NCBI RefSeq assembly: GCF_019968605.1
Contig: NZ_CP082966.1
Location: 1,971,001-2,035,000, forward strand
Direction of reading: 5' to 3'
Length of the DNA: 64,000 bases
DNA from: Polaribacter litorisediminis
Lineage (GTDB): Bacteria; Bacteroidota; Bacteroidia; Flavobacteriales; Flavobacteriaceae
A program made the position numbers and the translations under genes. The notes under the pieces were generated by a model, which saw nothing but the letters and a program-made list of their open reading frames with translations, had not been told where the DNA came from and ran no database searches. This document shows, piece after piece, positions 1 through 64,000 of the stretch; the first letter of the stretch is position 1, and every line of letters starts with the position of its first letter.

Positions 1-1
1 T

Positions 2-337
2 TGGCTAAAAGCAGATTCTATTCAGCTTACGCAAATCATCTTTAATCTTTTAATGAATGCTATTTATTTTTCTCCAAAGAAAGGCCATGTAACCATAGAA
101 GCCCACAAAACTAAAAAAAATATTGTTTTAAAAATTTCTGATGAAGGAAAAGGACTCACAGAAGAAGATTTGTCTAAAATTTTTCAACCTTTTTTCACAA
201 CAAAACCTATAGGCGATGGTTCTGGTTTAGGCTTAAGTGTTGTGCATGGTATTGTATCTTCTCATAGGGGAAATATAAGTGCAAAAAACAATAAAATGAA
301 AGGCGCTGTTTTTACAGTAGTACTGCCAATAAATTGA
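2..337 (+). CDS. Sensor histidine kinase, C-terminal part (5' end outside window)
   Basis: Only the ATP-binding end of a histidine kinase is present; the reading frame is open from base 2, so the gene starts upstream of the window. An ATG at 53 lies inside the N box and is not a real start. Visible motifs are the N box (QIIFNLLMNA), the G1 box (ISDEGKGL), the F box (IFQPFFTTK) and the G2 box (GDGSGLGLSVV). The FFTTKP and GLGLSVVHGIV pattern is typical of NtrB-like kinases. The stop is 10 bases before an NtrC-type response regulator, so the two very probably form a cognate pair in one operon. The sensed signal cannot be inferred because the sensor region is missing. Confidence 0.93.
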   Translation, partial: WLKADSIQLTQIIFNLLMNAIYFSPKKGHVTIEAHKTKKNIVLKISDEGKGLTEEDLSKIFQPFFTTKPIGDGSGLGLSVVHGIVSSHRGNISAKNNKMKGAVFTVVLPIN

Positions 338-347
338 TGTTAAGAAT

Positions 348-1676
348 ATGCAATTACGTAAAGAAAATATTTTAGTAGTAGATGATGATATTCATATTTT
401 AGAACTCTTACAGCGTCATTTACAATCGTGGAATTATCATGTTTATAAAGCTATTTCAGTAAAAGAGGCCGTAGAAATTTTAAGAAATACTCAAATAGAT
501 TTATTAATAACAGATTTAAAAATGCCAGAAATAGGCGGATTTGAGTTGATTCAATTTGTCTCTGAAAATTATCCGGAAATACCAAAGCTAATTGTTACCG
601 GATTCCCTTCGGTACAAGATTCTTTAGTGGCTATAAAGTCTGGTGTAGTAGATTATTTAACAAAACCATTTACAAAAGATGAATTAATGGCTGCGGTTGA
701 TAAATCAATGAATTCCAAAAATGAATTGACCATTCCTTCAACTAATTTAAAACAAGCAGGTAAAAATTCTTATGGAGAAATTATCGGTAATTCAGAAAAA
801 ATTAATGATGTTATTCAAATAATTGAAAGAGTAAAAAATAATAAAGCTACTATTTTTATAAAAGGAGAAAGTGGTACAGGAAAAGAGTTAGTTGCGCGTG
901 CTATTCACTATCAAGGTAAATATGCTAGAGCTCCTTTTATTGCAGTAAATTGCGGCGGTATTCCTGATAATTTATTAGAAGCAGAATTGTTTGGCTATAC
1001 AAAAGGGGCCTTTACAGGCGCAGATAAAGTAAGAGACGGTTTTTTTCAGGCAGCAAACGGAGGCACTATTTTTCTAGATGAAATTGGTAATGCTCCTAAA
1101 TCTGTTCAAACAAGATTATTAAGGGTTTTACAAGAAAAAGAAGTCGTAAAAGTCGGTGCTCAAAAACCAGAAAAAATTGACATAAGAATTGTAACCGCAA
1201 CCAATAGTAATCTTCGAGAAATGATTAAAAACGATACTTTTAGAGAAGATTTATTTTATAGACTTACCGTTGTGGAAATTGAAGTAGCTCCTTTGAGAGA
1301 TCGGAAAGAAGACATTCCTTTACTAGTAAATAAATTTTTATATAAATATGGACTTGAATATAAAGATAGGTTTATAAAAATAGCTCCAGAGGCCTCTAAA
1401 GTTTTAGAGCGTTATAGTTGGCCCGGTAATATTCGTGAACTCGAAAATGTAATTCAAAGAGCTGTAATTATGTGCGATCGAATTATTGAGATAAAACACC
1501 TTCCAGATTCTTTAAAAATTAATATCGATTTTTCTAGTGATGCATTAGTTTCTCTTAAAGAAATAGAAAAACAACACATCCAAAAAATATTAAATGCTAC
1601 AAATAATAACAAAACAAAAGCTGCTAAAATTCTAGGTATTACTAGAAAAACACTTCGACAAAAACTAGACAATTAA
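348..1676 (+). CDS. Sigma-54-dependent response regulator, NtrC family
   Basis: The 442-residue protein has three domains. The receiver domain covers about residues 5-120 with acidic pair VDDD, phospho-acceptor Asp56 (ITDLKMPE) and Lys in TKPF. An AAA+ sigma-54 activation domain covers about 145-380, with Walker A GESGTGKE at 173-180, the sigma-54-contacting loop GAFTGA at 220-225 and FLDEIGN as Walker B. A Fis-type helix-turn-helix lies at the end (KTKAAKILGITRKTLRQKL). It should activate RNA polymerase-sigma54 promoters after phosphorylation by the kinase encoded just upstream. All residues needed for ATPase and sigma-54 contact look intact. The targets are unknown. The next gene, 190 bp downstream, codes for a small secreted protein and could be one, but no clear -24/-12 element was identified there. 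Confidence 0.96.
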   Translation: MQLRKENILVVDDDIHILELLQRHLQSWNYHVYKAISVKEAVEILRNTQIDLLITDLKMPEIGGFELIQFVSENYPEIPKLIVTGFPSVQDSLVAIKSGVVDYLTKPFTKDELMAAVDKSMNSKNELTIPSTNLKQAGKNSYGEIIGNSEKINDVIQIIERVKNNKATIFIKGESGTGKELVARAIHYQGKYARAPFIAVNCGGIPDNLLEAELFGYTKGAFTGADKVRDGFFQAANGGTIFLDEIGNAPKSVQTRLLRVLQEKEVVKVGAQKPEKIDIRIVTATNSNLREMIKNDTFREDLFYRLTVVEIEVAPLRDRKEDIPLLVNKFLYKYGLEYKDRFIKIAPEASKVLERYSWPGNIRELENVIQRAVIMCDRIIEIKHLPDSLKINIDFSSDALVSLKEIEKQHIQKILNATNNNKTKAAKILGITRKTLRQKLDN

Positions 1677-1799
1677 AACGGTTCTTAAATACCCTATCGG
1701 GTAATTATTACACACTTTTTATTAAACTAAAACTCCTTAATAATTAATTAAAGTACTTCAATTCAAATAGTTAATGCTTTAATTTAAAAAAAATATTTC

Positions 1800-1827
1800 T
1801 TTGGCACATACATTGCTCTTATAATTG
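1800..1827 (+). promoter_or_regulatory. Weak Bacteroidota-type promoter candidate
   Basis: TTTG (1800-1803) is followed after 16 bp by TATAATTG (1820-1827), one mismatch from TAnnTTTG, about 40 bp before the start of the small secreted protein. The spacer is shorter than usual, so this is tentative. Confidence 0.35.
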
Positions 1828-1867
1828 TAGTAATTAAAGTATAATGTATAATTTAAATAATTTTAAA

Positions 1868-2233
1868 ATGAAGAAATATTTAATAACAACTGTTATTGCA
1901 TTCATCACTATTTTTAGTGTAACTGCACAAGAATCAAATGGAACCTTAAAAATAGGAGATCTTTTAGAAATTGTAAAACCTTCAGGAAATGAATTTAAGC
2001 ATATTAATTTTCCGAAGAAAAATTTTATTATTAAAAGAGGAGGCATCGCCAGTAACAAATTAGTAAAAGGAGAAAAAGTAGTAGTTACAAAAATTACCAA
2101 AGAAAAAAATGGTGGTACTATCATTAGCATAAAACAAGAGGATGGTGGTCGATTTTATAATGCGATACCGAGTGTTACTGTAAATTTTGAAGATGCTCTA
2201 AAATCTGGAGAAATTAAATTCGTGAAAAGTTAG
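1868..2233 (+). CDS. Small secreted protein of unknown function
   Basis: The 121-residue product starts with a clear signal peptide (Met-Lys-Lys, hydrophobic core, cleavage probably after VTAQ around residue 21). The ATG at 1868 is chosen over an in-frame ATG at 1844 because it places the signal peptide at the N-terminus. The mature part is Lys-rich with alternating hydrophobic residues, suggesting a small beta-rich domain, and contains a possible Gly-rich turn (KRGGIASNK). I do not recognise a family. It stands alone between the NtrC-type regulator and a long non-coding stretch and is followed by a strong terminator. It is probably periplasmic or surface exposed; this follows from the signal peptide only. 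Confidence 0.75.
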   Translation: MKKYLITTVIAFITIFSVTAQESNGTLKIGDLLEIVKPSGNEFKHINFPKKNFIIKRGGIASNKLVKGEKVVVTKITKEKNGGTIISIKQEDGGRFYNAIPSVTVNFEDALKSGEIKFVKS

Positions 2234-2263
2234 TGCGTTCATTTTTATGTTTAATAAATTATA

Positions 2264-2297
2264 AACCTTAGCAGTTAAATTGCTAAGGTTTTTTTTT
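2264..2297 (+). terminator. Strong intrinsic terminator
   Basis: Perfect 10-bp stem, AACCTTAGCA (2264-2273) with TGCTAAGGTT (2281-2290), 7-nt loop, followed by an uninterrupted T tract. It ends the transcript of the small secreted protein. Confidence 0.92.
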
Positions 2298-2323
2298 GTA
2301 GCAAGATTAATGTTTGCGATGAG

Positions 2324-2494
2324 TAATACCATTTTAGACCTATAATGCCGCAATAAATCGTTGCTTTTTCGCTTACTTTTTATTAAAAAAAATTACCGTA
2401 ACGAAGGCTAAGCCAATTCTTTTTTAATTTTAATAAATCAAAAAATAATTCAATTTATGTAGACTGAATCATACCTATAAATGATATAATTGGT
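2324..2494. mobile_element. MITE-like intergenic repeat, copy A
   Basis: This 170-bp non-coding stretch matches 7405-7571 along its whole length, at roughly 85% in the central part by eye. It begins TAATACCATTTTAGAC and ends with a degraded inverted version of that end (ATAATTGGT). No ORF is present. Copy B has much better preserved inverted ends, which is why the pair is called a miniature inverted-repeat element; copy A appears to be an older, decayed copy. Confidence 0.75.
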
Positions 2495-2966
2495 TGTTTA
2501 AAATAAGAATATATTCTACTCTAGACTACAAATCTCTTCCTCAATTTTAGTTCAATCTAAAAAATAACATCAAATTTATTAGGCAGTTCATTTTTACTTC
2601 GAACCGTGATTTTCGCAAAACATAGCAATGTTTTACCTGTTTTACATCCTTTAAAATCCTAAACATACATCTAAATTATGGATTTCATCAAAGAGTATTA
2701 GACTAATTCTGTATTGAAATGACCTTAATAAAACGCCCTTTTTTCCTTTCTATTTCAATATGACAAGAAACCGTAACAAATGCTATTTTCTATTTTTCTA
2801 TAAAGAAAAAAATCATTATGCCATTTTACAGTAATTTCAAAACAGCATTGGTATAAGGCAAATAAGTTACCTGAATTGTTACCTTAAAATTGAGGTATAA
2901 GATACATGCAGATTACCGAACGCGTACAATGAAAAAAACCAATCTATAAATAATTATGATAGATTT
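2495..2966. other. Non-coding stretch, nothing recognised
   Basis: AT-rich sequence between repeat copy A and the promoter of the small Cys-rich protein. I see no ORF with plausible composition, no RNA-like structure and no further repeat. Confidence 0.5.
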
Positions 2967-2996
2967 TTTGGTTGCCATTTAGAATATGTATCTTTG
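2967..2996 (+). promoter_or_regulatory. Bacteroidota-type promoter
   Basis: TTTG (2967-2970), 18-bp spacer, TATCTTTG (2989-2996), an exact TAnnTTTG -7 box. It lies 17 bp before the ATG at 3014 and decides that start against an ATG at 2972 that would overlap the promoter. Confidence 0.8.
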
Positions 2997-3013
2997 CAAA
3001 TATTTATAATTTC

Positions 3014-3217
3014 ATGAAATTACTACTCATTACTTTCGTATTATTAGCTGTAGGGATAGCAGGCATTGCTATTAAAATTTGGGCAAAAAAAGATGGCGAA
3101 TTTGCAGGCACTTGTGCTAGCCAAAACCCAATGCTCAATAAAAATGGAGAAGCTTGTGGCTTTTGCGGAAAACCAGCAGATCAGTTTGATACTTGTACTG
3201 AACCCGAACATAAATAA
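3014..3217 (+). CDS. Small Cys-rich membrane-anchored or secreted protein
   Basis: A 67-residue protein with one N-terminal hydrophobic segment (about residues 2-21) and a short tail carrying five cysteines: one in GTCAS, then CGFCGKP, then DTC, in a spacing that suggests metal or cluster binding or disulfides. The start at 3014 is set by the promoter directly upstream. Short proteins of this form, with a CGFCG-like pair, occur widely in Flavobacteriaceae as uncharacterised membrane or secreted proteins (recollection, not checked). It is followed after 14 bp by a glycosyltransferase gene and probably shares its transcript. Function unknown. Confidence 0.8.
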   Translation: MKLLLITFVLLAVGIAGIAIKIWAKKDGEFAGTCASQNPMLNKNGEACGFCGKPADQFDTCTEPEHK

Positions 3218-3231
3218 ATAGGCTAAAATCA

Positions 3232-4335
3232 ATGATTTTAACTGTAGCTTTCTACACTTTTGTAGTATTTGCAGGCATTCAAATAACATATTATCTTCTT
3301 TTCTCTTCATTTCTTTTTAAACAAAAAAAAAGAAAACACAAAACAGATCAAGTTCCGGTATCTGTAATTGTTTTTGCAAAAAATAGTGCTGCTAAATTAC
3401 AAGAAAACTTACCTTTTATTTTAGCACAAGACTATCCTGTATTTGAAATTGTCATCATCAACAATGATTCTATTGATGATACGTTAGAAGTAATCGATAC
3501 TTTTAAAAAAAAACATACACAAATTAAAATTGTAAATGTTGCCAATAATGAAGCTTTTTGGAATAATAAAAAATATAGTTTAACCCTTGGTATAAAGGCA
3601 TCCAAATACGATCATTTAGTATTTACAGATGCAAATTCTAAACCCATTAGTGAGCATTGGATCTCTGAAATGAGTAAAAATTTCACCATTAAAAGAACTA
3701 TTTTTTTAGGGTATGAAAAATATAGAAATGAAAAATCTTTTACCAATCTTCTAATTCGATTCGAGAATTTAATACAGGCGATGAAATGCTTTTCATTTGC
3801 AAGATATGGCTCTCCATTTATGGCATTTGGCAATAATCTGGCTTATAAAAAATCAGCGTTTTTTAAAGTTAATGGGTACATCAATCATATAAAAATAAGA
3901 CATGGTGTAGAAGATTTATTTATTAGAGATGCTGCCACAAAAAAAAATAGCTCCTTTATTGTGTCTGAGGATAGTTTTATAGAGACGGATGCTCCTAAAT
4001 CTTTTAACACTTGGTTTCAAGATTTAAAAATTAAAAACTCTTTAATAAAACATTACAAATTTAAACATCGCTTTTTATTACACTTTTTCACGATTACAAA
4101 AGCAATATTTTACCTATTAGCAATTGTCTTATTGTTCTTTTATCCCTGGGAAACAATAGTACTTGTAATGCTTACTTATTTTTTAATCCAATTTCTTGTC
4201 ATTGGTTTATCTGCTAAAAAACTTAAAGAAACTCAATTAATATTTTTCTTACCTTTATTAGAAATTAGCTTATTATTGATTCAAATTAGTATATTTAGTG
4301 CTAATTTGATTTCAAAACATATTCATTGGAAATAG
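3232..4335 (+). CDS. Membrane glycosyltransferase, family 2
   Basis: The 367-residue protein has one N-terminal membrane helix (about 1-24), a GT-A fold domain (about 38-260) and two or three C-terminal membrane helices (about 285-360). The nucleotide-sugar site is seen as VSVIVFAKNSA near the start and FTDANSKP, where the usual DxD is DAN. The later motif RHGVEDLFIRDA is in the position where processive enzymes would have QxxRW, which is absent, so it probably adds single sugars to a lipid-linked or surface glycan. Its 3' end overlaps the sigma factor gene by 10 bases, indicating translational coupling. Donor and acceptor cannot be told from sequence. Confidence 0.88.
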   Translation: MILTVAFYTFVVFAGIQITYYLLFSSFLFKQKKRKHKTDQVPVSVIVFAKNSAAKLQENLPFILAQDYPVFEIVIINNDSIDDTLEVIDTFKKKHTQIKIVNVANNEAFWNNKKYSLTLGIKASKYDHLVFTDANSKPISEHWISEMSKNFTIKRTIFLGYEKYRNEKSFTNLLIRFENLIQAMKCFSFARYGSPFMAFGNNLAYKKSAFFKVNGYINHIKIRHGVEDLFIRDAATKKNSSFIVSEDSFIETDAPKSFNTWFQDLKIKNSLIKHYKFKHRFLLHFFTITKAIFYLLAIVLLFFYPWETIVLVMLTYFLIQFLVIGLSAKKLKETQLIFFLPLLEISLLLIQISIFSANLISKHIHWK

Positions 4336-4889
4336 ACCAAACTAAAATTGACAAAAATATTGCAAAAGCAAAAGAGGGCAACCAAGCTGCATTTCGTTTT
4401 TTGTTAGATACCTTTTGGGGTAGTGTTTATAATTATCAATTAAAAAGAACAAAAAGCGAAAATGAGGCTGAAGATATAGCAATCCAAACCTTCTCGAAAG
4501 CTTTTGATAAAATACATACTTTTGATGACAAATATGTATTTAAAACTTGGTTAATTACCATTTCTAAAAACGTTCATATAGATTTATTACGGAAGAAAAA
4601 AACATCTATTTTTACAGAAACCACAAAAGAGCAAGAAGATAAAGTCTATTTGGTTGCAGATGAAAACCCTACTCCTGAAGATAAAATTATTAGAGAACAA
4701 AATTTAGCAAAATTGTTAAGAGACATTAAACAATTAAAACCTAAATACCAAGAAGTTATTCAATTACGGTATTTTCAGGAATTGAGTTATAAAGAAATTT
4801 CTACGCAAATTAATGAACCAATGAACAACGTAAAAGTAAAATTATTACGTGCAAAAAAGTTATTAGCTGCTATTATTAAGAAAGCATAA
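4326..4889 (+). CDS. RNA polymerase sigma factor, ECF (sigma-70) family
   Basis: This 187-residue protein shows sigma region 2 (about residues 20-95, with the DIAIQTFSKAF and FKTWLITISKN segments) and region 4 (about 125-180, with YQEVIQLRYFQELSYKEIS and a helix-turn-helix). The start is a TTG at 4326, inside the end of the glycosyltransferase gene; no suitable ATG exists nearby and region 2 would be lost with any later start. No anti-sigma factor gene follows; instead an Nramp-like transporter begins directly at the stop codon. ECF factors without adjacent anti-sigma are common in Bacteroidota. Its regulon is unknown. Confidence 0.93.
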   Translation: MEIDQTKIDKNIAKAKEGNQAAFRFLLDTFWGSVYNYQLKRTKSENEAEDIAIQTFSKAFDKIHTFDDKYVFKTWLITISKNVHIDLLRKKKTSIFTETTKEQEDKVYLVADENPTPEDKIIREQNLAKLLRDIKQLKPKYQEVIQLRYFQELSYKEISTQINEPMNNVKVKLLRAKKLLAAIIKKA

Positions 4890-6110
4890 ATGAAAAAATC
4901 GTTTTTACAATCTTTAGGTCCTGGTTTATTATTTGCTGGTGCAGCAATTGGTGTATCACATTTGGTACAATCTACAAAAGCAGGTGCAGAATTTGGTTTT
5001 GGTTTATTTTGGGCTTTGTTATTAGTGCATATTTTTAAATACCCTTTCTTTCAGTTCGGTCCGCGTTACGCAGCTGCCACTGGTGAAACCTTGTTAGATG
5101 GTTATAAAAAACTAGGCAAAGGAATGTTGGCAATTTACTATGTTCTTAATTTTGGAACAATGTTTACCATACAAGCAGCTGTTACCATTGTTACTGCTGG
5201 CTTAGCTTCACAACTTTTTGGTCTTACCAATAATCTTGTTGTTTGGTCTGTTATCCTATTATTGATTAGTATTTTAATCCTAGTTATCGGTAAATATAAA
5301 TTGTTAGATAATTTGATGAAATACATTATTATTATTTTAACAATTAGCACTATCGCTGCTGTTTCAGTAGCTTTATTTAGCTCTAAAGAAGCTTTTGATG
5401 TAACGCAAATTATACCTTCCGGAACGGTAGAAATCACTTTTTTAATTGCATTTCTAGGTTGGATGCCGGCACCATTAGACGTTTCGATTTGGCATTCTAT
5501 TTGGTCTGTAGAAAAAAGCAAAAATACTTTTATCAAAATAAAACCAAAAGATGCTATTTTCGATTTTAATGTAGGTTATGCAGGTACTTTAATTTTAGGG
5601 ATTTGTTTCGTGCTTTTAGGGGCTTTAGTTATGTATAAATCGGGAGAAACTTTTTCTAATAAAGGAGGAGTTTTTGCATCGCAGTTAATTACTTTATACA
5701 CTAAAAACTTGGGCAATTTTTCTTATATATTTATTGCTGTTGCTGCATTTACCACCATGTTTAGCACAACGATTACAACGCTAGATGCTTCACCAAGAGC
5801 CATGAACAGAAGTTCAAAATTACTATTTAACAAAGAGTTTAAATTTGGTTATTGGTTTTGGATTCTTCTTCTCTTTACAGGTACCTTTATAATACTTCAA
5901 TTTTATATGGAAAACATGGGAGGTTTGATAAAAATAGCAACTATTTTATCTTTTTTAACGGCTCCTTTTTATGCAATCTTAAATTATATTTTAATTACAG
6001 GGAAACATACGCCAAAAGAACATCAACCTAAATTATTTACACGAATTTTAAGTATTATTGGTATCGCATTCCTTGTAGGATTTAACTTTTGGTTTCTAAA
6101 AAATTTGTAG
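4890..6110 (+). CDS. Nramp-fold transporter with altered metal-site motifs
   Basis: The 406-residue integral membrane protein has about 11 hydrophobic helices and the overall Nramp (LeuT-fold) layout, starting with LGPGLLFAGAAIGVSHLVQ. Canonical Nramp proteins bind metal through DPGN in helix 1 and an A/G-x-x-MPHN-like motif in helix 6. Here the helix-1 region reads GAAIGVSH and the helix-6 region LGWMPAPLDVSIWHS, so Asp, Asn and the Met-Pro-His stretch are not conserved. It belongs to an Nramp-related group common in Bacteroidota whose substrate is not the classic Mn2+/Fe2+ by motif. It begins at the base after the sigma factor stop codon, so it is in that operon. Substrate is uncertain. Confidence 0.85.
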   Translation: MKKSFLQSLGPGLLFAGAAIGVSHLVQSTKAGAEFGFGLFWALLLVHIFKYPFFQFGPRYAAATGETLLDGYKKLGKGMLAIYYVLNFGTMFTIQAAVTIVTAGLASQLFGLTNNLVVWSVILLLISILILVIGKYKLLDNLMKYIIIILTISTIAAVSVALFSSKEAFDVTQIIPSGTVEITFLIAFLGWMPAPLDVSIWHSIWSVEKSKNTFIKIKPKDAIFDFNVGYAGTLILGICFVLLGALVMYKSGETFSNKGGVFASQLITLYTKNLGNFSYIFIAVAAFTTMFSTTITTLDASPRAMNRSSKLLFNKEFKFGYWFWILLLFTGTFIILQFYMENMGGLIKIATILSFLTAPFYAILNYILITGKHTPKEHQPKLFTRILSIIGIAFLVGFNFWFLKNL

Positions 6111-6246
6111 TCATTTAAAATATTCTGATAAATAATATCGCTTTCGATTCCTAGACATACATTGCAAATTTTAAAAATAGATGGGCAAGGAATAAATACC
6201 TTTAAAATCTGTACTTTTTTACAATTTACTTTCCCTAATTTCTTCG

Positions 6247-6254
6247 TAAATTTG
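6247..6254 (+). promoter_or_regulatory. -7 promoter element before lipA
   Basis: TAAATTTG, an exact TAnnTTTG match, ends 19 bp before the lipA ATG. A clear TTTG element at the expected distance upstream is missing. Confidence 0.5.
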
Positions 6255-6273
6255 CATTCTAAATTCAAGAAAA

Positions 6274-7143
6274 ATGGCGATAGAATCTGTAGTACTTCCT
6301 GAAAGACCCAAAAAACCAAAATGGTTACGCGTAAAATTACCAGTTGGTAAAAAATATACTGAATTAAGAGGTTTGGTGGATAAATATAAATTAAACACCA
6401 TTTGTACCAGCGGAAGTTGTCCGAATATGGGAGAATGTTGGGGAGAGGGAACCGCAACTTTTATGATTTTAGGGAATATATGTACGCGTTCTTGTGGATT
6501 TTGTGGCGTAAAAACAGGAAGGCCAGAAACTGTAGAATGGGATGAACCTGAAAAAGTTGCACGATCTATTAAAATTATGGGCATTAAGCATGCTGTAATT
6601 ACATCGGTGGATAGAGATGATTTAAAAGACGGTGGGTCTATTATTTGGGCAGAAACTGTAGAGGCTATTCGTAGAGCAAATCCGAATACAACTTTAGAAA
6701 CTTTAATTCCAGATTTTCAAGGCAACACCAAACAAATTGACCGCATTATTGAAGTGCATCCCGAAGTGGTTTCTCATAATATGGAAACGGTAAGAAGATT
6801 AACTCGTGAAGTTCGAATTCAAGCAAAATACGACAGAAGTTTAGGGGTATTAAAATATCTTAAAGATAACGGAATGCGCTCAAAAACAGGTTTGATGTTG
6901 GGTTTGGGTGAAACTGAAGAAGAAGTAATAGAAACTATGAAAGACTTGCAAGGTGTTGGTTTAGATGTGTTAACAATTGGACAATATTTACAACCTACTA
7001 AAAAGCATTTACCACTAAAAGAATTTATAACACCAGAACAATTTAAAAAATACGAAACTATTGGTCTAGAAATGGGCTTTATGTATGTAGAAAGCGGACC
7101 ATTGGTACGTTCATCTTACAAGGCTCATAAACATGCTAAATAA
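6274..7143 (+). CDS. lipA: Lipoyl synthase
   Basis: A radical-SAM enzyme that inserts two sulfur atoms into protein-bound octanoyl groups to make lipoate for the 2-oxoacid dehydrogenases and the glycine cleavage system. Both iron-sulfur cluster motifs are intact: the auxiliary cluster cysteines C44, C49 and C55 ([12 protein letters not shown]) and the radical-SAM cysteines C70, C74 and C77 (CTRSCGFC). The C-terminal RSSY motif, which ligates the sacrificial cluster, is present in [11 protein letters not shown]. The length (289 residues) is normal. The start is supported by a -7 box just upstream. It appears to be transcribed alone. Confidence 0.98.
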
Positions 7144-7404
7144 AAATAATAGGATATCCATCTTATAAAAAATTTATACCAAAAATATATTGAAAATAAA
7201 ATGGGAGTGTAATTTAAACTCTGTCTGTTAATTTTCGCTTTAACTATGACTTTAACATTTCCGATTGGATTCGAGCGTAGTCGAATCCAATCGGAATTGA
7301 AGTTTTACATTGCTGTACTTTCGTTATGGAGTGTCTAATCTTATTAGGTTAGCCTCAAAATCAGACTTTAATGCCAATAGCGCTTTTCATTTTTCTTTAG
7401 CGTT
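7144..7404. other. Intergenic region holding a REP-like palindrome
   Basis: No coding capacity seen. The region carries a perfect palindrome at 7261-7294 (listed separately) and ends at the MITE-like element. Confidence 0.5.
7261..7294. repeat. REP-like perfect palindrome
   Basis: Fourteen-base arms CCGATTGGATTCGA (7261-7274) and TCGAATCCAATCGG (7281-7294) separated by GCGTAG. No T tract follows, so it is not a simple terminator. The core TCGAGCGTAGTCGA is shared, with one change, with the inverted repeat at 15471-15526. Confidence 0.85.
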
Positions 7405-7571
7405 TAATACCATTTTAGACATATAATGCCGTAATAAATCGTTTCTTTTTCGCTTACTTTTTATTAAAAAAAATGACCAGAACAAAGGCTAAGCTCATTG
7501 TTTTTTAATTTCAATGAACCAAAAAATAATTCAATTTATTTACACGGCATTATACATATAAATTGGTATAA
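7405..7571. mobile_element. MITE-like element, copy B, with terminal inverted repeats
   Basis: The element is about 167 bp, non-coding, with imperfect terminal inverted repeats of about 35 bp. Left end: TAATACCATTTTAGAC then ATATAATGCCG. Right end, read in reverse complement: TATACCAATTTATATG then TATAATGCCG. The right boundary coincides exactly with the point where the neighbouring DUF6090 reading frame is lost (7571/7572). A second, more decayed copy lies at 2324-2494. No transposase is present; such an element would need one in trans. Confidence 0.8.
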
Positions 7572-7718
7572 TTTATCATTTCTCCATTCATTTAATTGAA
7601 TTGCTAATAAAACTCCAATTACTACCAATACAATTTCGCCAATTGCATAAAGTAAATATTTGCTGAACTTGTTTTCAATCAATAAGCTTTGTCTCATCTT
7701 TTTAAAAAATTTTATCAT
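7572..7718 (-). pseudogene. DUF6090-type protein, N-terminal remnant cut by MITE-like element
   Basis: The 49 codons encode the characteristic N-terminal module seen in the two intact relatives at 52829-53557 and 54448-55407: a basic amphipathic start (MIKFFKKMRQSLL), then a membrane helix with AIGEIVLVVIG and ending QLNEWRND. After Lys49 the frame runs into the MITE-like element and stops 11 codons later, so about 190-270 residues of the usual protein are missing. Upstream of the start codon it retains the leader seen before one relative (TTGGTTAGTGATT on the plus strand) and a diverged copy of the 132-bp intergenic repeat. This is a dead gene. Confidence 0.85.
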
Positions 7719-7736
7719 TGGTTAGTGATTTCTGAT

Positions 7737-7868
7737 CATGAAGTGTAAGGTGTTTGTGTATGATTAGTTGTATGATTTCAGCACTAAATTTAGCAAATAA
7801 AAACCGAATAGGAAATCCGCGAGTACTTTTGTAAGTAGGCTAACTAGCAATGAATTATATATATTTTT
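7737..7868. repeat. Diverged third copy of the 132-bp intergenic repeat family
   Basis: Read on the minus strand, this stretch follows the same order of blocks as 55430-55561 and 56061-56192: TATAATTCATTGCT, a CGG-containing centre, TTTTTATTTGCTAAATT, AGTGCTGAA, ACACAAACACC and finally CACTTCA before the DUF6090 leader. Identity is clearly lower than between the other two copies but the layout is the same, and it again sits directly upstream of a DUF6090 reading frame. Confidence 0.55.
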
Positions 7869-7897
7869 GTTGCTCTATGCTTTGCTTTAAATCAAAT

Positions 7898-9427
7898 TTA
7901 TACATTCATAATAATTTCTTTTATTTGTTCCATAGTAAAAGGCTTTTGTAAAACAAAATTAACGTCATGATCATTTTTAGTATTTTCATCAATGTCCCAA
8001 CCTGTTACAACTACAATTTTAATTTTATCTCCGCATGTATTCCTAATGTTTTTTGATAACTCCCATCCATTCATTTCAGGCATCCCAATATCTGTAAATA
8101 CGATGTCGCATTTGTTATGATTTAGATACTTCAAGGCATTTTTTCCTCCATTTGCAATACCGCATTTATGACCCATTAATTCTATCAATTCACTAGCATT
8201 TTCTCTTATTGATAAATCATCATCTACCCATAAAACATTATAATGTTTATTTACCATTTTTCTATTTTTGCTAATTTCTTCTATTTCATTTTGTTTACTT
8301 ATTGGGTACACAATTTCAATTATTGTTCCTTTGCCTAATTCCGAAAATTTAACACCAATATTACCTCCATGTTTATTTATTAAGCCGTAAACACCGCTCA
8401 TTCCAAGCCCTCTTCCTTCCTTAAATCCTTTTGTAGTATAAAACGGTTGAAATATTTTTAATTTACTTTCTTCATCCATTCCAATACCTGTATCTGTAAA
8501 AGTAATGAATACACTTTTGGCTTTTATGCATGTTTCAATAATAATATTTCCGCCTTCGGGCATTGCTTCAATACTATTTTTAATTAAATTAAAGATTACC
8601 GATTTTAACTCTCCTTTATTACAATTAATCTTTGGGGAATCTGCAAAAACTGTTGTTATATTTATTTTTAATCCAATTTTTTCTATGTTGTCTTTCCAAA
8701 AAGGTTGTGATTCATTTAAGCTTTCTTTAAGAATTGAATTTAAATCTATCAGTTCAGATTCTACGTTTTCATTTACGGTATCACTAAAACTTTGCAACGC
8801 ATTAACCCTTTCAGAAACGTCGGTTATAACATTCATAATATTATTTAACTTGTCAAGACTAGAATCTGATAACCCCTTTTGAATTTTTACAATTTCTAAA
8901 TTCCCAATCATTGATTGAAGTGAATTATTAAAATCATGAGCTATAGAAGATGCCATTTCCCCAAATGCTATAAGTCTTTGATGCTTTATATGTGCCTTCT
9001 CCAATCGTTTTTGCAAGGAAATTTCCTGCACCGTTCCAACCATTCTAATTAGATTTTCATCTTCATCTAAAAAACATTTTGCTCTTGAAATAACTGAAAT
9101 AACCGAATTATCTTCTTTAACAATTTTATTTTCAAGATAGAAAGTTGTTTTATTAGCTAAGGTTTCTTGTATGGCTTTTTCATAACGCTCCTTATCATCT
9201 GGATGTACATGATGAAGCGCTAGTTGATAAGAAGGCATTGTTGAACTAGGTTTTAAACCTAATAAGATAAACATCATGTCCGACCATTCAACTTCATTTG
9301 TCACCACATTCCATTCCCAACTGCCCATATGAGCCATCTCTTGTGCTTCACTTAATAATTGAATATAATCGGAAAGTTTTCTTGGCTTTTTATCTTGTTG
9401 CTCATTTCCATTGCTAGTCTTTTTCAT
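7898..9427 (-). CDS. PAS-domain hybrid histidine kinase with C-terminal receiver
   Basis: The 509-residue soluble protein has a PAS sensor domain (about 28-145, with GSWEWN and HPDDKERY typical of PAS_3), a dimerisation/phospho-acceptor domain with His164 in SSIAHDFNNSLQ, an ATP-binding domain (NLIKNSIEAMPEGG, DTGIGMDE, GRGLGMSGVYGL) and a C-terminal receiver with phospho-acceptor Asp446 (FTDIGMPEMNG). The H-box HDFNNSL and FQPFYTTKG place it among NtrB-like kinases that often carry such a receiver. No membrane segment or signal peptide is seen, so it is cytoplasmic. It is not next to a DNA-binding regulator; its output is unknown. Flanked by repeat-rich DNA on the downstream side. Confidence 0.94.
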   Translation of the reverse strand: MKKTSNGNEQQDKKPRKLSDYIQLLSEAQEMAHMGSWEWNVVTNEVEWSDMMFILLGLKPSSTMPSYQLALHHVHPDDKERYEKAIQETLANKTTFYLENKIVKEDNSVISVISRAKCFLDEDENLIRMVGTVQEISLQKRLEKAHIKHQRLIAFGEMASSIAHDFNNSLQSMIGNLEIVKIQKGLSDSSLDKLNNIMNVITDVSERVNALQSFSDTVNENVESELIDLNSILKESLNESQPFWKDNIEKIGLKINITTVFADSPKINCNKGELKSVIFNLIKNSIEAMPEGGNIIIETCIKAKSVFITFTDTGIGMDEESKLKIFQPFYTTKGFKEGRGLGMSGVYGLINKHGGNIGVKFSELGKGTIIEIVYPISKQNEIEEISKNRKMVNKHYNVLWVDDDLSIRENASELIELMGHKCGIANGGKNALKYLNHNKCDIVFTDIGMPEMNGWELSKNIRNTCGDKIKIVVVTGWDIDENTKNDHDVNFVLQKPFTMEQIKEIIMNV

Positions 9428-10041
9428 TTTAATTTAGATTGATGACATCTAATAATCATAAATATTTTGCGTTTATGAATAATTCTCTATCGATAGTGAT
9501 TTTTAAGGATTCGCTTTAGCGATTAAAATAAATACTTTGCGGCTTTCAGAAACATCAACGTCCGAAGGGACTTGACATTGGTAGAAAGATGTGACTGTCG
9601 TATATGGATTGCACTTAAGCATTGGCTTTATTTAGTGATGGGCTTGTTTTTATTTAAAAAACTCAATGTATTTAAATAAAACATGTTGAAACCTTTTAGG
9701 AAGGATTTGCTTAACATCTCTTTCTAAAACCTTTATACATCTTTGTAAATGTAGTAAAATCAATTTGATTTTTCCGCTGAATTTAAATTTCTCATTTGAT
9801 AAAGATTTAGGATTAGCTTCATTTTTCTACTAGAAAATGTGTCTAAACAAATGTAATACGATGTTTTGCCACCCTATAAAATAAGAATACTATGTTAATT
9901 TACCTTCTGTATTCTTAGAATCATGCTGTCAGAAAAGTTCTATTTAATACAATTTTTTATCCTTAATCAAAGTATACGATTCAATATAGGACTTCATTTC
10001 AATAAAAAATAGTAGATTAATATCAAGCACCTTATTTCAAA
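9428..10041. other. Long non-coding stretch
   Basis: About 600 bp without a credible gene between the PAS kinase and queD. No clear promoter with both elements was found for the kinase gene. Apart from the tRNA-like fragment at its end nothing was recognised. Confidence 0.5.
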
Positions 10042-10084
10042 TTCATAACCCTAAGGTCAAGGGTTCAAATTCGGTTTTCGCTAC
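10042..10084 (+). other. tRNA-like 3' fragment
   Basis: The sequence reads like the anticodon-loop end, variable loop, T arm and acceptor end of a tRNA: TTCATAACCCTAAGGTC, then AAGGGTTCAAATTCGG, then TTTTCGCTAC. CAT sits where a Met anticodon would be. The T stem has mismatches and the 5' half is absent, so this is a scrap and not a functional tRNA. It could be left over from an integration event or a decayed gene. Confidence 0.5.
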
Positions 10085-10114
10085 AATTTTAAATCAGTAT
10101 AAAACTAAATTTAT

Positions 10115-10525
10115 CTAACCAGCGTAGGTCACAAAGTTTCTGGGAGTTTCGTACAAGGTAATTTTTAAATCTAAATGATCTGGAAGCTGTTTTCTTAATT
10201 TATCATAAATAACCACGGCTATATTTTCTGCGGTTGGGTTTAGCGCTCTAAATTCTGGCACTTCAATGTTTAGATTTTTATGATCAAAGCAATCTTCAAT
10301 TTCAGATTTTATAATATTCTTTAAAATTCCTAAATCATACACATAGCCCGTTTCTTTATCAATTTCACCTGTTAAAGATACGATTAGCTCATAATTATGA
10401 CCATGAAAATTAGGGTTGCTACATTTGCTAAAAACTTCAAAGTTTTTTTCATCAGACCACTCTTTTTTATACAATCTGTGTGCTGCATTAAAATGTGCTT
10501 TTCTATGAACGGTAACTTTAGGCAT
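10115..10525 (-). CDS. queD: 6-carboxytetrahydropterin synthase (QueD/PTPS family)
   Basis: A 136-residue member of the 6-pyruvoyl-tetrahydropterin synthase family, catalysing the QueD step of queuosine (7-deazaguanine) synthesis. The zinc ligands are visible as His16 in AAHRL and His41 and His43 in FHGHNYEL, with catalytic Cys35 just before. Other family motifs are FDHKNLN and PTAENIA. The start overlaps the end of idi by 8 bases, so the two are translated from one transcript, though their pathways are unrelated. A pterin-biosynthesis role cannot be excluded from sequence alone, but Cys followed by NPNFHGHNY is the usual bacterial QueD pattern. Confidence 0.92.
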   Translation of the reverse strand: MPKVTVHRKAHFNAAHRLYKKEWSDEKNFEVFSKCSNPNFHGHNYELIVSLTGEIDKETGYVYDLGILKNIIKSEIEDCFDHKNLNIEVPEFRALNPTAENIAVVIYDKLRKQLPDHLDLKITLYETPRNFVTYAG

Positions 10526-11036
10526 TTGTAAGTTTTTGATAAGATTCTTTAAAAATTATTTTAAACCACTCCGTGTAGTTTGAAGGATGCGCTTCAATAT
10601 CATTTTTAACGTCTTCTAAAAGCATCCATTTATAGGCTTCAGCTTCTTCTTTATTAATATGAGGTTCGTCATCAAAATATCCAATAAGTACATGGTCAAA
10701 TTCATGCTCTGTTAAACCATTATCAAAAGGAGCCTTGTACACAAAAGAAAACACTTCTTTTAAAGGGGTTGTAAACCCCATTTCTTCTTGCAATCGACGT
10801 TTACCTGCTGCTAAATTACTTTCACCGTCTCTTTGATGAGAACAACATGTATTGGTCCATAATAAAGGAGAATGGTATTTTGATGCTGCTCTTTGTTGCA
10901 ACATTAATTCTCCTTTTTTATTGAAAATAAATACCGAGAAAGCCCGATGTAAAAGAGCTTTTTCGTGCGCTTCCATTTTTGGCATTAACCCTATTTGGTT
11001 ATTTTTTTCATCAACTAAAACAACTAATTCCTCCAT
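10518..11036 (-). CDS. idi: Isopentenyl-diphosphate delta-isomerase, type I
   Basis: A 172-residue Nudix-fold enzyme interconverting isopentenyl and dimethylallyl diphosphate for isoprenoid synthesis. The type I signature is present: LLHRAFSVFIFN near the start, the active-site Cys in LLWTNTCCSHQR, the Nudix stretch (GKRRLQEEMGF) and the Glu motif (TEHEFDHVLIG). The length is normal. It is the first gene of a two-gene unit with queD. A TATATTTG element (11042-11049) lies immediately upstream, which would make the mRNA nearly leaderless. Confidence 0.95.
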   Translation of the reverse strand: MEELVVLVDEKNNQIGLMPKMEAHEKALLHRAFSVFIFNKKGELMLQQRAASKYHSPLLWTNTCCSHQRDGESNLAAGKRRLQEEMGFTTPLKEVFSFVYKAPFDNGLTEHEFDHVLIGYFDDEPHINKEEAEAYKWMLLEDVKNDIEAHPSNYTEWFKIIFKESYQKLTNA

Positions 11037-11158
11037 AATGACAAATATACTCCAATCAAATATTTTTAAAACCTAAATTTATTATAAAATCTTTAGAATC
11101 TTCTATTCTTCTACTTTGATAATTTATATTTGAGGTTCTAAATGTTAAGCTTCAAAAA

Positions 11159-11881
11159 TTGAAAAAACCTATTAAAATATTGGCGATAATCCTAATTGTT
11201 TTCTTGTATCAATGCAATCAGAAATCAACAAAAGAAAAAAATACGGAAGAAAACAAGAAAGAAGAAAAACTTAAACATAAGAATGGTTCTAAAACAAATT
11301 CAGATCTCGAAAACAAAATTATAAAACCTTGGGATAGCCTAAACAGCAAAAATACAGAAGCCTTTTTGACAGAATATGGCAAACAAAACCCAGAAACCAA
11401 AGTTATTATTAAAACAAAATTTGGCGATATAAAATTGAGATTATATGAAGATGTACCTGTACACAGAGCTAATTTTATTTTTCTTACAAAAATTAAATAT
11501 TTTAATACCACCGTTATTTATAGAGTAGCAAAAAACTTTGTGATTCAAGGTGGTAATTCTGATAATATGTACACTCAAAAACAGCGCAGAAAATACGGAA
11601 ATTATTTAATGAAACCAGAGTTTAAAGCGCATAGAACTCATAAATATGGCGCTTTAGCAGCAGCAAGACAATGGGAAAAAAACCCTAATAAATTATCGAG
11701 TCCTTTTGAGTTTTACATGGTTCATAAAAGAGATGGTGCACATCATTTAGATAATGAACATACCGTTTTTGGCGAGGTTATTTCTGGTTTTGATACCCTA
11801 GATAAAATATCTAAAGTAAAAGTGGGTGTTGATGAGTGGCCCGTGAATGATATAGCAATGACCATTGAAATTTTGAATTAA
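11159..11881 (+). CDS. Cyclophilin-type peptidyl-prolyl isomerase, lipoprotein
   Basis: The 240-residue protein starts at a TTG with a lipoprotein signal peptide (hydrophobic core then LYQCNQK, lipid attachment at Cys19 or so), a Lys/Glu-rich linker (about 20-60) and a cyclophilin domain (about 78-240). Cyclophilin motifs include VIIKTKFGDIKLRLYED, FVIQGGNSD and FEFYMVHKRDG, with HTVFGEVISG near the end. The arginine/phenylalanine catalytic set is partly changed compared with classic cyclophilins, so activity is likely but not certain. It should fold proteins in the periplasm, anchored to a membrane. Transcribed alone. Confidence 0.9.
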   Translation: MKKPIKILAIILIVFLYQCNQKSTKEKNTEENKKEEKLKHKNGSKTNSDLENKIIKPWDSLNSKNTEAFLTEYGKQNPETKVIIKTKFGDIKLRLYEDVPVHRANFIFLTKIKYFNTTVIYRVAKNFVIQGGNSDNMYTQKQRRKYGNYLMKPEFKAHRTHKYGALAAARQWEKNPNKLSSPFEFYMVHKRDGAHHLDNEHTVFGEVISGFDTLDKISKVKVGVDEWPVNDIAMTIEILN

Positions 11882-12187
11882 GAATTATAAAATAGCTGTT
11901 TTTATAGATTTTTTTGATAGGGATTTCAACTATTTTTTCAAGTTCAATGGATCCAACAAAAGATCATCTCAATTTACATTATATTGGATAAAAACCGCAA
12001 CTTAATTTACAAAAATTGGCAAATTCGTGGCTTAAAACTTTTAACGTATTTTATAAAATTCCAGTTTCTGTTGTATTTTAACGTGTATATTGATTTTTAA
12101 TTTATGTTGCAGTAAAACCTTTGGAATTCCTGAAATCTGTGTCTTACTTTACAATGGCTATCATTATAAAAAGTTTAGAATAAAACC
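11882..12187. other. Intergenic region before prfC
   Basis: No gene seen. A weak hairpin (TATAAAA/TTTTTATA) followed by a run of T near 11887-11917 may terminate the isomerase transcript. The remainder shows nothing recognisable up to the prfC promoter. Confidence 0.4.
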
Positions 12188-12195
12188 TATATTTG
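12188..12195 (+). promoter_or_regulatory. -7 promoter element before prfC
   Basis: TATATTTG matches TAnnTTTG and ends 17 bp before the prfC ATG; the -33 TTTG is not evident. Confidence 0.5.
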
Positions 12196-12212
12196 CACCT
12201 CAAATTTTGTAG

Positions 12213-13805
12213 ATGAGTTTTTTAAAAGAAATAGCACGTAGAAGAACATTTGGTATTATATCCCATCCAGATGCAGGTAAAACGACTCTTACTGAAAAGT
12301 TATTATTATTTGGTGGTGCCATTCAAGAAGCAGGTGCTGTAAAAAATAATAAAATTAAAAAAGGCGCAACTTCCGATTTTATGGAAATTGAGCGACAAAG
12401 GGGAATTTCTGTAGCCACCTCCGTATTAGCATTTATTTACAAAGACAAAAAAATAAACATTTTAGACACACCTGGTCATAAAGATTTTGCAGAAGATACG
12501 TTTAGAACCTTAACGGCTGTAGATAGTGTGATTGTTGTAATTGATGTTGCAAAAGGTGTTGAGCCACAAACCGAAAAATTAGTAGAAGTTTGTAGAATGA
12601 GAAGCATACCAATGTTGGTTTTTATCAATAAATTGGATAGAGAAGGTAAAGATGCTTTTGATTTACTAGATGAAGTTGAGCAAAAATTAGGTTTGCGAGT
12701 AACCCCAATGAGTTTCCCAATCGGAATGGGATATGACTTTAAAGGAATTTATAATATTTGGGAAAAGAAATTAAATCTTTTTTCTGGCGATAATAAGCAA
12801 ACTATCTCCGAAGGTGTTCAATTTGATGATCTTGCAAATCCTGAATTAGACAAAATTGTTGGCAAAAAAGCCGCAGATACTTTACGCGAAGAAATCGAAT
12901 TAATTAGTGAGGTTTATCCTGATTTTAATAGAGACGAATATTTAAGAGGAGAATTACAACCCGTATTTTTTGGTTCTGCCTTAAATAATTTTGGAGTAAA
13001 AGAATTGTTAGATGCCTTTATTGAAATTGCTCCTGCACCGCAACCTAAAAAAGCGGAAGAGCGTTTGGTAGATTCTAAGGAAAAAAAAATGACCGGTTTC
13101 GTGTTTAAAATCCATGCCAATATGGATCCTAAACACAGAGACAGATTGGCTTTTATCAAAATAGTATCAGGAATCTTTAAAAGAAATTCGCCATATTTAC
13201 ATGTTCGAAATGGTAAAAAAGTAAAATTTTCGAGTCCGAATGCATTCTTTGCAGAAAAGAAAGAAATTGTAGATGAGTCTTTTCCTGGAGATATTGTTGG
13301 GATTCATGATACGGGTAATTTTAAAATTGGTGATACCTTAACAGAAGGAGAAGTCTTAAATTTTAAAGGAATTCCTAGTTTTTCTCCAGAACATTTTAGG
13401 TATGTAAACAATGCAGACCCCATGAAATCTAAACAATTATACAAAGGTTTAGATCAATTAATGGATGAAGGTGTTGCGCAATTATTTATTTTAGAAATGA
13501 ACGGGCGAAGAGTAATTGGTACCGTAGGTGCTTTACAATTTGAAGTAATACAATACCGATTAGAACATGAATATGGTGCGAAATGTACCTATGAAAATTT
13601 AAACGTACACAAAGCTTGTTGGGTTGAACCTGATAATATTAAAAGTGAAGAGTTTAAAGAATTTAAGCGCGTAAAGCAACGCTATTTGGCCAAAGATAAA
13701 CAAGGTCAATTGGTGTTTTTGGCGGACTCTGCTTTTACCATACAAATGACACAGAGTAAATATCCTTCGGTAAAATTGCATTTTACAAGCGAATTTAAAA
13801 ATTAA
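12213..13805 (+). CDS. prfC: Peptide chain release factor 3
   Basis: A 530-residue GTPase that recycles release factors 1 and 2 from the ribosome after termination. The G domain is complete: G1 SHPDAGKTTLTE, the switch I region around ERQRGISV, G3 LDTPGHKDF and G4 NKLDRE. The RF3-specific start (FLKEIARRRTFGIISHPD) and C-terminal domain distinguish it from EF-G and BipA. Length is normal. The next gene starts 4 bp after its stop codon, so the unrelated barrel-like protein is probably co-transcribed. Confidence 0.97.
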   Translation: MSFLKEIARRRTFGIISHPDAGKTTLTEKLLLFGGAIQEAGAVKNNKIKKGATSDFMEIERQRGISVATSVLAFIYKDKKINILDTPGHKDFAEDTFRTLTAVDSVIVVIDVAKGVEPQTEKLVEVCRMRSIPMLVFINKLDREGKDAFDLLDEVEQKLGLRVTPMSFPIGMGYDFKGIYNIWEKKLNLFSGDNKQTISEGVQFDDLANPELDKIVGKKAADTLREEIELISEVYPDFNRDEYLRGELQPVFFGSALNNFGVKELLDAFIEIAPAPQPKKAEERLVDSKEKKMTGFVFKIHANMDPKHRDRLAFIKIVSGIFKRNSPYLHVRNGKKVKFSSPNAFFAEKKEIVDESFPGDIVGIHDTGNFKIGDTLTEGEVLNFKGIPSFSPEHFRYVNNADPMKSKQLYKGLDQLMDEGVAQLFILEMNGRRVIGTVGALQFEVIQYRLEHEYGAKCTYENLNVHKACWVEPDNIKSEEFKEFKRVKQRYLAKDKQGQLVFLADSAFTIQMTQSKYPSVKLHFTSEFKN

Positions 13806-13809
13806 ACAA

Positions 13810-15396
13810 ATGAGGAAGATACTATTTTTATTAATTATTACTTTTTTGAGTTTCAATAGCTTTTCTCAAGATTTTAATTTAGATAATTTAGAAGGAAAAG
13901 AATTAAAAAACAGCATTCGTTTAAATTACATTTTAATTGATCAACCCGATATCACCTATACTTATGGTCAAGGTAGTACATATAAATTAGACCCAAAAAT
14001 GGGTTTATTTGGTTTAAATTATAACATCCCTTTAAATGATTGGTTGTATACAGGTGCTGGTTTTCATGGAGCAGTCTATGGAGATCAAGGTGGATTATTT
14101 ACTTTGGGTATTAATTTAGGAGTCAATAAACAACTTTATAAGAATTTATATTTTGATGCAAATATCCATTTTGGTGGCGGAGGTGGTTTTAGAAGTTTGG
14201 TTAATGGCGGTGGTATTATTTATCCAAATGCTGGTTTACAATATAAAACAGATCAATTTGCTCTTGGTCTTCAATATGGTTACGTAAATTTCTTTACAGG
14301 CATTCAAAAGGGAGATAATATTTCTTTCTTTGTCGAAATACCAACAACATTAAGAACTACTTCTTATAAAGATGCTCAAGAAAAATTTGAAGTAAACAAT
14401 ACTTCAGAAGATGAATATTGGCAGAAACCTGCTGTAAAAAGTGTACAACAAATAACTTTTGATTATCTTTTTCCGATAGGTTCTACCAGAAATGATGGAA
14501 ATGGTAACTTTAACAACACAACTCCTATTACCCAAACATTAAGTCTTTTAGGTTTTGAATATCAGCGTTATTTAACAGAAAGCGCTTTTATTTACGCACA
14601 TGTAGATGCAATGTATGGTGGCTTAAGAGCTGGTTTTATGGATGTGTTTTTCGGAATAGGTAAAAACTTTATAGAATCAAAATATATAAACTTATTCGCG
14701 AAAGCTGGTATTGGAGCGGCAGGCGGTAGAGTTTTTCCTGAAGGTGGTTTAACCATGTACCCTAGTTTAGGGGCAGACGTAAAAATTACCAAAAAAATGG
14801 GTATTAGTCTCCATGGTGGTTATCATAGATCTGTTGGTGGAACTTTTGAAGCCTATACAGCTGGTTTTAGTTTAAAATATTATGGTTTAAGTGGAGGGAT
14901 AAAAGATCCTTATTCAGCAGAAAAAGTAAAACAAATAAAAACCCAAGGTGTTCAAATAGGCTTTCAAAATCAAACTTATTTCGATGTTGCCATTCTTGAT
15001 AAACCTGATAATGATTTACAATTATTGGCTGTAAAAATTAATTATGATATTAACAAGCGTTTTTATGTAGCTGCTGAAGCTTCATTTGCCTATTTAGGTG
15101 GTGCAGGTGGTTATGCTCATGGAATTTTTGGAATAGGTTTAAAATCAAATAAATTTTTGAATGGTAATTTTTCTTTATTTACAGAAGCCTTAGGGGGTGT
15201 TGCAGGTGGTGGAGGTGTAGATTCTGGTGAAGGCATTTTAGTAAAACCAACTGTTGGTATTAATTATCATGCAACAAATGATTTATCATTTCATGCTTCT
15301 GCAGGACAAATGTGGTCTCCTGCTGGAAGCGTAAATTCATCAAACATAAATATTGGGTTGGCTTATGGTTTTTCAGTCTTAAACGCAAAAAAATAA
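13810..15396 (+). CDS. Exported beta-barrel-like protein of unknown function
   Basis: The 528-residue protein begins with a signal peptide ending near SFSQ (residue 20). The rest is a succession of amphipathic strands with many Gly and aromatic residues and Tyr/Phe at strand ends, as in outer-membrane barrels. Gly-rich turns recur at about residues 120-130 (FGGGGGFR) and 455-465 (GVAGGGGVD), and two halves seem to resemble each other, suggesting internal duplication. I cannot name the family. It directly follows prfC (4-bp gap). Position in the outer membrane is inferred from signal peptide and strand pattern only. Confidence 0.75.
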   Translation: MRKILFLLIITFLSFNSFSQDFNLDNLEGKELKNSIRLNYILIDQPDITYTYGQGSTYKLDPKMGLFGLNYNIPLNDWLYTGAGFHGAVYGDQGGLFTLGINLGVNKQLYKNLYFDANIHFGGGGGFRSLVNGGGIIYPNAGLQYKTDQFALGLQYGYVNFFTGIQKGDNISFFVEIPTTLRTTSYKDAQEKFEVNNTSEDEYWQKPAVKSVQQITFDYLFPIGSTRNDGNGNFNNTTPITQTLSLLGFEYQRYLTESAFIYAHVDAMYGGLRAGFMDVFFGIGKNFIESKYINLFAKAGIGAAGGRVFPEGGLTMYPSLGADVKITKKMGISLHGGYHRSVGGTFEAYTAGFSLKYYGLSGGIKDPYSAEKVKQIKTQGVQIGFQNQTYFDVAILDKPDNDLQLLAVKINYDINKRFYVAAEASFAYLGGAGGYAHGIFGIGLKSNKFLNGNFSLFTEALGGVAGGGGVDSGEGILVKPTVGINYHATNDLSFHASAGQMWSPAGSVNSSNINIGLAYGFSVLNAKK

Positions 15397-15430
15397 AAGG
15401 GTTTCGAGCTTATTCCTATACAAAACTCAT

Positions 15431-15463
15431 AAAAAATCTTGATAAAAAATCGAGATTTTAAAA
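15431..15463 (+). terminator. Probable intrinsic terminator
   Basis: AAAATCTTGAT and ATCGAGATTTT form an 11-bp stem with one G-T pair, 35 bp after the barrel-like gene; AT-rich tails on both sides would allow function in either direction. Confidence 0.55.
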
Positions 15464-15470
15464 AATATCA

Positions 15471-15526
15471 GTTCGAGCGCAGTCGAGAACTAGTAAATGA
15501 ATAAAATTCTCGACTGCGCTCGAGAA
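15471..15526. repeat. REP-like inverted repeat
   Basis: GTTCGAGCGCAGTCGAGAAC (15471-15490) is inverted at 15507-15526 (TTCTCGACTGCGCTCGAGAA) around a 16-bp spacer. Each arm is itself partly palindromic. It ends 10 bp before the isomerase fusion gene, so the hairpin would form in the 5' leader of that transcript. The core is shared with 7261-7294. Confidence 0.85.
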
Positions 15527-15536
15527 TTAAATTTAA

Positions 15537-16475
15537 ATGAAGATAATGAACAACGGAATTTATGCAAAATTCACCACATCAAAAGGTGATATTTTAGTAC
15601 AACTAGAACATGAAAAAACACCAGGAACTGTAGGTAACTTTGTTGCTTTGGCAGAGGGTAATTTAGAAAATGCTGTAAAACCGCAAGGAACACCGTACTA
15701 CGACGGATTAAAATTTCATAGAGTAATTCCTGATTTTATGATTCAAGGAGGATGTCCTCAAGGAACAGGAACTGGAAATCCTGGATATAAATTTGAGGAT
15801 GAATTTCATCCTGACTTAAAACATGATGCACCTGGTAAATTAGCGATGGCCAATTCCGGACCCGCTACTAATGGAAGTCAGTTTTACATTACACACGTTC
15901 CAACTCCTTGGTTAGATGGCAAACACACCGTTTTTGGATCTGTAATTGAAGGACAAGATGTGGTGGATGCAATATCTCAAGGTGATGAAATGAAAATAGA
16001 AATCATTAGAGTTGGTGAAGAAGCGGAAAACTTTAATGCTGTAGAATCTTTTAGAAAATTTGAAGGTGCAAGAGCAGAACGCGAAGCAGAAGAAAAAGCA
16101 AAGCAAAAAGAAATTTTAGATGCTATAGCCGCTGGGTACGATGAAACCGAGAGTGGTTTGCGCTACAATATTATTCAAAAAGGAAATGGAAAACAAGCTA
16201 CAAAAGGAGCCAACGTTTCTGTACATTATAAAGGTCAGTTATTAGATGGCACTGTTTTCGATTCGTCTTACAAACGTAAAAAACCAATTGATTTTTCGGT
16301 AGGTGTTGGCCAAGTTATTGCTGGCTGGGATGAAGGGATTCTATTGCTACAAGTAGGTGACAAAGCACGCTTGGTAATTCCTTCGAATTTAGCGTATGGA
16401 GAACGCGGAGCTGGAGGAGTAATTCCGCCAAATGCTACATTGATTTTTGATGTGGAACTGATGGATGTAAAGTAA
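15537..16475 (+). CDS. Cyclophilin-FKBP fusion peptidyl-prolyl isomerase
   Basis: The 312-residue protein joins two unrelated prolyl isomerase folds. Residues about 5-165 are a cyclophilin with [26 protein letters not shown] and [11 protein letters not shown] charged helical linker (about 170-205, many Glu/Lys/Ala) leads to an FKBP domain (about 205-312) with [27 protein letters not shown] and [16 protein letters not shown]. Catalytic residues of both domains look intact. No signal peptide is seen, so it is cytoplasmic. The start could also be the ATG at 15546. A REP-like hairpin precedes it and a strong terminator follows, so it is a single-gene transcript. Confidence 0.95.
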
Positions 16476-16487
16476 AATTATACTACC

Positions 16488-16525
16488 AAAAAGCTTCTTA
16501 ATACGCTGTACTAAGAAGCTTTTTC
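16488..16525 (+). terminator. Strong intrinsic terminator
   Basis: AAAAAGCTTCTTA (16488-16500) and TAAGAAGCTTTTT (16512-16524) form a perfect 13-bp stem with an 11-nt loop. The A and T ends make it usable in both directions. Confidence 0.9.
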
Positions 16526-16603
16526 TATTTAAATTAAAAATTAGCACTTATTTTAATAATAGAATTTGTATATTTAAAAATTACTTTTCACCCCAAGTAA
16601 ATT

Positions 16604-18274
16604 ATGTCCGATTTTTCAGAAAGACGAGTAAAACTACTACACCAAATCAGTATTATTACGGTTGGTATCGCCATATTTTGCGGTATCCTATCCATCTATT
16701 TAGAAATCACTGAATTAATTTATTTTCATTTTTTAACAGCTTTTATATATCTATTTTGTGTCTATTTGACTAAAAAAGGACTTTTAAAAATTCCAAGATT
16801 AATTTATTTTATTACGCTTAATATTGCCATAACAGTAACTGCTTCTTTTATTGGTCAAGATGGTGCTGTTGAGTTTATGCTCATGTTTGCTTTGGCACTG
16901 CCTTTTCTTAGCTTTTCATCTGCCCGAGAAAAATGGTATATAATTATATTTTCTTTCTTTTCAATTTCACTTTGGATCCTTTTATATATCACAAAATTTA
17001 ATTTAATCACAACTTTTAAAGTAGATCCTGAAGTAGCCGCAAATTTAATCTATCCGATATCTATTATTTGCACACTTTCTTTAGTGACTTTTCAATTGGT
17101 GTATTTTTCTTTTCAGAACTCGCTGCAATCGTCATCAGTTCATATTAATCGAGAAGAAGCCGTTGAAGCATCCAATGCAAAATCAAAGTTTTTAAGCACT
17201 ATGAGTCATGAAATTAGAACGCCTTTAAATGCGGTTATTGGGCTCTCTCATATTTTAAGTGATAATAATCCTCGTAAAAATCAAATAGAAAATATAAACG
17301 CACTTAATTATTCAGGAAAAATACTACTCAATTTATTAAATAACGTGCTAGATTTTAGCAAAATGCAATCTACAGAAATCGAATTAGATGCTATTCCGAC
17401 TGATTTATTATTAGCTGTAAAACAGATTAAAAAAATTCATGAAATTAGCTGTTTTCGAAAAGGAATTGTCATGAATTTAGAAATTGACAACACAATTCCT
17501 ATTGTTATATTAGACATCGTTCGATTTAATCAAGTCATTAATAACTTGGTAACAAATGCCATAAAATTTACAGACAAGGGTAGCGTAACGCTAAAAATTT
17601 CTAAGAAAAACGAAACAACAGATAGCATAAACATTGTTACAGAAATAGTTGATACAGGAATTGGAATTCCTTTAGATAAGCAAGACACTATTTGGGAAGC
17701 TTTTACACAAGCCTCTAGCACTACAAATCGTTTATATGGCGGCACGGGCTTAGGCTTACCTATTGTAAAAAGTATTGTAGAAGCAATGGACTCTAAAGTT
17801 CTAATTGAAAGTGAGATTGGCAAAGGAAGTCGCTTCTATTTTGAGATGCACCTAAAAAAAGCATTAGACGGAGAATTACAAAATCTAATCGAGACTAAAC
17901 AACATAATTTTAAGGGTGAAAAAGTTCTATTGGTAGAAGACAATCTTATAAACGTAATGGTTGGTAAACAGATCTTAGAAAAAGCAAAACTTACCGTAGC
18001 TGTTGCTAACAACGGTCTTATTGCCGTAAATATGGTCAAAGAAAATGACTATGATATTGTGCTTATGGATATTCAAATGCCCGTAATGGATGGGTATACT
18101 GCTACCAAAGAAATAAGAAAATTTAATAAAAAAATACCTGTCTTAGCACTTTCTGCATCTGTTTTTATGGAAGTAAGAGATAAAATAAATGAATGTGGTA
18201 TGAATGGTTTTATCTTTAAACCATTTGACCATCAAGATTTATTAAACCAAATAGAACAAGCAATTAATAGCTAA
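16604..18274 (+). CDS. Membrane hybrid histidine kinase (first of tandem pair)
   Basis: The 556-residue protein has an N-terminal sensor of about six membrane helices (residues 15-180) with no extracytoplasmic domain of note, a HisKA domain with His202 (FLSTMSHEIRTPLNAVIGLSH), an ATP-binding domain (NLVTNAIKFTDKG, VDTGIGIP, LYGGTGLGLPIVKS) and a C-terminal receiver with Asp489 (VLMDIQMPVMDGYTA). There is no His-phosphotransfer or DNA-binding domain. The gene 16 bp downstream encodes a full-length paralogue with the same layout and even the same residue numbers for His and Asp. No phosphotransfer partner is encoded nearby, so the output is unknown. Confidence 0.95.
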   Translation: MSDFSERRVKLLHQISIITVGIAIFCGILSIYLEITELIYFHFLTAFIYLFCVYLTKKGLLKIPRLIYFITLNIAITVTASFIGQDGAVEFMLMFALALPFLSFSSAREKWYIIIFSFFSISLWILLYITKFNLITTFKVDPEVAANLIYPISIICTLSLVTFQLVYFSFQNSLQSSSVHINREEAVEASNAKSKFLSTMSHEIRTPLNAVIGLSHILSDNNPRKNQIENINALNYSGKILLNLLNNVLDFSKMQSTEIELDAIPTDLLLAVKQIKKIHEISCFRKGIVMNLEIDNTIPIVILDIVRFNQVINNLVTNAIKFTDKGSVTLKISKKNETTDSINIVTEIVDTGIGIPLDKQDTIWEAFTQASSTTNRLYGGTGLGLPIVKSIVEAMDSKVLIESEIGKGSRFYFEMHLKKALDGELQNLIETKQHNFKGEKVLLVEDNLINVMVGKQILEKAKLTVAVANNGLIAVNMVKENDYDIVLMDIQMPVMDGYTATKEIRKFNKKIPVLALSASVFMEVRDKINECGMNGFIFKPFDHQDLLNQIEQAINS

Positions 18275-18290
18275 ACTAATATATTTAAAA

Positions 18291-19967
18291 ATGCAAAAAT
18301 TCTCTCAAAGAAGAATAAACCTTGTATTTAGGCTTACGATCGTAAATATAGGGTTTGCCATACTTTGTACTATAATTTCTGATAAGTTTGATTTCATTTG
18401 GTTGAGAAATTATAATGCTATCAATATTTTTGCATACATCATAGCCGCTTTTTTGGCAAAAAAAGAACGATTAACATCGGCAAGAATTATTTATCTAATA
18501 ACAAGCAATATTGGTATTGCTATTATCGCATCTTTTGTAGGTAGAGGGGGCAGTATAGAATTCATTTATATGTTTAACATAGGCCTGCCTTTTATTCTAT
18601 TTTCTTACAGAAGAGAGCGTACTTTATTAATGATATTTACCATATTGCCCTTAGTATTATGGATCTTATTATTTTTAACTGATTTTAATCTTTTTGCTTC
18701 AAAAAAATTAGATGTAAATATAGCAAAAGAATTTATATACCCAATTTCAATCATTAGTATGGTGTCTTTGGTATTATTTCAATTGATTTATTTTATATTA
18801 CTCAACAGTCGTTATTTTGGTGAGATTCGTAAAAAAGAAGTAGAGGCTTTAGAAGCTTCTGATGCAAAATCAAAATTCTTGAGCACGATGAGCCATGAAA
18901 TTAGAACTCCTTTAAATGCTGTCATTGGTCTTTCGCATATTTTGAGTGATGATAACCCTCGCAAAGACCAAATAGAAAATATAAATGCACTTAATTACTC
19001 CGGAAAACTACTACTAAACTTATTAAATAATGTACTCGATTTTAGTAAAATGAAATCTACAAAGATCGAGCTTGATAATATTCCTGCAAACTTATCTGAA
19101 GCTATAAAACAGATTAAAAAAATTCATGAAGCTAGCTGTTTCAAAAAAGGAATTTCTCTGAATATAGAAATTGACGATGCGATTCCTTTGGTTTGGTTAG
19201 ATGTTGTGAGATTTAATCAAGTGCTTAATAATTTAGTTACAAATTCAATTAAATTTACAGATAAAGGGAGTGTCACTTTAAAAATTAGCTCTCAAAATCA
19301 AACGAACAAAACAGTAGATCTATTAATAGAAGTCATCGATACTGGTATCGGAATTGCTGAAGATAAACAAGATGGTATCTGGGAAGCTTTTGTACAAGCC
19401 TCAAGCACTACAAATCGCTTATATGGCGGAACAGGATTAGGCCTACCCATTGTAAAAAGTATTGTAAAAAGCATGGGCGATGATGTAAAAATAGACAGTC
19501 AAGTTGGCAAAGGAAGTCGTTTTTATTTTAATTTAAAATTAGATATCGCATCTGAAAAAGAATTAGAAAAAACGATTGAAAAGAGAACCCATAACTTTCA
19601 AGGTAAAACAATCTTATTGGTAGAAGACAACCTCATAAATATAATGGTTGGTAAACAAATTTTAGAAAAGGCTCAATTACAAGTAGAAGTAGCCTACGAT
19701 GGTTTAACGGCTGTAAATATGGCAAAAAAGAACAACTTTGACGCCATATTAATGGATATACAAATGCCTATTATGGATGGTTATACAGCTGCTAGAGAAA
19801 TCAGAAAGTTCAATACCAAAATCCCTATTTTAGCACTCTCAGCCTCTATTTTTATGGAAGTTAAAGACAAAATTCATAATAGTGGGATGAATGGTTTTAT
19901 CTTTAAACCTTTTGACCCTGAAGATTTATTAAATCAAATTGAAGATGCAATACATAATTCATTATAA
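18291..19967 (+). CDS. Membrane hybrid histidine kinase (second of tandem pair)
   Basis: A 558-residue paralogue of the preceding protein. The sensor again has about six membrane helices, but its sequence has diverged strongly, whereas the HisKA (His202), ATPase and receiver (Asp489) domains stay highly similar, including LYGGTGLGLPIVKS and IPLVWLDVVRFNQVLNNLV. This points to a tandem duplication followed by change of the sensed signal, or to a hetero-dimeric pair. It is 16 bp behind its sister and certainly co-transcribed. No other output domain is present. Confidence 0.95.
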   Translation: MQKFSQRRINLVFRLTIVNIGFAILCTIISDKFDFIWLRNYNAINIFAYIIAAFLAKKERLTSARIIYLITSNIGIAIIASFVGRGGSIEFIYMFNIGLPFILFSYRRERTLLMIFTILPLVLWILLFLTDFNLFASKKLDVNIAKEFIYPISIISMVSLVLFQLIYFILLNSRYFGEIRKKEVEALEASDAKSKFLSTMSHEIRTPLNAVIGLSHILSDDNPRKDQIENINALNYSGKLLLNLLNNVLDFSKMKSTKIELDNIPANLSEAIKQIKKIHEASCFKKGISLNIEIDDAIPLVWLDVVRFNQVLNNLVTNSIKFTDKGSVTLKISSQNQTNKTVDLLIEVIDTGIGIAEDKQDGIWEAFVQASSTTNRLYGGTGLGLPIVKSIVKSMGDDVKIDSQVGKGSRFYFNLKLDIASEKELEKTIEKRTHNFQGKTILLVEDNLINIMVGKQILEKAQLQVEVAYDGLTAVNMAKKNNFDAILMDIQMPIMDGYTAAREIRKFNTKIPILALSASIFMEVKDKIHNSGMNGFIFKPFDPEDLLNQIEDAIHNSL

Positions 19968-20086
19968 TGTTCTCTTTTTTAAATGAATTGTACCCTTGTA
20001 TTCTTTGAAATTACTGCAATCAAAAAAAAATAGAAATTATTACCCAAGGAGGATTGACACAATAAATTTATAGACAAATTAAAAAA

Positions 20087-21268
20087 CTATTCTTCATCAA
20101 CAACATCATTTTTGCGCTCTTTTATTTTACGAGTTCCTTCATACAATTCGTATTTTACAAACTTACAATCTAAATCTGCGTTCTTTAAAGCAATTCTTTT
20201 AGAAGTTCTTAAACCAACTGCCTTTAAAGCTTGCACGTCAGAAGTAATTAACCATGCCGTAGAACCTGGATAATTGTGCTTAAGTGTATCTCCAATTTTC
20301 TTATAAAATTCATCTACATCTATATTTAAACGCTCTCCATAAGGCGGATTAAACAAAATTGTTGTGTTTCCAAAAACCTCTTTCGTCGAGTTGAAAAAAT
20401 TAACATGATGTACACCAATAAACTCATCTAAATTGGCATTTTCTATATTGGCCTTTGCTTTCTGAATGGCAGATGGTGCTTTGTCAAATCCCATAATTTT
20501 AAAATGAGAAGAACGTATTTTCTTTAATAACGATTCTTGAATTATAAAGTATAAATCTTCATCGTAATCTTTCCACTGCTCGAATGCAAATAACTTTCTA
20601 TTGATGTTTGCCGGAATATTATTGGCAATCATACAAGCTTCAATTAAAATTGTGCCCGAACCACACATGGGGTCTATAAAATTTTCTTCTCCGGTATAAC
20701 CTGATAATAAGACCATACCCGCCGCCAAAACTTCGTTAATCGGTGCTATATTTGTAGCGGTTCTATAACCACGTTTATGCAAAGAATCTCCTGAAGAATC
20801 TAAAGAAACCGTTAACCATTCTTTCTGAATATGAATGTGGATTTTAACATCCGGATATTTTAAATCTACATTCGGTCTCTTATGGTATTTATGTCTAAAA
20901 TAATCTGCAATAGCATCTTTAGATTTTAAAGAAATATAATGCGAATTGGTGGTAAAATTTTTAGAGTTTACAACAGCACCAATAGCAAAAGTGCCTTCTG
21001 CATCTAAATAGTTTTCCCACTTAATTTTCTGAATAGCATCATACAAATCTTCTTCATCATAAATCTTACAGGTTTTTATTGGTTTTAAAATTCTTACCGC
21101 CGTTCTCAAAGCAATATTTGCCTTGTACATAAAGCCTTTATCACCTCTAAACGAAACACTTCGTACAGATTCTTTTACATCTTGTGCTCCTAAATTTTTT
21201 AGTTCTTCTGCTAAAACACTTTCTAAACCAAAAAGTGTAGTGGCCGTCATTTTAAAATCTTTATCCAT
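20087..21268 (-). CDS. THUMP-domain RNA guanine-N2 methyltransferase (RlmL/YpsC-like)
   Basis: The protein (393 residues from the ATG at 21268) has an N-terminal ferredoxin-like/THUMP RNA-binding region (about 1-150) and a SAM-dependent methyltransferase domain with motif I FIDPMCGSGTILIEA and catalytic motif IV LFNPPYGERL, as in N2-guanine methyltransferases. By homology with RlmL-type proteins it should modify 23S rRNA. In-frame ATGs at 21286 and 21274 also exist, but a TATTTTTG promoter box covers 21286-21293, which would place the mRNA start near 21279; this favours 21268. Ends with a charged tail (KERKNDVVDEE). Transcribed alone. Confidence 0.9.
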   Translation of the reverse strand: MDKDFKMTATTLFGLESVLAEELKNLGAQDVKESVRSVSFRGDKGFMYKANIALRTAVRILKPIKTCKIYDEEDLYDAIQKIKWENYLDAEGTFAIGAVVNSKNFTTNSHYISLKSKDAIADYFRHKYHKRPNVDLKYPDVKIHIHIQKEWLTVSLDSSGDSLHKRGYRTATNIAPINEVLAAGMVLLSGYTGEENFIDPMCGSGTILIEACMIANNIPANINRKLFAFEQWKDYDEDLYFIIQESLLKKIRSSHFKIMGFDKAPSAIQKAKANIENANLDEFIGVHHVNFFNSTKEVFGNTTILFNPPYGERLNIDVDEFYKKIGDTLKHNYPGSTAWLITSDVQALKAVGLRTSKRIALKNADLDCKFVKYELYEGTRKIKERKNDVVDEE

Positions 21269-21285
21269 ACCCATAAAATTGACCA

Positions 21286-21293
21286 CAAAAATA
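21286..21293 (-). promoter_or_regulatory. -7 promoter element of the RNA methyltransferase gene
   Basis: Reads TATTTTTG on the minus strand, an exact TAnnTTTG match. It overlaps the most upstream possible start codon and so argues for a downstream start. Confidence 0.5.
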
Positions 21294-21335
21294 CATTTTT
21301 ATTCATAGGATTTATAGTATTTAAAATTTTCATTT

Positions 21336-21363
21336 TTTGAAACGTAAGATTTAGTTACTTTTG
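21336..21363 (+). promoter_or_regulatory. Bacteroidota-type promoter
   Basis: TTTG (21336-21339), 16-bp spacer, TACTTTTG (21356-21363). It would drive the methyltransferase-ZIP operon with a leader of about 85 nt. Confidence 0.5.
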
Positions 21364-21455
21364 CACACTGAAACTCATAATGGTCATTTGATACAGAAGA
21401 ATCCATAGCCACTAATAAAGTTATTAAAAACCAGATTATTACAAATTTTACAAAA

Positions 21456-22181
21456 ATGAAGACTAAAGACTGGTTTACAGATTGGTTCAATACTCCTTAT
21501 TATCACATTCTTTACAAAGATAGAAATGATGCGGATGCTCAGTTATTTATGAAAAATATAACCACATTTTTAGCATTGCCAAAAACTACGCATATTTTAG
21601 ATTTACCTTGCGGAAAAGGTCGTCATTCAGTTTTTTTAAATTCACTTGGATATAACGTTACTGGAGGTGATTTGGCTGAAAATAGTATAAAAATTGCCAA
21701 ACAATTTGAAAACGATACTCTAAAATTTAAAGTACATGATATGCGGCAAGCTTTTAACAATCAATATGATGCCGTTTTTAATTTATTTACAAGCTTTGGC
21801 TACTTTGAGGACGATCAAGAAGATCTCTTAATTCTTAAAAATATCAAAGAAGGCTTAAAAAATGACGGTTATTTTGTATTCGATTTTCTAAATGCTCATA
21901 AAGTAAAAATGAATTTGGTAAAGCAAGAAACTAAAATTGTAGATCAGATTACTTTTAATATTAAAAGAGAAATAAAAGATGGTTTTATTATTAAAAAAAT
22001 TTCTTTTTTTGCAGACAACGAGGAGCACTCTTTTATAGAACGTGTAAAATATTTAGATGTAAAAAAAATGACTTCTTATTTGCAAAAAGTCGGTTTTGCA
22101 ATTACCAATGTTTTTGGAAATTATCGTTTAGAAAATTATGATCCACAAACTTCAGATAGGTTAATTTTAGTAGCAAAATGA
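21456..22181 (+). CDS. Class I SAM-dependent methyltransferase
   Basis: A 241-residue cytoplasmic protein with a Rossmann-type methyltransferase domain: motif I ILDLPCGKGRHSVFL (about residues 45-60), acidic end of strand 2 GGDLAENSI and a post-motif FNLFTSFGYF. These match the broad Methyltransf_25 class that acts on small molecules. The substrate cannot be told. The stop codon overlaps the start of the following ZIP transporter gene (ATGA), so the two are translationally coupled. Confidence 0.9.
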   Translation: MKTKDWFTDWFNTPYYHILYKDRNDADAQLFMKNITTFLALPKTTHILDLPCGKGRHSVFLNSLGYNVTGGDLAENSIKIAKQFENDTLKFKVHDMRQAFNNQYDAVFNLFTSFGYFEDDQEDLLILKNIKEGLKNDGYFVFDFLNAHKVKMNLVKQETKIVDQITFNIKREIKDGFIIKKISFFADNEEHSFIERVKYLDVKKMTSYLQKVGFAITNVFGNYRLENYDPQTSDRLILVAK

Positions 22182-22855
22182 GTTATATATTATTAATTGC
22201 ATCTGTTTTAATGGGTTCTTTATTGGTTTTTATTTTAAAACCGAATAAAAAGTCAGTTCGTTTATTATTAGCTTTTAGCGGTGCTTATCTATTATCTGTT
22301 ACAATTTTACATTTGTTACCAGAGGTGTATATCGACACTTCTAAAACAACTAAAATCGGAATTTTTATTTTAATTGGTATAATTTTACAATCGGTTTTAG
22401 AGTCGTTTTCTAAAGGAGCAGAACACGGTCACATACATATACATTCTGATGGAAAACAATTCCCTTCGCTTTTATTTTTAAGTTTATGTCTGCATGCTTT
22501 TTCTGAAGGATTGCCCATTCATCATGCAGGTGAAAACTTGCTATGGGCTATTGTGGTGCATAAAATTCCGATTGCAATTGTACTCACTAGTTTTTTATTA
22601 GAAACTAAATATTCTAAAAAAATAGTGTTTACTTTTCTAATTTTCTTCGCACTAATGAGTCCTTTAGGTGTACTTTTGGGTAATAAAATTCCGTTTTTTA
22701 TTACCTATGCCACAGAAATAACGGCCTTAATTATTGGGGTGTTTCTGCACATTTCTACGATTATTCTTTTTGAAAGCACTGAAAACCACAAATTTAACTT
22801 ACAAAAGTTTATTGCCATTCTTCTAGGGGTAATTTTAACCCTGTTTACTCTATAG
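22178..22855 (+). CDS. ZIP-family divalent metal transporter
   Basis: A 225-residue membrane protein with about eight hydrophobic helices. The ZIP signature is present: a His-rich loop between helices 3 and 4 (HGHIHIHSDG) and helix 4 with LHAFSEGLPIHH, whose His and Glu form the metal site; helix 5 has VVHKIPIA. It imports Zn2+ or a similar cation into the cytoplasm. It overlaps the methyltransferase gene by 4 bases. A truncated duplicate of its 3' end lies at 25193-25357. Confidence 0.93.
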   Translation: MSYILLIASVLMGSLLVFILKPNKKSVRLLLAFSGAYLLSVTILHLLPEVYIDTSKTTKIGIFILIGIILQSVLESFSKGAEHGHIHIHSDGKQFPSLLFLSLCLHAFSEGLPIHHAGENLLWAIVVHKIPIAIVLTSFLLETKYSKKIVFTFLIFFALMSPLGVLLGNKIPFFITYATEITALIIGVFLHISTIILFESTENHKFNLQKFIAILLGVILTLFTL

Positions 22856-22882
22856 ATTTTACTTATATTTAAGTATTTTAAA

Positions 22883-22900
22883 ATCACTACTTATAGGTAT
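22883..22900. promoter_or_regulatory. Operator-like dyad, site 1
   Basis: ATCACTACTTATAGGTAT, ending 51 bp before the ATG at 22952. A GATATTTG sequence (22922-22929), one mismatch from TAnnTTTG, lies 39 bp downstream of the dyad start. The same arrangement occurs before 25456 and 27850. Confidence 0.6.
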
Positions 22901-22951
22901 AAAATTGTTTCAAATATTTGTGATATTTGAATGTATTAAAAATTAATATTG

Positions 22952-23434
22952 ATGAAAGAATTAAAATTTAAATTGATTACGCCAAAAGAAGAAATTATTT
23001 TTAAAAAATTATTAAACTTCTATTTAGCTGATAAAAATCAAAAGCACAGTTATGTAGATAAAAAAGGTAAAAAATTTAAAATAAAAACTCCTCTACCCAA
23101 TAATAAATTTAGAGTAGAAAAAATATTCTTATATGAAGTTATTGGAAATGACTGTATTTTTATACACATAACTGATGATAAGGGAATTCCTAGAAGATAT
23201 GATCATAAAGTTTTTATTGGAGAGATAACATTTAACTTAGCAGATATTGAGTTTCATTCGGATAGAAATGATTTAATTAATTATGATGAAATTAAAGTTA
23301 TTATTTATAACAGTACAGATATTTTATCATCTCCTAGCGACCTACCTATTTATAGTTCAGATATTTTTGACATTGACAAAAAGGCTACTTTACCCGATGA
23401 GACAGGAAGTGGAGTAATCGTTGAAGGACCATAA
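22952..23434 (+). CDS. Uncharacterised protein upstream of TPR kinase 1
   Basis: A 160-residue, Lys/Asp-rich soluble protein without signal peptide or membrane segment. Predicted character is alternating beta strands, with a low-complexity C-terminal end (LPDETGSGVIVEGP). The start is the ATG at 22952 (the TTG just before it is also in frame). The stop codon is directly followed by the start of the TPR histidine kinase, so the two are expressed together. The parallel gene before the second kinase is about the same size but shows no clear similarity. I do not recognise a family; a role as partner of the kinase is inference from position only. Confidence 0.75.
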   Translation: MKELKFKLITPKEEIIFKKLLNFYLADKNQKHSYVDKKGKKFKIKTPLPNNKFRVEKIFLYEVIGNDCIFIHITDDKGIPRRYDHKVFIGEITFNLADIEFHSDRNDLINYDEIKVIIYNSTDILSSPSDLPIYSSDIFDIDKKATLPDETGSGVIVEGP

Positions 23435-25147
23435 ATGAAAATAATAAAATTAAAAAAAATAATTATACTGCAAATCATTTTATTCTTGATTTGTAGTGTC
23501 TCATACAGTCAAAATACTAAATTAGATTCCGCATATTTTTATTTTAAAAAGGCAAAACAATTTAATTTTGAAAACAAACATTTTATAGCATATAATAATT
23601 ATATAAAATCTCTTGATATCTATAAAACATTAGATTTGAAAGATAGCGTTGCAAAATGTAATTTAGAATTATTTGAACTAATTAAATCTCAAAATAATTT
23701 AAAAAAAGACTCCAAACCATACTTAGACGATTACTATGATTACGCATTAAAAAAAAAGGATTCTTTTGGATTGCTAAAAGCGGTAAATAGATATGCACAA
23801 TATTTTTGGAATGCTGATTCTGTTTACCTTTCTAAATCTTATTATTTAAAAGCCTTACAACTAACCAACAATAAAAAACTATCAAAATATAAAGTAAGTA
23901 CCTATTCTAATTTAGCGCATTTGCATACTGAAAAATATCCTGACACTGCTAAATATTATTTTGATAAAACATTAAATTTAAAAGATTTAATGAATAATAG
24001 GCAATTGGTTGGAACCTATATAAACTATTCAGCATTTTTAAAAAATCAAAAACAATACAATCAAGCTTTTGCATATTTAAAAGAAGCAGAAGCTATAGAA
24101 CTTAAACAATATCAATTAAAATATAATAAAATAATTTACAGCGACTTTGCCAATATGTACAAATTACAAGGCAATTATAAAAAAGCCTACCAATATTATG
24201 AAAAATATAATATTGCTCGAGATAGCTTAAACAATACTGCTCAAAATGTAGCGATATCAGATTTAGATAAAAAGTATAAAACCGCAGAAAAAGAAAAAGA
24301 AAACTTACAATTAAAACAAGAAAATATAGCTATAGAACAAGAAAAAATTAAAAATCAAAACTTTCTTATTGCCACAATTCTTTTACTTATTTTAGTGAGT
24401 ATCATCGCTACGCTAATTATCAAAAACTCCAAAAGAAAGAGAGAACTTGCAGAACAAGAGAAAAAGCTAGAAACGCAAAAAAATCTAACACTCCTAAAAG
24501 AACAAGAAATAACCACCATAAACGCAATGGTAGATGGTCAAGAAAAAGAACGAAAACAAATTGCAGAAGATTTACACGATAATTTAGGTTCTATTTTAGC
24601 AACTTTAAAATTACATTTTGATAATTTAAAAATTAATAGAGAAAAGAAAAAAATTAATCAAGATGAACTGTTCAATAAAACAGAAAAACTAATCGATGAT
24701 GCCTATTTAAAAGTGCGTAGCATAGCGCATGCCAAAAATGCAGGAGTGATTGCAAATAAAGGGTTGCTGGTTGCTGTAAAAATGATGGCAGAAAAAATAT
24801 CCTCTGCAGATAAACTAAAAATAGAAGTGATTCATTTCGGTTTAGACAAACGTGTAGAAAATAATTTAGAACTCACTGTTTTTAGAATCATCCAAGAATT
24901 ATTAACTAATATAATTAAACATGCAGAAGCTCAAAACGCAACCATCAACATTTCTCTATATGATAAAAACCTAAATATTATTATTGAAGATGATGGAAAA
25001 GGTTTTGATATTAAAAAAGTTAATTTACAAAACGGAATGGGCATCAGCTCCATAAAAACGAGAATTGAACATTTAAAAGGAACTTTTACTGTTGATGCAA
25101 CTATAGGAAAAGGAAGTGCTATACTTTTAGATATTCCTATTGTGTAA
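23435..25147 (+). CDS. TPR-containing sensor histidine kinase 1 (HisKA_3)
   Basis: The 570-residue protein has an N-terminal signal peptide or anchor (ending near VSYSQ), an extracytoplasmic TPR region (about 30-270), one membrane helix (about 293-315), a coiled coil and a NarX/LiaS-type catalytic part: phospho-acceptor His381 in KERKQIAEDLHDNLGS and a HATPase with ELLTNIIKHAEA, DDGKGFD and GMGISSIKTRIEHL. Such kinases act on LuxR-type regulators like the one at 27850-28491. It starts at the base after the upstream stop codon. Its catalytic DNA is almost identical to that of the paralogue at 25896-27788 while the TPR part is not. Confidence 0.95.
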   Translation: MKIIKLKKIIILQIILFLICSVSYSQNTKLDSAYFYFKKAKQFNFENKHFIAYNNYIKSLDIYKTLDLKDSVAKCNLELFELIKSQNNLKKDSKPYLDDYYDYALKKKDSFGLLKAVNRYAQYFWNADSVYLSKSYYLKALQLTNNKKLSKYKVSTYSNLAHLHTEKYPDTAKYYFDKTLNLKDLMNNRQLVGTYINYSAFLKNQKQYNQAFAYLKEAEAIELKQYQLKYNKIIYSDFANMYKLQGNYKKAYQYYEKYNIARDSLNNTAQNVAISDLDKKYKTAEKEKENLQLKQENIAIEQEKIKNQNFLIATILLLILVSIIATLIIKNSKRKRELAEQEKKLETQKNLTLLKEQEITTINAMVDGQEKERKQIAEDLHDNLGSILATLKLHFDNLKINREKKKINQDELFNKTEKLIDDAYLKVRSIAHAKNAGVIANKGLLVAVKMMAEKISSADKLKIEVIHFGLDKRVENNLELTVFRIIQELLTNIIKHAEAQNATINISLYDKNLNIIIEDDGKGFDIKKVNLQNGMGISSIKTRIEHLKGTFTVDATIGKGSAILLDIPIV

Positions 25148-25192
25148 ATAGGAATATTAAGTTTTTAAGTATAATAAATCCATTATTTTTAT

Positions 25193-25357
25193 TTTTTTAT
25201 CATCCAAGTTACTGAAATTCCATTTCGAACTATTGGTGCAATAACATATGATATTTCCACCATCACACCCTTTTAAATCACTGAAAATAATAAACTTAAC
25301 CCACTAAAATTTATGGCCATTCTTTTAGTGGTAATTTTAACCCTACTTACTCTATAG
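25193..25357 (+). pseudogene. Remnant of ZIP transporter 3' end (duplication breakpoint)
   Basis: This stretch aligns by eye with the last ~165 bp of the ZIP gene at a constant offset of 2502 bp, including the shared end GGTAATTTTAACCCT and the stop followed by ATTTTACTTATATTTAAG. The reading frame is broken. Similarity continues through the following intergenic DNA up to the next gene start, so it marks the left end of a ~2.5-kb tandem duplication. Confidence 0.8.
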
Positions 25358-25384
25358 ATTTTACTTATATTTAAGTATTTTAAA

Positions 25385-25402
25385 AACCCTACTTGTAGGT
25401 AT
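25385..25402. promoter_or_regulatory. Operator-like dyad, site 2
   Basis: AACCCTACTTGTAGGTAT; CCTAC and GTAGG are perfect inverted arms. It ends 53 bp before the ATG at 25456, with GATATTTA 40 bp downstream of the dyad start in the place of the -7 box. Confidence 0.6.
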
Positions 25403-25455
25403 TTTAAATGTTATCTATTTTGTTGATATTTAAAATTAATTTAAAAACTAAGTAA

Positions 25456-25899
25456 ATGAAAAATCAGAAGTATAAGATTGCCAAATCTTCAACAACAGAC
25501 AATAATGGAGAGTTTGATGATCTGTTTTCCTTAAAATATGCTCCACATAGCAGAATTTTTTCATATGAGCAAAACGAAAAATTAATTCTAGTCTATTTTT
25601 TATCACATGCAAACACTAAAATTGATGAGAATATTACTTTTCTTAAAGATCCTCTTGGATTTCAAATTGTTATTAGTACTACTGAGCCAGAGAGTAATAA
25701 AGGTGATGTAATTGCTGTGCAAATAATAATAAAATGTGACAATTATAATGAAGTTGTAACGCAGATAGATAAGAAAGAAACTATTTTAATTGGTATAAAC
25801 AATATTATTAATAATTCTATTACATCAGATTATAGATATGGTGGATTATCTACAGATCCGATTCCAGAATATCCGCCAATTCATGGTTTAATAAAATGA
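25456..25899 (+). CDS. Uncharacterised protein upstream of TPR kinase 2
   Basis: A 147-residue soluble protein without signal peptide or membrane helix, predicted mainly beta, with a Pro-rich end (STDPIPEYPPIHGLIK). The stop overlaps the kinase start (ATGA). It occupies the same place as the 160-residue protein before kinase 1, yet I see no convincing sequence match between them, so the accessory gene was either replaced or has changed beyond recognition. No family recognised. Confidence 0.75.
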   Translation: MKNQKYKIAKSSTTDNNGEFDDLFSLKYAPHSRIFSYEQNEKLILVYFLSHANTKIDENITFLKDPLGFQIVISTTEPESNKGDVIAVQIIIKCDNYNEVVTQIDKKETILIGINNIINNSITSDYRYGGLSTDPIPEYPPIHGLIK

Positions 25900-27788
25900 T
25901 ATTATTCTTTATGAAATTTTTATTTTTTTTGTTTCCTCTTACTTTATTTTGTCAAACTAATTTATCAGTTAAAAAACTTAATGATTCTATAGAATTAGCC
26001 ATACAATATAGAGATGGAGAAAAAGCAAAAAAATTAATAGACATGCTATCTTCGAAAGATTTATCTTCTTTTGAAGATAGATTTTTATTAAATAAAAATA
26101 TCTTTTTTTATCATTTTATACAAAAAGAATTTGATAGTTGTCAACAACAAATTTTAACGATTAATAGATATAAGCAAAAGCTTTCAGAAAGAACTAAAGC
26201 AAAACATAATGTTAATATTGCTTTTTTAAAAAGTTCACAAAATAAAATAGATTCTAGTGCAATTTATTTTGTAAAAGCATTAAATTTTTACGAAAAAGAC
26301 TCTACTGAATATCTTGATAAAAAAACAACTATTTATTCTGGTTTGTACTCACTTTATAGACGAATAGGCAATAAAGAAAAAGAACTAATCTATTTAAAAT
26401 TATATGTAAAAGAATCAAAAAAAAATAAGTCAAAAAGAAGTATTGCGTATAGCTTAAATAGTTTAGCCGTATTTTATGACAATAATAATGAGCCAAAAAA
26501 AGCTTTAAAAAATTTTAGAGAGGCCCTAACCTATATAGAATCAGAAATCGGAGCTCAAGCAATTTATCAAAATATTGGTTCAATTTATTTAAACCACTAT
26601 AATAATATTGATTCTGCTTACTACTATAATAAAAAAGCTATTAATCAAAATACTTCAAAAAGAACTTTGGCTCATATTCATTATGATTTGTCTATTATAG
26701 CAAAAAGAAAAAATGATTTACTACTAGAAAATAATGAACTGCAAAAAGCTTTAAAAAACATAAAATTAGATCCTTTTCAAGAATTAGAGGTTAAGATTTA
26801 TAAAGATTTATCAGAGAATACTAAAAAACTCAAAAATTATAAGGAGTCTTTACTTTATTTAGAAAAATATGATTCATTGAATAATGTTATAAAAAATCAG
26901 TCTTTAATTGAGAAGGTGGAAGATATTGAAATTAAATACCAAACTGAAAAAAAAGAAAGGGAAAATCTTCAATTAAAAGTTGATAAAGAAAAAAATAAAA
27001 GTTACTTAATAGTATCAGTATTGTCTTTAGTTTTAATAAGTATCATTGGTACACTAACCTTACAAAACTCTAAAAGGAAAAGAAAAGTCTTAGAACAACA
27101 AAAAGAACTCGAAAAGCAAAAAAACCTAACGTTAATAAAAGAACAAGAAATAACCACCATAAACGCAATGGTAGATGGGCAAGAAAAAGAACGAAAACAA
27201 ATTGCCGAAGATTTACACGATAATTTAGGTTCTGTGTTAGCAACTTTAAAATTACATTTTGATAATTTAAAAATTAATAGAGAAAAGAAAAAAATTAATC
27301 AAGATGAACTGTTCAATAAAACAGAAAAACTAATCGATGATGCCTATTTAAAAGTGCGTAGCATAGCGCATGCCAAAAATGCAGGAGTGATTGCAAATAA
27401 AGGGTTGCTGGTTGCTGTAAAAATGATGGCAGAAAAAATATCCTCTGCAGATAGCATCAAAATTGAAGTTGTTGATTTTAATCTTGTTAAGCGCTTAGAA
27501 AATAATTTAGAAATTACTGTTTTTAGAATTATTCAAGAACTAATGACCAATATTATCAAACATGCTAATGCAAAAAATGTTACGATAAATATTTCTTTAT
27601 TCGATAAAAATTTAAATATTATAGTAGAGGATGATGGCGTAGGCTTTGATATAAATACAGTTGAGCTAAATGATGGTATGGGGATCCATTCTATAAAAAC
27701 AAGGATTCAGTATTTAAAAGGTACTTTTACTATTGATACAACTTTGGGCAAAGGAAGCTCCATAATTATGGATATTCCGATTCTATAA
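25896..27788 (+). CDS. TPR-containing sensor histidine kinase 2 (HisKA_3)
   Basis: The 630-residue paralogue of kinase 1 has an N-terminal signal segment, a longer TPR region (about 30-340), one membrane helix (about 365-387), a coiled coil and the catalytic part with His441 (AEDLHDNLGS), LMTNIIKHANA, DDGVGFD and GMGIHSIKTRI. Translation can begin at 25896 (overlapping the previous stop) or at the ATG at 25911. From about 27146 to 27453 its DNA is almost identical to kinase 1, in contrast to the divergent sensor. A LuxR-type regulator follows 61 bp later. The sensors probably read different signals into one regulator. Confidence 0.95.
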   Translation: MILFFMKFLFFLFPLTLFCQTNLSVKKLNDSIELAIQYRDGEKAKKLIDMLSSKDLSSFEDRFLLNKNIFFYHFIQKEFDSCQQQILTINRYKQKLSERTKAKHNVNIAFLKSSQNKIDSSAIYFVKALNFYEKDSTEYLDKKTTIYSGLYSLYRRIGNKEKELIYLKLYVKESKKNKSKRSIAYSLNSLAVFYDNNNEPKKALKNFREALTYIESEIGAQAIYQNIGSIYLNHYNNIDSAYYYNKKAINQNTSKRTLAHIHYDLSIIAKRKNDLLLENNELQKALKNIKLDPFQELEVKIYKDLSENTKKLKNYKESLLYLEKYDSLNNVIKNQSLIEKVEDIEIKYQTEKKERENLQLKVDKEKNKSYLIVSVLSLVLISIIGTLTLQNSKRKRKVLEQQKELEKQKNLTLIKEQEITTINAMVDGQEKERKQIAEDLHDNLGSVLATLKLHFDNLKINREKKKINQDELFNKTEKLIDDAYLKVRSIAHAKNAGVIANKGLLVAVKMMAEKISSADSIKIEVVDFNLVKRLENNLEITVFRIIQELMTNIIKHANAKNVTINISLFDKNLNIIVEDDGVGFDINTVELNDGMGIHSIKTRIQYLKGTFTIDTTLGKGSSIIMDIPIL

Positions 27789-27806
27789 ATACCTACATAT
27801 AGGTAT
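27789..27806. promoter_or_regulatory. Operator-like dyad, site 3
   Basis: ATACCTACATATAGGTAT, near-perfect dyad (ATACCTA/TAGGTAT), 43 bp before the response regulator start. Its centre is about 45 bp before the predicted transcription start near 27842, the place where activators of this type bind. Confidence 0.65.
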
Positions 27807-27828
27807 TTTTAAAGCATACACCATTTCT

Positions 27829-27836
27829 TATCTTTG
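27829..27836 (+). promoter_or_regulatory. -7 element of the LuxR-type regulator gene
   Basis: TATCTTTG, exact TAnnTTTG, 40 bp downstream of the start of dyad site 3; no TTTG -33 box at the right distance, consistent with activator dependence. Confidence 0.65.
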
Positions 27837-27849
27837 AAAAAAATAGTGA

Positions 27850-28491
27850 ATGATAACAATAATAATGGCAGAAGACCATCAAATGTTAATTGATGGGGTA
27901 AAATCTTTCTATGAGTATGATGAAGAAATAAGCATAATTGACACAGCAAACAATGGTGATGAATTGGTGAAATTAGTCACTTTAAAACAGCCTAAATTAG
28001 TGATAACGGATATTAGAATGCCAGTAATGGATGGCATTCAAGCCACAAAAGCCATCAAAAAAAAATTTCCTCATATTTATATTTTGGCAATGACCATGTT
28101 TGATCAACCAGATGCTATCAAACAAATGATTGATGCAGGTGCAACTGGTTATATTTTAAAGAATTCTGGAATAAAAATGCTCTCAAAAGCAATATTTGCG
28201 GTCACCAAAGGAGAAACTTTTTTTGATCCAAATGTGGCTTTTAACTTTATGAATGATTATATCGATGATAATGTTACAGTCGGAGAATCTCAAAACATCA
28301 TTTTATCAAACAGAGAAAAAGAAATTTTACAACTAATTGCAGATGGAAAAACTTCTAAAGAAATTTCTGAAAACCTATTTATTGCCAAAACAACAGTAGA
28401 TACTCACCGAAAAAACATGATTAGAAAATTAAATTTAGCTAATGGAAATGAATTAATTAAACACGCAATTGAAACGAAATATAAGTTTTAA
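27850..28491 (+). CDS. LuxR/NarL-type response regulator
   Basis: A 213-residue regulator with a receiver (about 3-120; acidic AEDH, phospho-acceptor Asp54 in VITDIRMPVMDG, Lys in ILKNSG) and a C-terminal LuxR helix-turn-helix (about 150-210; LSNREKEILQLIADGKTSKEIS, VDTHRKNMIRKL). It follows two HisKA_3 kinases, the class that phosphorylates NarL-type regulators, and is their likely common partner. Its own promoter and those of both kinase units carry the same dyad, suggesting autoregulation. The gene end overlaps recQ, which is convergent, by 4 bases. Confidence 0.96.
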   Translation: MITIIMAEDHQMLIDGVKSFYEYDEEISIIDTANNGDELVKLVTLKQPKLVITDIRMPVMDGIQATKAIKKKFPHIYILAMTMFDQPDAIKQMIDAGATGYILKNSGIKMLSKAIFAVTKGETFFDPNVAFNFMNDYIDDNVTVGESQNIILSNREKEILQLIADGKTSKEISENLFIAKTTVDTHRKNMIRKLNLANGNELIKHAIETKYKF

Positions 28492-30671
28492 TTCCCTACT
28501 TCATTAAAAAACTTAATTCGCATTAAACGCAATTCTTCTTCATCATAATCACCATCAAATTCATTCAGCGCTTCTTCAATATCATCGGTTTCAGCTTCCA
28601 TAAAGTACTCATAGATTTCCTCTTGTTGCTCTTCATCTAATAGTTCGTCTAAAGCATAATTGATATTTAACTTTGTGCCTGAAAAAATAATTACCTCCAT
28701 CTCTTTAATCAATTCATTCATTTCTAGACCTTTTGATTTAGAAATATCTTCTAATGGTAATTTTTTATCTGTATTTTGAATAACAAACAATTTTAAACCT
28801 GAATTTAAACCCGTACTTTTTACAATTAAATCATCTGGTCTTAAAATGTCATTTTCATCCACATAATCAGAAATTAATTTCACAAAATCTTTACCAAATT
28901 TTCTTGCCTTGCCCTCTCCTACGCCATGAACCGTGGCGAGTTCTGGTAAAGTAATTGGATATTTTAAAGCCATATCTTGCAAAGAAGGATCTTGAAAAAC
29001 AGCAAATGGAGGAACTCCTTGTTTAATGGCTACTTTTTTTCGTAAACTTTTAAGCAACAGCACTAAATTTTCATCGGCTATACCTCCTAAAGATTTAGCA
29101 TTTGTTATGATGACATTATCATTTTCTGCACTATAAGAATGATCTTCCGTCATCATAAACGAGGTAGGATTTTGAATATAATAATCCCCTTCTTCTGTTA
29201 ATTTAACAACGCCATATTGCTCTATTTCTTTTTTAATAAAATGAACTACTAAAACTTGGCGAATCAAAGCCATCCAATAAGACGCTGGCTTATCTTTACC
29301 AATACCAAAATAAGATTGTAAATGTGTTTTATGTGAGGTTAGTAATGCGTTTTCTTTTCCTATTATTGTATTGACTATTTCTTTAGACTTGTATTTCTGC
29401 AGTGTTTCTTTAACCACTTTTAAAAGTATAACAACATCATCTTTCGCTTCATGTTTTTTCTTCGGGTTTCTTGAGTTATCATCCATATCTGCTCCTGCAC
29501 CATTTATTTCGTCAAAATCTTCACCAAAATAATGCAACAAATATTTACGTCGATTCATAGATGTTTCTGCATAACCCACCACTTCTTGTAATAAAGCATG
29601 CCCTATTTCTTGCTCTGCAATTGGCTTACTCGCCATAAATTTCTCTAATTTTTCGATATCTTTATAAGCATAAAAAGCCAAACAATAGCCTTCACCGTCG
29701 TCACGACCTGCCCTACCCGTTTCTTGGTAATAGCTTTCTAAACTTTTAGGAATATCATGATGAATTACAAAACGAACATCAGGTTTATCAATTCCCATTC
29801 CAAAAGCAATGGTTGCTACAACAACATCACAATCTTCCATTAAGAACATATCTTGATGTTTTACTCTAGTTTTAGCATCTAAACCAGCATGATAAGGAAC
29901 TGCTTTGAGACCATTTACCTGCAAAACCTGAGCAACTTCCTCAACTTTTTTACGGCTTAAACAATAAATAATACCAGATTTACCTTCTCTTTGTTTTACA
30001 AAACGAATAATATCTTTCTCAACTTCTTTTGTTTTCGGTCTTACTTCATAAAATAAATTAGCTCTATTAAAAGAAGCTTTAAATCTATTAGCATCTGTAA
30101 TTCCTAAAGTTTTTAAAATATCTTCTTGTACTTTTTCAGTGGCTGTCGCTGTTAAACAAATAACAGGAACCTTATCGATAGCACTAATAATGTGTTTTAA
30201 ATTCCGGTATTCTGGTCTAAAGTCGTGACCCCATTCAGAAATACAATGCGCTTCATCAATAGCCACAAAAGATATTTTTTGTGTCCTTAAAAATGCAACA
30301 TATTCTTCCTTAATCAAAGATTCTGGCGCAACATACAACATTTTTGTAATACCACTTGCGATATCTGCTTTAACGCGCGCGATATCCGTTTTATTTAAGG
30401 ACGAATTTAAAACATGCGCTACGCCGTGTTGTTCAGAAATACCCCTAATGGCATCAACTTGATTTTTCATCAAAGCTATTAAAGGCGAAACCACTATAGC
30501 AGTACCTTCTGCCATTAAAGCAGGCAATTGATAGCATAGAGATTTACCTCCGCCTGTTGGCATTATCACAAAAGTATTATGATTGCTTACGATACTTTTT
30601 ATTACTTCTTCTTGTAATCCTTTGAACTTGTTAAATCCAAAAAATTTTTTAAGAGGACCATGTAAATCCAT
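28488..30671 (-). CDS. recQ: ATP-dependent DNA helicase RecQ
   Basis: A 727-residue 3'-5' helicase of recombination and fork repair. Motifs: Walker A MPTGGGKSLCYQLPAL, DEAHCISEWGHDFRP (motif II with the RecQ aromatic-rich loop), TATAT and the ETGRAGRD motif VI. RQC and HRDC regions follow (about 380-620; HRDC with LPELATVHGVGEGKARKFG). The C-terminal tail is unusually acidic (many Glu/Asp, residues 675-720). The usual zinc-binding cysteines of the E. coli RQC domain are not evident around MNRRKYLLHYFGED, as in some Bacteroidota homologues. Divergent from kdsD. Confidence 0.96.
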   Translation of the reverse strand: MDLHGPLKKFFGFNKFKGLQEEVIKSIVSNHNTFVIMPTGGGKSLCYQLPALMAEGTAIVVSPLIALMKNQVDAIRGISEQHGVAHVLNSSLNKTDIARVKADIASGITKMLYVAPESLIKEEYVAFLRTQKISFVAIDEAHCISEWGHDFRPEYRNLKHIISAIDKVPVICLTATATEKVQEDILKTLGITDANRFKASFNRANLFYEVRPKTKEVEKDIIRFVKQREGKSGIIYCLSRKKVEEVAQVLQVNGLKAVPYHAGLDAKTRVKHQDMFLMEDCDVVVATIAFGMGIDKPDVRFVIHHDIPKSLESYYQETGRAGRDDGEGYCLAFYAYKDIEKLEKFMASKPIAEQEIGHALLQEVVGYAETSMNRRKYLLHYFGEDFDEINGAGADMDDNSRNPKKKHEAKDDVVILLKVVKETLQKYKSKEIVNTIIGKENALLTSHKTHLQSYFGIGKDKPASYWMALIRQVLVVHFIKKEIEQYGVVKLTEEGDYYIQNPTSFMMTEDHSYSAENDNVIITNAKSLGGIADENLVLLLKSLRKKVAIKQGVPPFAVFQDPSLQDMALKYPITLPELATVHGVGEGKARKFGKDFVKLISDYVDENDILRPDDLIVKSTGLNSGLKLFVIQNTDKKLPLEDISKSKGLEMNELIKEMEVIIFSGTKLNINYALDELLDEEQQEEIYEYFMEAETDDIEEALNEFDGDYDEEELRLMRIKFFNEVGN

Positions 30672-30720
30672 TCAATATAAATTTTGTTAAATTAAAAAGA
30701 CAAACCTTATAATTATATTA

Positions 30721-30751
30721 TTTGTCTAAACTTATTTTTATAGTAAATTTG
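30721..30751 (+). promoter_or_regulatory. Bacteroidota-type promoter of kdsD operon
   Basis: TTTG (30721-30724), 19-bp spacer, TAAATTTG (30744-30751): both consensus elements at ideal spacing. Confidence 0.8.
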
Positions 30752-30808
30752 TCTTGATAATATATCTAAAGATATAACTTTTTTTTATTCTGATAAAATA
30801 CTAAACAC

Positions 30809-31777
30809 TTGAAAAATCAATCTTCAATTATTACAAACGCCAAAAAAACAATTTTAGCAGAAAGTAAAGCCATTGCTAATTTAGCAAATTTAATTAATGT
30901 AGATTTTGAAAATGCCATTAAATATATTTATAATTTTAAAGGTAGAGTAATTGTTACAGGAATTGGAAAAAGTGCCAATATTGCCACAAAAATTGTAGCT
31001 ACTTTTAATTCTACAGGAACACCAGCCGTTTTTATGCATGCCGCAGACGCTATCCATGGAGATCTAGGCAATGTTTTAGAAGATGATATAGTCATCTGCA
31101 TTTCTAAAAGCGGCAATACACCAGAAATAAAAGTATTAGTGCCTTTAATTAAAAATTATGGAAATAAAATTATTGCTATAACTGGCAATATTGACTCATT
31201 TCTAGGAAAAAATGCTGATTTTACTTTAAATACTTTTGTAGAAAAAGAAGCTTGTCCTAATAATTTGGCCCCCACAACAAGTACTACTGCACAATTAGTG
31301 ATGGGTGATGCTTTAGCGGTTTGTTTGTTAGAATTAAAAGGCTTTACAAGTAAAGATTTTGCAAAATATCATCCAGGAGGTGCTTTAGGAAAACGACTTT
31401 ACTTAAGAGTTTCTGATTTAATAGAAAACAACGAATTACCTCAAGTTACTGAAAATGATTCTATTGCAAAAGTAATTATAGAAATATCGGAGAAGCGTTT
31501 GGGAGTTACAGCCGTTATAAAAGACCATAAAGTTATTGGTATTATTACAGACGGAGACATTAGAAGAATGTTAAGTAAAACAACAAAAATTGATGATTTT
31601 GTAGCAAAAGATATTATGGGCAAAAACCCAAAAACGATTCATAAAGACGCTATGGCAATTGAAGCTTTAGATGCCCTAGAAAATAATAGTATCACTCAAA
31701 TTTTAGCTGTAGATGACGATAATAATTATGCAGGAGTTGTACATTTACATGATTTAATTAAAGAAGGTATTTTTTAA
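30809..31777 (+). CDS. kdsD: Arabinose-5-phosphate isomerase (KpsF/GutQ/KdsD)
   Basis: A 322-residue protein with an N-terminal SIS sugar-isomerase domain (about 40-175; VIVTGIGKSANIA, ICISKSGNTPEI, LAPTTSTTAQLVMGDALA) and two CBS domains (about 205-322). It makes D-arabinose 5-phosphate from ribulose 5-phosphate, the first step to Kdo in lipopolysaccharide. The start codon is TTG at 30809, 57 bp after the promoter; no better ATG precedes the SIS domain. It overlaps tatC by one base, so they are co-transcribed. Confidence 0.95.
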   Translation: MKNQSSIITNAKKTILAESKAIANLANLINVDFENAIKYIYNFKGRVIVTGIGKSANIATKIVATFNSTGTPAVFMHAADAIHGDLGNVLEDDIVICISKSGNTPEIKVLVPLIKNYGNKIIAITGNIDSFLGKNADFTLNTFVEKEACPNNLAPTTSTTAQLVMGDALAVCLLELKGFTSKDFAKYHPGGALGKRLYLRVSDLIENNELPQVTENDSIAKVIIEISEKRLGVTAVIKDHKVIGIITDGDIRRMLSKTTKIDDFVAKDIMGKNPKTIHKDAMAIEALDALENNSITQILAVDDDNNYAGVVHLHDLIKEGIF

Positions 31778-32592
31778 TGGCTACACAACAAAAAGAAATG
31801 TCTTTTTTAGGACATTTAGAGGAATTAAGATGGCATTTAGTGCGAAGTGCTTCAGCGATTTTTATTTTTGCTATCATCTTTTTTATTTTTTCTGAGCAAG
31901 TTTACAATCATTTCCTACTAGCACATTTAAAATCGGACTTTTTTACCTATCAACTATTTTGTGACTTCTTTAATTTATTTGGTATGGAAAGTGATTTTTG
32001 CAGCGTTAATTTTGCTGAAAAAAAACTACAAAGTATAAAAGTTACTTCTCAATTAATGAACTCTATTTGGTCTTCATTTATATTAGGTATCATTGTTTCC
32101 TTTCCTTATTTACTTTGGGAAATTTGGCGTTTTGTTTCCCCAGGATTAACCCCTAACGAAATTAAAAGATCAAGAGGTTTTATTTTTATCGCATCTTTGC
32201 TGTTTTTTATCGGGGTTTTATTTAGTTTCTATGTCATAGCGCCCATCTCCATTAACTTCTTATACAATTATCAAATTACAGATGCTATTGAAAACAGCTT
32301 TACACTAGAATCTCATATAGGACTGGTTACAAACATGTTACTAGGAGTTTCTGTGTTATTTGAATTACCTGTATTAATTTATTTCTTAACAAAAATCGGA
32401 CTCATAACACCAGAATTTTTAAAGAGATACAGAAAACATGCTTTGGTGGTTGTACTAATTGTCGCCGCAATTATTACACCTCCAGATGTAGCAAGTCAAG
32501 TTATAGTTGCTATACCAGTGCTTATTTTATATGAAGTAAGTATTACCGTTTCACGAAGAGTTATAAAAAATCAAGAGAAAAATGCCAAATAA
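31777..32592 (+). CDS. tatC: Sec-independent protein translocase TatC
   Basis: A 271-residue membrane protein with six helices, the receptor of the twin-arginine export system. It has the N-terminal motif MSFLGHLEELRWHL and the conserved SPGLTPNEIKRSRGF loop, with the Glu of the second periplasmic side region in FELPVLIYFL. There is an insert between helices 1 and 2 (about residues 45-85) that is longer than in E. coli, as usual in Bacteroidota. tatA is not in this window. It lies between kdsD (1-base overlap) and a carboxymuconolactone-decarboxylase-like gene (11-base overlap). Confidence 0.97.
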   Translation: MATQQKEMSFLGHLEELRWHLVRSASAIFIFAIIFFIFSEQVYNHFLLAHLKSDFFTYQLFCDFFNLFGMESDFCSVNFAEKKLQSIKVTSQLMNSIWSSFILGIIVSFPYLLWEIWRFVSPGLTPNEIKRSRGFIFIASLLFFIGVLFSFYVIAPISINFLYNYQITDAIENSFTLESHIGLVTNMLLGVSVLFELPVLIYFLTKIGLITPEFLKRYRKHALVVVLIVAAIITPPDVASQVIVAIPVLILYEVSITVSRRVIKNQEKNAK

Positions 32593-32938
32593 AGTTCAAG
32601 AGTTTAATGAGTATCGTCAGAAAATGAACGATAAAATTTTAGCGGATGACAATAAAGTCATCAAGCGAATTTTTAATTTAGATACAAATACATTTAAAGA
32701 AGGTCATTTGCCTGTAAAAACCAAAGAGTTGCTAGGTTTAGTAGCTTCTGCAGTTTTAAGATGTGATGATTGTATAAAATATCATTTAGAGTCTGCCATG
32801 AAAAATAACGTTACCAAAGAGGAAATGATGGAAACGATGTCTATTGCTACTTTAGTAGGAGGTACTATTGTAATTCCCCATTTAAGAAAAGCGGTTGAGT
32901 TTTGGGAAGCGCTAGAAAACGAAGCTAAAAACGTATAA
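32582..32938 (+). CDS. Carboxymuconolactone decarboxylase/AhpD-like protein
   Basis: The 118-residue all-alpha protein carries the AhpD-like redox motif: LRCDDCIKYHLESA with the CxxC pair and following His. It belongs to the alkylhydroperoxidase/CMD superfamily, whose members reduce peroxides or act on ring lactones; the CxxC favours a peroxidase-type role. Its start overlaps tatC by 11 bases, and the lptB gene follows 88 bp later. The gene order kdsD-tatC-CMD-lptB is common in Flavobacteriaceae. Confidence 0.92.
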   Translation: MPNKVQEFNEYRQKMNDKILADDNKVIKRIFNLDTNTFKEGHLPVKTKELLGLVASAVLRCDDCIKYHLESAMKNNVTKEEMMETMSIATLVGGTIVIPHLRKAVEFWEALENEAKNV

Positions 32939-33026
32939 TTGTTTAAGAATGTTTTAAGAATTTCATAGTGTTATATTAAATACATTTACAAGACTAAATA
33001 ATTCTATAGTGATACATCAGAAAAAC

Positions 33027-33767
33027 ATGATTTTAAGAGCAGAAAACATTCAAAAAATTTACGGCGCAAGAAAAGTTGTAAAAAGCATTTCTTTAGAAGT
33101 AAAGCAAGGTGAAATTATCGGTCTTTTAGGACCCAATGGCGCTGGAAAAACAACATCTTTTTACATGATTGTTGGAATGATTAAACCCAATGCTGGTCAT
33201 ATTTATTTAAATGATGAAGAAATAACCAACGACGCAATGTACAAACGTGCGCAAAAAGGAATTGGGTATTTAGCGCAAGAAGCATCTGTATTTAGAAAAT
33301 TATCTGTAGAAGACAATATTTTGTCTGTTCTGCAATTTACAGATTTATCAAAAAAAGAACAAAAAATAAAATTAGAGTCTTTAATTGAAGAGTTTAATAT
33401 TGGTCATGTTCGTAAAAATAGAGGAGATTTACTTTCTGGAGGAGAAAGACGTAGAACAGAAATTGCTCGTTGCTTGGCTTCAGATCCAAGTTTTATTTTA
33501 CTAGACGAACCTTTTGCAGGAGTAGATCCTATCGCTGTAGAAGATATACAAAGCATTGTTGCACAATTAAAAACTAAAAATATAGGTATTTTAATTACAG
33601 ATCATGATGTGCAAGCTACTTTGGCTATTACAGATAAAACGTACTTGATGTATAATGGTAGTATCCTAAAAGAAGGCACGCCAGAAGAACTAGCTGCTGA
33701 TGAAATGGTGCGAAAAGTATATCTAGGAAAAGATTTTGAATTAAAAAAGAAAAGAGTTTTTCAATAA
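33027..33767 (+). CDS. lptB: LPS export ABC transporter ATP-binding protein LptB
   Basis: The 246-residue ATPase powers LPS extraction by LptFG. All ABC motifs are present: Walker A LLGPNGAGKTTSF, Q loop, signature LLSGGERRRTEIARC, Walker B FILLDEPFAGVDP and switch His in ITDHDV. The family-specific AQKGIGYLAQEASVFRKLSV segment identifies LptB. I take the ATG at 33027 (MILRAENIQKIYG); a GTG at 33009 would add six residues. Followed at once by a bidirectional terminator shared with the convergent kinase gene. Confidence 0.96.
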   Translation: MILRAENIQKIYGARKVVKSISLEVKQGEIIGLLGPNGAGKTTSFYMIVGMIKPNAGHIYLNDEEITNDAMYKRAQKGIGYLAQEASVFRKLSVEDNILSVLQFTDLSKKEQKIKLESLIEEFNIGHVRKNRGDLLSGGERRRTEIARCLASDPSFILLDEPFAGVDPIAVEDIQSIVAQLKTKNIGILITDHDVQATLAITDKTYLMYNGSILKEGTPEELAADEMVRKVYLGKDFELKKKRVFQ

Positions 33768-33768
33768 A

Positions 33769-33797
33769 AGCAAAAAATCCTAAGACAATTTTTTGCT
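33769..33797. terminator. Bidirectional terminator
   Basis: AGCAAAAAAT (33769-33778) and ATTTTTTGCT (33788-33797) form a perfect 10-bp stem between two convergent genes; the right arm overlaps the kinase stop codon. Confidence 0.75.
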
Positions 33798-34995
33798 ACA
33801 CATGTTCTTTTATTGAAAAATGAAAAGAAACCCCTTTAAAACCATCTGCTCTATCTTTTAAATAAATTTCACCCTCTAACCTTTCAACTATAGATTTAAC
33901 GGTTGCCAAGCCTATTCCTGTGTTTTCATTATTGGTGTTTTCTAAGGTTTCCAACATCACAAAAACTTTTTCCCAATATTTTTCATCAACTCCTGGACCA
34001 TTGTCTTTGTATGTAAGATGATAATATTCTCCTTCTTTCATGCAGGCTACATCAATTTCAACCTTCTCTTCATCACAGAATTTTCTGGAATTTGAGATTA
34101 AATTCTGAAAAATTTGAACAAATCCTATTTTAGAGCTTTTAATATTCATATTAGTAGCGCTTAAAACCATTTTATTTTCAAAATCAGTATGACTAACAAT
34201 ACTTTCTAAGAGTGTTTTTAAATTAAACTCCTCGTAAATAATATTTTCAGTATTTACCTTTGTGTATTCTAAAATATCATTAATCAAAGCACCCATATAA
34301 ACCATTCTTCCATCTATGAGGTTTAAATATTCTTCTGCTTGTGTATCTTTAAATAGATTGATATGGTCTTCTTTTAACAGATCAATCAAATAATTAACAC
34401 CACTAATAGGAGATTTTAAATCATGTGTTAATCGATAAGCGAAATTATTTAATTGTTCATTTAGGTTTGTTACTTTTTTATTTAATTCTTGAAGCTCATA
34501 ATTCTTCTTTCTTAATTCTAGTAAACTAACGACTTGTTTTGCAAGTAATTTTAAAGAATTTTTTTGAGCTAAATTCAACTCTCTCGGTTTACTATCAATA
34601 ACACACAAGGTACCTAAAGGAAATCCTTCTGAAGTATTTAAAGGTGCTCCTGCATAAAAAATTACATTTGGGTTTCCTGTTGTTAAAGGGTTATCAAAAA
34701 AACGTTCGTCTTTTGTAGCATCATTTACAATAAATAACTCGTCAGGATTTAAAATGCTATGTGCACAAAAAGCAAAATCTCTTGACGTTTCTCTAGCATC
34801 CAATCCATGATTGGATTTAAACCACTGCCTGTCTTTATCTATTAATGAAATCAGTGCTATGGGAGAATTACAAATACCGGATGCAATTTTAGCAATGGCA
34901 TCATAATCTTCTTCTGGTAAAGAATCTAAAATGTTATAATTATCTAAAACATTTAACCTTTCTGCTTCATTTTTCGGAAGGACGGCTTTCTTCAT
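33796..34995 (-). CDS. GAF-domain sensor histidine kinase
   Basis: The 399-residue soluble protein has a GAF domain (about 25-160; DRQWFKSNHGL, FCAHSIL and GFPLGTLCVID), a short coiled coil, a HisKA domain with His191 (FAYRLTHDLKSPISG) and an ATP-binding domain (QNLISNSRKFC, YKDNGPGVDE, NTGIGLATVKSIVE). There is no receiver domain and no adjacent response regulator. The GAF type with FCAHSI resembles those often fused to phytochrome-like or diguanylate proteins, but no chromophore Cys motif is evident. Its start lies 5 bp after the stop of pssA, so it is the second gene of that transcript. Confidence 0.94.
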   Translation of the reverse strand: MKKAVLPKNEAERLNVLDNYNILDSLPEEDYDAIAKIASGICNSPIALISLIDKDRQWFKSNHGLDARETSRDFAFCAHSILNPDELFIVNDATKDERFFDNPLTTGNPNVIFYAGAPLNTSEGFPLGTLCVIDSKPRELNLAQKNSLKLLAKQVVSLLELRKKNYELQELNKKVTNLNEQLNNFAYRLTHDLKSPISGVNYLIDLLKEDHINLFKDTQAEEYLNLIDGRMVYMGALINDILEYTKVNTENIIYEEFNLKTLLESIVSHTDFENKMVLSATNMNIKSSKIGFVQIFQNLISNSRKFCDEEKVEIDVACMKEGEYYHLTYKDNGPGVDEKYWEKVFVMLETLENTNNENTGIGLATVKSIVERLEGEIYLKDRADGFKGVSFHFSIKEHV

Positions 34996-35000
34996 GAATT

Positions 35001-35750
35001 TTAACCTTTGGACGTCAAATTTTTGAATACAGACAAAACTACATATAAAATAATAATTATAGGAATCGAGAGATAACTAAATATAAATATTAACAGTGTT
35101 GAAGAAATTAAAAACAAATAAATAATCCAGTTTTTTTGAAGAGAATAGTCTTTAAATTTTAAGGAAAAAAGGGGAATTTCTGCATTCATTAAATAGGTTA
35201 AAACCAACGTAACTATGCTTAAAAAATAATGATTACTCATTAAATTACTAACAAATTCTATATCCGAATATTCATGAATTAGCGGCAGAGAAATCACAAA
35301 TAAGCTCATTGCTGGTGTTGGCAACCCTATAAAAGAGTCAGATTGTCTGGTGTCTAAATTAAATTTAGCCAATCTATAACAAGCTCCTAAAGTTAAAAAT
35401 AAACCTATAAATTGAACTGGCGCGAATTTAAATCCTATCCACATCATCGCTTCTGTACGCTCTGCCAAAGTACTAAAACTACCACTTTCTGATAATAAAT
35501 TAAACATGATAACACCTGGCACCACACCACTAGTAACCATATCTGCCAAAGAATCTAATTGTTTGCCTAATTCTCCAGAAACTTTTAACAAACGCGCTAC
35601 GAACCCGTCTAAAAAATCAAATAAAATGCCGATCACTACAAACAAACCAGCCATTATAAAATCGCCTTCAACAGCAAACACTGTTGCGATAGTTCCGCAA
35701 AAAAGATTGCCTAATGTTAATAAATTCGGAATGTGTTTTTTTAAGTTCAT
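35001..35750 (-). CDS. pssA: CDP-diacylglycerol-serine O-phosphatidyltransferase
   Basis: A 249-residue membrane enzyme making phosphatidylserine, precursor of phosphatidylethanolamine. The CDP-alcohol phosphatidyltransferase signature is intact (FDFLDGFVARLLK...GKQLDSLADMVTSG, i.e. D-x2-D-G-x2-A-R-x8-G-x3-D-x3-D with the first Asp in DFLDG). About seven hydrophobic helices follow the typical start KKHIPNLLTLGNLFCG. It is the upstream member of a two-gene unit with the GAF kinase. Confidence 0.96.
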   Translation of the reverse strand: MNLKKHIPNLLTLGNLFCGTIATVFAVEGDFIMAGLFVVIGILFDFLDGFVARLLKVSGELGKQLDSLADMVTSGVVPGVIMFNLLSESGSFSTLAERTEAMMWIGFKFAPVQFIGLFLTLGACYRLAKFNLDTRQSDSFIGLPTPAMSLFVISLPLIHEYSDIEFVSNLMSNHYFLSIVTLVLTYLMNAEIPLFSLKFKDYSLQKNWIIYLFLISSTLLIFIFSYLSIPIIIILYVVLSVFKNLTSKG

Positions 35751-35841
35751 TAAAGTGAATTTTGGCTAAAATAACAAAAGGAAATTTCTTAATTTTCTAA
35801 ATTGATTAAATATTTATCATATTTGTAAAAATATTAACGGT

Positions 35842-36825
35842 ATGCCTGTTTTCGAATCTAACTTCTTACCCACCATTCCTTTTAGAAATGGTCATTTTAA
35901 TACCATGTACAGACCGCTTTTTATGAAAGACAAAGCTGTTTACCAAAGAAAAAGAATTAAAACTTGGGATCATGATTTTTTTGATTTAGATTTTTCTTGT
36001 GTCGGTTCAGAAACTTTGGCGCTGCTAATTCATGGTTTAGAGGGCAGTTCTGAATCTAGATACATGGCATCCCACACAAATTATTTAAATTCGAAAGGAA
36101 TCGATACCGTTTGTTTTAATTTAAGGGGCTGCAGCGGTGAAGATAATTTACTACTTTCTACTTATCATAGCGGAAAAACAGAAGATGTAGATTTTGTTGT
36201 AAAATATCTTTTAAAAAATTACAGCTATAAAAACATCATCATTGTCGGTTTTAGTCTAGGCGGAAATTTAACGCTAAAATATTTGGGTGAACAAGGAGAG
36301 GCTTTATCCCCAGTCGTAAAAGGAGGAATTGCATCTTCCGTACCTATAGATATTGCGAGCGCCGAATTAGAAATGGATAAACTAAAAAATAAGTTATACA
36401 TGGAAATGTTTTTTAAAACCATGAAAAACAAAATTTTAGAGAAAGCGCATAAATTCCCTGAATATCAATTAGATAAAGACAAATTATTCAAAGCTACTAA
36501 ATTTAGACATTTAGAACATTTGTATAGCGTACCTGTTTTTGGTTTTGATAGCCCAGAAGATTATTGGGAAAAAGCAAGTTCCAAACCGTATTTATCAAAA
36601 ATTATACGTCCAACTTTGCTCATAAATGCCAAAGATGATACTTTTTTATCTCGACAATGTTTTCCTTTTGAAGAAGCCGAAAATTCTGAATTCTTTTTTT
36701 TCGAAGAAACCAAATTTGGCGGACATGTTGGCTTTATGACCTCTTTTAAACCTCAAGAGAATAGATGGCTAGAACACAGAATTACCCGTTTTATAAAAGA
36801 AAATATAGGGATTGATATTGCCTAA
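35842..36825 (+). CDS. Alpha/beta hydrolase, YheT family
   Basis: The 327-residue cytoplasmic protein matches the YheT/ABHD1-3 group: the start FRNGHFNTMYRPLF, oxyanion region LLIHGLEGSSESRYM, nucleophile elbow IIVGFSLGGNLTLKYLG, acid region LLINAKDDTFLS and catalytic His in KFGGHVGFM. These enzymes act on esters of medium-chain lipids; the substrate here is unknown. Transcribed alone between the pssA promoter region and a PorV-like gene. Confidence 0.92.
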   Translation: MPVFESNFLPTIPFRNGHFNTMYRPLFMKDKAVYQRKRIKTWDHDFFDLDFSCVGSETLALLIHGLEGSSESRYMASHTNYLNSKGIDTVCFNLRGCSGEDNLLLSTYHSGKTEDVDFVVKYLLKNYSYKNIIIVGFSLGGNLTLKYLGEQGEALSPVVKGGIASSVPIDIASAELEMDKLKNKLYMEMFFKTMKNKILEKAHKFPEYQLDKDKLFKATKFRHLEHLYSVPVFGFDSPEDYWEKASSKPYLSKIIRPTLLINAKDDTFLSRQCFPFEEAENSEFFFFEETKFGGHVGFMTSFKPQENRWLEHRITRFIKENIGIDIA

Positions 36826-36897
36826 ACAATATCTACAAAAAACAATAGTTATTTTAGTATGATTTAAGATATTTGTTACTAATAAACTTTGCAACTG

Positions 36898-37968
36898 TTG
36901 AAATATAAAATTATACTCCTTTTATTCGTTTTTCCACTATTTTTAAATGCACAAGCATTCAGAAATTACTCAAATGAATTTTTAAATATTGGGGTTGATG
37001 CTGCTGCCTTGGGAATGAGTAAAGCTGTGGTTGCTACTACCAATAACGTAAATGCAATTTACTGGAATCCAGCTGGTTTAGTGGGCATTGAAGATTATCA
37101 AGGTTCTTTAATGCATGCTTCTTATTTTGCAGGAATCGCAAATTATAATCACGCTGCCTTTGCCATGCCCATTGATCGAGAAAGTGCCATTGGTATTTCT
37201 ATAATTCGATTTGGAGTTGATGATATTCTAAATACAACAGAACTTATTGATAATGATGGAAACATCGATTTTAATAGAATTAGTCTTTTCTCTGCAGCCG
37301 ATTATGCTTTTAATATTGCCTATGCCCGAAATTTAATTTTTAAGGATCTTAAGTTTGGCGTCAATGCAAAAGTTGTGAGAAGAATAATTGGCGATTTTGC
37401 ATCTTCATGGGGTTTTGGCTTTGATGCCGGTCTACAATTTGAAAGAAATAACTGGAAGTTTGGCTTAATGGCTCGAGACATTACCACAACATTTAATAGC
37501 TGGGCAATTAACGAAGAGGAATTTAACAAAATTAGAGATGCCATTCCTGGTCAAAATCAAGAATTACCTGAAACTACGGAGCTTACCAAACCAAAATTGC
37601 AGTTAGGTGTTGCCAAAAACTTTAGAATAGGAAAACTTTTCAACTTGCAAACAGAAGTAGATTTAAACATTCGTTTTGAACAAACCAATGACGTTTTTTC
37701 ATCCGAAGCTGGTAGTATAGGTCCTGCGCTTGGTTTTCAATTAGATTACGATCAATTAGTTTATCTGCGTTTAGGAGTTGGTAATTTTCAATATATCACA
37801 GAATTTAATGATGCTAAATCGCTCTCAGCACAACCAAATTTTGGTCTAGGCTTTCACTATAAAGGGATTCGAATAGATTATGCTTTAACAAATATCGGCA
37901 GTGTTGGTAATGCTCTATTTTCTAATATTTTTTCCATCACTTTCGATTATAGTTTCTTTAGACCTTAA
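36898..37968 (+). CDS. PorV/PorQ-family outer-membrane protein
   Basis: The 356-residue protein starts with a signal peptide (LLLFVFPLFLNAQ) followed by the family pattern YSNEFLNIGVDAAALGMSKAV and NNVNAIYWNPAGL, typical of the 14-stranded PorV/PorQ/FadL-like barrels tied to type IX secretion. The C-terminus ends in aromatic residues (TFDYSFFRP). I choose the TTG at 36898; an upstream TTG at 36889 overlaps a promoter-like TAAACTTTG. Whether it works as a secretion shuttle protein or has another barrel role is not decided. The next gene follows after 5 bp and is co-transcribed. Confidence 0.9.
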   Translation: MKYKIILLLFVFPLFLNAQAFRNYSNEFLNIGVDAAALGMSKAVVATTNNVNAIYWNPAGLVGIEDYQGSLMHASYFAGIANYNHAAFAMPIDRESAIGISIIRFGVDDILNTTELIDNDGNIDFNRISLFSAADYAFNIAYARNLIFKDLKFGVNAKVVRRIIGDFASSWGFGFDAGLQFERNNWKFGLMARDITTTFNSWAINEEEFNKIRDAIPGQNQELPETTELTKPKLQLGVAKNFRIGKLFNLQTEVDLNIRFEQTNDVFSSEAGSIGPALGFQLDYDQLVYLRLGVGNFQYITEFNDAKSLSAQPNFGLGFHYKGIRIDYALTNIGSVGNALFSNIFSITFDYSFFRP

Positions 37969-37973
37969 TTTAT

Positions 37974-39143
37974 ATGCAAAAAAAATACTCAATTCTCCTC
38001 TTTTTTTTACTATTCATAACATCGCTACAGGCACAAATAAAACTTTCTGTGTATTCAGAAATTAGCATGGTAACAGCAGGGCCAGGAACTGAATTATACG
38101 AAGCATTTGGTCATAGTGCCATTAGAATTAAAGATCCTGTTTTACGTTTAGATTTAATTTATAATTATGGAATGTTCGATTTTAACGCTCCTAATTTTTA
38201 TTCAAATTTTACCAAAGGAAAATTACTTTACTTGCTTGCTAGATACGATTTCAAGTATTTTTTAGCCAGTTATAATAAAGACAAACGCTGGGTAAAACAA
38301 CAAGTTTTAAACTTAGATCAGCAGCAAAAACAAGCGTTTTTTGCATATTTAGAAAACAATGCATTGCCAGAAAATGCTACCTATTTATATGATCCCTATT
38401 TTAATAATTGTGCCACAAAATTAAGAGACATCACCACAACTATTTTAGGCGATAAGGTAAAATTTAGTGATCATCATATTGATACAAACCAATCTTTTAG
38501 ACAATTAATGGACAAAGAAATTCCTTGGAATACTTGGGGAAGTTTTGGTATTAACTTGGCTTTAGGAAGTAAATTAGATGCAAAAGCAAACTTTACACAA
38601 TATATGTATTTACCTGATTATGTGTATACTATTTTCAAAAACAGCACTGTCTATGTAAAAAATCAACCAAAAAAAATCGTAAAAAGAGAAGATATCTTAT
38701 TAGATTTTAAAGAATTAGAGCAAGAAATTGCAATCTTAAATCCGTTTTTAATTTTTAGTACTATTTCTTTGATTGGTATTTTTTTTACTTTTAGGGATTT
38801 CAAAAAGAAAAAGAGAACAAAATGGATTGATTTTGCATTACTTTTTACAACAGGTATTATTGGCATTTTAATCACCTTTCTGTGGTTTTTTACAAATCAC
38901 TCCACAACGCCAAATAATTTTAATGTTTTATGGGCATTTGCCCCAAACATAAGCATCGCATTTTTAATGCTGAAAGAGCATCCAAAAAAATGGCTCTCCA
39001 CCTACTTTAAATTTTTAGGGGTTCTTTTGATGTTCATTCCGATTCTTTGGCTTTTAAAAATTCAATTGTTCCCAATTTCAATAATTCCATTCTTACTATT
39101 CCTTTTTTTTAGATACCTCTTTTTATCAAAAAAACTGAATTAA
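37974..39143 (+). CDS. DUF4105-type (Lnb N-terminal-like) membrane protein
   Basis: The 389-residue protein has a signal peptide (ending near LQAQ), a periplasmic domain (about 22-255) with the DUF4105/Lnb pattern MVTAGPGTELYEAFGHSAIRI and later NNCATKLRDIT, whose His and Cys are suggestive of a papain-like or NlpC-related fold, and four or five C-terminal membrane helices (about 255-385). It lies 5 bp after the PorV-like gene. The family is thought to be enzymatic but its substrate is not known to me. Confidence 0.85.
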   Translation: MQKKYSILLFFLLFITSLQAQIKLSVYSEISMVTAGPGTELYEAFGHSAIRIKDPVLRLDLIYNYGMFDFNAPNFYSNFTKGKLLYLLARYDFKYFLASYNKDKRWVKQQVLNLDQQQKQAFFAYLENNALPENATYLYDPYFNNCATKLRDITTTILGDKVKFSDHHIDTNQSFRQLMDKEIPWNTWGSFGINLALGSKLDAKANFTQYMYLPDYVYTIFKNSTVYVKNQPKKIVKREDILLDFKELEQEIAILNPFLIFSTISLIGIFFTFRDFKKKKRTKWIDFALLFTTGIIGILITFLWFFTNHSTTPNNFNVLWAFAPNISIAFLMLKEHPKKWLSTYFKFLGVLLMFIPILWLLKIQLFPISIIPFLLFLFFRYLFLSKKLN

Positions 39144-39474
39144 CAATTTATTATTGTAGGCTCATTATGATAAAACGCTACTTGCAGGAATCGTATTTTT
39201 TTTAATTTAAACACAATAATTAAAGCAAAAACACTCATAAAATTAATACTGTTATACATATGGTTAAAACAGTAAAAGGTTTAAAATTATGACAAATAGC
39301 TTCCAATAAAGCTGCAAGAAAAAAACATCGAATATGCCATGAATTCTAATGATGAAGAAATTTAATTTATCTTGGGCGTTACCACACAAGAAAAATGTGT
39401 GGTCAGGCTTTCCATTATATCTTTTGCTTAAAAAAGCAAAAGGATGCCATTTCAATCCTTAACGCAACCTGTTT
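39144..39474. other. Non-coding stretch with one hairpin
   Basis: No gene seen. CTTTTGCTT and AAGCAAAAG (39421-39429, 39434-39442) form a hairpin 33 bp before the acetyltransferase gene; no clear promoter. Confidence 0.45.
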
Positions 39475-39945
39475 ATGATAAACAATGAGAATTTACAAAT
39501 TATAGCATATCAAAAAGTGTATGCAAAAGATTTTTACGATTTAAATGTCGCTTGGTTAAAAAAATATTTCTATGTAGAACCTTATGACGAAAAGGTATTA
39601 AGCAATCCAAAAGAGTATGTACTTGATCCTGGTGGCTTTATCTTTTTTGCAAAATATAACCATAAAATAGTCGGAGTTGTGGCACTTATCAACCAAAAAA
39701 CTTTTTTTGAATTGAGTAAAATGGCAGTTTCCTCAGAATATCAAGGTTTAAAAATTGGTCAAAAATTAGTTGCTTTCTGCATCGAATTTGCAAAAAATAA
39801 AGCATGGAAAAGCATTACTTTATATTCTCATAGATCTTTGGTACCTGCAATTAATTTGTATAAAAAAATAGGTTTTATTGAAATTGAATTAGAAAAAGAG
39901 GTGCATTACGAAAGAGCAAATATCAAAATGTTTTTAGAACTTTAA
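39475..39945 (+). CDS. GNAT-family N-acetyltransferase
   Basis: The 156-residue protein has the GNAT fold: a central strand with KIVGVVALIN, the acetyl-CoA-binding motif A KMAVSSEYQGLKIGQKL (Q/RxxGxG/A-like) and ALxLYKKIGF near the end (seen as AINLYKKIGFIEI). The acceptor is unknown; the family includes enzymes for antibiotics, amino acids and proteins. It is a single gene, convergent with aroQ. Confidence 0.92.
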   Translation: MINNENLQIIAYQKVYAKDFYDLNVAWLKKYFYVEPYDEKVLSNPKEYVLDPGGFIFFAKYNHKIVGVVALINQKTFFELSKMAVSSEYQGLKIGQKLVAFCIEFAKNKAWKSITLYSHRSLVPAINLYKKIGFIEIELEKEVHYERANIKMFLEL

Positions 39946-40002
39946 AAGGCAGTAGTTTTCAGAAACAATTTTCAGAGGAAAATTTGAAAAATTCACAGAG
40001 CA

Positions 40003-40416
40003 TTATAAAAAACTCTGAATTGCTAATTCATATCCTTTTAAACCAAAACCAAATAAAACGCCTTTTGCGGAAGGAGCAATATAGCTATGTTGCCTAAACG
40101 CTTCACGAGCGTGAATATTTGAAATATGAACCTCCACAACGGGCGTTGTAATTCCTTTTACAGCATCTCCAATACCTACAGAAGTATGTGTGTAGGCTGC
40201 TGCATTTAAAATAATGCCGTCATAATCAAAACCAACTTCGTGTAATTTATCAATAATTTCACCTTCAATATTCGATTGAAAATAAGACAATTCCACATTC
40301 TTAAACTTTAGTGCAAGATCACTAAAAAAATCTTCAAAAGTTTTAGAACCATAAATTTCTGGTTCTCGTTTTCCTAATAAATTTAGGTTTGGACCGTTTA
40401 TAATAAATAGTTTCAT
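40003..40416 (-). CDS. aroQ: 3-dehydroquinate dehydratase, type II
   Basis: A 137-residue shikimate pathway enzyme removing water from 3-dehydroquinate. Type II motifs are complete: GPNLNLLGKREPEIYG with catalytic Arg and Tyr, FQSNIEGEIID, LNAAAYTHTS and VEVHISNIHAREAFR with the catalytic His. Normal length. It is divergent from xerD across a 42-bp gap, an arrangement common in Flavobacteriaceae. Confidence 0.97.
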   Translation of the reverse strand: MKLFIINGPNLNLLGKREPEIYGSKTFEDFFSDLALKFKNVELSYFQSNIEGEIIDKLHEVGFDYDGIILNAAAYTHTSVGIGDAVKGITTPVVEVHISNIHAREAFRQHSYIAPSAKGVLFGFGLKGYELAIQSFL

Positions 40417-40458
40417 AAATTTTTATAAAGTTGTAAATATATACTTTATTTTTAGCAA

Positions 40459-41364
40459 ATGAAATGGCAACACGCAATTAGAGATTATCAATTATATTTA
40501 AAGATTGAAAGAGGTTTATCTCAAAATACCCTAGATAGTTACACTAGAGATTTAGAAAAACTTACGCTTTTTCTCGACGAAAATGACATCAATTGTTCTG
40601 CTATTTCTATTGATGAAGTTACAATTCAGCAATTTATTTATGAGGTTGCAAAAAAAGTAAATCCTAGAAGTCAGGCAAGAATTATTTCTGGATTGCGCAG
40701 TTTTTTTGATTATTTAGTGTTTGAAGATTATAGAGAAACAAATCCTACAGATTTAATTGAAACACCAAAAATCGGAAGAAAATTACCGGATACTTTATCC
40801 GAAGATGAAATTAATGAACTCATTTCAGCCATCGATTTAAGCCATCCTCAAGGCGAAAGAAACAGAACGATTATAGAAACTATGTATAGCTGTGGTTTAA
40901 GAGTTAGTGAACTCATCACCTTAAAAATATCAGATTTATTTTTTGACGAAGGTTTTATAAAAGTAACGGGCAAAGGAAATAAGGAACGTTATGTACCCAT
41001 TCATTACACCGCTCAAAAATATATTTCTATGTATATTCATGAAATTAGAACGCATCTAAAACCTATTAAAAATTTTGAGGACACCTTGTTTTTAAATAGA
41101 AGAGGCAAAGGTTTAACACGACAAATGATTTTCACTATTTTAAAAGACTTATCGGTTAAAATTAACTTAAAGAAAAAAATAAGTCCGCATACATTAAGAC
41201 ATTCTTTTGCAACTCATTTATTGAAAAATGGTGCCGATTTAAGAGCAATTCAACAAATGTTAGGGCACGAGAGTATTACTACTACAGAAGTTTATGTGCA
41301 TTTAAATACAAGTTATTTAAAAGAAGTCTTGGAGACGTATCATCCCAGAAAAAGATTAAATTAA
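40459..41364 (+). CDS. xerD: Tyrosine site-specific recombinase XerD
   Basis: A 301-residue recombinase that resolves chromosome dimers at dif. The N-terminal SAM-like DNA-binding domain (about 5-90) and catalytic domain (about 105-295) are complete, with the first Arg in SCGLRVSEL, KVTGKGNKER with the catalytic Lys, HTLRHSFATHLL, GHESI and the nucleophile Tyr in TTEVYVHL. Normal length for XerC/XerD. Since no mobile element genes surround it and it sits beside aroQ, it is the housekeeping enzyme and not a phage integrase. Confidence 0.95.
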   Translation: MKWQHAIRDYQLYLKIERGLSQNTLDSYTRDLEKLTLFLDENDINCSAISIDEVTIQQFIYEVAKKVNPRSQARIISGLRSFFDYLVFEDYRETNPTDLIETPKIGRKLPDTLSEDEINELISAIDLSHPQGERNRTIIETMYSCGLRVSELITLKISDLFFDEGFIKVTGKGNKERYVPIHYTAQKYISMYIHEIRTHLKPIKNFEDTLFLNRRGKGLTRQMIFTILKDLSVKINLKKKISPHTLRHSFATHLLKNGADLRAIQQMLGHESITTTEVYVHLNTSYLKEVLETYHPRKRLN

Positions 41365-41426
41365 ACTTTAAATACCTCTAATGAATAAAACCAATAAGAA
41401 ACAACGGGTTGACATCATCACAAAAC

Positions 41427-41463
41427 AAAAAAAATCTTGCTTTTTTAAAAACAAGATTTTTTT
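41427..41463. terminator. Bidirectional terminator
   Basis: AAAAAAATCTTG pairs with CAAGATTTTTTT around an AT loop, between convergent xerD and rny. Confidence 0.8.
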
Positions 41464-41538
41464 AAATATATTTTAATTCGGGTAGATTTCCTCAAGAGTA
41501 CCTCTTTTATTAGGGAATATCAATAGGGGCTTCGCTTT

Positions 41539-43107
41539 TTATTTAGCAACATTCACGGCTCTAGTTTCTCTAATTACAGTTACTTTAACTTGACCAGGAT
41601 ACGTCATATCATTTTGTATTTTTTGAGAGATACTAAAAGATAATTCAGCAGCTTTGGTATCGTTTACTTTTCCACTTTCTACCATAACACGTAATTCACG
41701 TCCGGCTTGAATAGCGTAGGCTTTTTGAACCCCCGTAAAACCAAAAGCAATTTCTTCTAAATCTTTTAAACGCTGAATATAAGAATCTAATACTTGGCGT
41801 CTTGCTCCTGGTCTTGCTCCTGAAATGGCATCACAGACTTGTACAATTGGTGATAATAAACTTTTCATCTCAATTTCGTCGTGGTGCGCTCCAATCGCAT
41901 TACAAACCTCTTCTTTTTCGCCGTATTTTTCGGCCCACTGCATTCCTAAAAGTGCGTGTGGTAATTCGCTTTCTGCATCGGGTACTTTACCAATATCATG
42001 CAATAAACCTGCTCTTTTGGCTAATTTTGCGTTTAAACCCATTTCGGAAGCCATAATACCACAAAGATTAGAGACTTCTCTAGAGTGCTGCAATAAATTT
42101 TGTCCATAAGAAGAACGATATTTCATCCGTCCAACCGTTTTTATTAATTCTGGATGCAATCCATGAATTCCTAAATCTATAACGGTTCTTTTACCAACTT
42201 CTATAATTTCTTGGGTAATTTGTTTTTCGGTCTTTTTTACAACCTCTTCAATTCTAGCTGGGTGAATTCTACCGTCTGTAACCAATTTATGCATGGCTAA
42301 ACGTGCAATTTCTCTACGAACTGGATCAAAACAAGAAAGTATAATCGCTTCAGGTGTATCATCAACAATAATTTCTACACCAGTTGCAGCTTCTAAAGCT
42401 CTAATATTTCGTCCTTCTCGTCCAATGATTCTTCCTTTTACATCATCAGACTCTAAATTAAATACAGAAACACAATTCTCTACAGCTTGCTCTACGCCTA
42501 CTCTTTGAATCGTTCCTAAAATGACTTTTCTTGCTTCTTGTTCTGCAGTTAATTTTGACTCTTCTATAGACGTTTGAACAAAGGCCATTGCTTCAGCTTT
42601 TGCTTTATCTTTTAAAGAGGCTACCAGTTCTTTTTTAGCTTCTTCGGCAGATAGACCAGAAATTTGCTCTAACATGTCTACATGACGTGTGTGCATTTTA
42701 TCTAGATCTTCTTCTTTCTTTTCTAAAAAATCTAATTTAAAATTATAGTCTTTTTCTTTTTGAGCAAGAGATTGATTTAGTCGTTTGTTTTTATCAAATT
42801 CTGAAGCGACTTTAGATTCTCTATCTCTAATTCTTTTTTCAACATCAGAAATCTTTTTTTCTCTTGCTAAAATTACTTTTTCATGTTCAGATTTCAATTC
42901 TATAAACTTTTCTTTTGCTTGTAAAATTTTATCTTTTTTAACTGATTCTGCATCAATTTTTGCTTCTTTTAAAATTGTGGCCGCCTCTTTTCTTACGCCG
43001 TTTAACATTTTTTTACCTTTCGATTTTTCAATAGACTTGAAGATTGAAAAACCTATTACTATACCTACTATAACTCCCAAAACAATGGGAAGTATCATTA
43101 CATCCAT
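41539..43107 (-). CDS. rny: Ribonuclease Y
   Basis: The 522-residue membrane-anchored endoribonuclease starts mRNA decay. It has an N-terminal membrane helix (about 3-22), a long coiled coil (about 30-190, Lys/Glu-rich), a KH domain (about 210-275; [20 protein letters not shown]) and an HD domain (about 330-430; [14 protein letters not shown] and GAHHDEIE with metal ligands). Normal length. It follows the 6S RNA gene in the zapA cluster on the same strand. Confidence 0.97.
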
Positions 43108-43124
43108 AATTTAAATTTATATAT

Positions 43125-43335
43125 AAAAAAAGCCTACGTTAGATAGGTTTTTAAACTCCAAAATGACATTTATAGGATTAACTAACTGTTCAAGGATCCG
43201 CTTAAGACACCGAAAATGATACTGAAATAATTCAGTATGAAAATTCGGAACTAACGGCATGCTCTAGTAGTTATGACTCATCCTTCATAATAGAATAGTG
43301 TTGAGTTTAATAAACAATTACTAACGTAGGCAGTG
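43125..43335 (-). ncRNA. ssrS: 6S RNA
   Basis: The gap between zapA and rny holds an RNA-like element on the minus strand. Its ends pair perfectly: CTAACGTAGGC on the plus strand at 43321-43331 with GCCTACGTTAG at 43132-43142, giving an 11-bp closing stem, and the minus strand then runs into seven T's (43131-43125). Between them are further inverted segments (for example ACTGAATTATTTCAGT). A ~200-nt RNA with closed ends directly downstream of zapA is the known location and form of 6S RNA in Bacteroidota, where it binds RNA polymerase in stationary phase. The exact ends are estimates. Confidence 0.8.
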
Positions 43336-43361
43336 TGTTGTTAATGTGTATTTTAATGAAC

Positions 43362-43655
43362 TTATTCTAAATGAGCGCTTACTAATTTTGTAAGATCATT
43401 TAATTTTTGAATTTCTTCTTGTGTTGTATCGGTTTTATCCAAAGATAATATTTCTAATTTAGAAGCAAATTGTAATGCAGACATTGCTAAAACATCTTGT
43501 TTATCGCTTACTGCATAATTTTGCTCGTACATCGCAATTAATTTGTTAATAGCAATAGCCGCTTTGCGCATACCTTGCTCCTCCCGTGTGTTATTTACAC
43601 TTAAAGGATAGCTTCTACCGGCAATTATTATATTAATCTTTAGTTTATTACTCAC
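43362..43655 (-). CDS. zapA: Cell division protein ZapA
   Basis: The 97-residue protein stabilises FtsZ filaments at the division ring. It has the family layout: N-terminal globular part (KLKINIIIAGRSYPLSVN, EEQGMRKAAIAINKLI) and a C-terminal helix for tetramer formation (about 55-95). It lies 13 bp downstream of a small coiled-coil gene and upstream of 6S RNA. Confidence 0.93.
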   Translation of the reverse strand: MSNKLKINIIIAGRSYPLSVNNTREEQGMRKAAIAINKLIAMYEQNYAVSDKQDVLAMSALQFASKLEILSLDKTDTTQEEIQKLNDLTKLVSAHLE

Positions 43656-43668
43656 AATTTAAAGAACT

Positions 43669-43959
43669 TTATTCTTGTAACTGAACAATGCATTTATCAA
43701 TTTCTCTAATCAATGAATTTATCTTCAGTTTTGTATCTTTAGTATTTGAACTGCTGCCTTCAATAGTTTTTGCAATTTTCAACAAATCAAACTCTTCTTT
43801 TTGACTGGCTAAATTTTGCGATGTTTCTAAAAGTTGATGTTGTAATTTATGGTTACTTTGAAGCAAAATTTGATTTTCTCTCTTTATAAATTCATATTTA
43901 GAAAGAAGGTTTTTCAACGTTTTCTCTAGTAAGTGAATTGCTTCTAGTGTATTACTCAT
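43669..43959 (-). CDS. Small coiled-coil protein (ZapB-like position)
   Basis: The 96-residue protein from the ATG at 43959 is one long predicted helix/coiled coil with heptad leucines (LEAIHLLEKTLKNLLSKYE and following). The start is fixed by a promoter at 43986-44017. Its place in front of zapA, in a two-gene unit, and its size suggest a division-ring accessory like ZapB, but sequence alone does not prove homology. Known in Flavobacteriaceae as a conserved hypothetical before zapA. Confidence 0.8.
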   Translation of the reverse strand: MSNTLEAIHLLEKTLKNLLSKYEFIKRENQILLQSNHKLQHQLLETSQNLASQKEEFDLLKIAKTIEGSSSNTKDTKLKINSLIREIDKCIVQLQE

Positions 43960-43985
43960 TTTTCTATTAGAATAATCTATCTGCA

Positions 43986-44017
43986 CAAAGTTAGCATTCT
44001 GTTTTAAACTTTACAAC
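43986..44017 (-). promoter_or_regulatory. Bacteroidota-type promoter of the zapA cluster
   Basis: On the minus strand GTTG (44014-44017), 20-bp spacer, TAACTTTG (43986-43993). It overlaps an in-frame ATG at 43986 and so supports the start at 43959. Confidence 0.6.
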
Positions 44018-44104
44018 ATTTTCTTACTTTTTTACTAATCAACTGAATTTAAACATATTACAAAAAGGAAGATTTTTACTATTTTTACATAAAATTATTG
44101 TCTT

Positions 44105-45799
44105 TTGAAACCTATCTTCCTACTGTTATTTCTATCCTTGCACTTTGTATTATTTGCCCAAGAAAAATATCCTGAAAACTATTTTAGAACGCCATTAGAT
44201 ATTCCGATTCTATTATCGGGTTCTTTTGGGGAATTACGCAACAATCATTTTCATTCAGGTGTAGATATAAAAACGCAAGGTAAGGAAGGTCTCAATGTTT
44301 TTGCAACTGCAGACGGCTATGTTTCTAGAATAAAAGTGCAACAATTTGGTTACGGAAAAGCCATTTATATTACACACCCAAATGGGTATACTACTGTATA
44401 TGGTCATTTAAGTAAGTTTAGTGAACCTATTGAAAAATATGTAAAATCCATACAATACAAAAAAGAAAATTATGAAACTGGAAATTTGTATTTTAAAGAC
44501 AAAAAATTCCCAATAAAAAAAGGCGAAATTATTGCGCTTTCTGGAGATACAGGCGGTTCTGGAGCACCACACTTGCATTATGAAATTAGAAATACGGCTT
44601 CAGAAAATATTATCAATCCCTTATTATTTGGATTGGAAGTTAAAGACATCAAATCTCCAACCTTTCAATCTTTAAAAGTGTATTCCTTAAGTGCTGATGC
44701 GAGAGTAAATCAACAAAAAAAGAGTTTTCAAATTCCGATAAAAAACACAGGAGAAGGAACCTATATAGCAGATAGAATTACAGCTAGTGGTGTGATCGGT
44801 TTTGGAGTGAGCGTTTTTGATCGATTTAATGGTGCTCCTAATAAAAACGGAATTTATAGTTTAGAAATGCTTGTAAACGGCAAACGTTTTTATTACCATG
44901 ATGTAGAAACTTTTTCGTTTTCTGAAAGTAAATATCTTAATTTGCACATCGACTATGAGCATTATAAGAAATATAAAAGACGTTATCAAAAAACACATAA
45001 AGTAACGGCAAACAAACTTTCTACCTACAAAAATTTGATTAACAGTGGTAAAATTAACATTAAAAAAGGGTTCAACTACACCATAGAAATTATTGCAAAA
45101 GACTTTGCGGGCAATTTAAGTGCTATAAAAATACCTGTTGCGGGAAAAGAGAGTAATACTATTTTTACCCAACAAGAAGACACCACAAACTATAAAATAG
45201 CGGCAAAAAAATTCAATAAATTCACAAAAGACAACGTTACTATTGCTTTTCCTAAAAACACCTTTTATAAAGATGTGTTTTTAGATTTTAAGGTTGATAA
45301 AAAAATTGCCAAAATACACTCGCCAACCATTCCTTTAAACAAAAGTTTTACCCTAACTTTTAATGTTGCTGAGTATTCTGAAGCAGAAAGAGAACAATTA
45401 TATATTGCAAGTTTAGAATATCCAACATACCCAATATATAAGTATACCAGAAAAAGAGACAGCACTTTTTACACCACCACAAAAACGTTAGGAAACTACA
45501 CCTTGCTATCTGATGATGAAAAACCTACTATCCAGTTGTTGTCATTTAAAGATGAGCAATGGCTTACGAATGCGAAAACTATCAACGTAAAAATTAGTGA
45601 TAAAGATTCTGGAATCAAAGATTACAGAGCCACGATTGATGGTGAATGGATTTTAATGGAATACAATCATAAAAAAGGAATTTTAACGTATAATTTTAAT
45701 GATAAAACATTGGTTGGTAGCAAACATATCTTTAATCTTGTAGTTTCAGACAATGTTGGGAATACGAATACACTTTCTGCAGCGTTCTTTAAGAAATAA
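44105..45799 (+). CDS. M23-family metallopeptidase
   Basis: The 564-residue exported protein starts at TTG with a signal peptide (ending near LFAQ). An LytM/M23 endopeptidase domain follows (about 30-190) with intact zinc ligands: HFHSGVDIKT (His and Asp) and HLHYEIRN (second HxH). The remaining ~370 residues are beta-rich, probably Ig-like modules, with a motif KDSGIKDYRATIDG. It should cut peptide cross-links in peptidoglycan or a surface protein. The TonB-dependent receptor gene begins 14 bp downstream and is likely co-transcribed. Confidence 0.94.
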   Translation: MKPIFLLLFLSLHFVLFAQEKYPENYFRTPLDIPILLSGSFGELRNNHFHSGVDIKTQGKEGLNVFATADGYVSRIKVQQFGYGKAIYITHPNGYTTVYGHLSKFSEPIEKYVKSIQYKKENYETGNLYFKDKKFPIKKGEIIALSGDTGGSGAPHLHYEIRNTASENIINPLLFGLEVKDIKSPTFQSLKVYSLSADARVNQQKKSFQIPIKNTGEGTYIADRITASGVIGFGVSVFDRFNGAPNKNGIYSLEMLVNGKRFYYHDVETFSFSESKYLNLHIDYEHYKKYKRRYQKTHKVTANKLSTYKNLINSGKINIKKGFNYTIEIIAKDFAGNLSAIKIPVAGKESNTIFTQQEDTTNYKIAAKKFNKFTKDNVTIAFPKNTFYKDVFLDFKVDKKIAKIHSPTIPLNKSFTLTFNVAEYSEAEREQLYIASLEYPTYPIYKYTRKRDSTFYTTTKTLGNYTLLSDDEKPTIQLLSFKDEQWLTNAKTINVKISDKDSGIKDYRATIDGEWILMEYNHKKGILTYNFNDKTLVGSKHIFNLVVSDNVGNTNTLSAAFFKK

Positions 45800-45813
45800 A
45801 TAAACTAATTTTT

Positions 45814-48261
45814 GTGAAAAACATCTTTCTATTTCTATTCATGGTTCCTGGTTTTTTAGTTGCTCAAAAAACAACCATTTTAAAAGGTACTGTAAAAAAC
45901 AGTCAAAAAAAGGGCATAGAAAAGGTTTCTATAAAATTTGGCAAAACAGGTACTGTTTCTGACGAAGATGGGAATTATCAATTAAGAATTCCTCTTGACC
46001 AAGAAATTACAATTATGTTTAACCACATTTCTTACCAAAAATTGACTACCAAAATTACAGCCAAAAGTCGAAATGTAATTCGCTTCTCGCCTATTTTAAC
46101 CTTAAAAACAGAAAATTTAGATGAAGTTGTAATTAAAGACAAAAGAAAAGTAGCGGCCGGAATTACAAATATTGATGTTCTAAAAGCTAAAAATATTATT
46201 GGTCCTAATGCGGGTGTAGAAAATGTATTGATGACATTACCCGGCGTAAATAACAATAATGAATTAAGTACGCAGTACAATGTAAGAGGTGGTAATTTTG
46301 ATGAAAACCTTGTCTATGTAAACGGAATTGAAGTATACAGACCATTTTTAGTAAGATCTGGTCAGCAGGAAGGATTGAGCTTTATCAATACAAATATGGT
46401 GCAGAATATTGATTTTTCTGCGGGTGGATTTCAAGCAAAATATGGTGATAAATTATCGTCGGTTTTAGATATCACCTATAAAAAACCTGCGGAAACGGCC
46501 ATCACTATTGATGCTAGTTTGTTGGGCGCAAGTGCTACTTTTGAAGGACTTTTTTTAGATAATAAATTAAGTGCCATTGCCGGAGTTCGATACCGAGATA
46601 ATAGTTTATTTGTAAATAGTAAACAAATTGAAATTAACTTTAGACCCAGGTTTACGGATGTTCAAACCTATTTATCTTATCAATTTTCTGAAAAATTCGA
46701 ATTAAATTTTTTAGGGAATTTCTCTTTAAACAACTACAATTATAAACCGATCTCTAGAAGAACTCGTTTCGGAACGGTCGTAAACCCTATTGAGTTGATT
46801 GTTTTTTATGAAGGTCAAGAACAAAATAATTATTTAACACTTTTCGGCGCGTTATCTGGTGATTATAAAATAAACGACAATTTTAAAATTACCACAACAG
46901 CATCTAGATATAATACGCAAGAAGAAGAGTATTTTGATATCTCTGCTCAATATAATTTAGGGGAAGTAGATGCCAATATTGGTTCTGAAAATTTTGGTGA
47001 GGTTGAATTTTCTCAAGGAATTGGCTCTCAATTAAATCACGCTCGTAATGATTTAGATGCTTTAATTACCAATGTTCAAATTCGAGGAACCCTTAAAAAA
47101 GAAAATATACAATGGAATTTCGGTGCAAAATATCAAAAAGAAGATATTATAGACAGAATTAGAGAATGGGAAATTATTGACTCTTTAGGTTTTGCGATAA
47201 GACCTCCTTTTCATTCATCCAACAATCAGCCTTACGAACCCTTTGAAGGTGAAATTGCACCCTATCAAAATATAAGAAAAGATAATCATGTTGCTATTCA
47301 TAGATTCTCTGGTTTTGTACAGTTTAATCAACGTTCTTTTTGGAACGATCATCAAATATGGTATAATTTAGGTGTTAGAGCCCATCGTTGGTCTGTAACA
47401 GGGAATGGTGTTGCCTCTAATAATCAGTTTATACTTAGTCCTAGAGGTCAGTTTGCCATAAAACCAGATTGGCAAAAAGACATGTTATTTCGGGTTTCTG
47501 GCGGATGGTATTCGCAACCCCCATCATACAGAGAATTACGAGATTTTGATGGAAATATAAATGTAGATGTAAAAGCTCAAAAATCAATTCACTTTGTAAC
47601 TGGCATGGACTATAGTTTTGAAATGTGGAACCGTCCTTTTAAGTTAACTACAGAAATTTATTACAAAGATTTAACAGATGTAAATGCTTACACAATTGAT
47701 AATGTTAGAATTCGTTACAGAGCAGACAACGCTGCAACTGCCTTTGCCACAGGTCTTGATGTACGCCTTAATGGAGAATTTGTTCCCGGAAGCGAAAGCT
47801 GGGTTAGTTTTGGATATTTAAAAACTGAAGAAAACATTAATAACAGAGGATCTATTGCAAGGCCTTCTGATCAAAGAATTAAGTTCGGAATTTTATTTCA
47901 AGATTACGTTCCTAATCTACCAGATTTAAAAGCCTATTTAAATTTAGTCTATAATTCGGGCGTTCCTGGCGGAGCACCTTCTTATTCTGATCCTTATAAT
48001 TTTCAACAGCGATTGCGAGATTATAGACGTGCAGATTTAGGGGTTTCTTATATTTTTGCGGATGCTAATAAACGTTATACAACGGGCTGGTTGTCTAAAT
48101 TTAAAGAATTGTCCGCAGGTTTAGAATTGTTTAATATGTTTGATATTCAGAATGCAATTACAAATACCTGGGTACGAGATGTATACTCTAAAACACAATT
48201 TGGGATACCCAATTTTATGACGGGTAGAGTTTTAAACTTTAAAGTGGCTATGAAGTTTTAA
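45814..48261 (+). CDS. TonB-dependent outer-membrane receptor
   Basis: The 815-residue receptor starts at GTG with a signal peptide (ending VAQ), followed by a carboxypeptidase-like regulatory domain (about 20-95, ending HISYQKL), a plug domain (about 115-215; LMTLPGVNNNNE, YNVRGGNFDENLVYVNG) and a 22-strand barrel ending in the aromatic MKF-type terminus (FKVAMKF). No SusD partner follows, so it is not a classic polysaccharide-utilisation pair; small-molecule or metal-complex uptake is more likely. It shares a transcript with the upstream M23 peptidase. Confidence 0.95.
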   Translation: MKNIFLFLFMVPGFLVAQKTTILKGTVKNSQKKGIEKVSIKFGKTGTVSDEDGNYQLRIPLDQEITIMFNHISYQKLTTKITAKSRNVIRFSPILTLKTENLDEVVIKDKRKVAAGITNIDVLKAKNIIGPNAGVENVLMTLPGVNNNNELSTQYNVRGGNFDENLVYVNGIEVYRPFLVRSGQQEGLSFINTNMVQNIDFSAGGFQAKYGDKLSSVLDITYKKPAETAITIDASLLGASATFEGLFLDNKLSAIAGVRYRDNSLFVNSKQIEINFRPRFTDVQTYLSYQFSEKFELNFLGNFSLNNYNYKPISRRTRFGTVVNPIELIVFYEGQEQNNYLTLFGALSGDYKINDNFKITTTASRYNTQEEEYFDISAQYNLGEVDANIGSENFGEVEFSQGIGSQLNHARNDLDALITNVQIRGTLKKENIQWNFGAKYQKEDIIDRIREWEIIDSLGFAIRPPFHSSNNQPYEPFEGEIAPYQNIRKDNHVAIHRFSGFVQFNQRSFWNDHQIWYNLGVRAHRWSVTGNGVASNNQFILSPRGQFAIKPDWQKDMLFRVSGGWYSQPPSYRELRDFDGNINVDVKAQKSIHFVTGMDYSFEMWNRPFKLTTEIYYKDLTDVNAYTIDNVRIRYRADNAATAFATGLDVRLNGEFVPGSESWVSFGYLKTEENINNRGSIARPSDQRIKFGILFQDYVPNLPDLKAYLNLVYNSGVPGGAPSYSDPYNFQQRLRDYRRADLGVSYIFADANKRYTTGWLSKFKELSAGLELFNMFDIQNAITNTWVRDVYSKTQFGIPNFMTGRVLNFKVAMKF

Positions 48262-48374
48262 AATTAAGAACTCATATTTTTTGATGTAAAAAATTTATAA
48301 CCAAGCCCAAATATTCATGATTTTTATGAATAATAAAGACCAACTCGTATTCTCAAAAAAAGCGTTGAAACCTG

Positions 48375-49406
48375 TTACAACACTTTGTGATCTTCTAGTT
48401 GCGCACCAAATTCCTTTTTATAAATACGAACTACAATCAGAAATAAACTGATTAAAAGCGGCCCAAAAATTAAGCCAATAAAACCAAATAATGGCACACC
48501 AACAATGACACCTATTAAGGTAATTAAAGGATGCACATTGTCTAATTTTTTTAAAATAAAAAGTCTAATGACATTGTCTGTAAAACCAACGACAAGAAAG
48601 CCGTAGATTAAAATTCCCCAAGCAGCAAATTCTTTTCCTGCAGACATCGTTAAAATAAAAACAGGCAAAATACCAACTAAAGTTCCTACAAAAGGAATCA
48701 TAGAACCTATGGTTACAACGATAAACCAAAAAAACGGGTCTTTAATACCGAAGATTAAAAATCCTATCAAAGCAATAATTCCTTGAGAAATTGCTACTAA
48801 AGGAATTCCTATGGCATTAGAACGAACCATGGCTTGTGCTTCATTACCGATAATTTTTAAGTTTGTTTTGCTAATAGGAATGTATTCGTATAATGAATTT
48901 CGAAGTTCAGAACGATTTGTAAACATATAATACAACATAAAATACATTAAGCCAATCGCTATCGTCATATTAAATGTACCGCCTGCGAAGTTTTCAAGAT
49001 TATGGGCAATATAAGATGAAATTTCTGAAACGTTAATTTCTGATGATAAATCATACCCAAATTTACTTTCAAAATAGCTCACTTGACTTTTAATAACTTT
49101 TGCAAATTGTTCTGAATTCTCTACAGCTTTTCCAATTTTATCGCCTAACATTAAAACAATAACGGAAACTGGCAGTAAAATACATACAAAAGATAAAACC
49201 ATTAAAAAAGCTGCCGCTAAATCTGGTTTCCATTTCTTATTAACCAAATAAACCATCCATTTTCTTAATAATACATAAATAGTAATTGCACCTAAAACCC
49301 CAGAAAAATATGGAATTATTTCTTTAAAAATTAAAGTAGCAAATAAAACGATCAGCAATAAAACAAAAATTTGTCTTATTATTTTTGGTGGAATAAAATT
49401 TTTCAT
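48375..49406 (-). CDS. AI-2E (PerM)-family membrane protein
   Basis: The 343-residue protein has about eight membrane helices and the family layout: two N-terminal helix pairs, a periplasmic segment (about 85-145), then IPFVGTLVGILPVFI and HPLITLIGVIVGVPLFGFIGLIFGP near the C-terminus. Members were named for autoinducer-2 export but many act as ion/H+ antiporters; which applies here is not decided by sequence. Transcribed alone. Confidence 0.92.
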   Translation of the reverse strand: MKNFIPPKIIRQIFVLLLIVLFATLIFKEIIPYFSGVLGAITIYVLLRKWMVYLVNKKWKPDLAAAFLMVLSFVCILLPVSVIVLMLGDKIGKAVENSEQFAKVIKSQVSYFESKFGYDLSSEINVSEISSYIAHNLENFAGGTFNMTIAIGLMYFMLYYMFTNRSELRNSLYEYIPISKTNLKIIGNEAQAMVRSNAIGIPLVAISQGIIALIGFLIFGIKDPFFWFIVVTIGSMIPFVGTLVGILPVFILTMSAGKEFAAWGILIYGFLVVGFTDNVIRLFILKKLDNVHPLITLIGVIVGVPLFGFIGLIFGPLLISLFLIVVRIYKKEFGAQLEDHKVL

Positions 49407-49528
49407 CTGTTTAAACTTTATTGCAATTTAGAGAATATCTCTTTCAAAGTTTATATCTATCCATATTATTATTTATAAATGATTTTGATTAGTGCCTTTA
49501 CAATGATATTTTGATGCCGTTCAGAGCG

Positions 49529-49897
49529 CTAAAATTCTTCTCTATGCACTAAATCCATCGAAAAAGCGGGTAAGCAAATAGCAATATAATGGCAGGCTAT
49601 ATCAAAAGGATTTGAATATTGAACGCGTGTATTTTTTTCTATTTTGATAGATTGTCCGGCTTCTAAAACAATAACTTCATTGTCAATAATAAATTGTTTT
49701 TTACCGCTGATGATATACGTGTATTCATCAAATTCTGGTGTCTGAAAAGGTTCTTTCCAGCCCGAAGGTGCTACCATATGTGCAATACTTATCTGAGAAT
49801 TTTTATCTGTTGCGTTGCCGAAATGTTCTTCAATTAATTTGCCATCTGTTGTTGGAACAACAAATGGACTTTTTTGAATGATATATTTTTTTTTCAT
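49529..49897 (-). CDS. Cupin-domain protein
   Basis: The 122-residue protein from the ATG at 49897 has one cupin barrel: FQTPEFDEYTYIISGKKQFII, then VIVLEAGQSIKI. The first cupin motif lacks the usual His-x-His (it reads TPEFDEYTYI, keeping the Glu), so metal binding may be altered. An upstream in-frame start at 49984 would add 29 residues of poor quality. Function unknown. Single gene. Confidence 0.85.
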   Translation of the reverse strand: MKKKYIIQKSPFVVPTTDGKLIEEHFGNATDKNSQISIAHMVAPSGWKEPFQTPEFDEYTYIISGKKQFIIDNEVIVLEAGQSIKIEKNTRVQYSNPFDIACHYIAICLPAFSMDLVHREEF

Positions 49898-50072
49898 ATT
49901 GATTGGTTTTGCACAAGCGATTGCAGCGGCATCCTTTTTATGCCAAAAGAGATACTTTTTATTTATCCTAACACAACAACCCACTTAAATTTATGTAATT
50001 AAAAAATAGAACTTAAAAAGATATAGCGGAAAGCGCGGTTTTGTCTTTTCAATAATATGGACAAAATTTGCC

Positions 50073-50630
50073 CTAATCAAACCAAATTGTAAAAGATTTA
50101 ATTTTTGCCAAATCAGGAATTTGCTCTAAAGACACTTTTTGTGTACTAAAATCTCGTAAACCTAATTCCTCTTTATCTATGGCTATTGTTGCATTTAGTT
50201 CATCTAAAAATAAAGTAACAGATTGCAGCGTAGACTCGGGTCTTAATCTATTATTCGCATGTATTTCAGAAAAACTAGAATTAAGATTCGTGCCTGCTTC
50301 TGTTTTAAAACGTGAATCATGAATTTCTATGCTTTTAATAGTTGATGTGGAATCTAATTGCTCTTTTGGCACAATGGTTAGTAAAAGCTTTCCTCCTTTT
50401 TCAAAAATTAAAAACTTATCGTCATCTTGAAAATAGTTATCTCCCAAAGCACCTTCACTTAAGTAGGTAACAATAGAATCGTTTTCGAAAATACGATCTA
50501 ATTCTTTAATGGTAGTAGCCGATGTAATGAAACCAACCTTCCCTTTTTCTATTTTAAATTTATCATTATTCGAACAACTTGTTATTAAAAATACCGCAAC
50601 GATGAGCGTTAGAACACTTCTTTTTATCAT
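50073..50630 (-). CDS. Lipoprotein of unknown function
   Basis: The 185-residue protein starts with a lipoprotein signal peptide (VAVFLITSCSNN, lipid attachment at Cys19), so it is anchored to a membrane. The mature part contains SEGALGDNYF and EKGGKLLLTI and is mixed alpha/beta without a family I recognise. It lies 45 bp downstream of the HerA-like ATPase gene on the same strand and may be in its operon. Confidence 0.8.
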   Translation of the reverse strand: MIKRSVLTLIVAVFLITSCSNNDKFKIEKGKVGFITSATTIKELDRIFENDSIVTYLSEGALGDNYFQDDDKFLIFEKGGKLLLTIVPKEQLDSTSTIKSIEIHDSRFKTEAGTNLNSSFSEIHANNRLRPESTLQSVTLFLDELNATIAIDKEELGLRDFSTQKVSLEQIPDLAKIKSFTIWFD

Positions 50631-50675
50631 TATTTTTGTTTTTATAAACTATAAAACGTCTGTTTTTTACTTTTG

Positions 50676-52229
50676 TTATTTAATTACCTTTTTTAATATT
50701 CCGAAAACTGCTCTTATAAAGGTTGCACTCGTTAGTACTTTTACTAAAGGATTCATTCTAGCACTGGCACTAGAAGAAGTTTTGGTTGCTGTTCTCTTAG
50801 CTTTTTCTCTTTCTAATTTTTCTTTTTCCTTCTTTTCTATAGCTTCTTTTATGGCTTTCTCTTCGGCTAAATTAATTTTTTCAATTTTACTATTTAGCAT
50901 TTCATAGGCACTTTCTCTATCTAATTCTTGATTATATTTATGGATTAATCTAGAATTCTGAATCACACTATTTAATTCTACATTTGTTAAAATGTCCATT
51001 CTACTCATCGGCGCACGCAACATGGTTCTTGCCAGAGGCGTTGGAATTCCTTTTTCGTTTAAAACGGATACAAAAGCCTCTCCAATTCCTAATTGCGTTA
51101 ACACTTCTTTGGTGTCGTAATATGCTGAACTCGGGTAATTTTCGGCTGCCAATTTAATTGCTTTTCTATCTTTTGCCGTAAAAGCTCTTAGTGCGTGTTG
51201 TACTTTTAAACCTAATTGTGCTAAAATATCTTCTGGCACATCTTTAGGGTTCTGCGTTACAAAATACAACCCAATTCCTTTAGATCTTATTAATTTTACA
51301 ATGCTCTCAATTTGATTTAACAAGGCTTTAGAAGCTTCTTCAAAAACCAAATGCGCTTCATCTATAAAAATTACCAGTTCTGGGCTGCCAGCATCTCCTT
51401 GCTCTGGAAATGTTTCATAAACCTCTGCCAACAATTGCAACATAAATGTTGAAAATAATTTGGGTTTATCTTGAATATCAGTGAGTCTTAAAACAGAAAT
51501 AATACCTCTTCCATGTTCATCAATTCTGGTTAAATCTTCTACTTCAAAAGATTTTTCTCCAAAAAACAAATCGCCTCCTTGTTGTTCTATTTCAATAATT
51601 TTACGCAAAATTGCACCCGTTGAAGCTGTTGAAATTCGGCCATATTCATTTTGAATTTCTTCTTTGCCTTCTTGCGTAATATATTGTAACATCTTTTTAA
51701 AATCTTTGATGTCTAACAACGGAAATTTATGATCATCACAATATTTAAAGATAATCGCTAAAATACCAGCTTGTGTTTCTGTTAAGTCTAAAATTCTAGA
51801 TAACAAAACTGGTCCGAATTCTGAAACTGTGGCACGCATTTTTGTACCTGCTTGTTCAGAGATGGATAAAACTTCGATCGGAAAACTTTTTGCTTCAAAC
51901 GGAAAACCAATTTTGGCATGTCGTTCATCAATCTTTGAATGCCCTGAACTGGCTTTTGCCAACCCAGATAAATCTCCTTTGATATCCATTAACAAAACAG
52001 GAATCCCTTTTTCCGATAAATTTTCAGCTAAAACTTGTAGGGTTTTTGTTTTTCCAGTTCCGGTAGCACCGGAAATTAAACCATGCCTGTTAAGGGTTTT
52101 TAGTGGAATTTTTATGATAGCATCTGTAATAGTTTCCTCTCCTAACATTGCTGCACCTAGCTCTATATAATCACCTTTGGTTTTGTAACCATTGTTTATA
52201 TAATCAAAGAACTCTTCACGTTCGCCCAT
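50676..52229 (-). CDS. HerA-like/DUF853 ATPase
   Basis: The 517-residue P-loop ATPase has Walker A GATGTGKTKTLQ, followed by VLLMDIKGDLSGLAKAS, and Walker B LVIFIDEAHLVFEEAS, matching the DUF853 group of HerA/FtsK-type proteins. The C-terminal ~60 residues are a charged helix (many Lys/Glu/Arg). HerA proteins act with nucleases on DNA; no NurA-like nuclease gene is adjacent, so the role is open. It borders the accessory island on the downstream (right) side. Confidence 0.92.
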   Translation of the reverse strand: MGEREEFFDYINNGYKTKGDYIELGAAMLGEETITDAIIKIPLKTLNRHGLISGATGTGKTKTLQVLAENLSEKGIPVLLMDIKGDLSGLAKASSGHSKIDERHAKIGFPFEAKSFPIEVLSISEQAGTKMRATVSEFGPVLLSRILDLTETQAGILAIIFKYCDDHKFPLLDIKDFKKMLQYITQEGKEEIQNEYGRISTASTGAILRKIIEIEQQGGDLFFGEKSFEVEDLTRIDEHGRGIISVLRLTDIQDKPKLFSTFMLQLLAEVYETFPEQGDAGSPELVIFIDEAHLVFEEASKALLNQIESIVKLIRSKGIGLYFVTQNPKDVPEDILAQLGLKVQHALRAFTAKDRKAIKLAAENYPSSAYYDTKEVLTQLGIGEAFVSVLNEKGIPTPLARTMLRAPMSRMDILTNVELNSVIQNSRLIHKYNQELDRESAYEMLNSKIEKINLAEEKAIKEAIEKKEKEKLEREKAKRTATKTSSSASARMNPLVKVLTSATFIRAVFGILKKVIK

Positions 52230-52306
52230 TTTTTAACTAAATTTCGATAAAAATAATCAAAGTTTAATTGTTAGGAAATTTTTTGTGAGTTTTGTTAAAA
52301 AATGTT

Positions 52307-52705
52307 TTAGTTAATCCAATTTTTAAAATCTTTTACACGTTCTCTACTTACAATAATTTCTTGTTCGTTGTAAGAGTTTAAAATTAATTTTAAACGATAA
52401 TTAGCATAGGCAACAATATCTTTTATCGCATTTATATGAACAATAAAAGTTCGGTTTACTCTAAAAAAATAGTTTGGATTTAAATCATTTTCTAAGCTTG
52501 GACTTCCTAGTAATTTTGTGACTAATTTTCTTAGGCCGCTTTGTTAAAGAATGATTAATAATATAATTGCTGTCAGAAGTTTTTAGAAACGTTGCGTTTT
52601 CAAAACTATAAAAGCAATGAATGTCATCTACCCTTATAATTTTTATTTTCTTTCCTATTCTAACTGTAAAAGATTCTTTATAAATTTCAAGAGTATAAGT
52701 AGACA
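52307..52705 (-). pseudogene. LytTR response regulator fragment, frameshifted
   Basis: The frames translate to the DNA-binding (LytTR) part only: FTVRIGKKIKIIRVDDIHCFY, then after a frame change near 52500-52545, FFRVNRTFIVHINAIKDI through VKDFKNWIN and a stop. The receiver domain is missing. The last ~175 bp (52316-52480) are nearly identical to 61028-61195 in the intact regulator gene (about six differences by eye), while the upstream half has diverged much more. The 5' side ends in the 127-bp repeat. A small frame covering 52485-52775 is made of repeat plus this remnant and is not a real gene. Confidence 0.85.
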
Positions 52706-52710
52706 CTCCA

Positions 52711-52837
52711 CTCCTTTTAAACTCCAAACCGAAACGGTCGTTTCCGCTTATCCTTAGCAATGGATCAGTCAACAAGGCATGTAGCGTTGGCCTATCGGCA
52801 GGCCATATGCTTAGTTATTGTGCTTTCGTTATTTATT
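52711..52837. repeat. 127-bp intergenic repeat, copy 1
   Basis: Matches 54179-54305 with three differences in 127 bases. On the minus strand it begins within the last codons of a DUF6090 gene, with GAAAGCACAATAACTAAGC, and holds a small palindromic core (GGCCTGCCGATAGGCC). Confidence 0.92.
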
Positions 52838-53557
52838 TCTTTGCAACAATTCGGCTTCAATTTTTCTCTGTACCTCCTCATTTTCTTTTATTCCTCGTTC
52901 ATAATTAGTATTTATCCAATAATAAAATCCCAAAGCTTGTTTAAGAGCTTCGTGGAAATAAGTATCATCTTGTGCTTCTTTTAAGTTTACTGGCTCTGAC
53001 TTTGACTGCCCAAATGATGTCCTAACATACTTAAATACTTCACTCATATGCAAAGTTTTCACAGGCTCATAATCTGCTCTTAAGTCTTCGGTTATGTAGA
53101 AATACTTAAAATCATACAATTCCGAAATGGCAATTCTAAGTGAGTCATTCTTAATAATATCTATTCCTTTAGATTTTAAGTTTTCATAGGCAACAGTTAT
53201 AGGTTCAAATGTACCTCTTCCGATTAATTTATTGTAAGACATTCTTAATGAATCAGTTAGAGGTGCTCTTTGTTCTAAATGAATTAATACTTCTCTATTG
53301 AGTTTAAATTTGTTTTGATTGAACTTAATTTTCGAGTTAAGATTTATGACGTCCTTTTTAAGATTGACTAGAATTTCGATTAGTATATTCGATTCAAGTT
53401 TTCGTTCTATTCTGTCATTATTCCAATTATTGATTTGTAGGGCTAATAAAATACCAATCATTACTAGAACAATTTCTCCAATCGCATAAATTAAATACTT
53501 ACTGAATTTATTTTCAGAGAGTAAATTCTGTCTAATTTTTCTAAAGAATTTTATCAT
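52829..53557 (-). CDS. DUF6090-type membrane protein
   Basis: The 242-residue protein has the N-terminal module shared by three genes in this window: basic amphipathic start (MIKFFRKIRQNLLSENKFSK), membrane helix with AIGEIVLVMIGILLAL and then INNWNNDR. The rest (about 50-242) is a mostly helical, charged extracytoplasmic region with LKKDVINLNSKIKF. I recognise the pattern as the uncharacterised DUF6090 group, abundant in Flavobacteriaceae; the name is from memory. Its last codons lie inside the 127-bp repeat. Function unknown. Confidence 0.8.
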   Translation of the reverse strand: MIKFFRKIRQNLLSENKFSKYLIYAIGEIVLVMIGILLALQINNWNNDRIERKLESNILIEILVNLKKDVINLNSKIKFNQNKFKLNREVLIHLEQRAPLTDSLRMSYNKLIGRGTFEPITVAYENLKSKGIDIIKNDSLRIAISELYDFKYFYITEDLRADYEPVKTLHMSEVFKYVRTSFGQSKSEPVNLKEAQDDTYFHEALKQALGFYYWINTNYERGIKENEEVQRKIEAELLQRNK

Positions 53558-53584
53558 TAGTTATCGGTTTGTCATAATGAAGCA

Positions 53585-53740
53585 CAACAATTGCATATGC
53601 TCATTATTGATATATCACATACATGTTATACATTTGAAAAGTACTCTTTTCCAACAGAATATCCAAATTGCTTTTTATGTTTCTTCTATTTATGTGAATG
53701 GTTTTGGTATCGATTTCTGTTGTTCTTTGTAGAGCTATAT
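53585..53740. repeat. Diverged ~150-bp intergenic repeat, copy 1
   Basis: Shares order and many words with 60790-60935: TTGCATATGCTCATT against TTGTACATGCGCATT, then ATATATCACATACATGTT against ATATCGCATATATGTT, CTTTTC, TTCTATTTATGTGAATG against TTTATTTTATTCATATG and finally ATTTCTGTTGTT with GAGC. It sits just before a DUF6090 start codon. Confidence 0.6.
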
Positions 53741-54178
53741 CCTTAATACTTTATAAATATCTCAAATTTATGTTGTTTCCACACAATGGGATCCAAAAGT
53801 ATGGCAAAGAAATTATAAAACGTAAAATTCTCAGATATGGCTTTAAAAAATATTTCCAAAAAAGGGCTTAGAACACTTTTGCCTTAAAAGAAAGATACTA
53901 GCTTGAAAAACTCTTTTAAGAGTTTGAAGTAGCAGCAATCGTTTAAAAAGTTATTTTCTGAGTTGAGAATCTTCTAATCATTATTCGTTCATTAATTTTG
54001 AGTCCGACTTAAAAATTAAACTAAACTAAAAAAAATTGCATATGTGGGATACTACTTGCCCAAACTCAAAAAACGAGCCCTAAAATGCCATCCAAAAAGA
54101 CTGAACATTTAAAAAACGTATCATAAATAGCTCGAATACAATAGAAATATTGAGAACCATCTCCTTTCCCCAGTCACA
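53741..54178. other. Non-coding spacer within the island
   Basis: No gene and no further repeat recognised between the two repeat copies. AT-rich with scattered stops in all frames. Confidence 0.45.
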
Positions 54179-54305
54179 CTCCTTTTAAACCCCAAACCGA
54201 AACGGTCGTTTCCGCTTATCCTTAGCAATGGATCAGTCAACAAGGCATATAGCGTTGGCCTATCGGCACGCCATATGCTTAGTTATTGTGCTTTCGTTAT
54301 TTATT
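54179..54305. repeat. 127-bp intergenic repeat, copy 2
   Basis: Near-identical to 52711-52837. It follows the extended C-terminal end of the second DUF6090 reading frame, the same placement as copy 1. Confidence 0.92.
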
Positions 54306-54312
54306 ACAGATA

Positions 54313-54447
54313 TTATTTAATTTTAATAAATTCATTTTTTCCGTTTCGAGTCATCGTTAAACTCTTTATTTCACCTTTTTTCTTATTGAATTCAATTAGT
54401 ACTGAAGCGTCCTTGAAGAAAAATTTAGCTTCTTCATAGGGAACTAA
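54313..54447 (-). other. In-frame coding continuation after amber stop
   Basis: Directly after the TAG, the same frame reads Leu-Val-Pro-Tyr-Glu-Glu, then FFFKDASVLIEFNKKKG and MTRNGKNEFIKIK before TAA. The pattern (VEFP/LxPxE, F/V-E-F, KKG) is what the end of such a beta tail should look like, so the TAG interrupts a real gene. Confidence 0.75.
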
Positions 54448-55407
54448 CTATACCTTTTTACCATCAGGAAATTCCACATAAATGCGCATATTTTCTAATA
54501 GCACAATTAAATCAAAACTCTCTCCCTTATATGTGCCAATGTAATTTTTTAAAATATCCTGTGATAGCGTTATTTCTTTATAAACCATTTCTGCTGGAAG
54601 GATTGGTAATGCTTGTATTTCTGGGTGATGAATTTTTAATTCTTCATAGATGGCCTTTAGAAGATTTGTGGTTTTTGCTTGAATATTGTTAAGTACTCCT
54701 AAAGAAAATCTTTTGCCTCCTAAATCGTATAAAACAAGATTCCTGCCTTTAATTGACTGAATAAATTCAATAATGTTTGATTTGAGTTTCTTTTCAGCTT
54801 CATCTTTAGAAAGTGTATTCAATGAGGAAAACTCTCTACTAGCTACAAAATTATTTATACTAATTAAATCTATCTTATCTTGTTCGTATAGGTAAAATTT
54901 TTCATACTTCATCAAATCATCGAAAACATGGCTCAATGCTCCCTTTAGAAATTCTACATTTTTATTATAATAATTCAATATTTTTGAATTAAGATTTTCA
55001 TTATTTGATAGAGATGTAATACCAAGGTTATTCATCTTGAGATATGTTAATTCACTCGTTCTAAAATTTAGATTTACAGGAGTAATAATCATATAGAGAC
55101 TATCAAGGGATAATTTATGAATGTCCTTGGTATTCATTGCTGCTTCTTGATTCTCAATATTATTTTTGAGCTTTTTGATATGATCACCTAGTGTGAAAAG
55201 GTCCCCTGTTAATTCAGACTTCATTTCGGTTAAAAATTGGTATCCTAATTTGGAATTTTTCCTGTTATCATTCAAATTATTTAATTGCAAAGCGATCAAA
55301 ATTCCAATAACAACAAGGAGAATTTCACCAATGGCGTATTTAAAATACTTTCCTGTTTTGTTTTCCATAAGTAAGTTTTGACGAATTTTTCTAAAGAATT
55401 TTATCAT
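54448..55407 (-). CDS. DUF6090-type membrane protein, C-terminus cut by in-frame stop
   Basis: The 319-residue product has the shared N-terminal module (MIKFFRKIRQNLLMENKTGK, membrane helix with AIGEILLVVIGILIALQL, then NNLNDNR) and a long helical extracytoplasmic part. The last ~45 residues (YIGTYKGESFDLIVLLENMR) resemble the beta-rich tail found after serine hydrolase-like domains. Reading ends at a TAG (54448-54450) in the middle of that tail; the frame stays open for 44 more sense codons up to a TAA at 54313. The gene is either recently inactivated at its end or makes a slightly shortened protein. Confidence 0.75.
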   Translation of the reverse strand: MIKFFRKIRQNLLMENKTGKYFKYAIGEILLVVIGILIALQLNNLNDNRKNSKLGYQFLTEMKSELTGDLFTLGDHIKKLKNNIENQEAAMNTKDIHKLSLDSLYMIITPVNLNFRTSELTYLKMNNLGITSLSNNENLNSKILNYYNKNVEFLKGALSHVFDDLMKYEKFYLYEQDKIDLISINNFVASREFSSLNTLSKDEAEKKLKSNIIEFIQSIKGRNLVLYDLGGKRFSLGVLNNIQAKTTNLLKAIYEELKIHHPEIQALPILPAEMVYKEITLSQDILKNYIGTYKGESFDLIVLLENMRIYVEFPDGKKV

Positions 55408-55429
55408 TGGTTAGTGATTGGTTAAAATG

Positions 55430-55561
55430 AAGCACAAAGTTGTTGAATATGGTTTGTTGCGTGGTTAAGCAACTAATTTAGTAAACAAATACGAACTAGA
55501 GAAAATTCCGAAAGAATTTTCCAAATAAGAACTTGCCAAAGCAATTAATTATAAGGTGTTG
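55430..55561. repeat. 132-bp intergenic repeat, copy 1
   Basis: Matches 56061-56192 with about five differences. On the minus strand it runs CAACACCTTATAATTAATTG through CGTATTTGTTTACTAAATT to ACAACTTTGTGCTT-like ends. It lies between the stop of the PspC gene and the start of the DUF6090 gene. Confidence 0.92.
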
Positions 55562-55572
55562 AACTTAGTTAA

Positions 55573-56043
55573 TTATTTTTTACTTACAATCAATGTTCCA
55601 ACAATCGCAGCAAAAACGCCACCAATAACAGATACAAATAGAGCAATCATTATAGTCATAATGGAACCTTTAGAATCTAAAGTTTGTCCATATTGCCATC
55701 CTCCCCATAATCCAAGTAAACATCCTGTTACAATTAAGCCTATAAGCGAAAATATATTTTTAACAACTCCATTAGTAGAATTGGATTTGTCACGATTAGA
55801 ATCCATATCAGGTTTATCTAAATCAGATTCTAAAAAAATTTTATTGGGAATTGCAATCCACAGGATAATATAAATGATAAATCCGATGCATAAAAATAAG
55901 GATAAGATTAACCAAAGAATACGTACTAACAACTCTGAAACGCCAAAATAATCTGCTAAACCTGAGCAAACACCACCTAAGACTTTTTTATTGGTATTTC
56001 TATATAGCTTTTTATTAGAATTAGATTTTTTTTGGTTATTCAT
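55573..56043 (-). CDS. PspC-domain membrane protein
   Basis: The 156-residue protein has an N-terminal PspC domain (about 10-65) with the signature KVLGGVCSGLADYFGVSELLVRI and a first membrane pair, then a second hydrophobic pair (about 100-150). PspC proteins sense or stabilise the envelope under stress; here no other phage-shock genes are near. It is framed on both sides by near-identical 132-bp repeats in the same orientation, so the gene together with one repeat forms a unit of about 630 bp. Confidence 0.9.
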   Translation of the reverse strand: MNNQKKSNSNKKLYRNTNKKVLGGVCSGLADYFGVSELLVRILWLILSLFLCIGFIIYIILWIAIPNKIFLESDLDKPDMDSNRDKSNSTNGVVKNIFSLIGLIVTGCLLGLWGGWQYGQTLDSKGSIMTIMIALFVSVIGGVFAAIVGTLIVSKK

Positions 56044-56060
56044 TTAAGATTTGTTTTATT

Positions 56061-56192
56061 AAGCACAAAGTTGTTGTATATGGTTTGTTGCGTGGTTAAG
56101 CAACTAATTTAGTAAACAAATACGAACCAGAGAAAATTCTGAAATAATTTTCCAAATAAGCACTTGCCAAAGCAATTAATTATAAGGTGTTG
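56061..56192. repeat. 132-bp intergenic repeat, copy 2
   Basis: Direct repeat of 55430-55561, placed between the stop of the alpha/beta hydrolase and the start of the PspC gene. Confidence 0.92.
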
Positions 56193-56204
56193 GCAATAGT
56201 TTTT

Positions 56205-57044
56205 TTATTCCTTTTTCCTCTCATCTATTTTCTCACTAACTCTTTCAACTTCTTTTATTAAAAGTTTAATTCCAGGGTTATGCATTCCATTATGTCCAAA
56301 TCCTTGGATTTCGAATAATTGCGTTTCGGTATGTCCTACAGTTTTCATTAACCTTTCTAAATATAGATTTTCTTCATATCTAGTGGGGGAATCAATATTC
56401 CTATCTCCTGTGATTAAAATTAAAGGGGGTGCATTTTCTCTCGCCTTATTCAATGGTGATAATTCGTCAACTATAGTCTTAAACTTAGGTAAACCTTTTT
56501 CTTCTCTTACAGTGAAATGAGTAGCTGTTTGACCGCTTAAGGAAATCATACCTGCAATGTTATCAGCATCTACATTAAAATTATTTAACCACTGTTTGTC
56601 CAAACCAAGCATTAAGGCAAGATAACCTCCTGCGGAATGTCCAGAAACAAATATTTTGTTAGAATTTCCGCCGTATGATTCAATATTATTAAACACCCAA
56701 GCGACGGCTGCTGCTGCATCCTCAATATAAGTTGGCGCTTTTACTTTTGGTGATAAACGATAATTAACACTTATAATACATAAATCAGCATTCATTAATG
56801 CCTCAGGAAAATACTTGTTTCCATTCTTTAATCCTCCGCCGTGAAACCAAACAACTGTATTGAATTCTTTTGTGTTCTCTGGGTAACGTATATCTAATTT
56901 ACAACGTGATTTAGTATACGCATCCGTGTTTATTGAGTCAGCATAATATGATACATCTAAGACCTCTTTGAATGTTGGTTTATCTTGTCCAATTAATTGG
57001 GTTGAAATTAAAAGTGTTATCGAAATAAATAGTGCTTTGATCAT
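56205..57044 (-). CDS. Exported alpha/beta hydrolase (BD-FAE/carboxylesterase-like)
   Basis: The 279-residue protein begins with a signal peptide (ending STQLIGQ). Its hydrolase domain shows VVWFHGGGLKNG (oxyanion HGGG), IISVNYRLSP, nucleophile elbow KIFVSGHSAGGYLALM with catalytic Ser, ILITGDRN and catalytic His in GFGHNGM. This is the pattern of BD-FAE-like and hormone-sensitive-lipase-like esterases. Substrate unknown. A TAAATTTG box (57050-57057) sits against the ATG, so the mRNA would be leaderless or nearly so. Confidence 0.9.
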   Translation of the reverse strand: MIKALFISITLLISTQLIGQDKPTFKEVLDVSYYADSINTDAYTKSRCKLDIRYPENTKEFNTVVWFHGGGLKNGNKYFPEALMNADLCIISVNYRLSPKVKAPTYIEDAAAAVAWVFNNIESYGGNSNKIFVSGHSAGGYLALMLGLDKQWLNNFNVDADNIAGMISLSGQTATHFTVREEKGLPKFKTIVDELSPLNKARENAPPLILITGDRNIDSPTRYEENLYLERLMKTVGHTETQLFEIQGFGHNGMHNPGIKLLIKEVERVSEKIDERKKE

Positions 57045-57049
57045 ATTAA

Positions 57050-57057
57050 CAAATTTA
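57050..57057 (-). promoter_or_regulatory. -7 promoter element of the hydrolase gene
   Basis: TAAATTTG on the minus strand, an exact TAnnTTTG match ending 5 bp before the start codon. It lies in the downstream exon of the group II intron. Confidence 0.5.
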
Positions 57058-57107
57058 TATTATTTTGGTAAATGTTAGACTCTTTTAATTTTTGTCAACG
57101 TTTAGTA

Positions 57108-57909
57108 ATCGAGTAGGTAAAGGGAGTTTCACCCTAAACCTCTCACAGAACCGTGCTTGAAAGTCTCCCCTCACACGGCTCTTCTTATACAAATCTAATA
57201 GATTTTCGTGTTATTTATGAATTCCTCCTCAAATTAATTGAGTTGATAAATAAATAACTGCGTATAAGCTAAGCCCTTTGCTCCATTTCAATTACAGAAA
57301 CTTCTTCACTACTAAGGCTTAGTCTGCCTCTGCTTATAACTTCGGTATGCTACCTCTTGGTTGTTCCAATTGTGTATTTCCCTTTTTACTTGAAGCGAAT
57401 CCTCTAGCGGTAGCCTTATACAAGTCTAACATTTATAAGCAGTTTTCCAAGTTCCGTAAATAAGCCTAAATAAAGGTCTTGCCACCTGAATGACGCCAGT
57501 CTTACAGAAAATAAATAGGTTACTTCTGTAATTATTAAACTCTAATTAAATTCATTACTTTTCACTCCGTACCATACTTCGTAGCTTTTGACAGGAGGTT
57601 TGCAACTTCTCGACACCTCTTCAATGGTTCACTTTAATTCAACTCCTTTATTAATACCTGCTAACATCATGGGTTAGATTCTCCTAAACGCTCAATACCA
57701 CAACTATTAATTGCAGCACCTTTAGATGGTTTGAAGCCATCGCCTATACAACGACTTCGATGGACCTACCATCATCTTATTTACAGCATTCAGTCAGTTT
57801 ATTGCCGTGACTGATTCTTGGCACACTATGAGTAGTTGCGGATTTAATACCGCTAATCTGTCCGATGGCAAGATACTTAATTAAAAGCAAAAACGGTTCA
57901 AGTTCGCAC
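57108..57909 (-). mobile_element. Group II intron without ORF
   Basis: Read on the minus strand the element begins GTGCGAAC (57909-57902, matching the GUGYG 5' end) and ends CTACTCGAT (57116-57108). Domain V is complete: 34 nt at 57181-57148 with the AGC triad (GAGCCGTG), a GAGA tetraloop and the closing strand CACGGTTC. Domain VI follows with strands GAG-AGGT and ACCT-A-CTC, leaving a bulged A (57114) exactly seven bases from the 3' end, and the 3' end is AT as expected (AY). The whole is about 802 nt and no reverse-transcriptase ORF is present. The flanks read GGTTTAG before and TACTAAACG after, so the joined exons form the palindrome GTTTAGTACTAAAC. Confidence 0.88.
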
Positions 57910-57956
57910 CTAAACCGCTATTGCTTTTATACCTTGTTGGCTGTAGTTTTTTTCTT

Positions 57957-58961
57957 CTATTTTAACGTTACAAACCATTCATTAAACTTCTGGCTCATTT
58001 GTTTTGGGTGGATTTCGGTTAAAAAGTGCTTTCCTTTTCCTAAATAAACATAGGTTGCATTTTTGAAGTTTTCTTTGGCGTATTCAACTGCTTTTCTTCT
58101 GTTTACCAATCCTTTTTTTGCGTAGAAATATAATATTGGGATTTGTGTTTCTTTCACACCGTTTGATATGGTGTCTAACAAGGTCGCAAAATCGCTTTCT
58201 CCTTTGCCTTTGGTGTAGGACAGTATCGCTGGGTCAGGACCGTTAGTAATGGCATATCGTCTTTCATTTTCGTCCCAAGGTTGTGTATAATACTTGTAGG
58301 CTTCTTTAGGTAATTTTCTGCCCGTGAAGAAGTTTACGGCTAATTTTTTACCTGCAAAATTCTTTTTCACCATCAACTTTTCGTTTCCTTTTTTCGACCT
58401 TGTTAGCTTCATAAATGCTTTAAAGCTAAACGGCAATTGGTCGTAAAAAACTTCGGCTGGCATAAATGGTGCTTCAAAAAGTGCGATTCCTTTTACATTG
58501 TGTGGTTCTCGAATGGCATACAAGATTCCTACAAGTGAACCAATGTCCTGAATAAATAACGTTACATTTTTGAGTTGTTTGGCTTCTATAAAATCAGTAA
58601 GCATTTTGTACTGTACTTCAACAGAAACATCACGGTCTTTTGGAAAACTTGATTTACCGAAACCTAAAAAATCAAGTGCGATTACTTTCTTGTTACTGTC
58701 AATATTGGGAATGATATTACGCCATAGATAAGCATTTGCGGGTAAACCGTGCAGTAATAATACCGGATCTCCTTCTCCTGATTCTACATAATGAATCGTG
58801 TCTGCTCCTAAATTTATAAATTTAGACTCAAAAGGGAATTCTGCTGAAATACCCTTTTCAACTTTAGTGTTTTTTCCTGCATATACGTCTTGAGCATTTA
58901 CTTTATGAAGAAGTAAAGGGCTGAATACTAGAAGTATTGTTGTAATTATTTTTAGGTTCAT
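57957..58961 (-). CDS. Exported alpha/beta hydrolase with Asp nucleophile (haloalkane dehalogenase-like)
   Basis: The 334-residue protein has a signal peptide (ending KVNAQ) and an alpha/beta hydrolase fold: oxyanion LLLHGLPANAYLWR, then LDFLGFGKS, the elbow LFIQDIGSLVGI with Asp at about residue 138 instead of Ser, and catalytic His in GKGKHFLTEIHP. An Asp nucleophile is the mark of haloalkane dehalogenases and epoxide hydrolases. Substrate is unknown, and a periplasmic location is unusual for dehalogenases. It is the last gene of a three-gene unit with a small membrane protein (1-bp gap) and an SDR. Confidence 0.87.
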   Translation of the reverse strand: MNLKIITTILLVFSPLLLHKVNAQDVYAGKNTKVEKGISAEFPFESKFINLGADTIHYVESGEGDPVLLLHGLPANAYLWRNIIPNIDSNKKVIALDFLGFGKSSFPKDRDVSVEVQYKMLTDFIEAKQLKNVTLFIQDIGSLVGILYAIREPHNVKGIALFEAPFMPAEVFYDQLPFSFKAFMKLTRSKKGNEKLMVKKNFAGKKLAVNFFTGRKLPKEAYKYYTQPWDENERRYAITNGPDPAILSYTKGKGESDFATLLDTISNGVKETQIPILYFYAKKGLVNRRKAVEYAKENFKNATYVYLGKGKHFLTEIHPKQMSQKFNEWFVTLK

Positions 58962-58962
58962 A

Positions 58963-59451
58963 TTATTTCTTTTTGAGGTTTTTGAAAAGTCTGATAAATA
59001 TGTATATATGGCTTATAATTGTAATTGGACCCACAATTACAGACATCCACCAAATACCGCCTATATCATAATTGTAAAACTCTTGTGCGGAGGCTTGCGG
59101 TAATGCAGTCATTAAATCAGCAAACCCCCATAAGTTAAAAATCCAAACTAAGGGAATTGCATACTTCCATTTAACCTTTAAGGCATAAGTCGTAATCAAA
59201 GCTAAAATTGCCACACTGTAATCCCAAACCCCTATTGTGAGAGCTAAGTCTTTAGGGAATTCATCATAGATTTGATTGTCCACCATGAACATCATTCCTA
59301 AGTATCTTATTCCGTGTAGAAAAACAAAGGGAATTAAGGCTTCTCGAATTGGTAGTTTAGATACCTTAGGCAGAATAAACCATCTAAGTGCAAAAAATAC
59401 CATTAAAAAGGCAGCAAGTGTTTGTAAATTGAAAATTGTAAAATTGTCCAT
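58963..59451 (-). CDS. Small four-helix membrane protein
   Basis: The 162-residue protein consists of about four hydrophobic helices (starts around 8, 45, 75 and 135) with little soluble part. Motifs such as FLHGIRYLGMMFMVDNQIYD and WDYSVAILAL recur in uncharacterised membrane proteins of Bacteroidota. It lies between the SDR gene (21-bp gap) and the dehalogenase-like gene (1-bp gap) and is co-transcribed with both. Function unknown. Confidence 0.8.
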   Translation of the reverse strand: MDNFTIFNLQTLAAFLMVFFALRWFILPKVSKLPIREALIPFVFLHGIRYLGMMFMVDNQIYDEFPKDLALTIGVWDYSVAILALITTYALKVKWKYAIPLVWIFNLWGFADLMTALPQASAQEFYNYDIGGIWWMSVIVGPITIISHIYIFIRLFKNLKKK

Positions 59452-59472
59452 TTTGTTATTTTTTATTTGTGA

Positions 59473-60243
59473 TTATTTGTTGTTTGGGATTGGTTTTTTG
59501 TTCAATTGCTTAAAAATGAACTTGGGTGCTAGTCTGCTCATTAGTTTGAGTTGTTTTGAAATCCCTGGCGTGATTTCTTCTTTGCCATTAATGAAATCTT
59601 TCCAAAAAATGTTGGCTAACTTTTCGGGTGGCATTGGTTTCAAGTTATCATCTTCGGCAATATCAGCTCCGTGTGCCAACGGTGTGTCAACAACAGGAGG
59701 TAAAAGTTCTATCACTTTTATATTATGCGGTTGTAGTTGCGGTCGAATGGCTTGTGACCAAAAATGCAAAGCCGATTTTGTCCCTGAATATACAGGTGCT
59801 TGCGAAAAGGTAACATAAGCCAAACCCGAAGAAACATTGACTAGAACTGCGTTCTTACTATTTTTAAGTTGTGGTAAAAAGTAGTGCAATAGTCTTATGG
59901 GCGAATTGTAATTGATTTCAATTTCTTGCATTTGTTTTTGCAAGTCATTGCTTTCGTTTCCTGCATCTACTAAATTCATTATTCCTGCATTGTTGACTAG
60001 TACATCAATACCTCCAAATTTTTGTTGGATATCGTCTGCGAGCATCCTTACTTCGGCATCAACCGTAACATCACTTTGATAGATATGTATTTGGGGATTT
60101 TCTTGTTTTACTTTTTCGAGTTTAGCAAGATTTCTACCTGTTATGATTACGGTATTGTCATTTGCTAAGAATTTTTGAGCTATAGCAAGTCCAATGCCTG
60201 AACTTCCACCCGTTATAAGTACGATTTGTTTTGATTGTTTCAT
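59473..60243 (-). CDS. Short-chain dehydrogenase/reductase
   Basis: A 256-residue SDR of the DltE-like kind. Cofactor motif ITGGSSGIGLAIAQKF, NNAG in VLVNNAGIMNL, and catalytic Ser and Tyr/Lys in VSSGLA and YSGTKSAL are all present. It should oxidise or reduce a small alcohol/ketone with NAD(P)H. It is the first gene of the three-gene unit, and its promoter lies in a 79-bp gap shared with a divergent HxlR regulator, which therefore probably controls it. Confidence 0.94.
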   Translation of the reverse strand: MKQSKQIVLITGGSSGIGLAIAQKFLANDNTVIITGRNLAKLEKVKQENPQIHIYQSDVTVDAEVRMLADDIQQKFGGIDVLVNNAGIMNLVDAGNESNDLQKQMQEIEINYNSPIRLLHYFLPQLKNSKNAVLVNVSSGLAYVTFSQAPVYSGTKSALHFWSQAIRPQLQPHNIKVIELLPPVVDTPLAHGADIAEDDNLKPMPPEKLANIFWKDFINGKEEITPGISKQLKLMSRLAPKFIFKQLNKKPIPNNK

Positions 60244-60260
60244 TTATATTTCCTATTTTT

Positions 60261-60277
60261 GCTATTAAATCAGTAGC
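60261..60277. promoter_or_regulatory. HxlR operator candidate 1
   Basis: GCTATTAAATCAGTAGC, a 17-bp dyad. It overlaps the SDR transcription start and the last base of its -7 box. Confidence 0.55.
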
Positions 60278-60308
60278 AAAAGTAAGGTAAATAATTTTTA
60301 CTATCAAA
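60277..60308 (-). promoter_or_regulatory. Promoter of the SDR operon
   Basis: On the minus strand TTTG (60308-60305), 20-bp spacer, TACTTTTG (60284-60277). Both operator-like dyads overlap or touch its elements. Confidence 0.65.
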
Positions 60309-60314
60309 ATAGTA
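60299..60314. promoter_or_regulatory. HxlR operator candidate 2
   Basis: TACTATCAAAATAGTA, a perfect 6-bp-arm dyad covering the -33 box of the SDR promoter and lying just before the HxlR start codon. Confidence 0.6.
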
Positions 60315-60322
60315 GTGAAAAA

Positions 60323-60754
60323 ATGGAAAATAATTTTAGGTCAGGCTGTCCTATTGCTTCTACCTTAGATATTGTAGGGGATAAATGGTCATTACTAATT
60401 ATAAGAGATATGTTACTTCAAGGGAAGAGGACTTTTAAAGATTTTTCGAGTTCTCCAGAAGGAATAGCACCCGGAATTTTGTCGGCAAGATTGAAGTGGT
60501 TGGAAGAAAATGAGCTAATTACCAAACAGAAATTGCCTGATAATCAAAAAGAAAACATCTATTTGTTAACAGAAAAAGGTATAGAGCTAACTCCAATAAT
60601 AACAGAAATTATTTTGTGGAGTGATAAAAACTTAAGAGTTCAAAATGCAGAAATGTTCTCGATAGCCGAAGCAGGATTTAATCAAGACAAATCAAAAGTT
60701 ACGGAAGGTATTCAAAATAATTATCGTCAGCTTGTAGAAGAAATTTTAGGCTGA
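60323..60754 (+). CDS. HxlR-family transcriptional regulator
   Basis: The 143-residue protein is a winged helix-turn-helix regulator of the HxlR group: N-terminal SGCPIASTLDIVGDKWSLLI with Cys9, DMLLQGKRTFKDF, GIAPGILSARLKWLEENELI. The conserved Cys before the Pro is the redox- or electrophile-sensing residue in relatives such as HypR/YodB. It lies divergent from the SDR-membrane protein-hydrolase unit with two dyads between them, so it most likely represses that operon until a reactive compound (quinone, aldehyde or halide) modifies it. That inference fits the encoded enzymes. Confidence 0.93.
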   Translation: MENNFRSGCPIASTLDIVGDKWSLLIIRDMLLQGKRTFKDFSSSPEGIAPGILSARLKWLEENELITKQKLPDNQKENIYLLTEKGIELTPIITEIILWSDKNLRVQNAEMFSIAEAGFNQDKSKVTEGIQNNYRQLVEEILG

Positions 60755-60789
60755 GCAGTGTTCTTTTAAATTACTGCCAACAATTGTAC

Positions 60790-60935
60790 ATGCGCATTGT
60801 TGTTATATCGCATATATGTTCTACTTTTTAAAATTAGTCTTTTCTAGCAAACCACCCTAATGACTTTTCATGTTTATTTTATTCATATGCATAGTTTTAG
60901 GATAAATTTCTGTTGTTTTTGGAGCATTATGCCCT
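60790..60935. repeat. Diverged ~150-bp intergenic repeat, copy 2
   Basis: Counterpart of 53585-53740 in the same orientation. It starts 30 bp after the HxlR stop codon, right behind a GCCAAC motif. Confidence 0.6.
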
Positions 60936-60956
60936 AAGTAAGAATTCATTTACCCT

Positions 60957-61019
60957 GAAACCTTGAAACCTTGAAACTTTGAAACCTTGAAACCTTGAAA
61001 CTTTGAAACTTTGAAACTA
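60957..61019. repeat. 8-bp tandem repeat (GAAACYTT)
   Basis: Seven full and one partial unit of GAAACCTT or GAAACTTT in a head-to-tail array, ending just before the stop codon of the LytTR regulator on the other strand. Confidence 0.93.
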
Positions 61020-61022
61020 ATA

Positions 61023-61778
61023 CTAGTCAATCCAACTCTTAAAATCTTTTACACGTTCTCTACTTACAATAATTTCTTGTTCGTTGTAAGAGTTTAAAAT
61101 TAATTTTAAACGAGAATTAGCATAGGCAACAATATCTTTTATCGCATTTATATGAACAATAAAAGTTCGGTTTACTCTAAAAAAATGATCTGGATTTAAT
61201 TGTTCTTGCCAATATTCAAGAGAATTATCTAATAAAAAATTTCTATTTTCTTTGGTATGAATATAGGTTGATTTGTTTTCACTGTAGAAACATTCTATTT
61301 CATCAATATGAATAATTTTAATGTGCTGTCCCACTTTTATAGACACTCTTTTTTTAAACTTTTGATCTACTGGATTGATCAATAATTTACGAATATCCTC
61401 CATATTCACCTGAACATTCGCATGTTTGGGTTGCTGTTTTTTAAATTGATTTACAGCAACTTCCAATTCCTCATCATCTAATGGTTTTAACAAATAATCG
61501 ATACTATTTAATTTAAATGCTTTTAAAGCATATTCATCATAAGCGGTTGTAAAAATAATGGCAGATTTCACTTCAATTTCATCAAAAATCTCAAAAGATA
61601 ATCCGTCAGAAAGCTGAATATCTAAAAATATTAAATCTGGATGTTCGTTATTTTGCAACCAATTTAAAGACTCTTCTACAGAATGGAGCATCTGCTGTAC
61701 TTCGATATCTAATGCTGCTAACATTCTGTTTAATCTTCTAGCAGCGGGCTTTTCATCTTCTATAATTAATACGTTCAT
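61023..61778 (-). CDS. LytTR-type response regulator
   Basis: The protein (251 residues from the ATG near 61778; a TTG further up at 61826 is less likely) has a receiver (acidic IIEDEKPAARR, phospho-acceptor Asp53 in LIFLDIQLSDG, Lys in YLLKPLDDEE) and a LytTR DNA-binding domain (about 145-251; ECFYSENKSTYIHT, FFRVNRTFIVHINAI, ERVKDFKSWID). Its kinase is the LytS-like protein at 62838-63998, with three 2TM genes between them on the same strand. The last ~175 bases are duplicated in the pseudogene at the other end of the island. Confidence 0.94.
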   Translation of the reverse strand: MNVLIIEDEKPAARRLNRMLAALDIEVQQMLHSVEESLNWLQNNEHPDLIFLDIQLSDGLSFEIFDEIEVKSAIIFTTAYDEYALKAFKLNSIDYLLKPLDDEELEVAVNQFKKQQPKHANVQVNMEDIRKLLINPVDQKFKKRVSIKVGQHIKIIHIDEIECFYSENKSTYIHTKENRNFLLDNSLEYWQEQLNPDHFFRVNRTFIVHINAIKDIVAYANSRLKLILNSYNEQEIIVSRERVKDFKSWID

Positions 61779-61880
61779 TGTTGTTTGTATTTTAAAATTT
61801 CCACAAGGTCTGTTTAAGATTATCAAATTTTAATTGCATTCTAATTTTCAATTCTCATCACTTTATAATGATTATTTATT

Positions 61881-62213
61881 TTAAAAATTTTTAGTGCGCT
61901 CTTCGTCTTCTTTCATCAATTGTTTAATTTTTCTTTCTTCCCAGTCACTACTCATTAAGGATTTAAAACCAAAAACACCCAACCAGTGAAAAAACATACC
62001 AATACCCCAAAAAAGCCAGGTAGAATATACGCCGAAGTTAGAAAACGCTTGTTCAAAAGTATACCCGCTTTTCATGAGGCCAAATACAATCAATCCGCTT
62101 AAAAAAATGTTGACTAGAATATAAACGGCAAAATGAATATAAAAAGCTTTCATCGCTTTAACTCTCTTTTTTGCTCTTAAATAATTTTGTTCTTCTCTAA
62201 AATTTTGATCCAT
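61881..62213 (-). CDS. 2TM-domain protein
   Basis: The 110-residue protein follows the 2TM pattern: an N-terminal charged helix (YLRAKKRVKAMKAFYIHFAVY), two membrane helices and a final helix with the conserved end SSDWEERKIKQLMKE. The 2TM module (W-F-W-G-I/W-G motif in LFWGIGMFFHWLGVFG) occurs four times in this cluster, once fused to the kinase. Its function is not known; the charged ends suggest protein-protein contact at the membrane, perhaps with the kinase. Confidence 0.9.
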   Translation of the reverse strand: MDQNFREEQNYLRAKKRVKAMKAFYIHFAVYILVNIFLSGLIVFGLMKSGYTFEQAFSNFGVYSTWLFWGIGMFFHWLGVFGFKSLMSSDWEERKIKQLMKEDEERTKNF

Positions 62214-62222
62214 AATATCGTC

Positions 62223-62513
62223 TTATTTATTTTGTTCGTCCATGATTTGTTTAATTTTCTTTTCTTCCCATTTTTGCCCAAATCCGAATAAATTAAATCC
62301 AAAAACCCGCAACCAATGAAAAAAAAGTCCCACTCCCCAACCTAAAGCAGAAAACCAAAACCAATGAAAATGTGGCTCAAATTTTAAGTTGATAAAAACC
62401 AAGGTAGAAATCACCACACAATAAATGGTTAAGTGCGTATAAAATCCTTTGATATCCTTTACTCTTTTTTGAGCATTTTCATAACGTTGCTCTTTGCTGT
62501 TTTCTGGTTCCAT
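62223..62513 (-). CDS. 2TM-domain protein
   Basis: The 96-residue paralogue has ENAQKRVKDIKGFYTHLTIY, membrane helices with WFWFSALGWGVGLFFHWLRV and the end FGQKWEEKKIKQIMDEQ. It is closest to the module fused to the kinase (both have KFEPHFHWFWF/RFSPGFQWFWF). Co-transcribed, 9 bp upstream of the previous 2TM gene on this strand. Confidence 0.9.
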   Translation of the reverse strand: MEPENSKEQRYENAQKRVKDIKGFYTHLTIYCVVISTLVFINLKFEPHFHWFWFSALGWGVGLFFHWLRVFGFNLFGFGQKWEEKKIKQIMDEQNK

Positions 62514-62520
62514 ATTACTT

Positions 62521-62838
62521 TTAGGTATTATATTCTTTAATAAATTGTTTTATCTTCCTTTCTTCCCATCTTTTATTAAAAATCTGGCTCAGTCCAAAAG
62601 TAGTTACAAACTGAAAACCAATACTTAATCCCCAAAAAAACCAAATAATATAATTGTATGGATTCAATAAAGCTTCCCTAAAACTATCGCCATTATGAAT
62701 ATTCCCTGCTATAAAAATAGTTGTTAAAAAAATATTTACCAATATGTAAGCTGCCAAATTTTTATAAAATTTACTAATTTTATTTACTTTTCTACGCGCT
62801 AAAACATATCGTTGTTCTTGTGTTAATTCGTTTTTCAT
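62521..62838 (-). CDS. 2TM-domain protein
   Basis: The 105-residue paralogue has YVLARRKVNKISKFYKNLAAY, helices with IIWFFWGLSIGFQFVTTFG and the end FNKRWEERKIKQFIKEY. It begins at the base where the kinase gene ends (1-base overlap), showing translational coupling with the kinase. Confidence 0.9.
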   Translation of the reverse strand: MKNELTQEQRYVLARRKVNKISKFYKNLAAYILVNIFLTTIFIAGNIHNGDSFREALLNPYNYIIWFFWGLSIGFQFVTTFGLSQIFNKRWEERKIKQFIKEYNT

Positions 62839-63998
62839 TATCTTCTTTTTAACTGATTTTCTTTTTCCAATATTTCTTTAATTTTTCTATCCTCCCAATT
62901 TTTACCAAGAAAAATATTATAATTATTAACTTCTAAAAAGTGAAAAGTTAGACCAATTCCCCAACCAAACATTGGAAACCAAAACCATTGAAATCCTGGC
63001 GAAAATCTTAAATTGATAAAAATTAAAAAAGGAATTACCAAGCAATAAGAGGCTAAATTTTGATAAAATTCTTTCAGTTTCTCTACTTTTTCAACTGCTT
63101 TTACGTATTTACTATTTTCTAAATCATCTGAGTACTTCATATCGTTTATTTTATATAAGAGCGGCAAGCTCACTTTAAATGTTTTGTTATTATTTTCTAT
63201 TTTCACCCCTTTTTGAGTGATTAAACCGTAGCGATCTACTATATTTTGTAGACCTACTTTGGTACTTTTCCCAATCGCTTCTTTTGGGTTGATATTATTT
63301 TCGATAATTAAATATCGGTCTTCTTGATATATATGAATGGTTAGCGGTTTAGAAGGTGAAACCACATTATGCTTTACAGCGTTCTCTAACAATAACTGCA
63401 AGGAAAGCGGTACAATTTTTAGTTCAGTATCACTGATATTATCCGGAATATGAAACTTTACAGCTTCTTCAAAACGCATTCCCAGAAGCTGCATATATAT
63501 ATTAGCGAATTTTAATTCTTCAGAAACAGGCACTAAATCTTTATTTCGCTGCTCCAAAACATATCTATAAACTTTAGACAATCTGGTAGTGAATTTTTCT
63601 GCTTGCGCAGGATTTTCGCCAATTAAGCTCGTTAACACATTTAAACTATTGAATAAAAAATGTGGATCTAATTGATTTTTTAAAGACTCAAATTTTGCAG
63701 TTTCTGTCTTCGCAACAATTTCTTGTTTTGTGCTTTCTTGTTTTACAGACTTTTTCCACTGAATCATAAATCCTCTAGCATGCAAAAATGCAGAGACTCC
63801 AAAGGAGAGGATTACATAAAAAACATGCTGCCAAATGCTATTTCCTTGAAAAAATCGATCAGGATTGTTACCCGAAATCAGAATAAAATTCACATAATTA
63901 ATGGCTAAAACTATAGGAATTGTATAAACTATTGTAGCAATGATACCCGCCCAAATTCTAGTATTTGTATGGTCAATCCAATTCCATTTTTTACTCAA
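62838..63998 (-). CDS. LytS-like histidine kinase with C-terminal 2TM domain
   Basis: The 386-residue protein (start ATG at 63998, two bases from the window end; an upstream extension cannot be excluded) has two or three membrane helices (about 17-80), a His_kinase domain with His113 in LKNQLDPHFLFNSLN and a HATPase region (LLLENAVKHN, GLQNIVDRYGL). The usual kinase ends at about residue 285. It is followed by a 2TM module (about 295-386; KVEKLKEFYQNLASY, WFPMFGWGIGLTFHFLEV, NWEDRKIKEILEKE) like the three separate proteins downstream. Partner of the LytTR regulator at 61023-61778. Confidence 0.92.
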   Translation of the reverse strand: MSKKWNWIDHTNTRIWAGIIATIVYTIPIVLAINYVNFILISGNNPDRFFQGNSIWQHVFYVILSFGVSAFLHARGFMIQWKKSVKQESTKQEIVAKTETAKFESLKNQLDPHFLFNSLNVLTSLIGENPAQAEKFTTRLSKVYRYVLEQRNKDLVPVSEELKFANIYMQLLGMRFEEAVKFHIPDNISDTELKIVPLSLQLLLENAVKHNVVSPSKPLTIHIYQEDRYLIIENNINPKEAIGKSTKVGLQNIVDRYGLITQKGVKIENNNKTFKVSLPLLYKINDMKYSDDLENSKYVKAVEKVEKLKEFYQNLASYCLVIPFLIFINLRFSPGFQWFWFPMFGWGIGLTFHFLEVNNYNIFLGKNWEDRKIKEILEKENQLKRR

Positions 63999-64000
63999 AT

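Follow-up and report, generated by a model that had tools for sequence, protein, structure and literature searches.

Sedentary chromosomal integrons combine an IntI integrase, an attI site and arrays of attC sites, and clusters of attC sites without an integrase are known as CALINs. Group IIC-attC introns are a known kind of intron sitting at attC sites. Some surveys of integrons recognise the integrase by its additional domain; in PMC2426708, only proteins with this domain were selected. For the Bacteroidetes proper, the IntegronFinder 2.0 paper names In0 elements reported earlier and a single complete integron, from Salinibacter. Among open-licence PMC articles (titles and abstract starts, without preprints), no recognised description of Flavobacteriia/Bacteroidia integrons with an integrase lacking the additional domain was found. 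A definition of integrons by this domain would pass over a family of insertion-less integrases, although these head arrays of up to 121 sites in marine bacteria.

The window analysed here is a stretch of 64,000 nucleotides from the genome of Polaribacter litorisediminis. Its island at 52.3-61.2 kb can be read as a set of five minus-strand, cassette-like units whose ends are self-complementary, and very probably represents a partly decayed cassette cluster of an integron-like system run by an IntI-related recombinase encoded elsewhere. The island and its flanks contain:

50676-52229, minus strand: HerA-like ATPase, conserved left flank (Pfam PF05872, E 2.4e-173).
52308-52483, minus strand: duplicated tail of a LytTR response-regulator gene, 96% identical to 61024-61199.
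52709-52837, minus strand: 5' half of a second-family site, continuing into the LytTR tail copy, 98% identical to 54177-54305.
52819-53588, minus strand: cassette 5, DUF6090 protein (52829-53557, minus); start GTTGTGCTTCAT, end GAAAGCACAAT, 8/10 complementary.
53578-54298, minus strand (inferred extent): long second-family attC-like site (some 0.7 kb) separating cassettes 4 and 5; 5' end CAATAACTAAGCATATGG (the family with 31 genome matches), 3' end AATTGTTGTGCTTCAT.
54287-55438, minus strand: cassette 4, DUF6090 protein (54448-55407, minus); start TTTGTGCTTCAT, end GAAAGCACAAT, 8/10 complementary.
55428-55569, minus strand: attC-like site of cassette 3, model R1, 103 bits, E 4.7e-19; 93% identical to the cassette 2 site, itself a model R1 sequence.
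55560-56069, minus strand: cassette 3, PspC-domain protein (55573-56043, minus); start TTTGTGCTTAAT, end CTAAGTTCAAC, 7/10 complementary.
56059-56200, minus strand: attC-like site of cassette 2, model R1, 109.7 bits, E 1.9e-20, being one of the 18 sequences that built this model; BLAST matches to 16 places.
56191-57099, minus strand: cassette 2, alpha/beta hydrolase (56205-57044, minus); start GTTGACAAAAATT, end CTATTGCCAAC, 8/10 complementary.
57087-57949, minus strand: attC-like site of cassette 1, split by a group II intron (GCCAACAAGGTATA...CCGCAACTACTCATA / intron / TACTAAACGTTGAC).
57108-57826, minus strand: the intron itself, a group II element of 719 nt inserted in that site's L' box (Rfam RF01999, E 9.8e-22; RF00029, E 9.5e-12); boundaries set from a second copy.
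57938-60781, minus strand: cassette 1, 2.84 kb, with an HxlR regulator (60323-60754, plus), an SDR (59473-60243, minus), a 162-aa protein (58963-59451, minus) and an alpha/beta hydrolase (57957-58961, minus), by Pfam; start GTTGGCAGTAATTT, end CTACAGCCAAC, 9/10 complementary, A at +10 and T at +11.
60771-60920, minus strand: 3' half of a second-family site, heading cassette 1, R' GTTGGCAGTAATTT.
61023-61826, minus strand: complete LytTR response regulator (Pfam), forming the conserved right flank.

The earlier note had read this island as an array of gene or operon units joined through shared linkers. The motifs on which that reading was built were found at the implied positions (TTGCCAACACCTTATA at 56196, CAGCCAACAAGGTATA at 57943 and GTTCAACACCTTATA at 55564 on the minus strand, CTGCCAACAATTGTAC at 60774 on the plus strand, and CAACTTTGTGCTT at about 56068 and 55437 on the minus strand), as were the long direct repeats of 144 nt (93%), 129 nt (98%) and 143 nt (77%), the last of which pairs 60778-60920 with 53585-53727. 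The LytTR tail is also repeated (176 nt, 96%). The assignment of genes to the minus strand held for those between 52.8 and 60.2 kb, with the HxlR gene at 60323-60754 lying on the plus strand; the two LytTR copies said to enclose the island do flank it but are no part of the units.

Each unit starts with G/TTT, seven bases, A and T, and its own end matches this start at 7-9 of 10 bases. Over the five units 40 of 50 bases matched, with A10 T11 present in all; this value was reached by 4 of 120 permutations and random starts gave at most 24, a test weakened by the identical ends of cassettes 4 and 5. End matching ruled out that a plus-strand unit finishes at CTGCCAACAATTGTAC (60774). On the minus strand this motif instead opens the SDR/HxlR unit (GTTGGCAGTAATTT at 60781); that unit closes with CAGCCAAC at about 57938, which is complementary to the opening at 9/10. 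Since two of the five starts carry TTT in place of GTT, those sites may be inactive. The window cluster is a small, outlying and partly decayed piece of the system, with worn unit ends.

The place of the island was compared in 20 relatives. A LytTR regulator lies close to the HerA gene in 17 of them, with a HerA-LytTR spacer of 200 to 9161 nt across these 17, in which both genes were located. None of the 20 showed the window cargo beside HerA, so that the same gene order in all relatives, which would have spoken against exchangeable units, was not observed. The variable spacer, together with the LytTR tail duplicated on both sides, would also suit an ordinary genomic island that homologous recombination placed at the LytTR gene, with the attC-like sites as passengers. 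As a complete account this is doubtful in view of five adjoining units with matched ends, and it also fits within the preferred reading, a cassette cluster of an integron-like system, where it would describe how the cluster finally arrived.

Copies of the linker lie throughout the genome, not in this island alone. In the host genome, BLAST with the linker found 16 further places at E<=0.01 besides the window's own pair (best outside the window 3.7e-16), and the site family counted 58 places at E<=0.1, including the 18 model-building sequences and with the four weakest at E 0.01-0.05. The second family, named D5, had 31 genome matches. An unrelated repeat was considered for it and rejected, since in 18 of the 19 displayed copies its conserved 5' end comes after a variable ...CAAT; only some copies have a matching start that carries A10 T11. 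A two-ended linker pattern gave 14 sites in the stretches searched and none in the same DNA reversed, and looser patterns gave 32 versus 2, five of the 32 being removed by eye before alignment. Altogether 277 sites in 11 stretches of five genomes shared one orientation per stretch, the exception being 2 of 123 sites in G013; in one relative, 121 sites lie on a single strand within 120 kb. The system is present in 23 of 24 genomes of the genus, probably Polaribacter, and in other Bacteroidia. The largest ORF of the cassettes was on the array strand in 103/110 cases (four stretches), and among the contents of cassettes scanned in three genomes were defence genes. As the earlier note had stated, the sites depart from the RYYYAAC/GTTRRRY consensus, which was ruled out with only 22 of 247 R' boxes reading GTTRRRY. 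GTT/AAC alone is constant in the R boxes, and the sites had been anchored on GTT/AAC.

The linkers were also folded as single strands. Covariation was seen, with compensatory changes on both sides in 8 of 16 base pairs (0/500 shuffles), and the bottom strand was more stable in 247/254 and 236/238 sites of the two sets. A.C mismatches stand at two fixed places in 220/247 and 222/224 sites. Folding of single sites was modest (z -1.86 to +0.69 and -2.30 to -0.58), a weak signal; the folding evidence comes from many sites. The sites are thus predicted to be imperfect palindromes conserved in structure, not in sequence, with the bottom strand favoured.

An integrase was sought elsewhere in the genome, and integron-integrase-like recombinases were found beside oriented site arrays. 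Two intact tyrosine recombinases head such arrays (genome positions 2983686-2984798 and 3792729-3793895), and a broken copy near 3467 kb and a partial one near 3448 kb remain as well. An iterated sequence profile found sites at 17 of 80 named integrase loci and none at the other 63, many of which have little flank. Of 60 sites at integrase loci, 52 follow the integrase gene on its own strand and none is downstream on the opposite strand, although the downstream flank makes up only 291 of the 897 kb searched. Four loci (L170, L181, L196, L200) have sites upstream on the opposite strand, and L166 and L186 account for two more upstream sites, these on the same strand. Among control loci for IntI and Xer (19 short ones, 68 kb), R1 had no match at E<0.05 and one at 0.051. 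In 12 of 14 arrays an attI-like junction follows the integrase gene, the first cassette starting 78-140 nt past the integrase match, with a start complementary to the first R'' at 9-10 of 10 bases; array H (7/10) and L128 (match 1689 nt away) failed this test. The two integrase copies of G001 share 103/103 bases of attI and then 88/300 past the junction.

Unit movement is judged from these attI sites and from duplicates within genomes, because among 247 cassettes just one near-full-length pair joined two genomes. Among 23 pairs of identical cassettes, both neighbours differed in 20, and identity broke off 0-6 nt before G|TT on the left side in 20 pairs and 3-7 nt from GTT on the right side in 18; the three pairs with common neighbour sequence may be larger duplications. 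Cassette ends were complementary to their own partners at 6.30/8 bases versus 2.87 with shuffled partners. Comparison of these sequences indicates that the cassettes move unit-wise with G|TT boundaries.

The genome-wide linkers, the oriented arrays beside recombinases, the G|TT breakpoints, the covariation and the bottom-strand bias support the integron-like reading of the earlier note. In the proposed mechanism, each unit would run from G|TT to its end site, and an excised circle would join the unit's own start (GTTNNNNNNNAT) and end (ACNNNNNNNAAC), restoring a folded, attC-like bottom-strand site. A tyrosine recombinase of the IntI-related family, encoded elsewhere, may read the fold more than the sequence and cut at G|TT, and the circle would enter attI, about 80-140 nt past the integrase gene, or other sites. 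The top-strand A.C mismatches would be G.T wobbles on the bottom strand, making this strand the probable substrate. Insertion into the LytTR-HerA spacer is the probable origin of the window cluster.

The same logic and the G|TT breakpoints would be expected of an ordinary integron, with attC sites of the usual kind served by a classical IntI and an odd consensus due to lineage variation. The I.[NS]P.D.L tail of IntI is also found in the new integrases, Bacteroidota are named among integron-bearing phyla in the reviews PMC8618304 and PMC9668308, and R1-type sites occur on a Polaribacter phage, one of whose two attC was recombined by IntI1 according to PMC9892861. Nevertheless, this explanation is unlikely. 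The IntI-specific insertion is absent in 11 new rows aligned with 3 IntI, the R' boxes seldom fit, no protein of the host genome exceeds the TIGR02249 cut-off (integrases 182-192 bits versus 265), and of the genomes that the phylum search listed, G073 alone has a strong match within the host's class. The top NCBIfam family for the new integrases is NF040815 (XerA), below its cut-off. In the tree, the six Xer rows group together (100/100) with the new family outside; long branches were flagged, and the tree, being unrooted, does not rank IntI and Xer by their closeness to the new family. Dispersed palindromic repeats (MITE- or REP-like), spread by transposase and multiplied by homologous recombination with a secondary array look, could account for 31 and 58 scattered places and for exchange between large direct repeats, but are highly improbable given the uniform orientation behind integrase genes, the end complementarity specific to each unit and the attI sites with exchanged cassettes.

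The system seems to work like an integron yet lacks the IntI insertion and does not fit the R' consensus, and is therefore a variant. It likely constitutes a second integron class in Bacteroidia, with an insertion-less IntI-related recombinase, R boxes free except for GTT, and strand choice by fixed A.C/G.T mismatches. If this is true, the IntI insertion is no requirement for structure-specific cassette recombination, and many marine flavobacterial integrons have been missed by searches demanding it; the insertion-less family would be a natural test of the purpose of the insertion.

Like sedentary chromosomal integrons, the system has an integrase gene with an adjoining attI, single-orientation arrays, a G|TT junction, matched R''/R' ends and a predicted bottom-strand fold. 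It differs in its integrase, which has no IntI insertion but an extension at the N-terminus, in its R box of about 10 bp that varies outside GTT, in the fixed A.C mismatches of its sites, and in the position of the array, which at most loci with sites follows the 3' end of the integrase gene. With Xer/XerA the new integrases share the core and catalytic domains and the lack of the insertion, whereas they carry the C-terminal SP.D.L tail of IntI, absent in the three Xer rows shown, are associated with arrays and fall outside the six Xer rows of the unrooted tree; the family is thus not inside the housekeeping XerC/XerD group. The genome has three RF01999 introns, each inside or adjoining such a site, one of them with an aberrant 5' border. 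As with group IIC-attC introns, the window intron, assigned here to group II only, sits inside a cassette site, but in gene orientation and in the L' box. Finally, the window cluster resembles CALINs in having no array integrase beside it and differs from them in that its sites belong to a family tied to insertion-less integrases.

The motifs and repeats that the earlier note quoted for the island at 52.3-61.2 kb are real and present in the window. Read on the minus strand, the island comprised five units, each with one or more genes:

60781 (start) to 57938 (end), minus strand: unit 1, start and end complementary at 9/10; HxlR, SDR, a 162-aa protein and a hydrolase
57099 (start) to 56191 (end), minus strand: unit 2, complementary at 8/10; second hydrolase
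56069 (start) to 55560 (end), minus strand: unit 3, complementary at 7/10; PspC
55438 (start) to 54287 (end), minus strand: unit 4, complementary at 8/10; DUF6090 protein
53588 (start) to 52819 (end), minus strand: unit 5, complementary at 8/10; DUF6090 protein

All five starts shared the pattern (G/T)TT, seven bases, A and T. End matching totalled 40/50, a value equalled by 4/120 permutations (two ends are identical), whereas random starts used as a control gave a mean of 13.9 and a maximum of 24/50. Because 2/5 starts carry TTT instead of GTT, the sequence is suggestive of decay of the window units. A tandem 8-base repeat (CTTTGAAA/CCTTGAAA) at 60944-61023 lies between the LytTR response-regulator gene and the right half-site.

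In 20 relatives, a search beside the HerA-like ATPase gene (E<=1e-8, matches covering 30% or more of the protein) found no window cargo apart from one 24% SDR match, and a search with the first site family found none of its sites there at E<0.1. LytTR was present near HerA in 17/20 relatives in the genus, at a distance of 200-9161 nt, which makes this a spot of variable length. Since cargo and first-family sites were not found there and the spacer varies, the island looks like an insertion specific to this genome.

BLAST with a window linker revealed 18 places in the genome, two of them the window's own. R1, the covariance model of the first family, was built from 18 own-genome sites (alignment A1) and matched 58 places at E<=0.1, including the 18 source sites and four weak ones (E 0.01-0.05). 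In R1, both sides had changed in 8/16 pairs and 94.8% of cells paired, with 0/500 shuffles as high. The AAC/GTT and ATTGC/GCAAC pairs are uninformative on covariation because the site-collecting patterns fixed AAC/GTT and most of ATTGC/GCAAC; the covarying pairs are located between them. A second and longer family, D5, had 31 matches in the genome and was preceded by a variable ...CAAT in 18/19 of the copies listed. R1 matches were found in 25/39 genomes at E<=0.01 (own genus 23/24, own genome counted) and, with stricter filters (E<=1e-4), in 31/295 genomes of the class. A further lone site lies outside the island at window 7739-7877 (minus strand, R1 81 bits) and adjoins a DUF6090-like repeat at 7534-7748. 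At genome ~1009-1026 kb (plus strand, L023-L024), a tandem run of at least 12 genes, mostly of ~250 aa, has similar intergenic repeats and two weak R1 matches (1020 and 1022 kb).

No protein of this genome scored above the cut-off of TIGR02249 (integron integrase); its two best-scoring proteins both head site arrays. Integrase copies are located as follows (genome coordinates):

2983686-2984798, plus strand: integrase, then four R1 sites
3792729-3793895, minus strand: integrase, then cassettes down to 3769 kb with 21 profile matches
3467 kb: broken integrase copy, site nearby

Eleven stretches from five genomes contained 277 sites. G013 had 121 on one strand plus 2 on the opposite one, G016 had 68, G001 35 and G021 19; the remaining 32 came from four own-genome stretches, with 4 inside the window. 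Among 80 named loci of integrase relatives (the best 80 of 551), the iterated profile found sites in 17, with 52 downstream and 2 upstream on the integrase strand and 6 upstream and 0 downstream on the opposite one. In control loci (eight IntI and eleven Xer; short, 68 kb in total) the best R1 matches reached only E 0.051, 0.23 and 0.81.

AAC and GTT were clear in 255/277 sites. For 247 cassettes of 120-6000 nt, each between neighbouring sites, complementarity of the start to the own end at offsets 0-2 is given by construction; it was found at offsets 3-9 in 181-235 cassettes, at offset 10 in just 4/247, and at offsets 11 and 12 in 218/247 and 215/247. With shuffled partners, mean end complementarity fell from 6.30 to 2.87 of 8. 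The first cassette started 78-140 nt past the integrase in 12/14 arrays, array H and the L128 array failing this attI position test. For two integrase copies of G001, attI was identical at 103/103 bases, compared with 88/300 beyond the junction. Among 23 pairs of identical cassettes, neighbours on both sides differed in 20. The bottom strand was predicted to fold more stably in 247/254 array sites and in 236/238 modelled circle sites; two fixed top-strand A.C oppositions (220/247 and 222/224) are G.T on the bottom strand.

Pfam analysis of 85 cassette ORFs, out of at least 105 from four stretches, gave 70 families, of which 60 each occurred in a single protein; the matches listed include GmrSD and AbiH, and those listed from PADLOC include DRT reverse transcriptase and methylases. 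RF01999 matched three group II introns of the genome, and all are inside or beside cassette sites; two (719 and 718 nt) are inserted at CATA|TAC of the L' box, and the 5' border of the third is aberrant. A 498-aa ORF, which we take to be transposase-like in appearance, occurs at L030 (10208-11704, minus strand) and in array A (genome 3780205-3781701). At both places the adjoining site reads up to ACCGTCAG(A/T)CTGTCTC, suggesting insertion of the element into cassette sites close to the G|TT core. Polaribacter phage P12002L (L282) has five R1 matches at E<0.01, four around methyltransferase genes; an excerpt of PMC9892861 reports that one of two tested P12002L attC, which may differ from these five, recombines with attI1 through IntI1.

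Integrase homologues at E<=1e-20 numbered at least about 7,900 among 8,000 candidates scored, and the named ones among the matches listed were mostly from Flavobacteriaceae. Canonical IntI exceeded the cut-off in 84/296 Bacteroidota genomes, and G073 was the only genome of the own class among the matches listed; excerpts of two reviews (PMC8618304, PMC9668308) place Bacteroidota among integron-bearing phyla. The new-family integrase has SAM-like and catalytic domains, an N-terminal extension and the same I.[NS]P.D.L tail as IntI. It is devoid of the IntI insertion, which a passage of PMC8138268 describes as incompletely conserved among recombinases of an 'integron-like' subgroup. An unrooted tree resolved IntI (7 rows) and Xer (6 rows) as one side each with support 100/100, and put the 41 rows of the new family on one side with weak support (79/66), long branches being flagged; it does not decide which pair among the three is closest. 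At L170, L181, L196 and L200 the sites lie upstream of the integrase relative on the other strand, and the relatives of L170, L181 and L200 (274-280 aa) have no N-terminal extension. This divergent layout is the arrangement of classical integrons.
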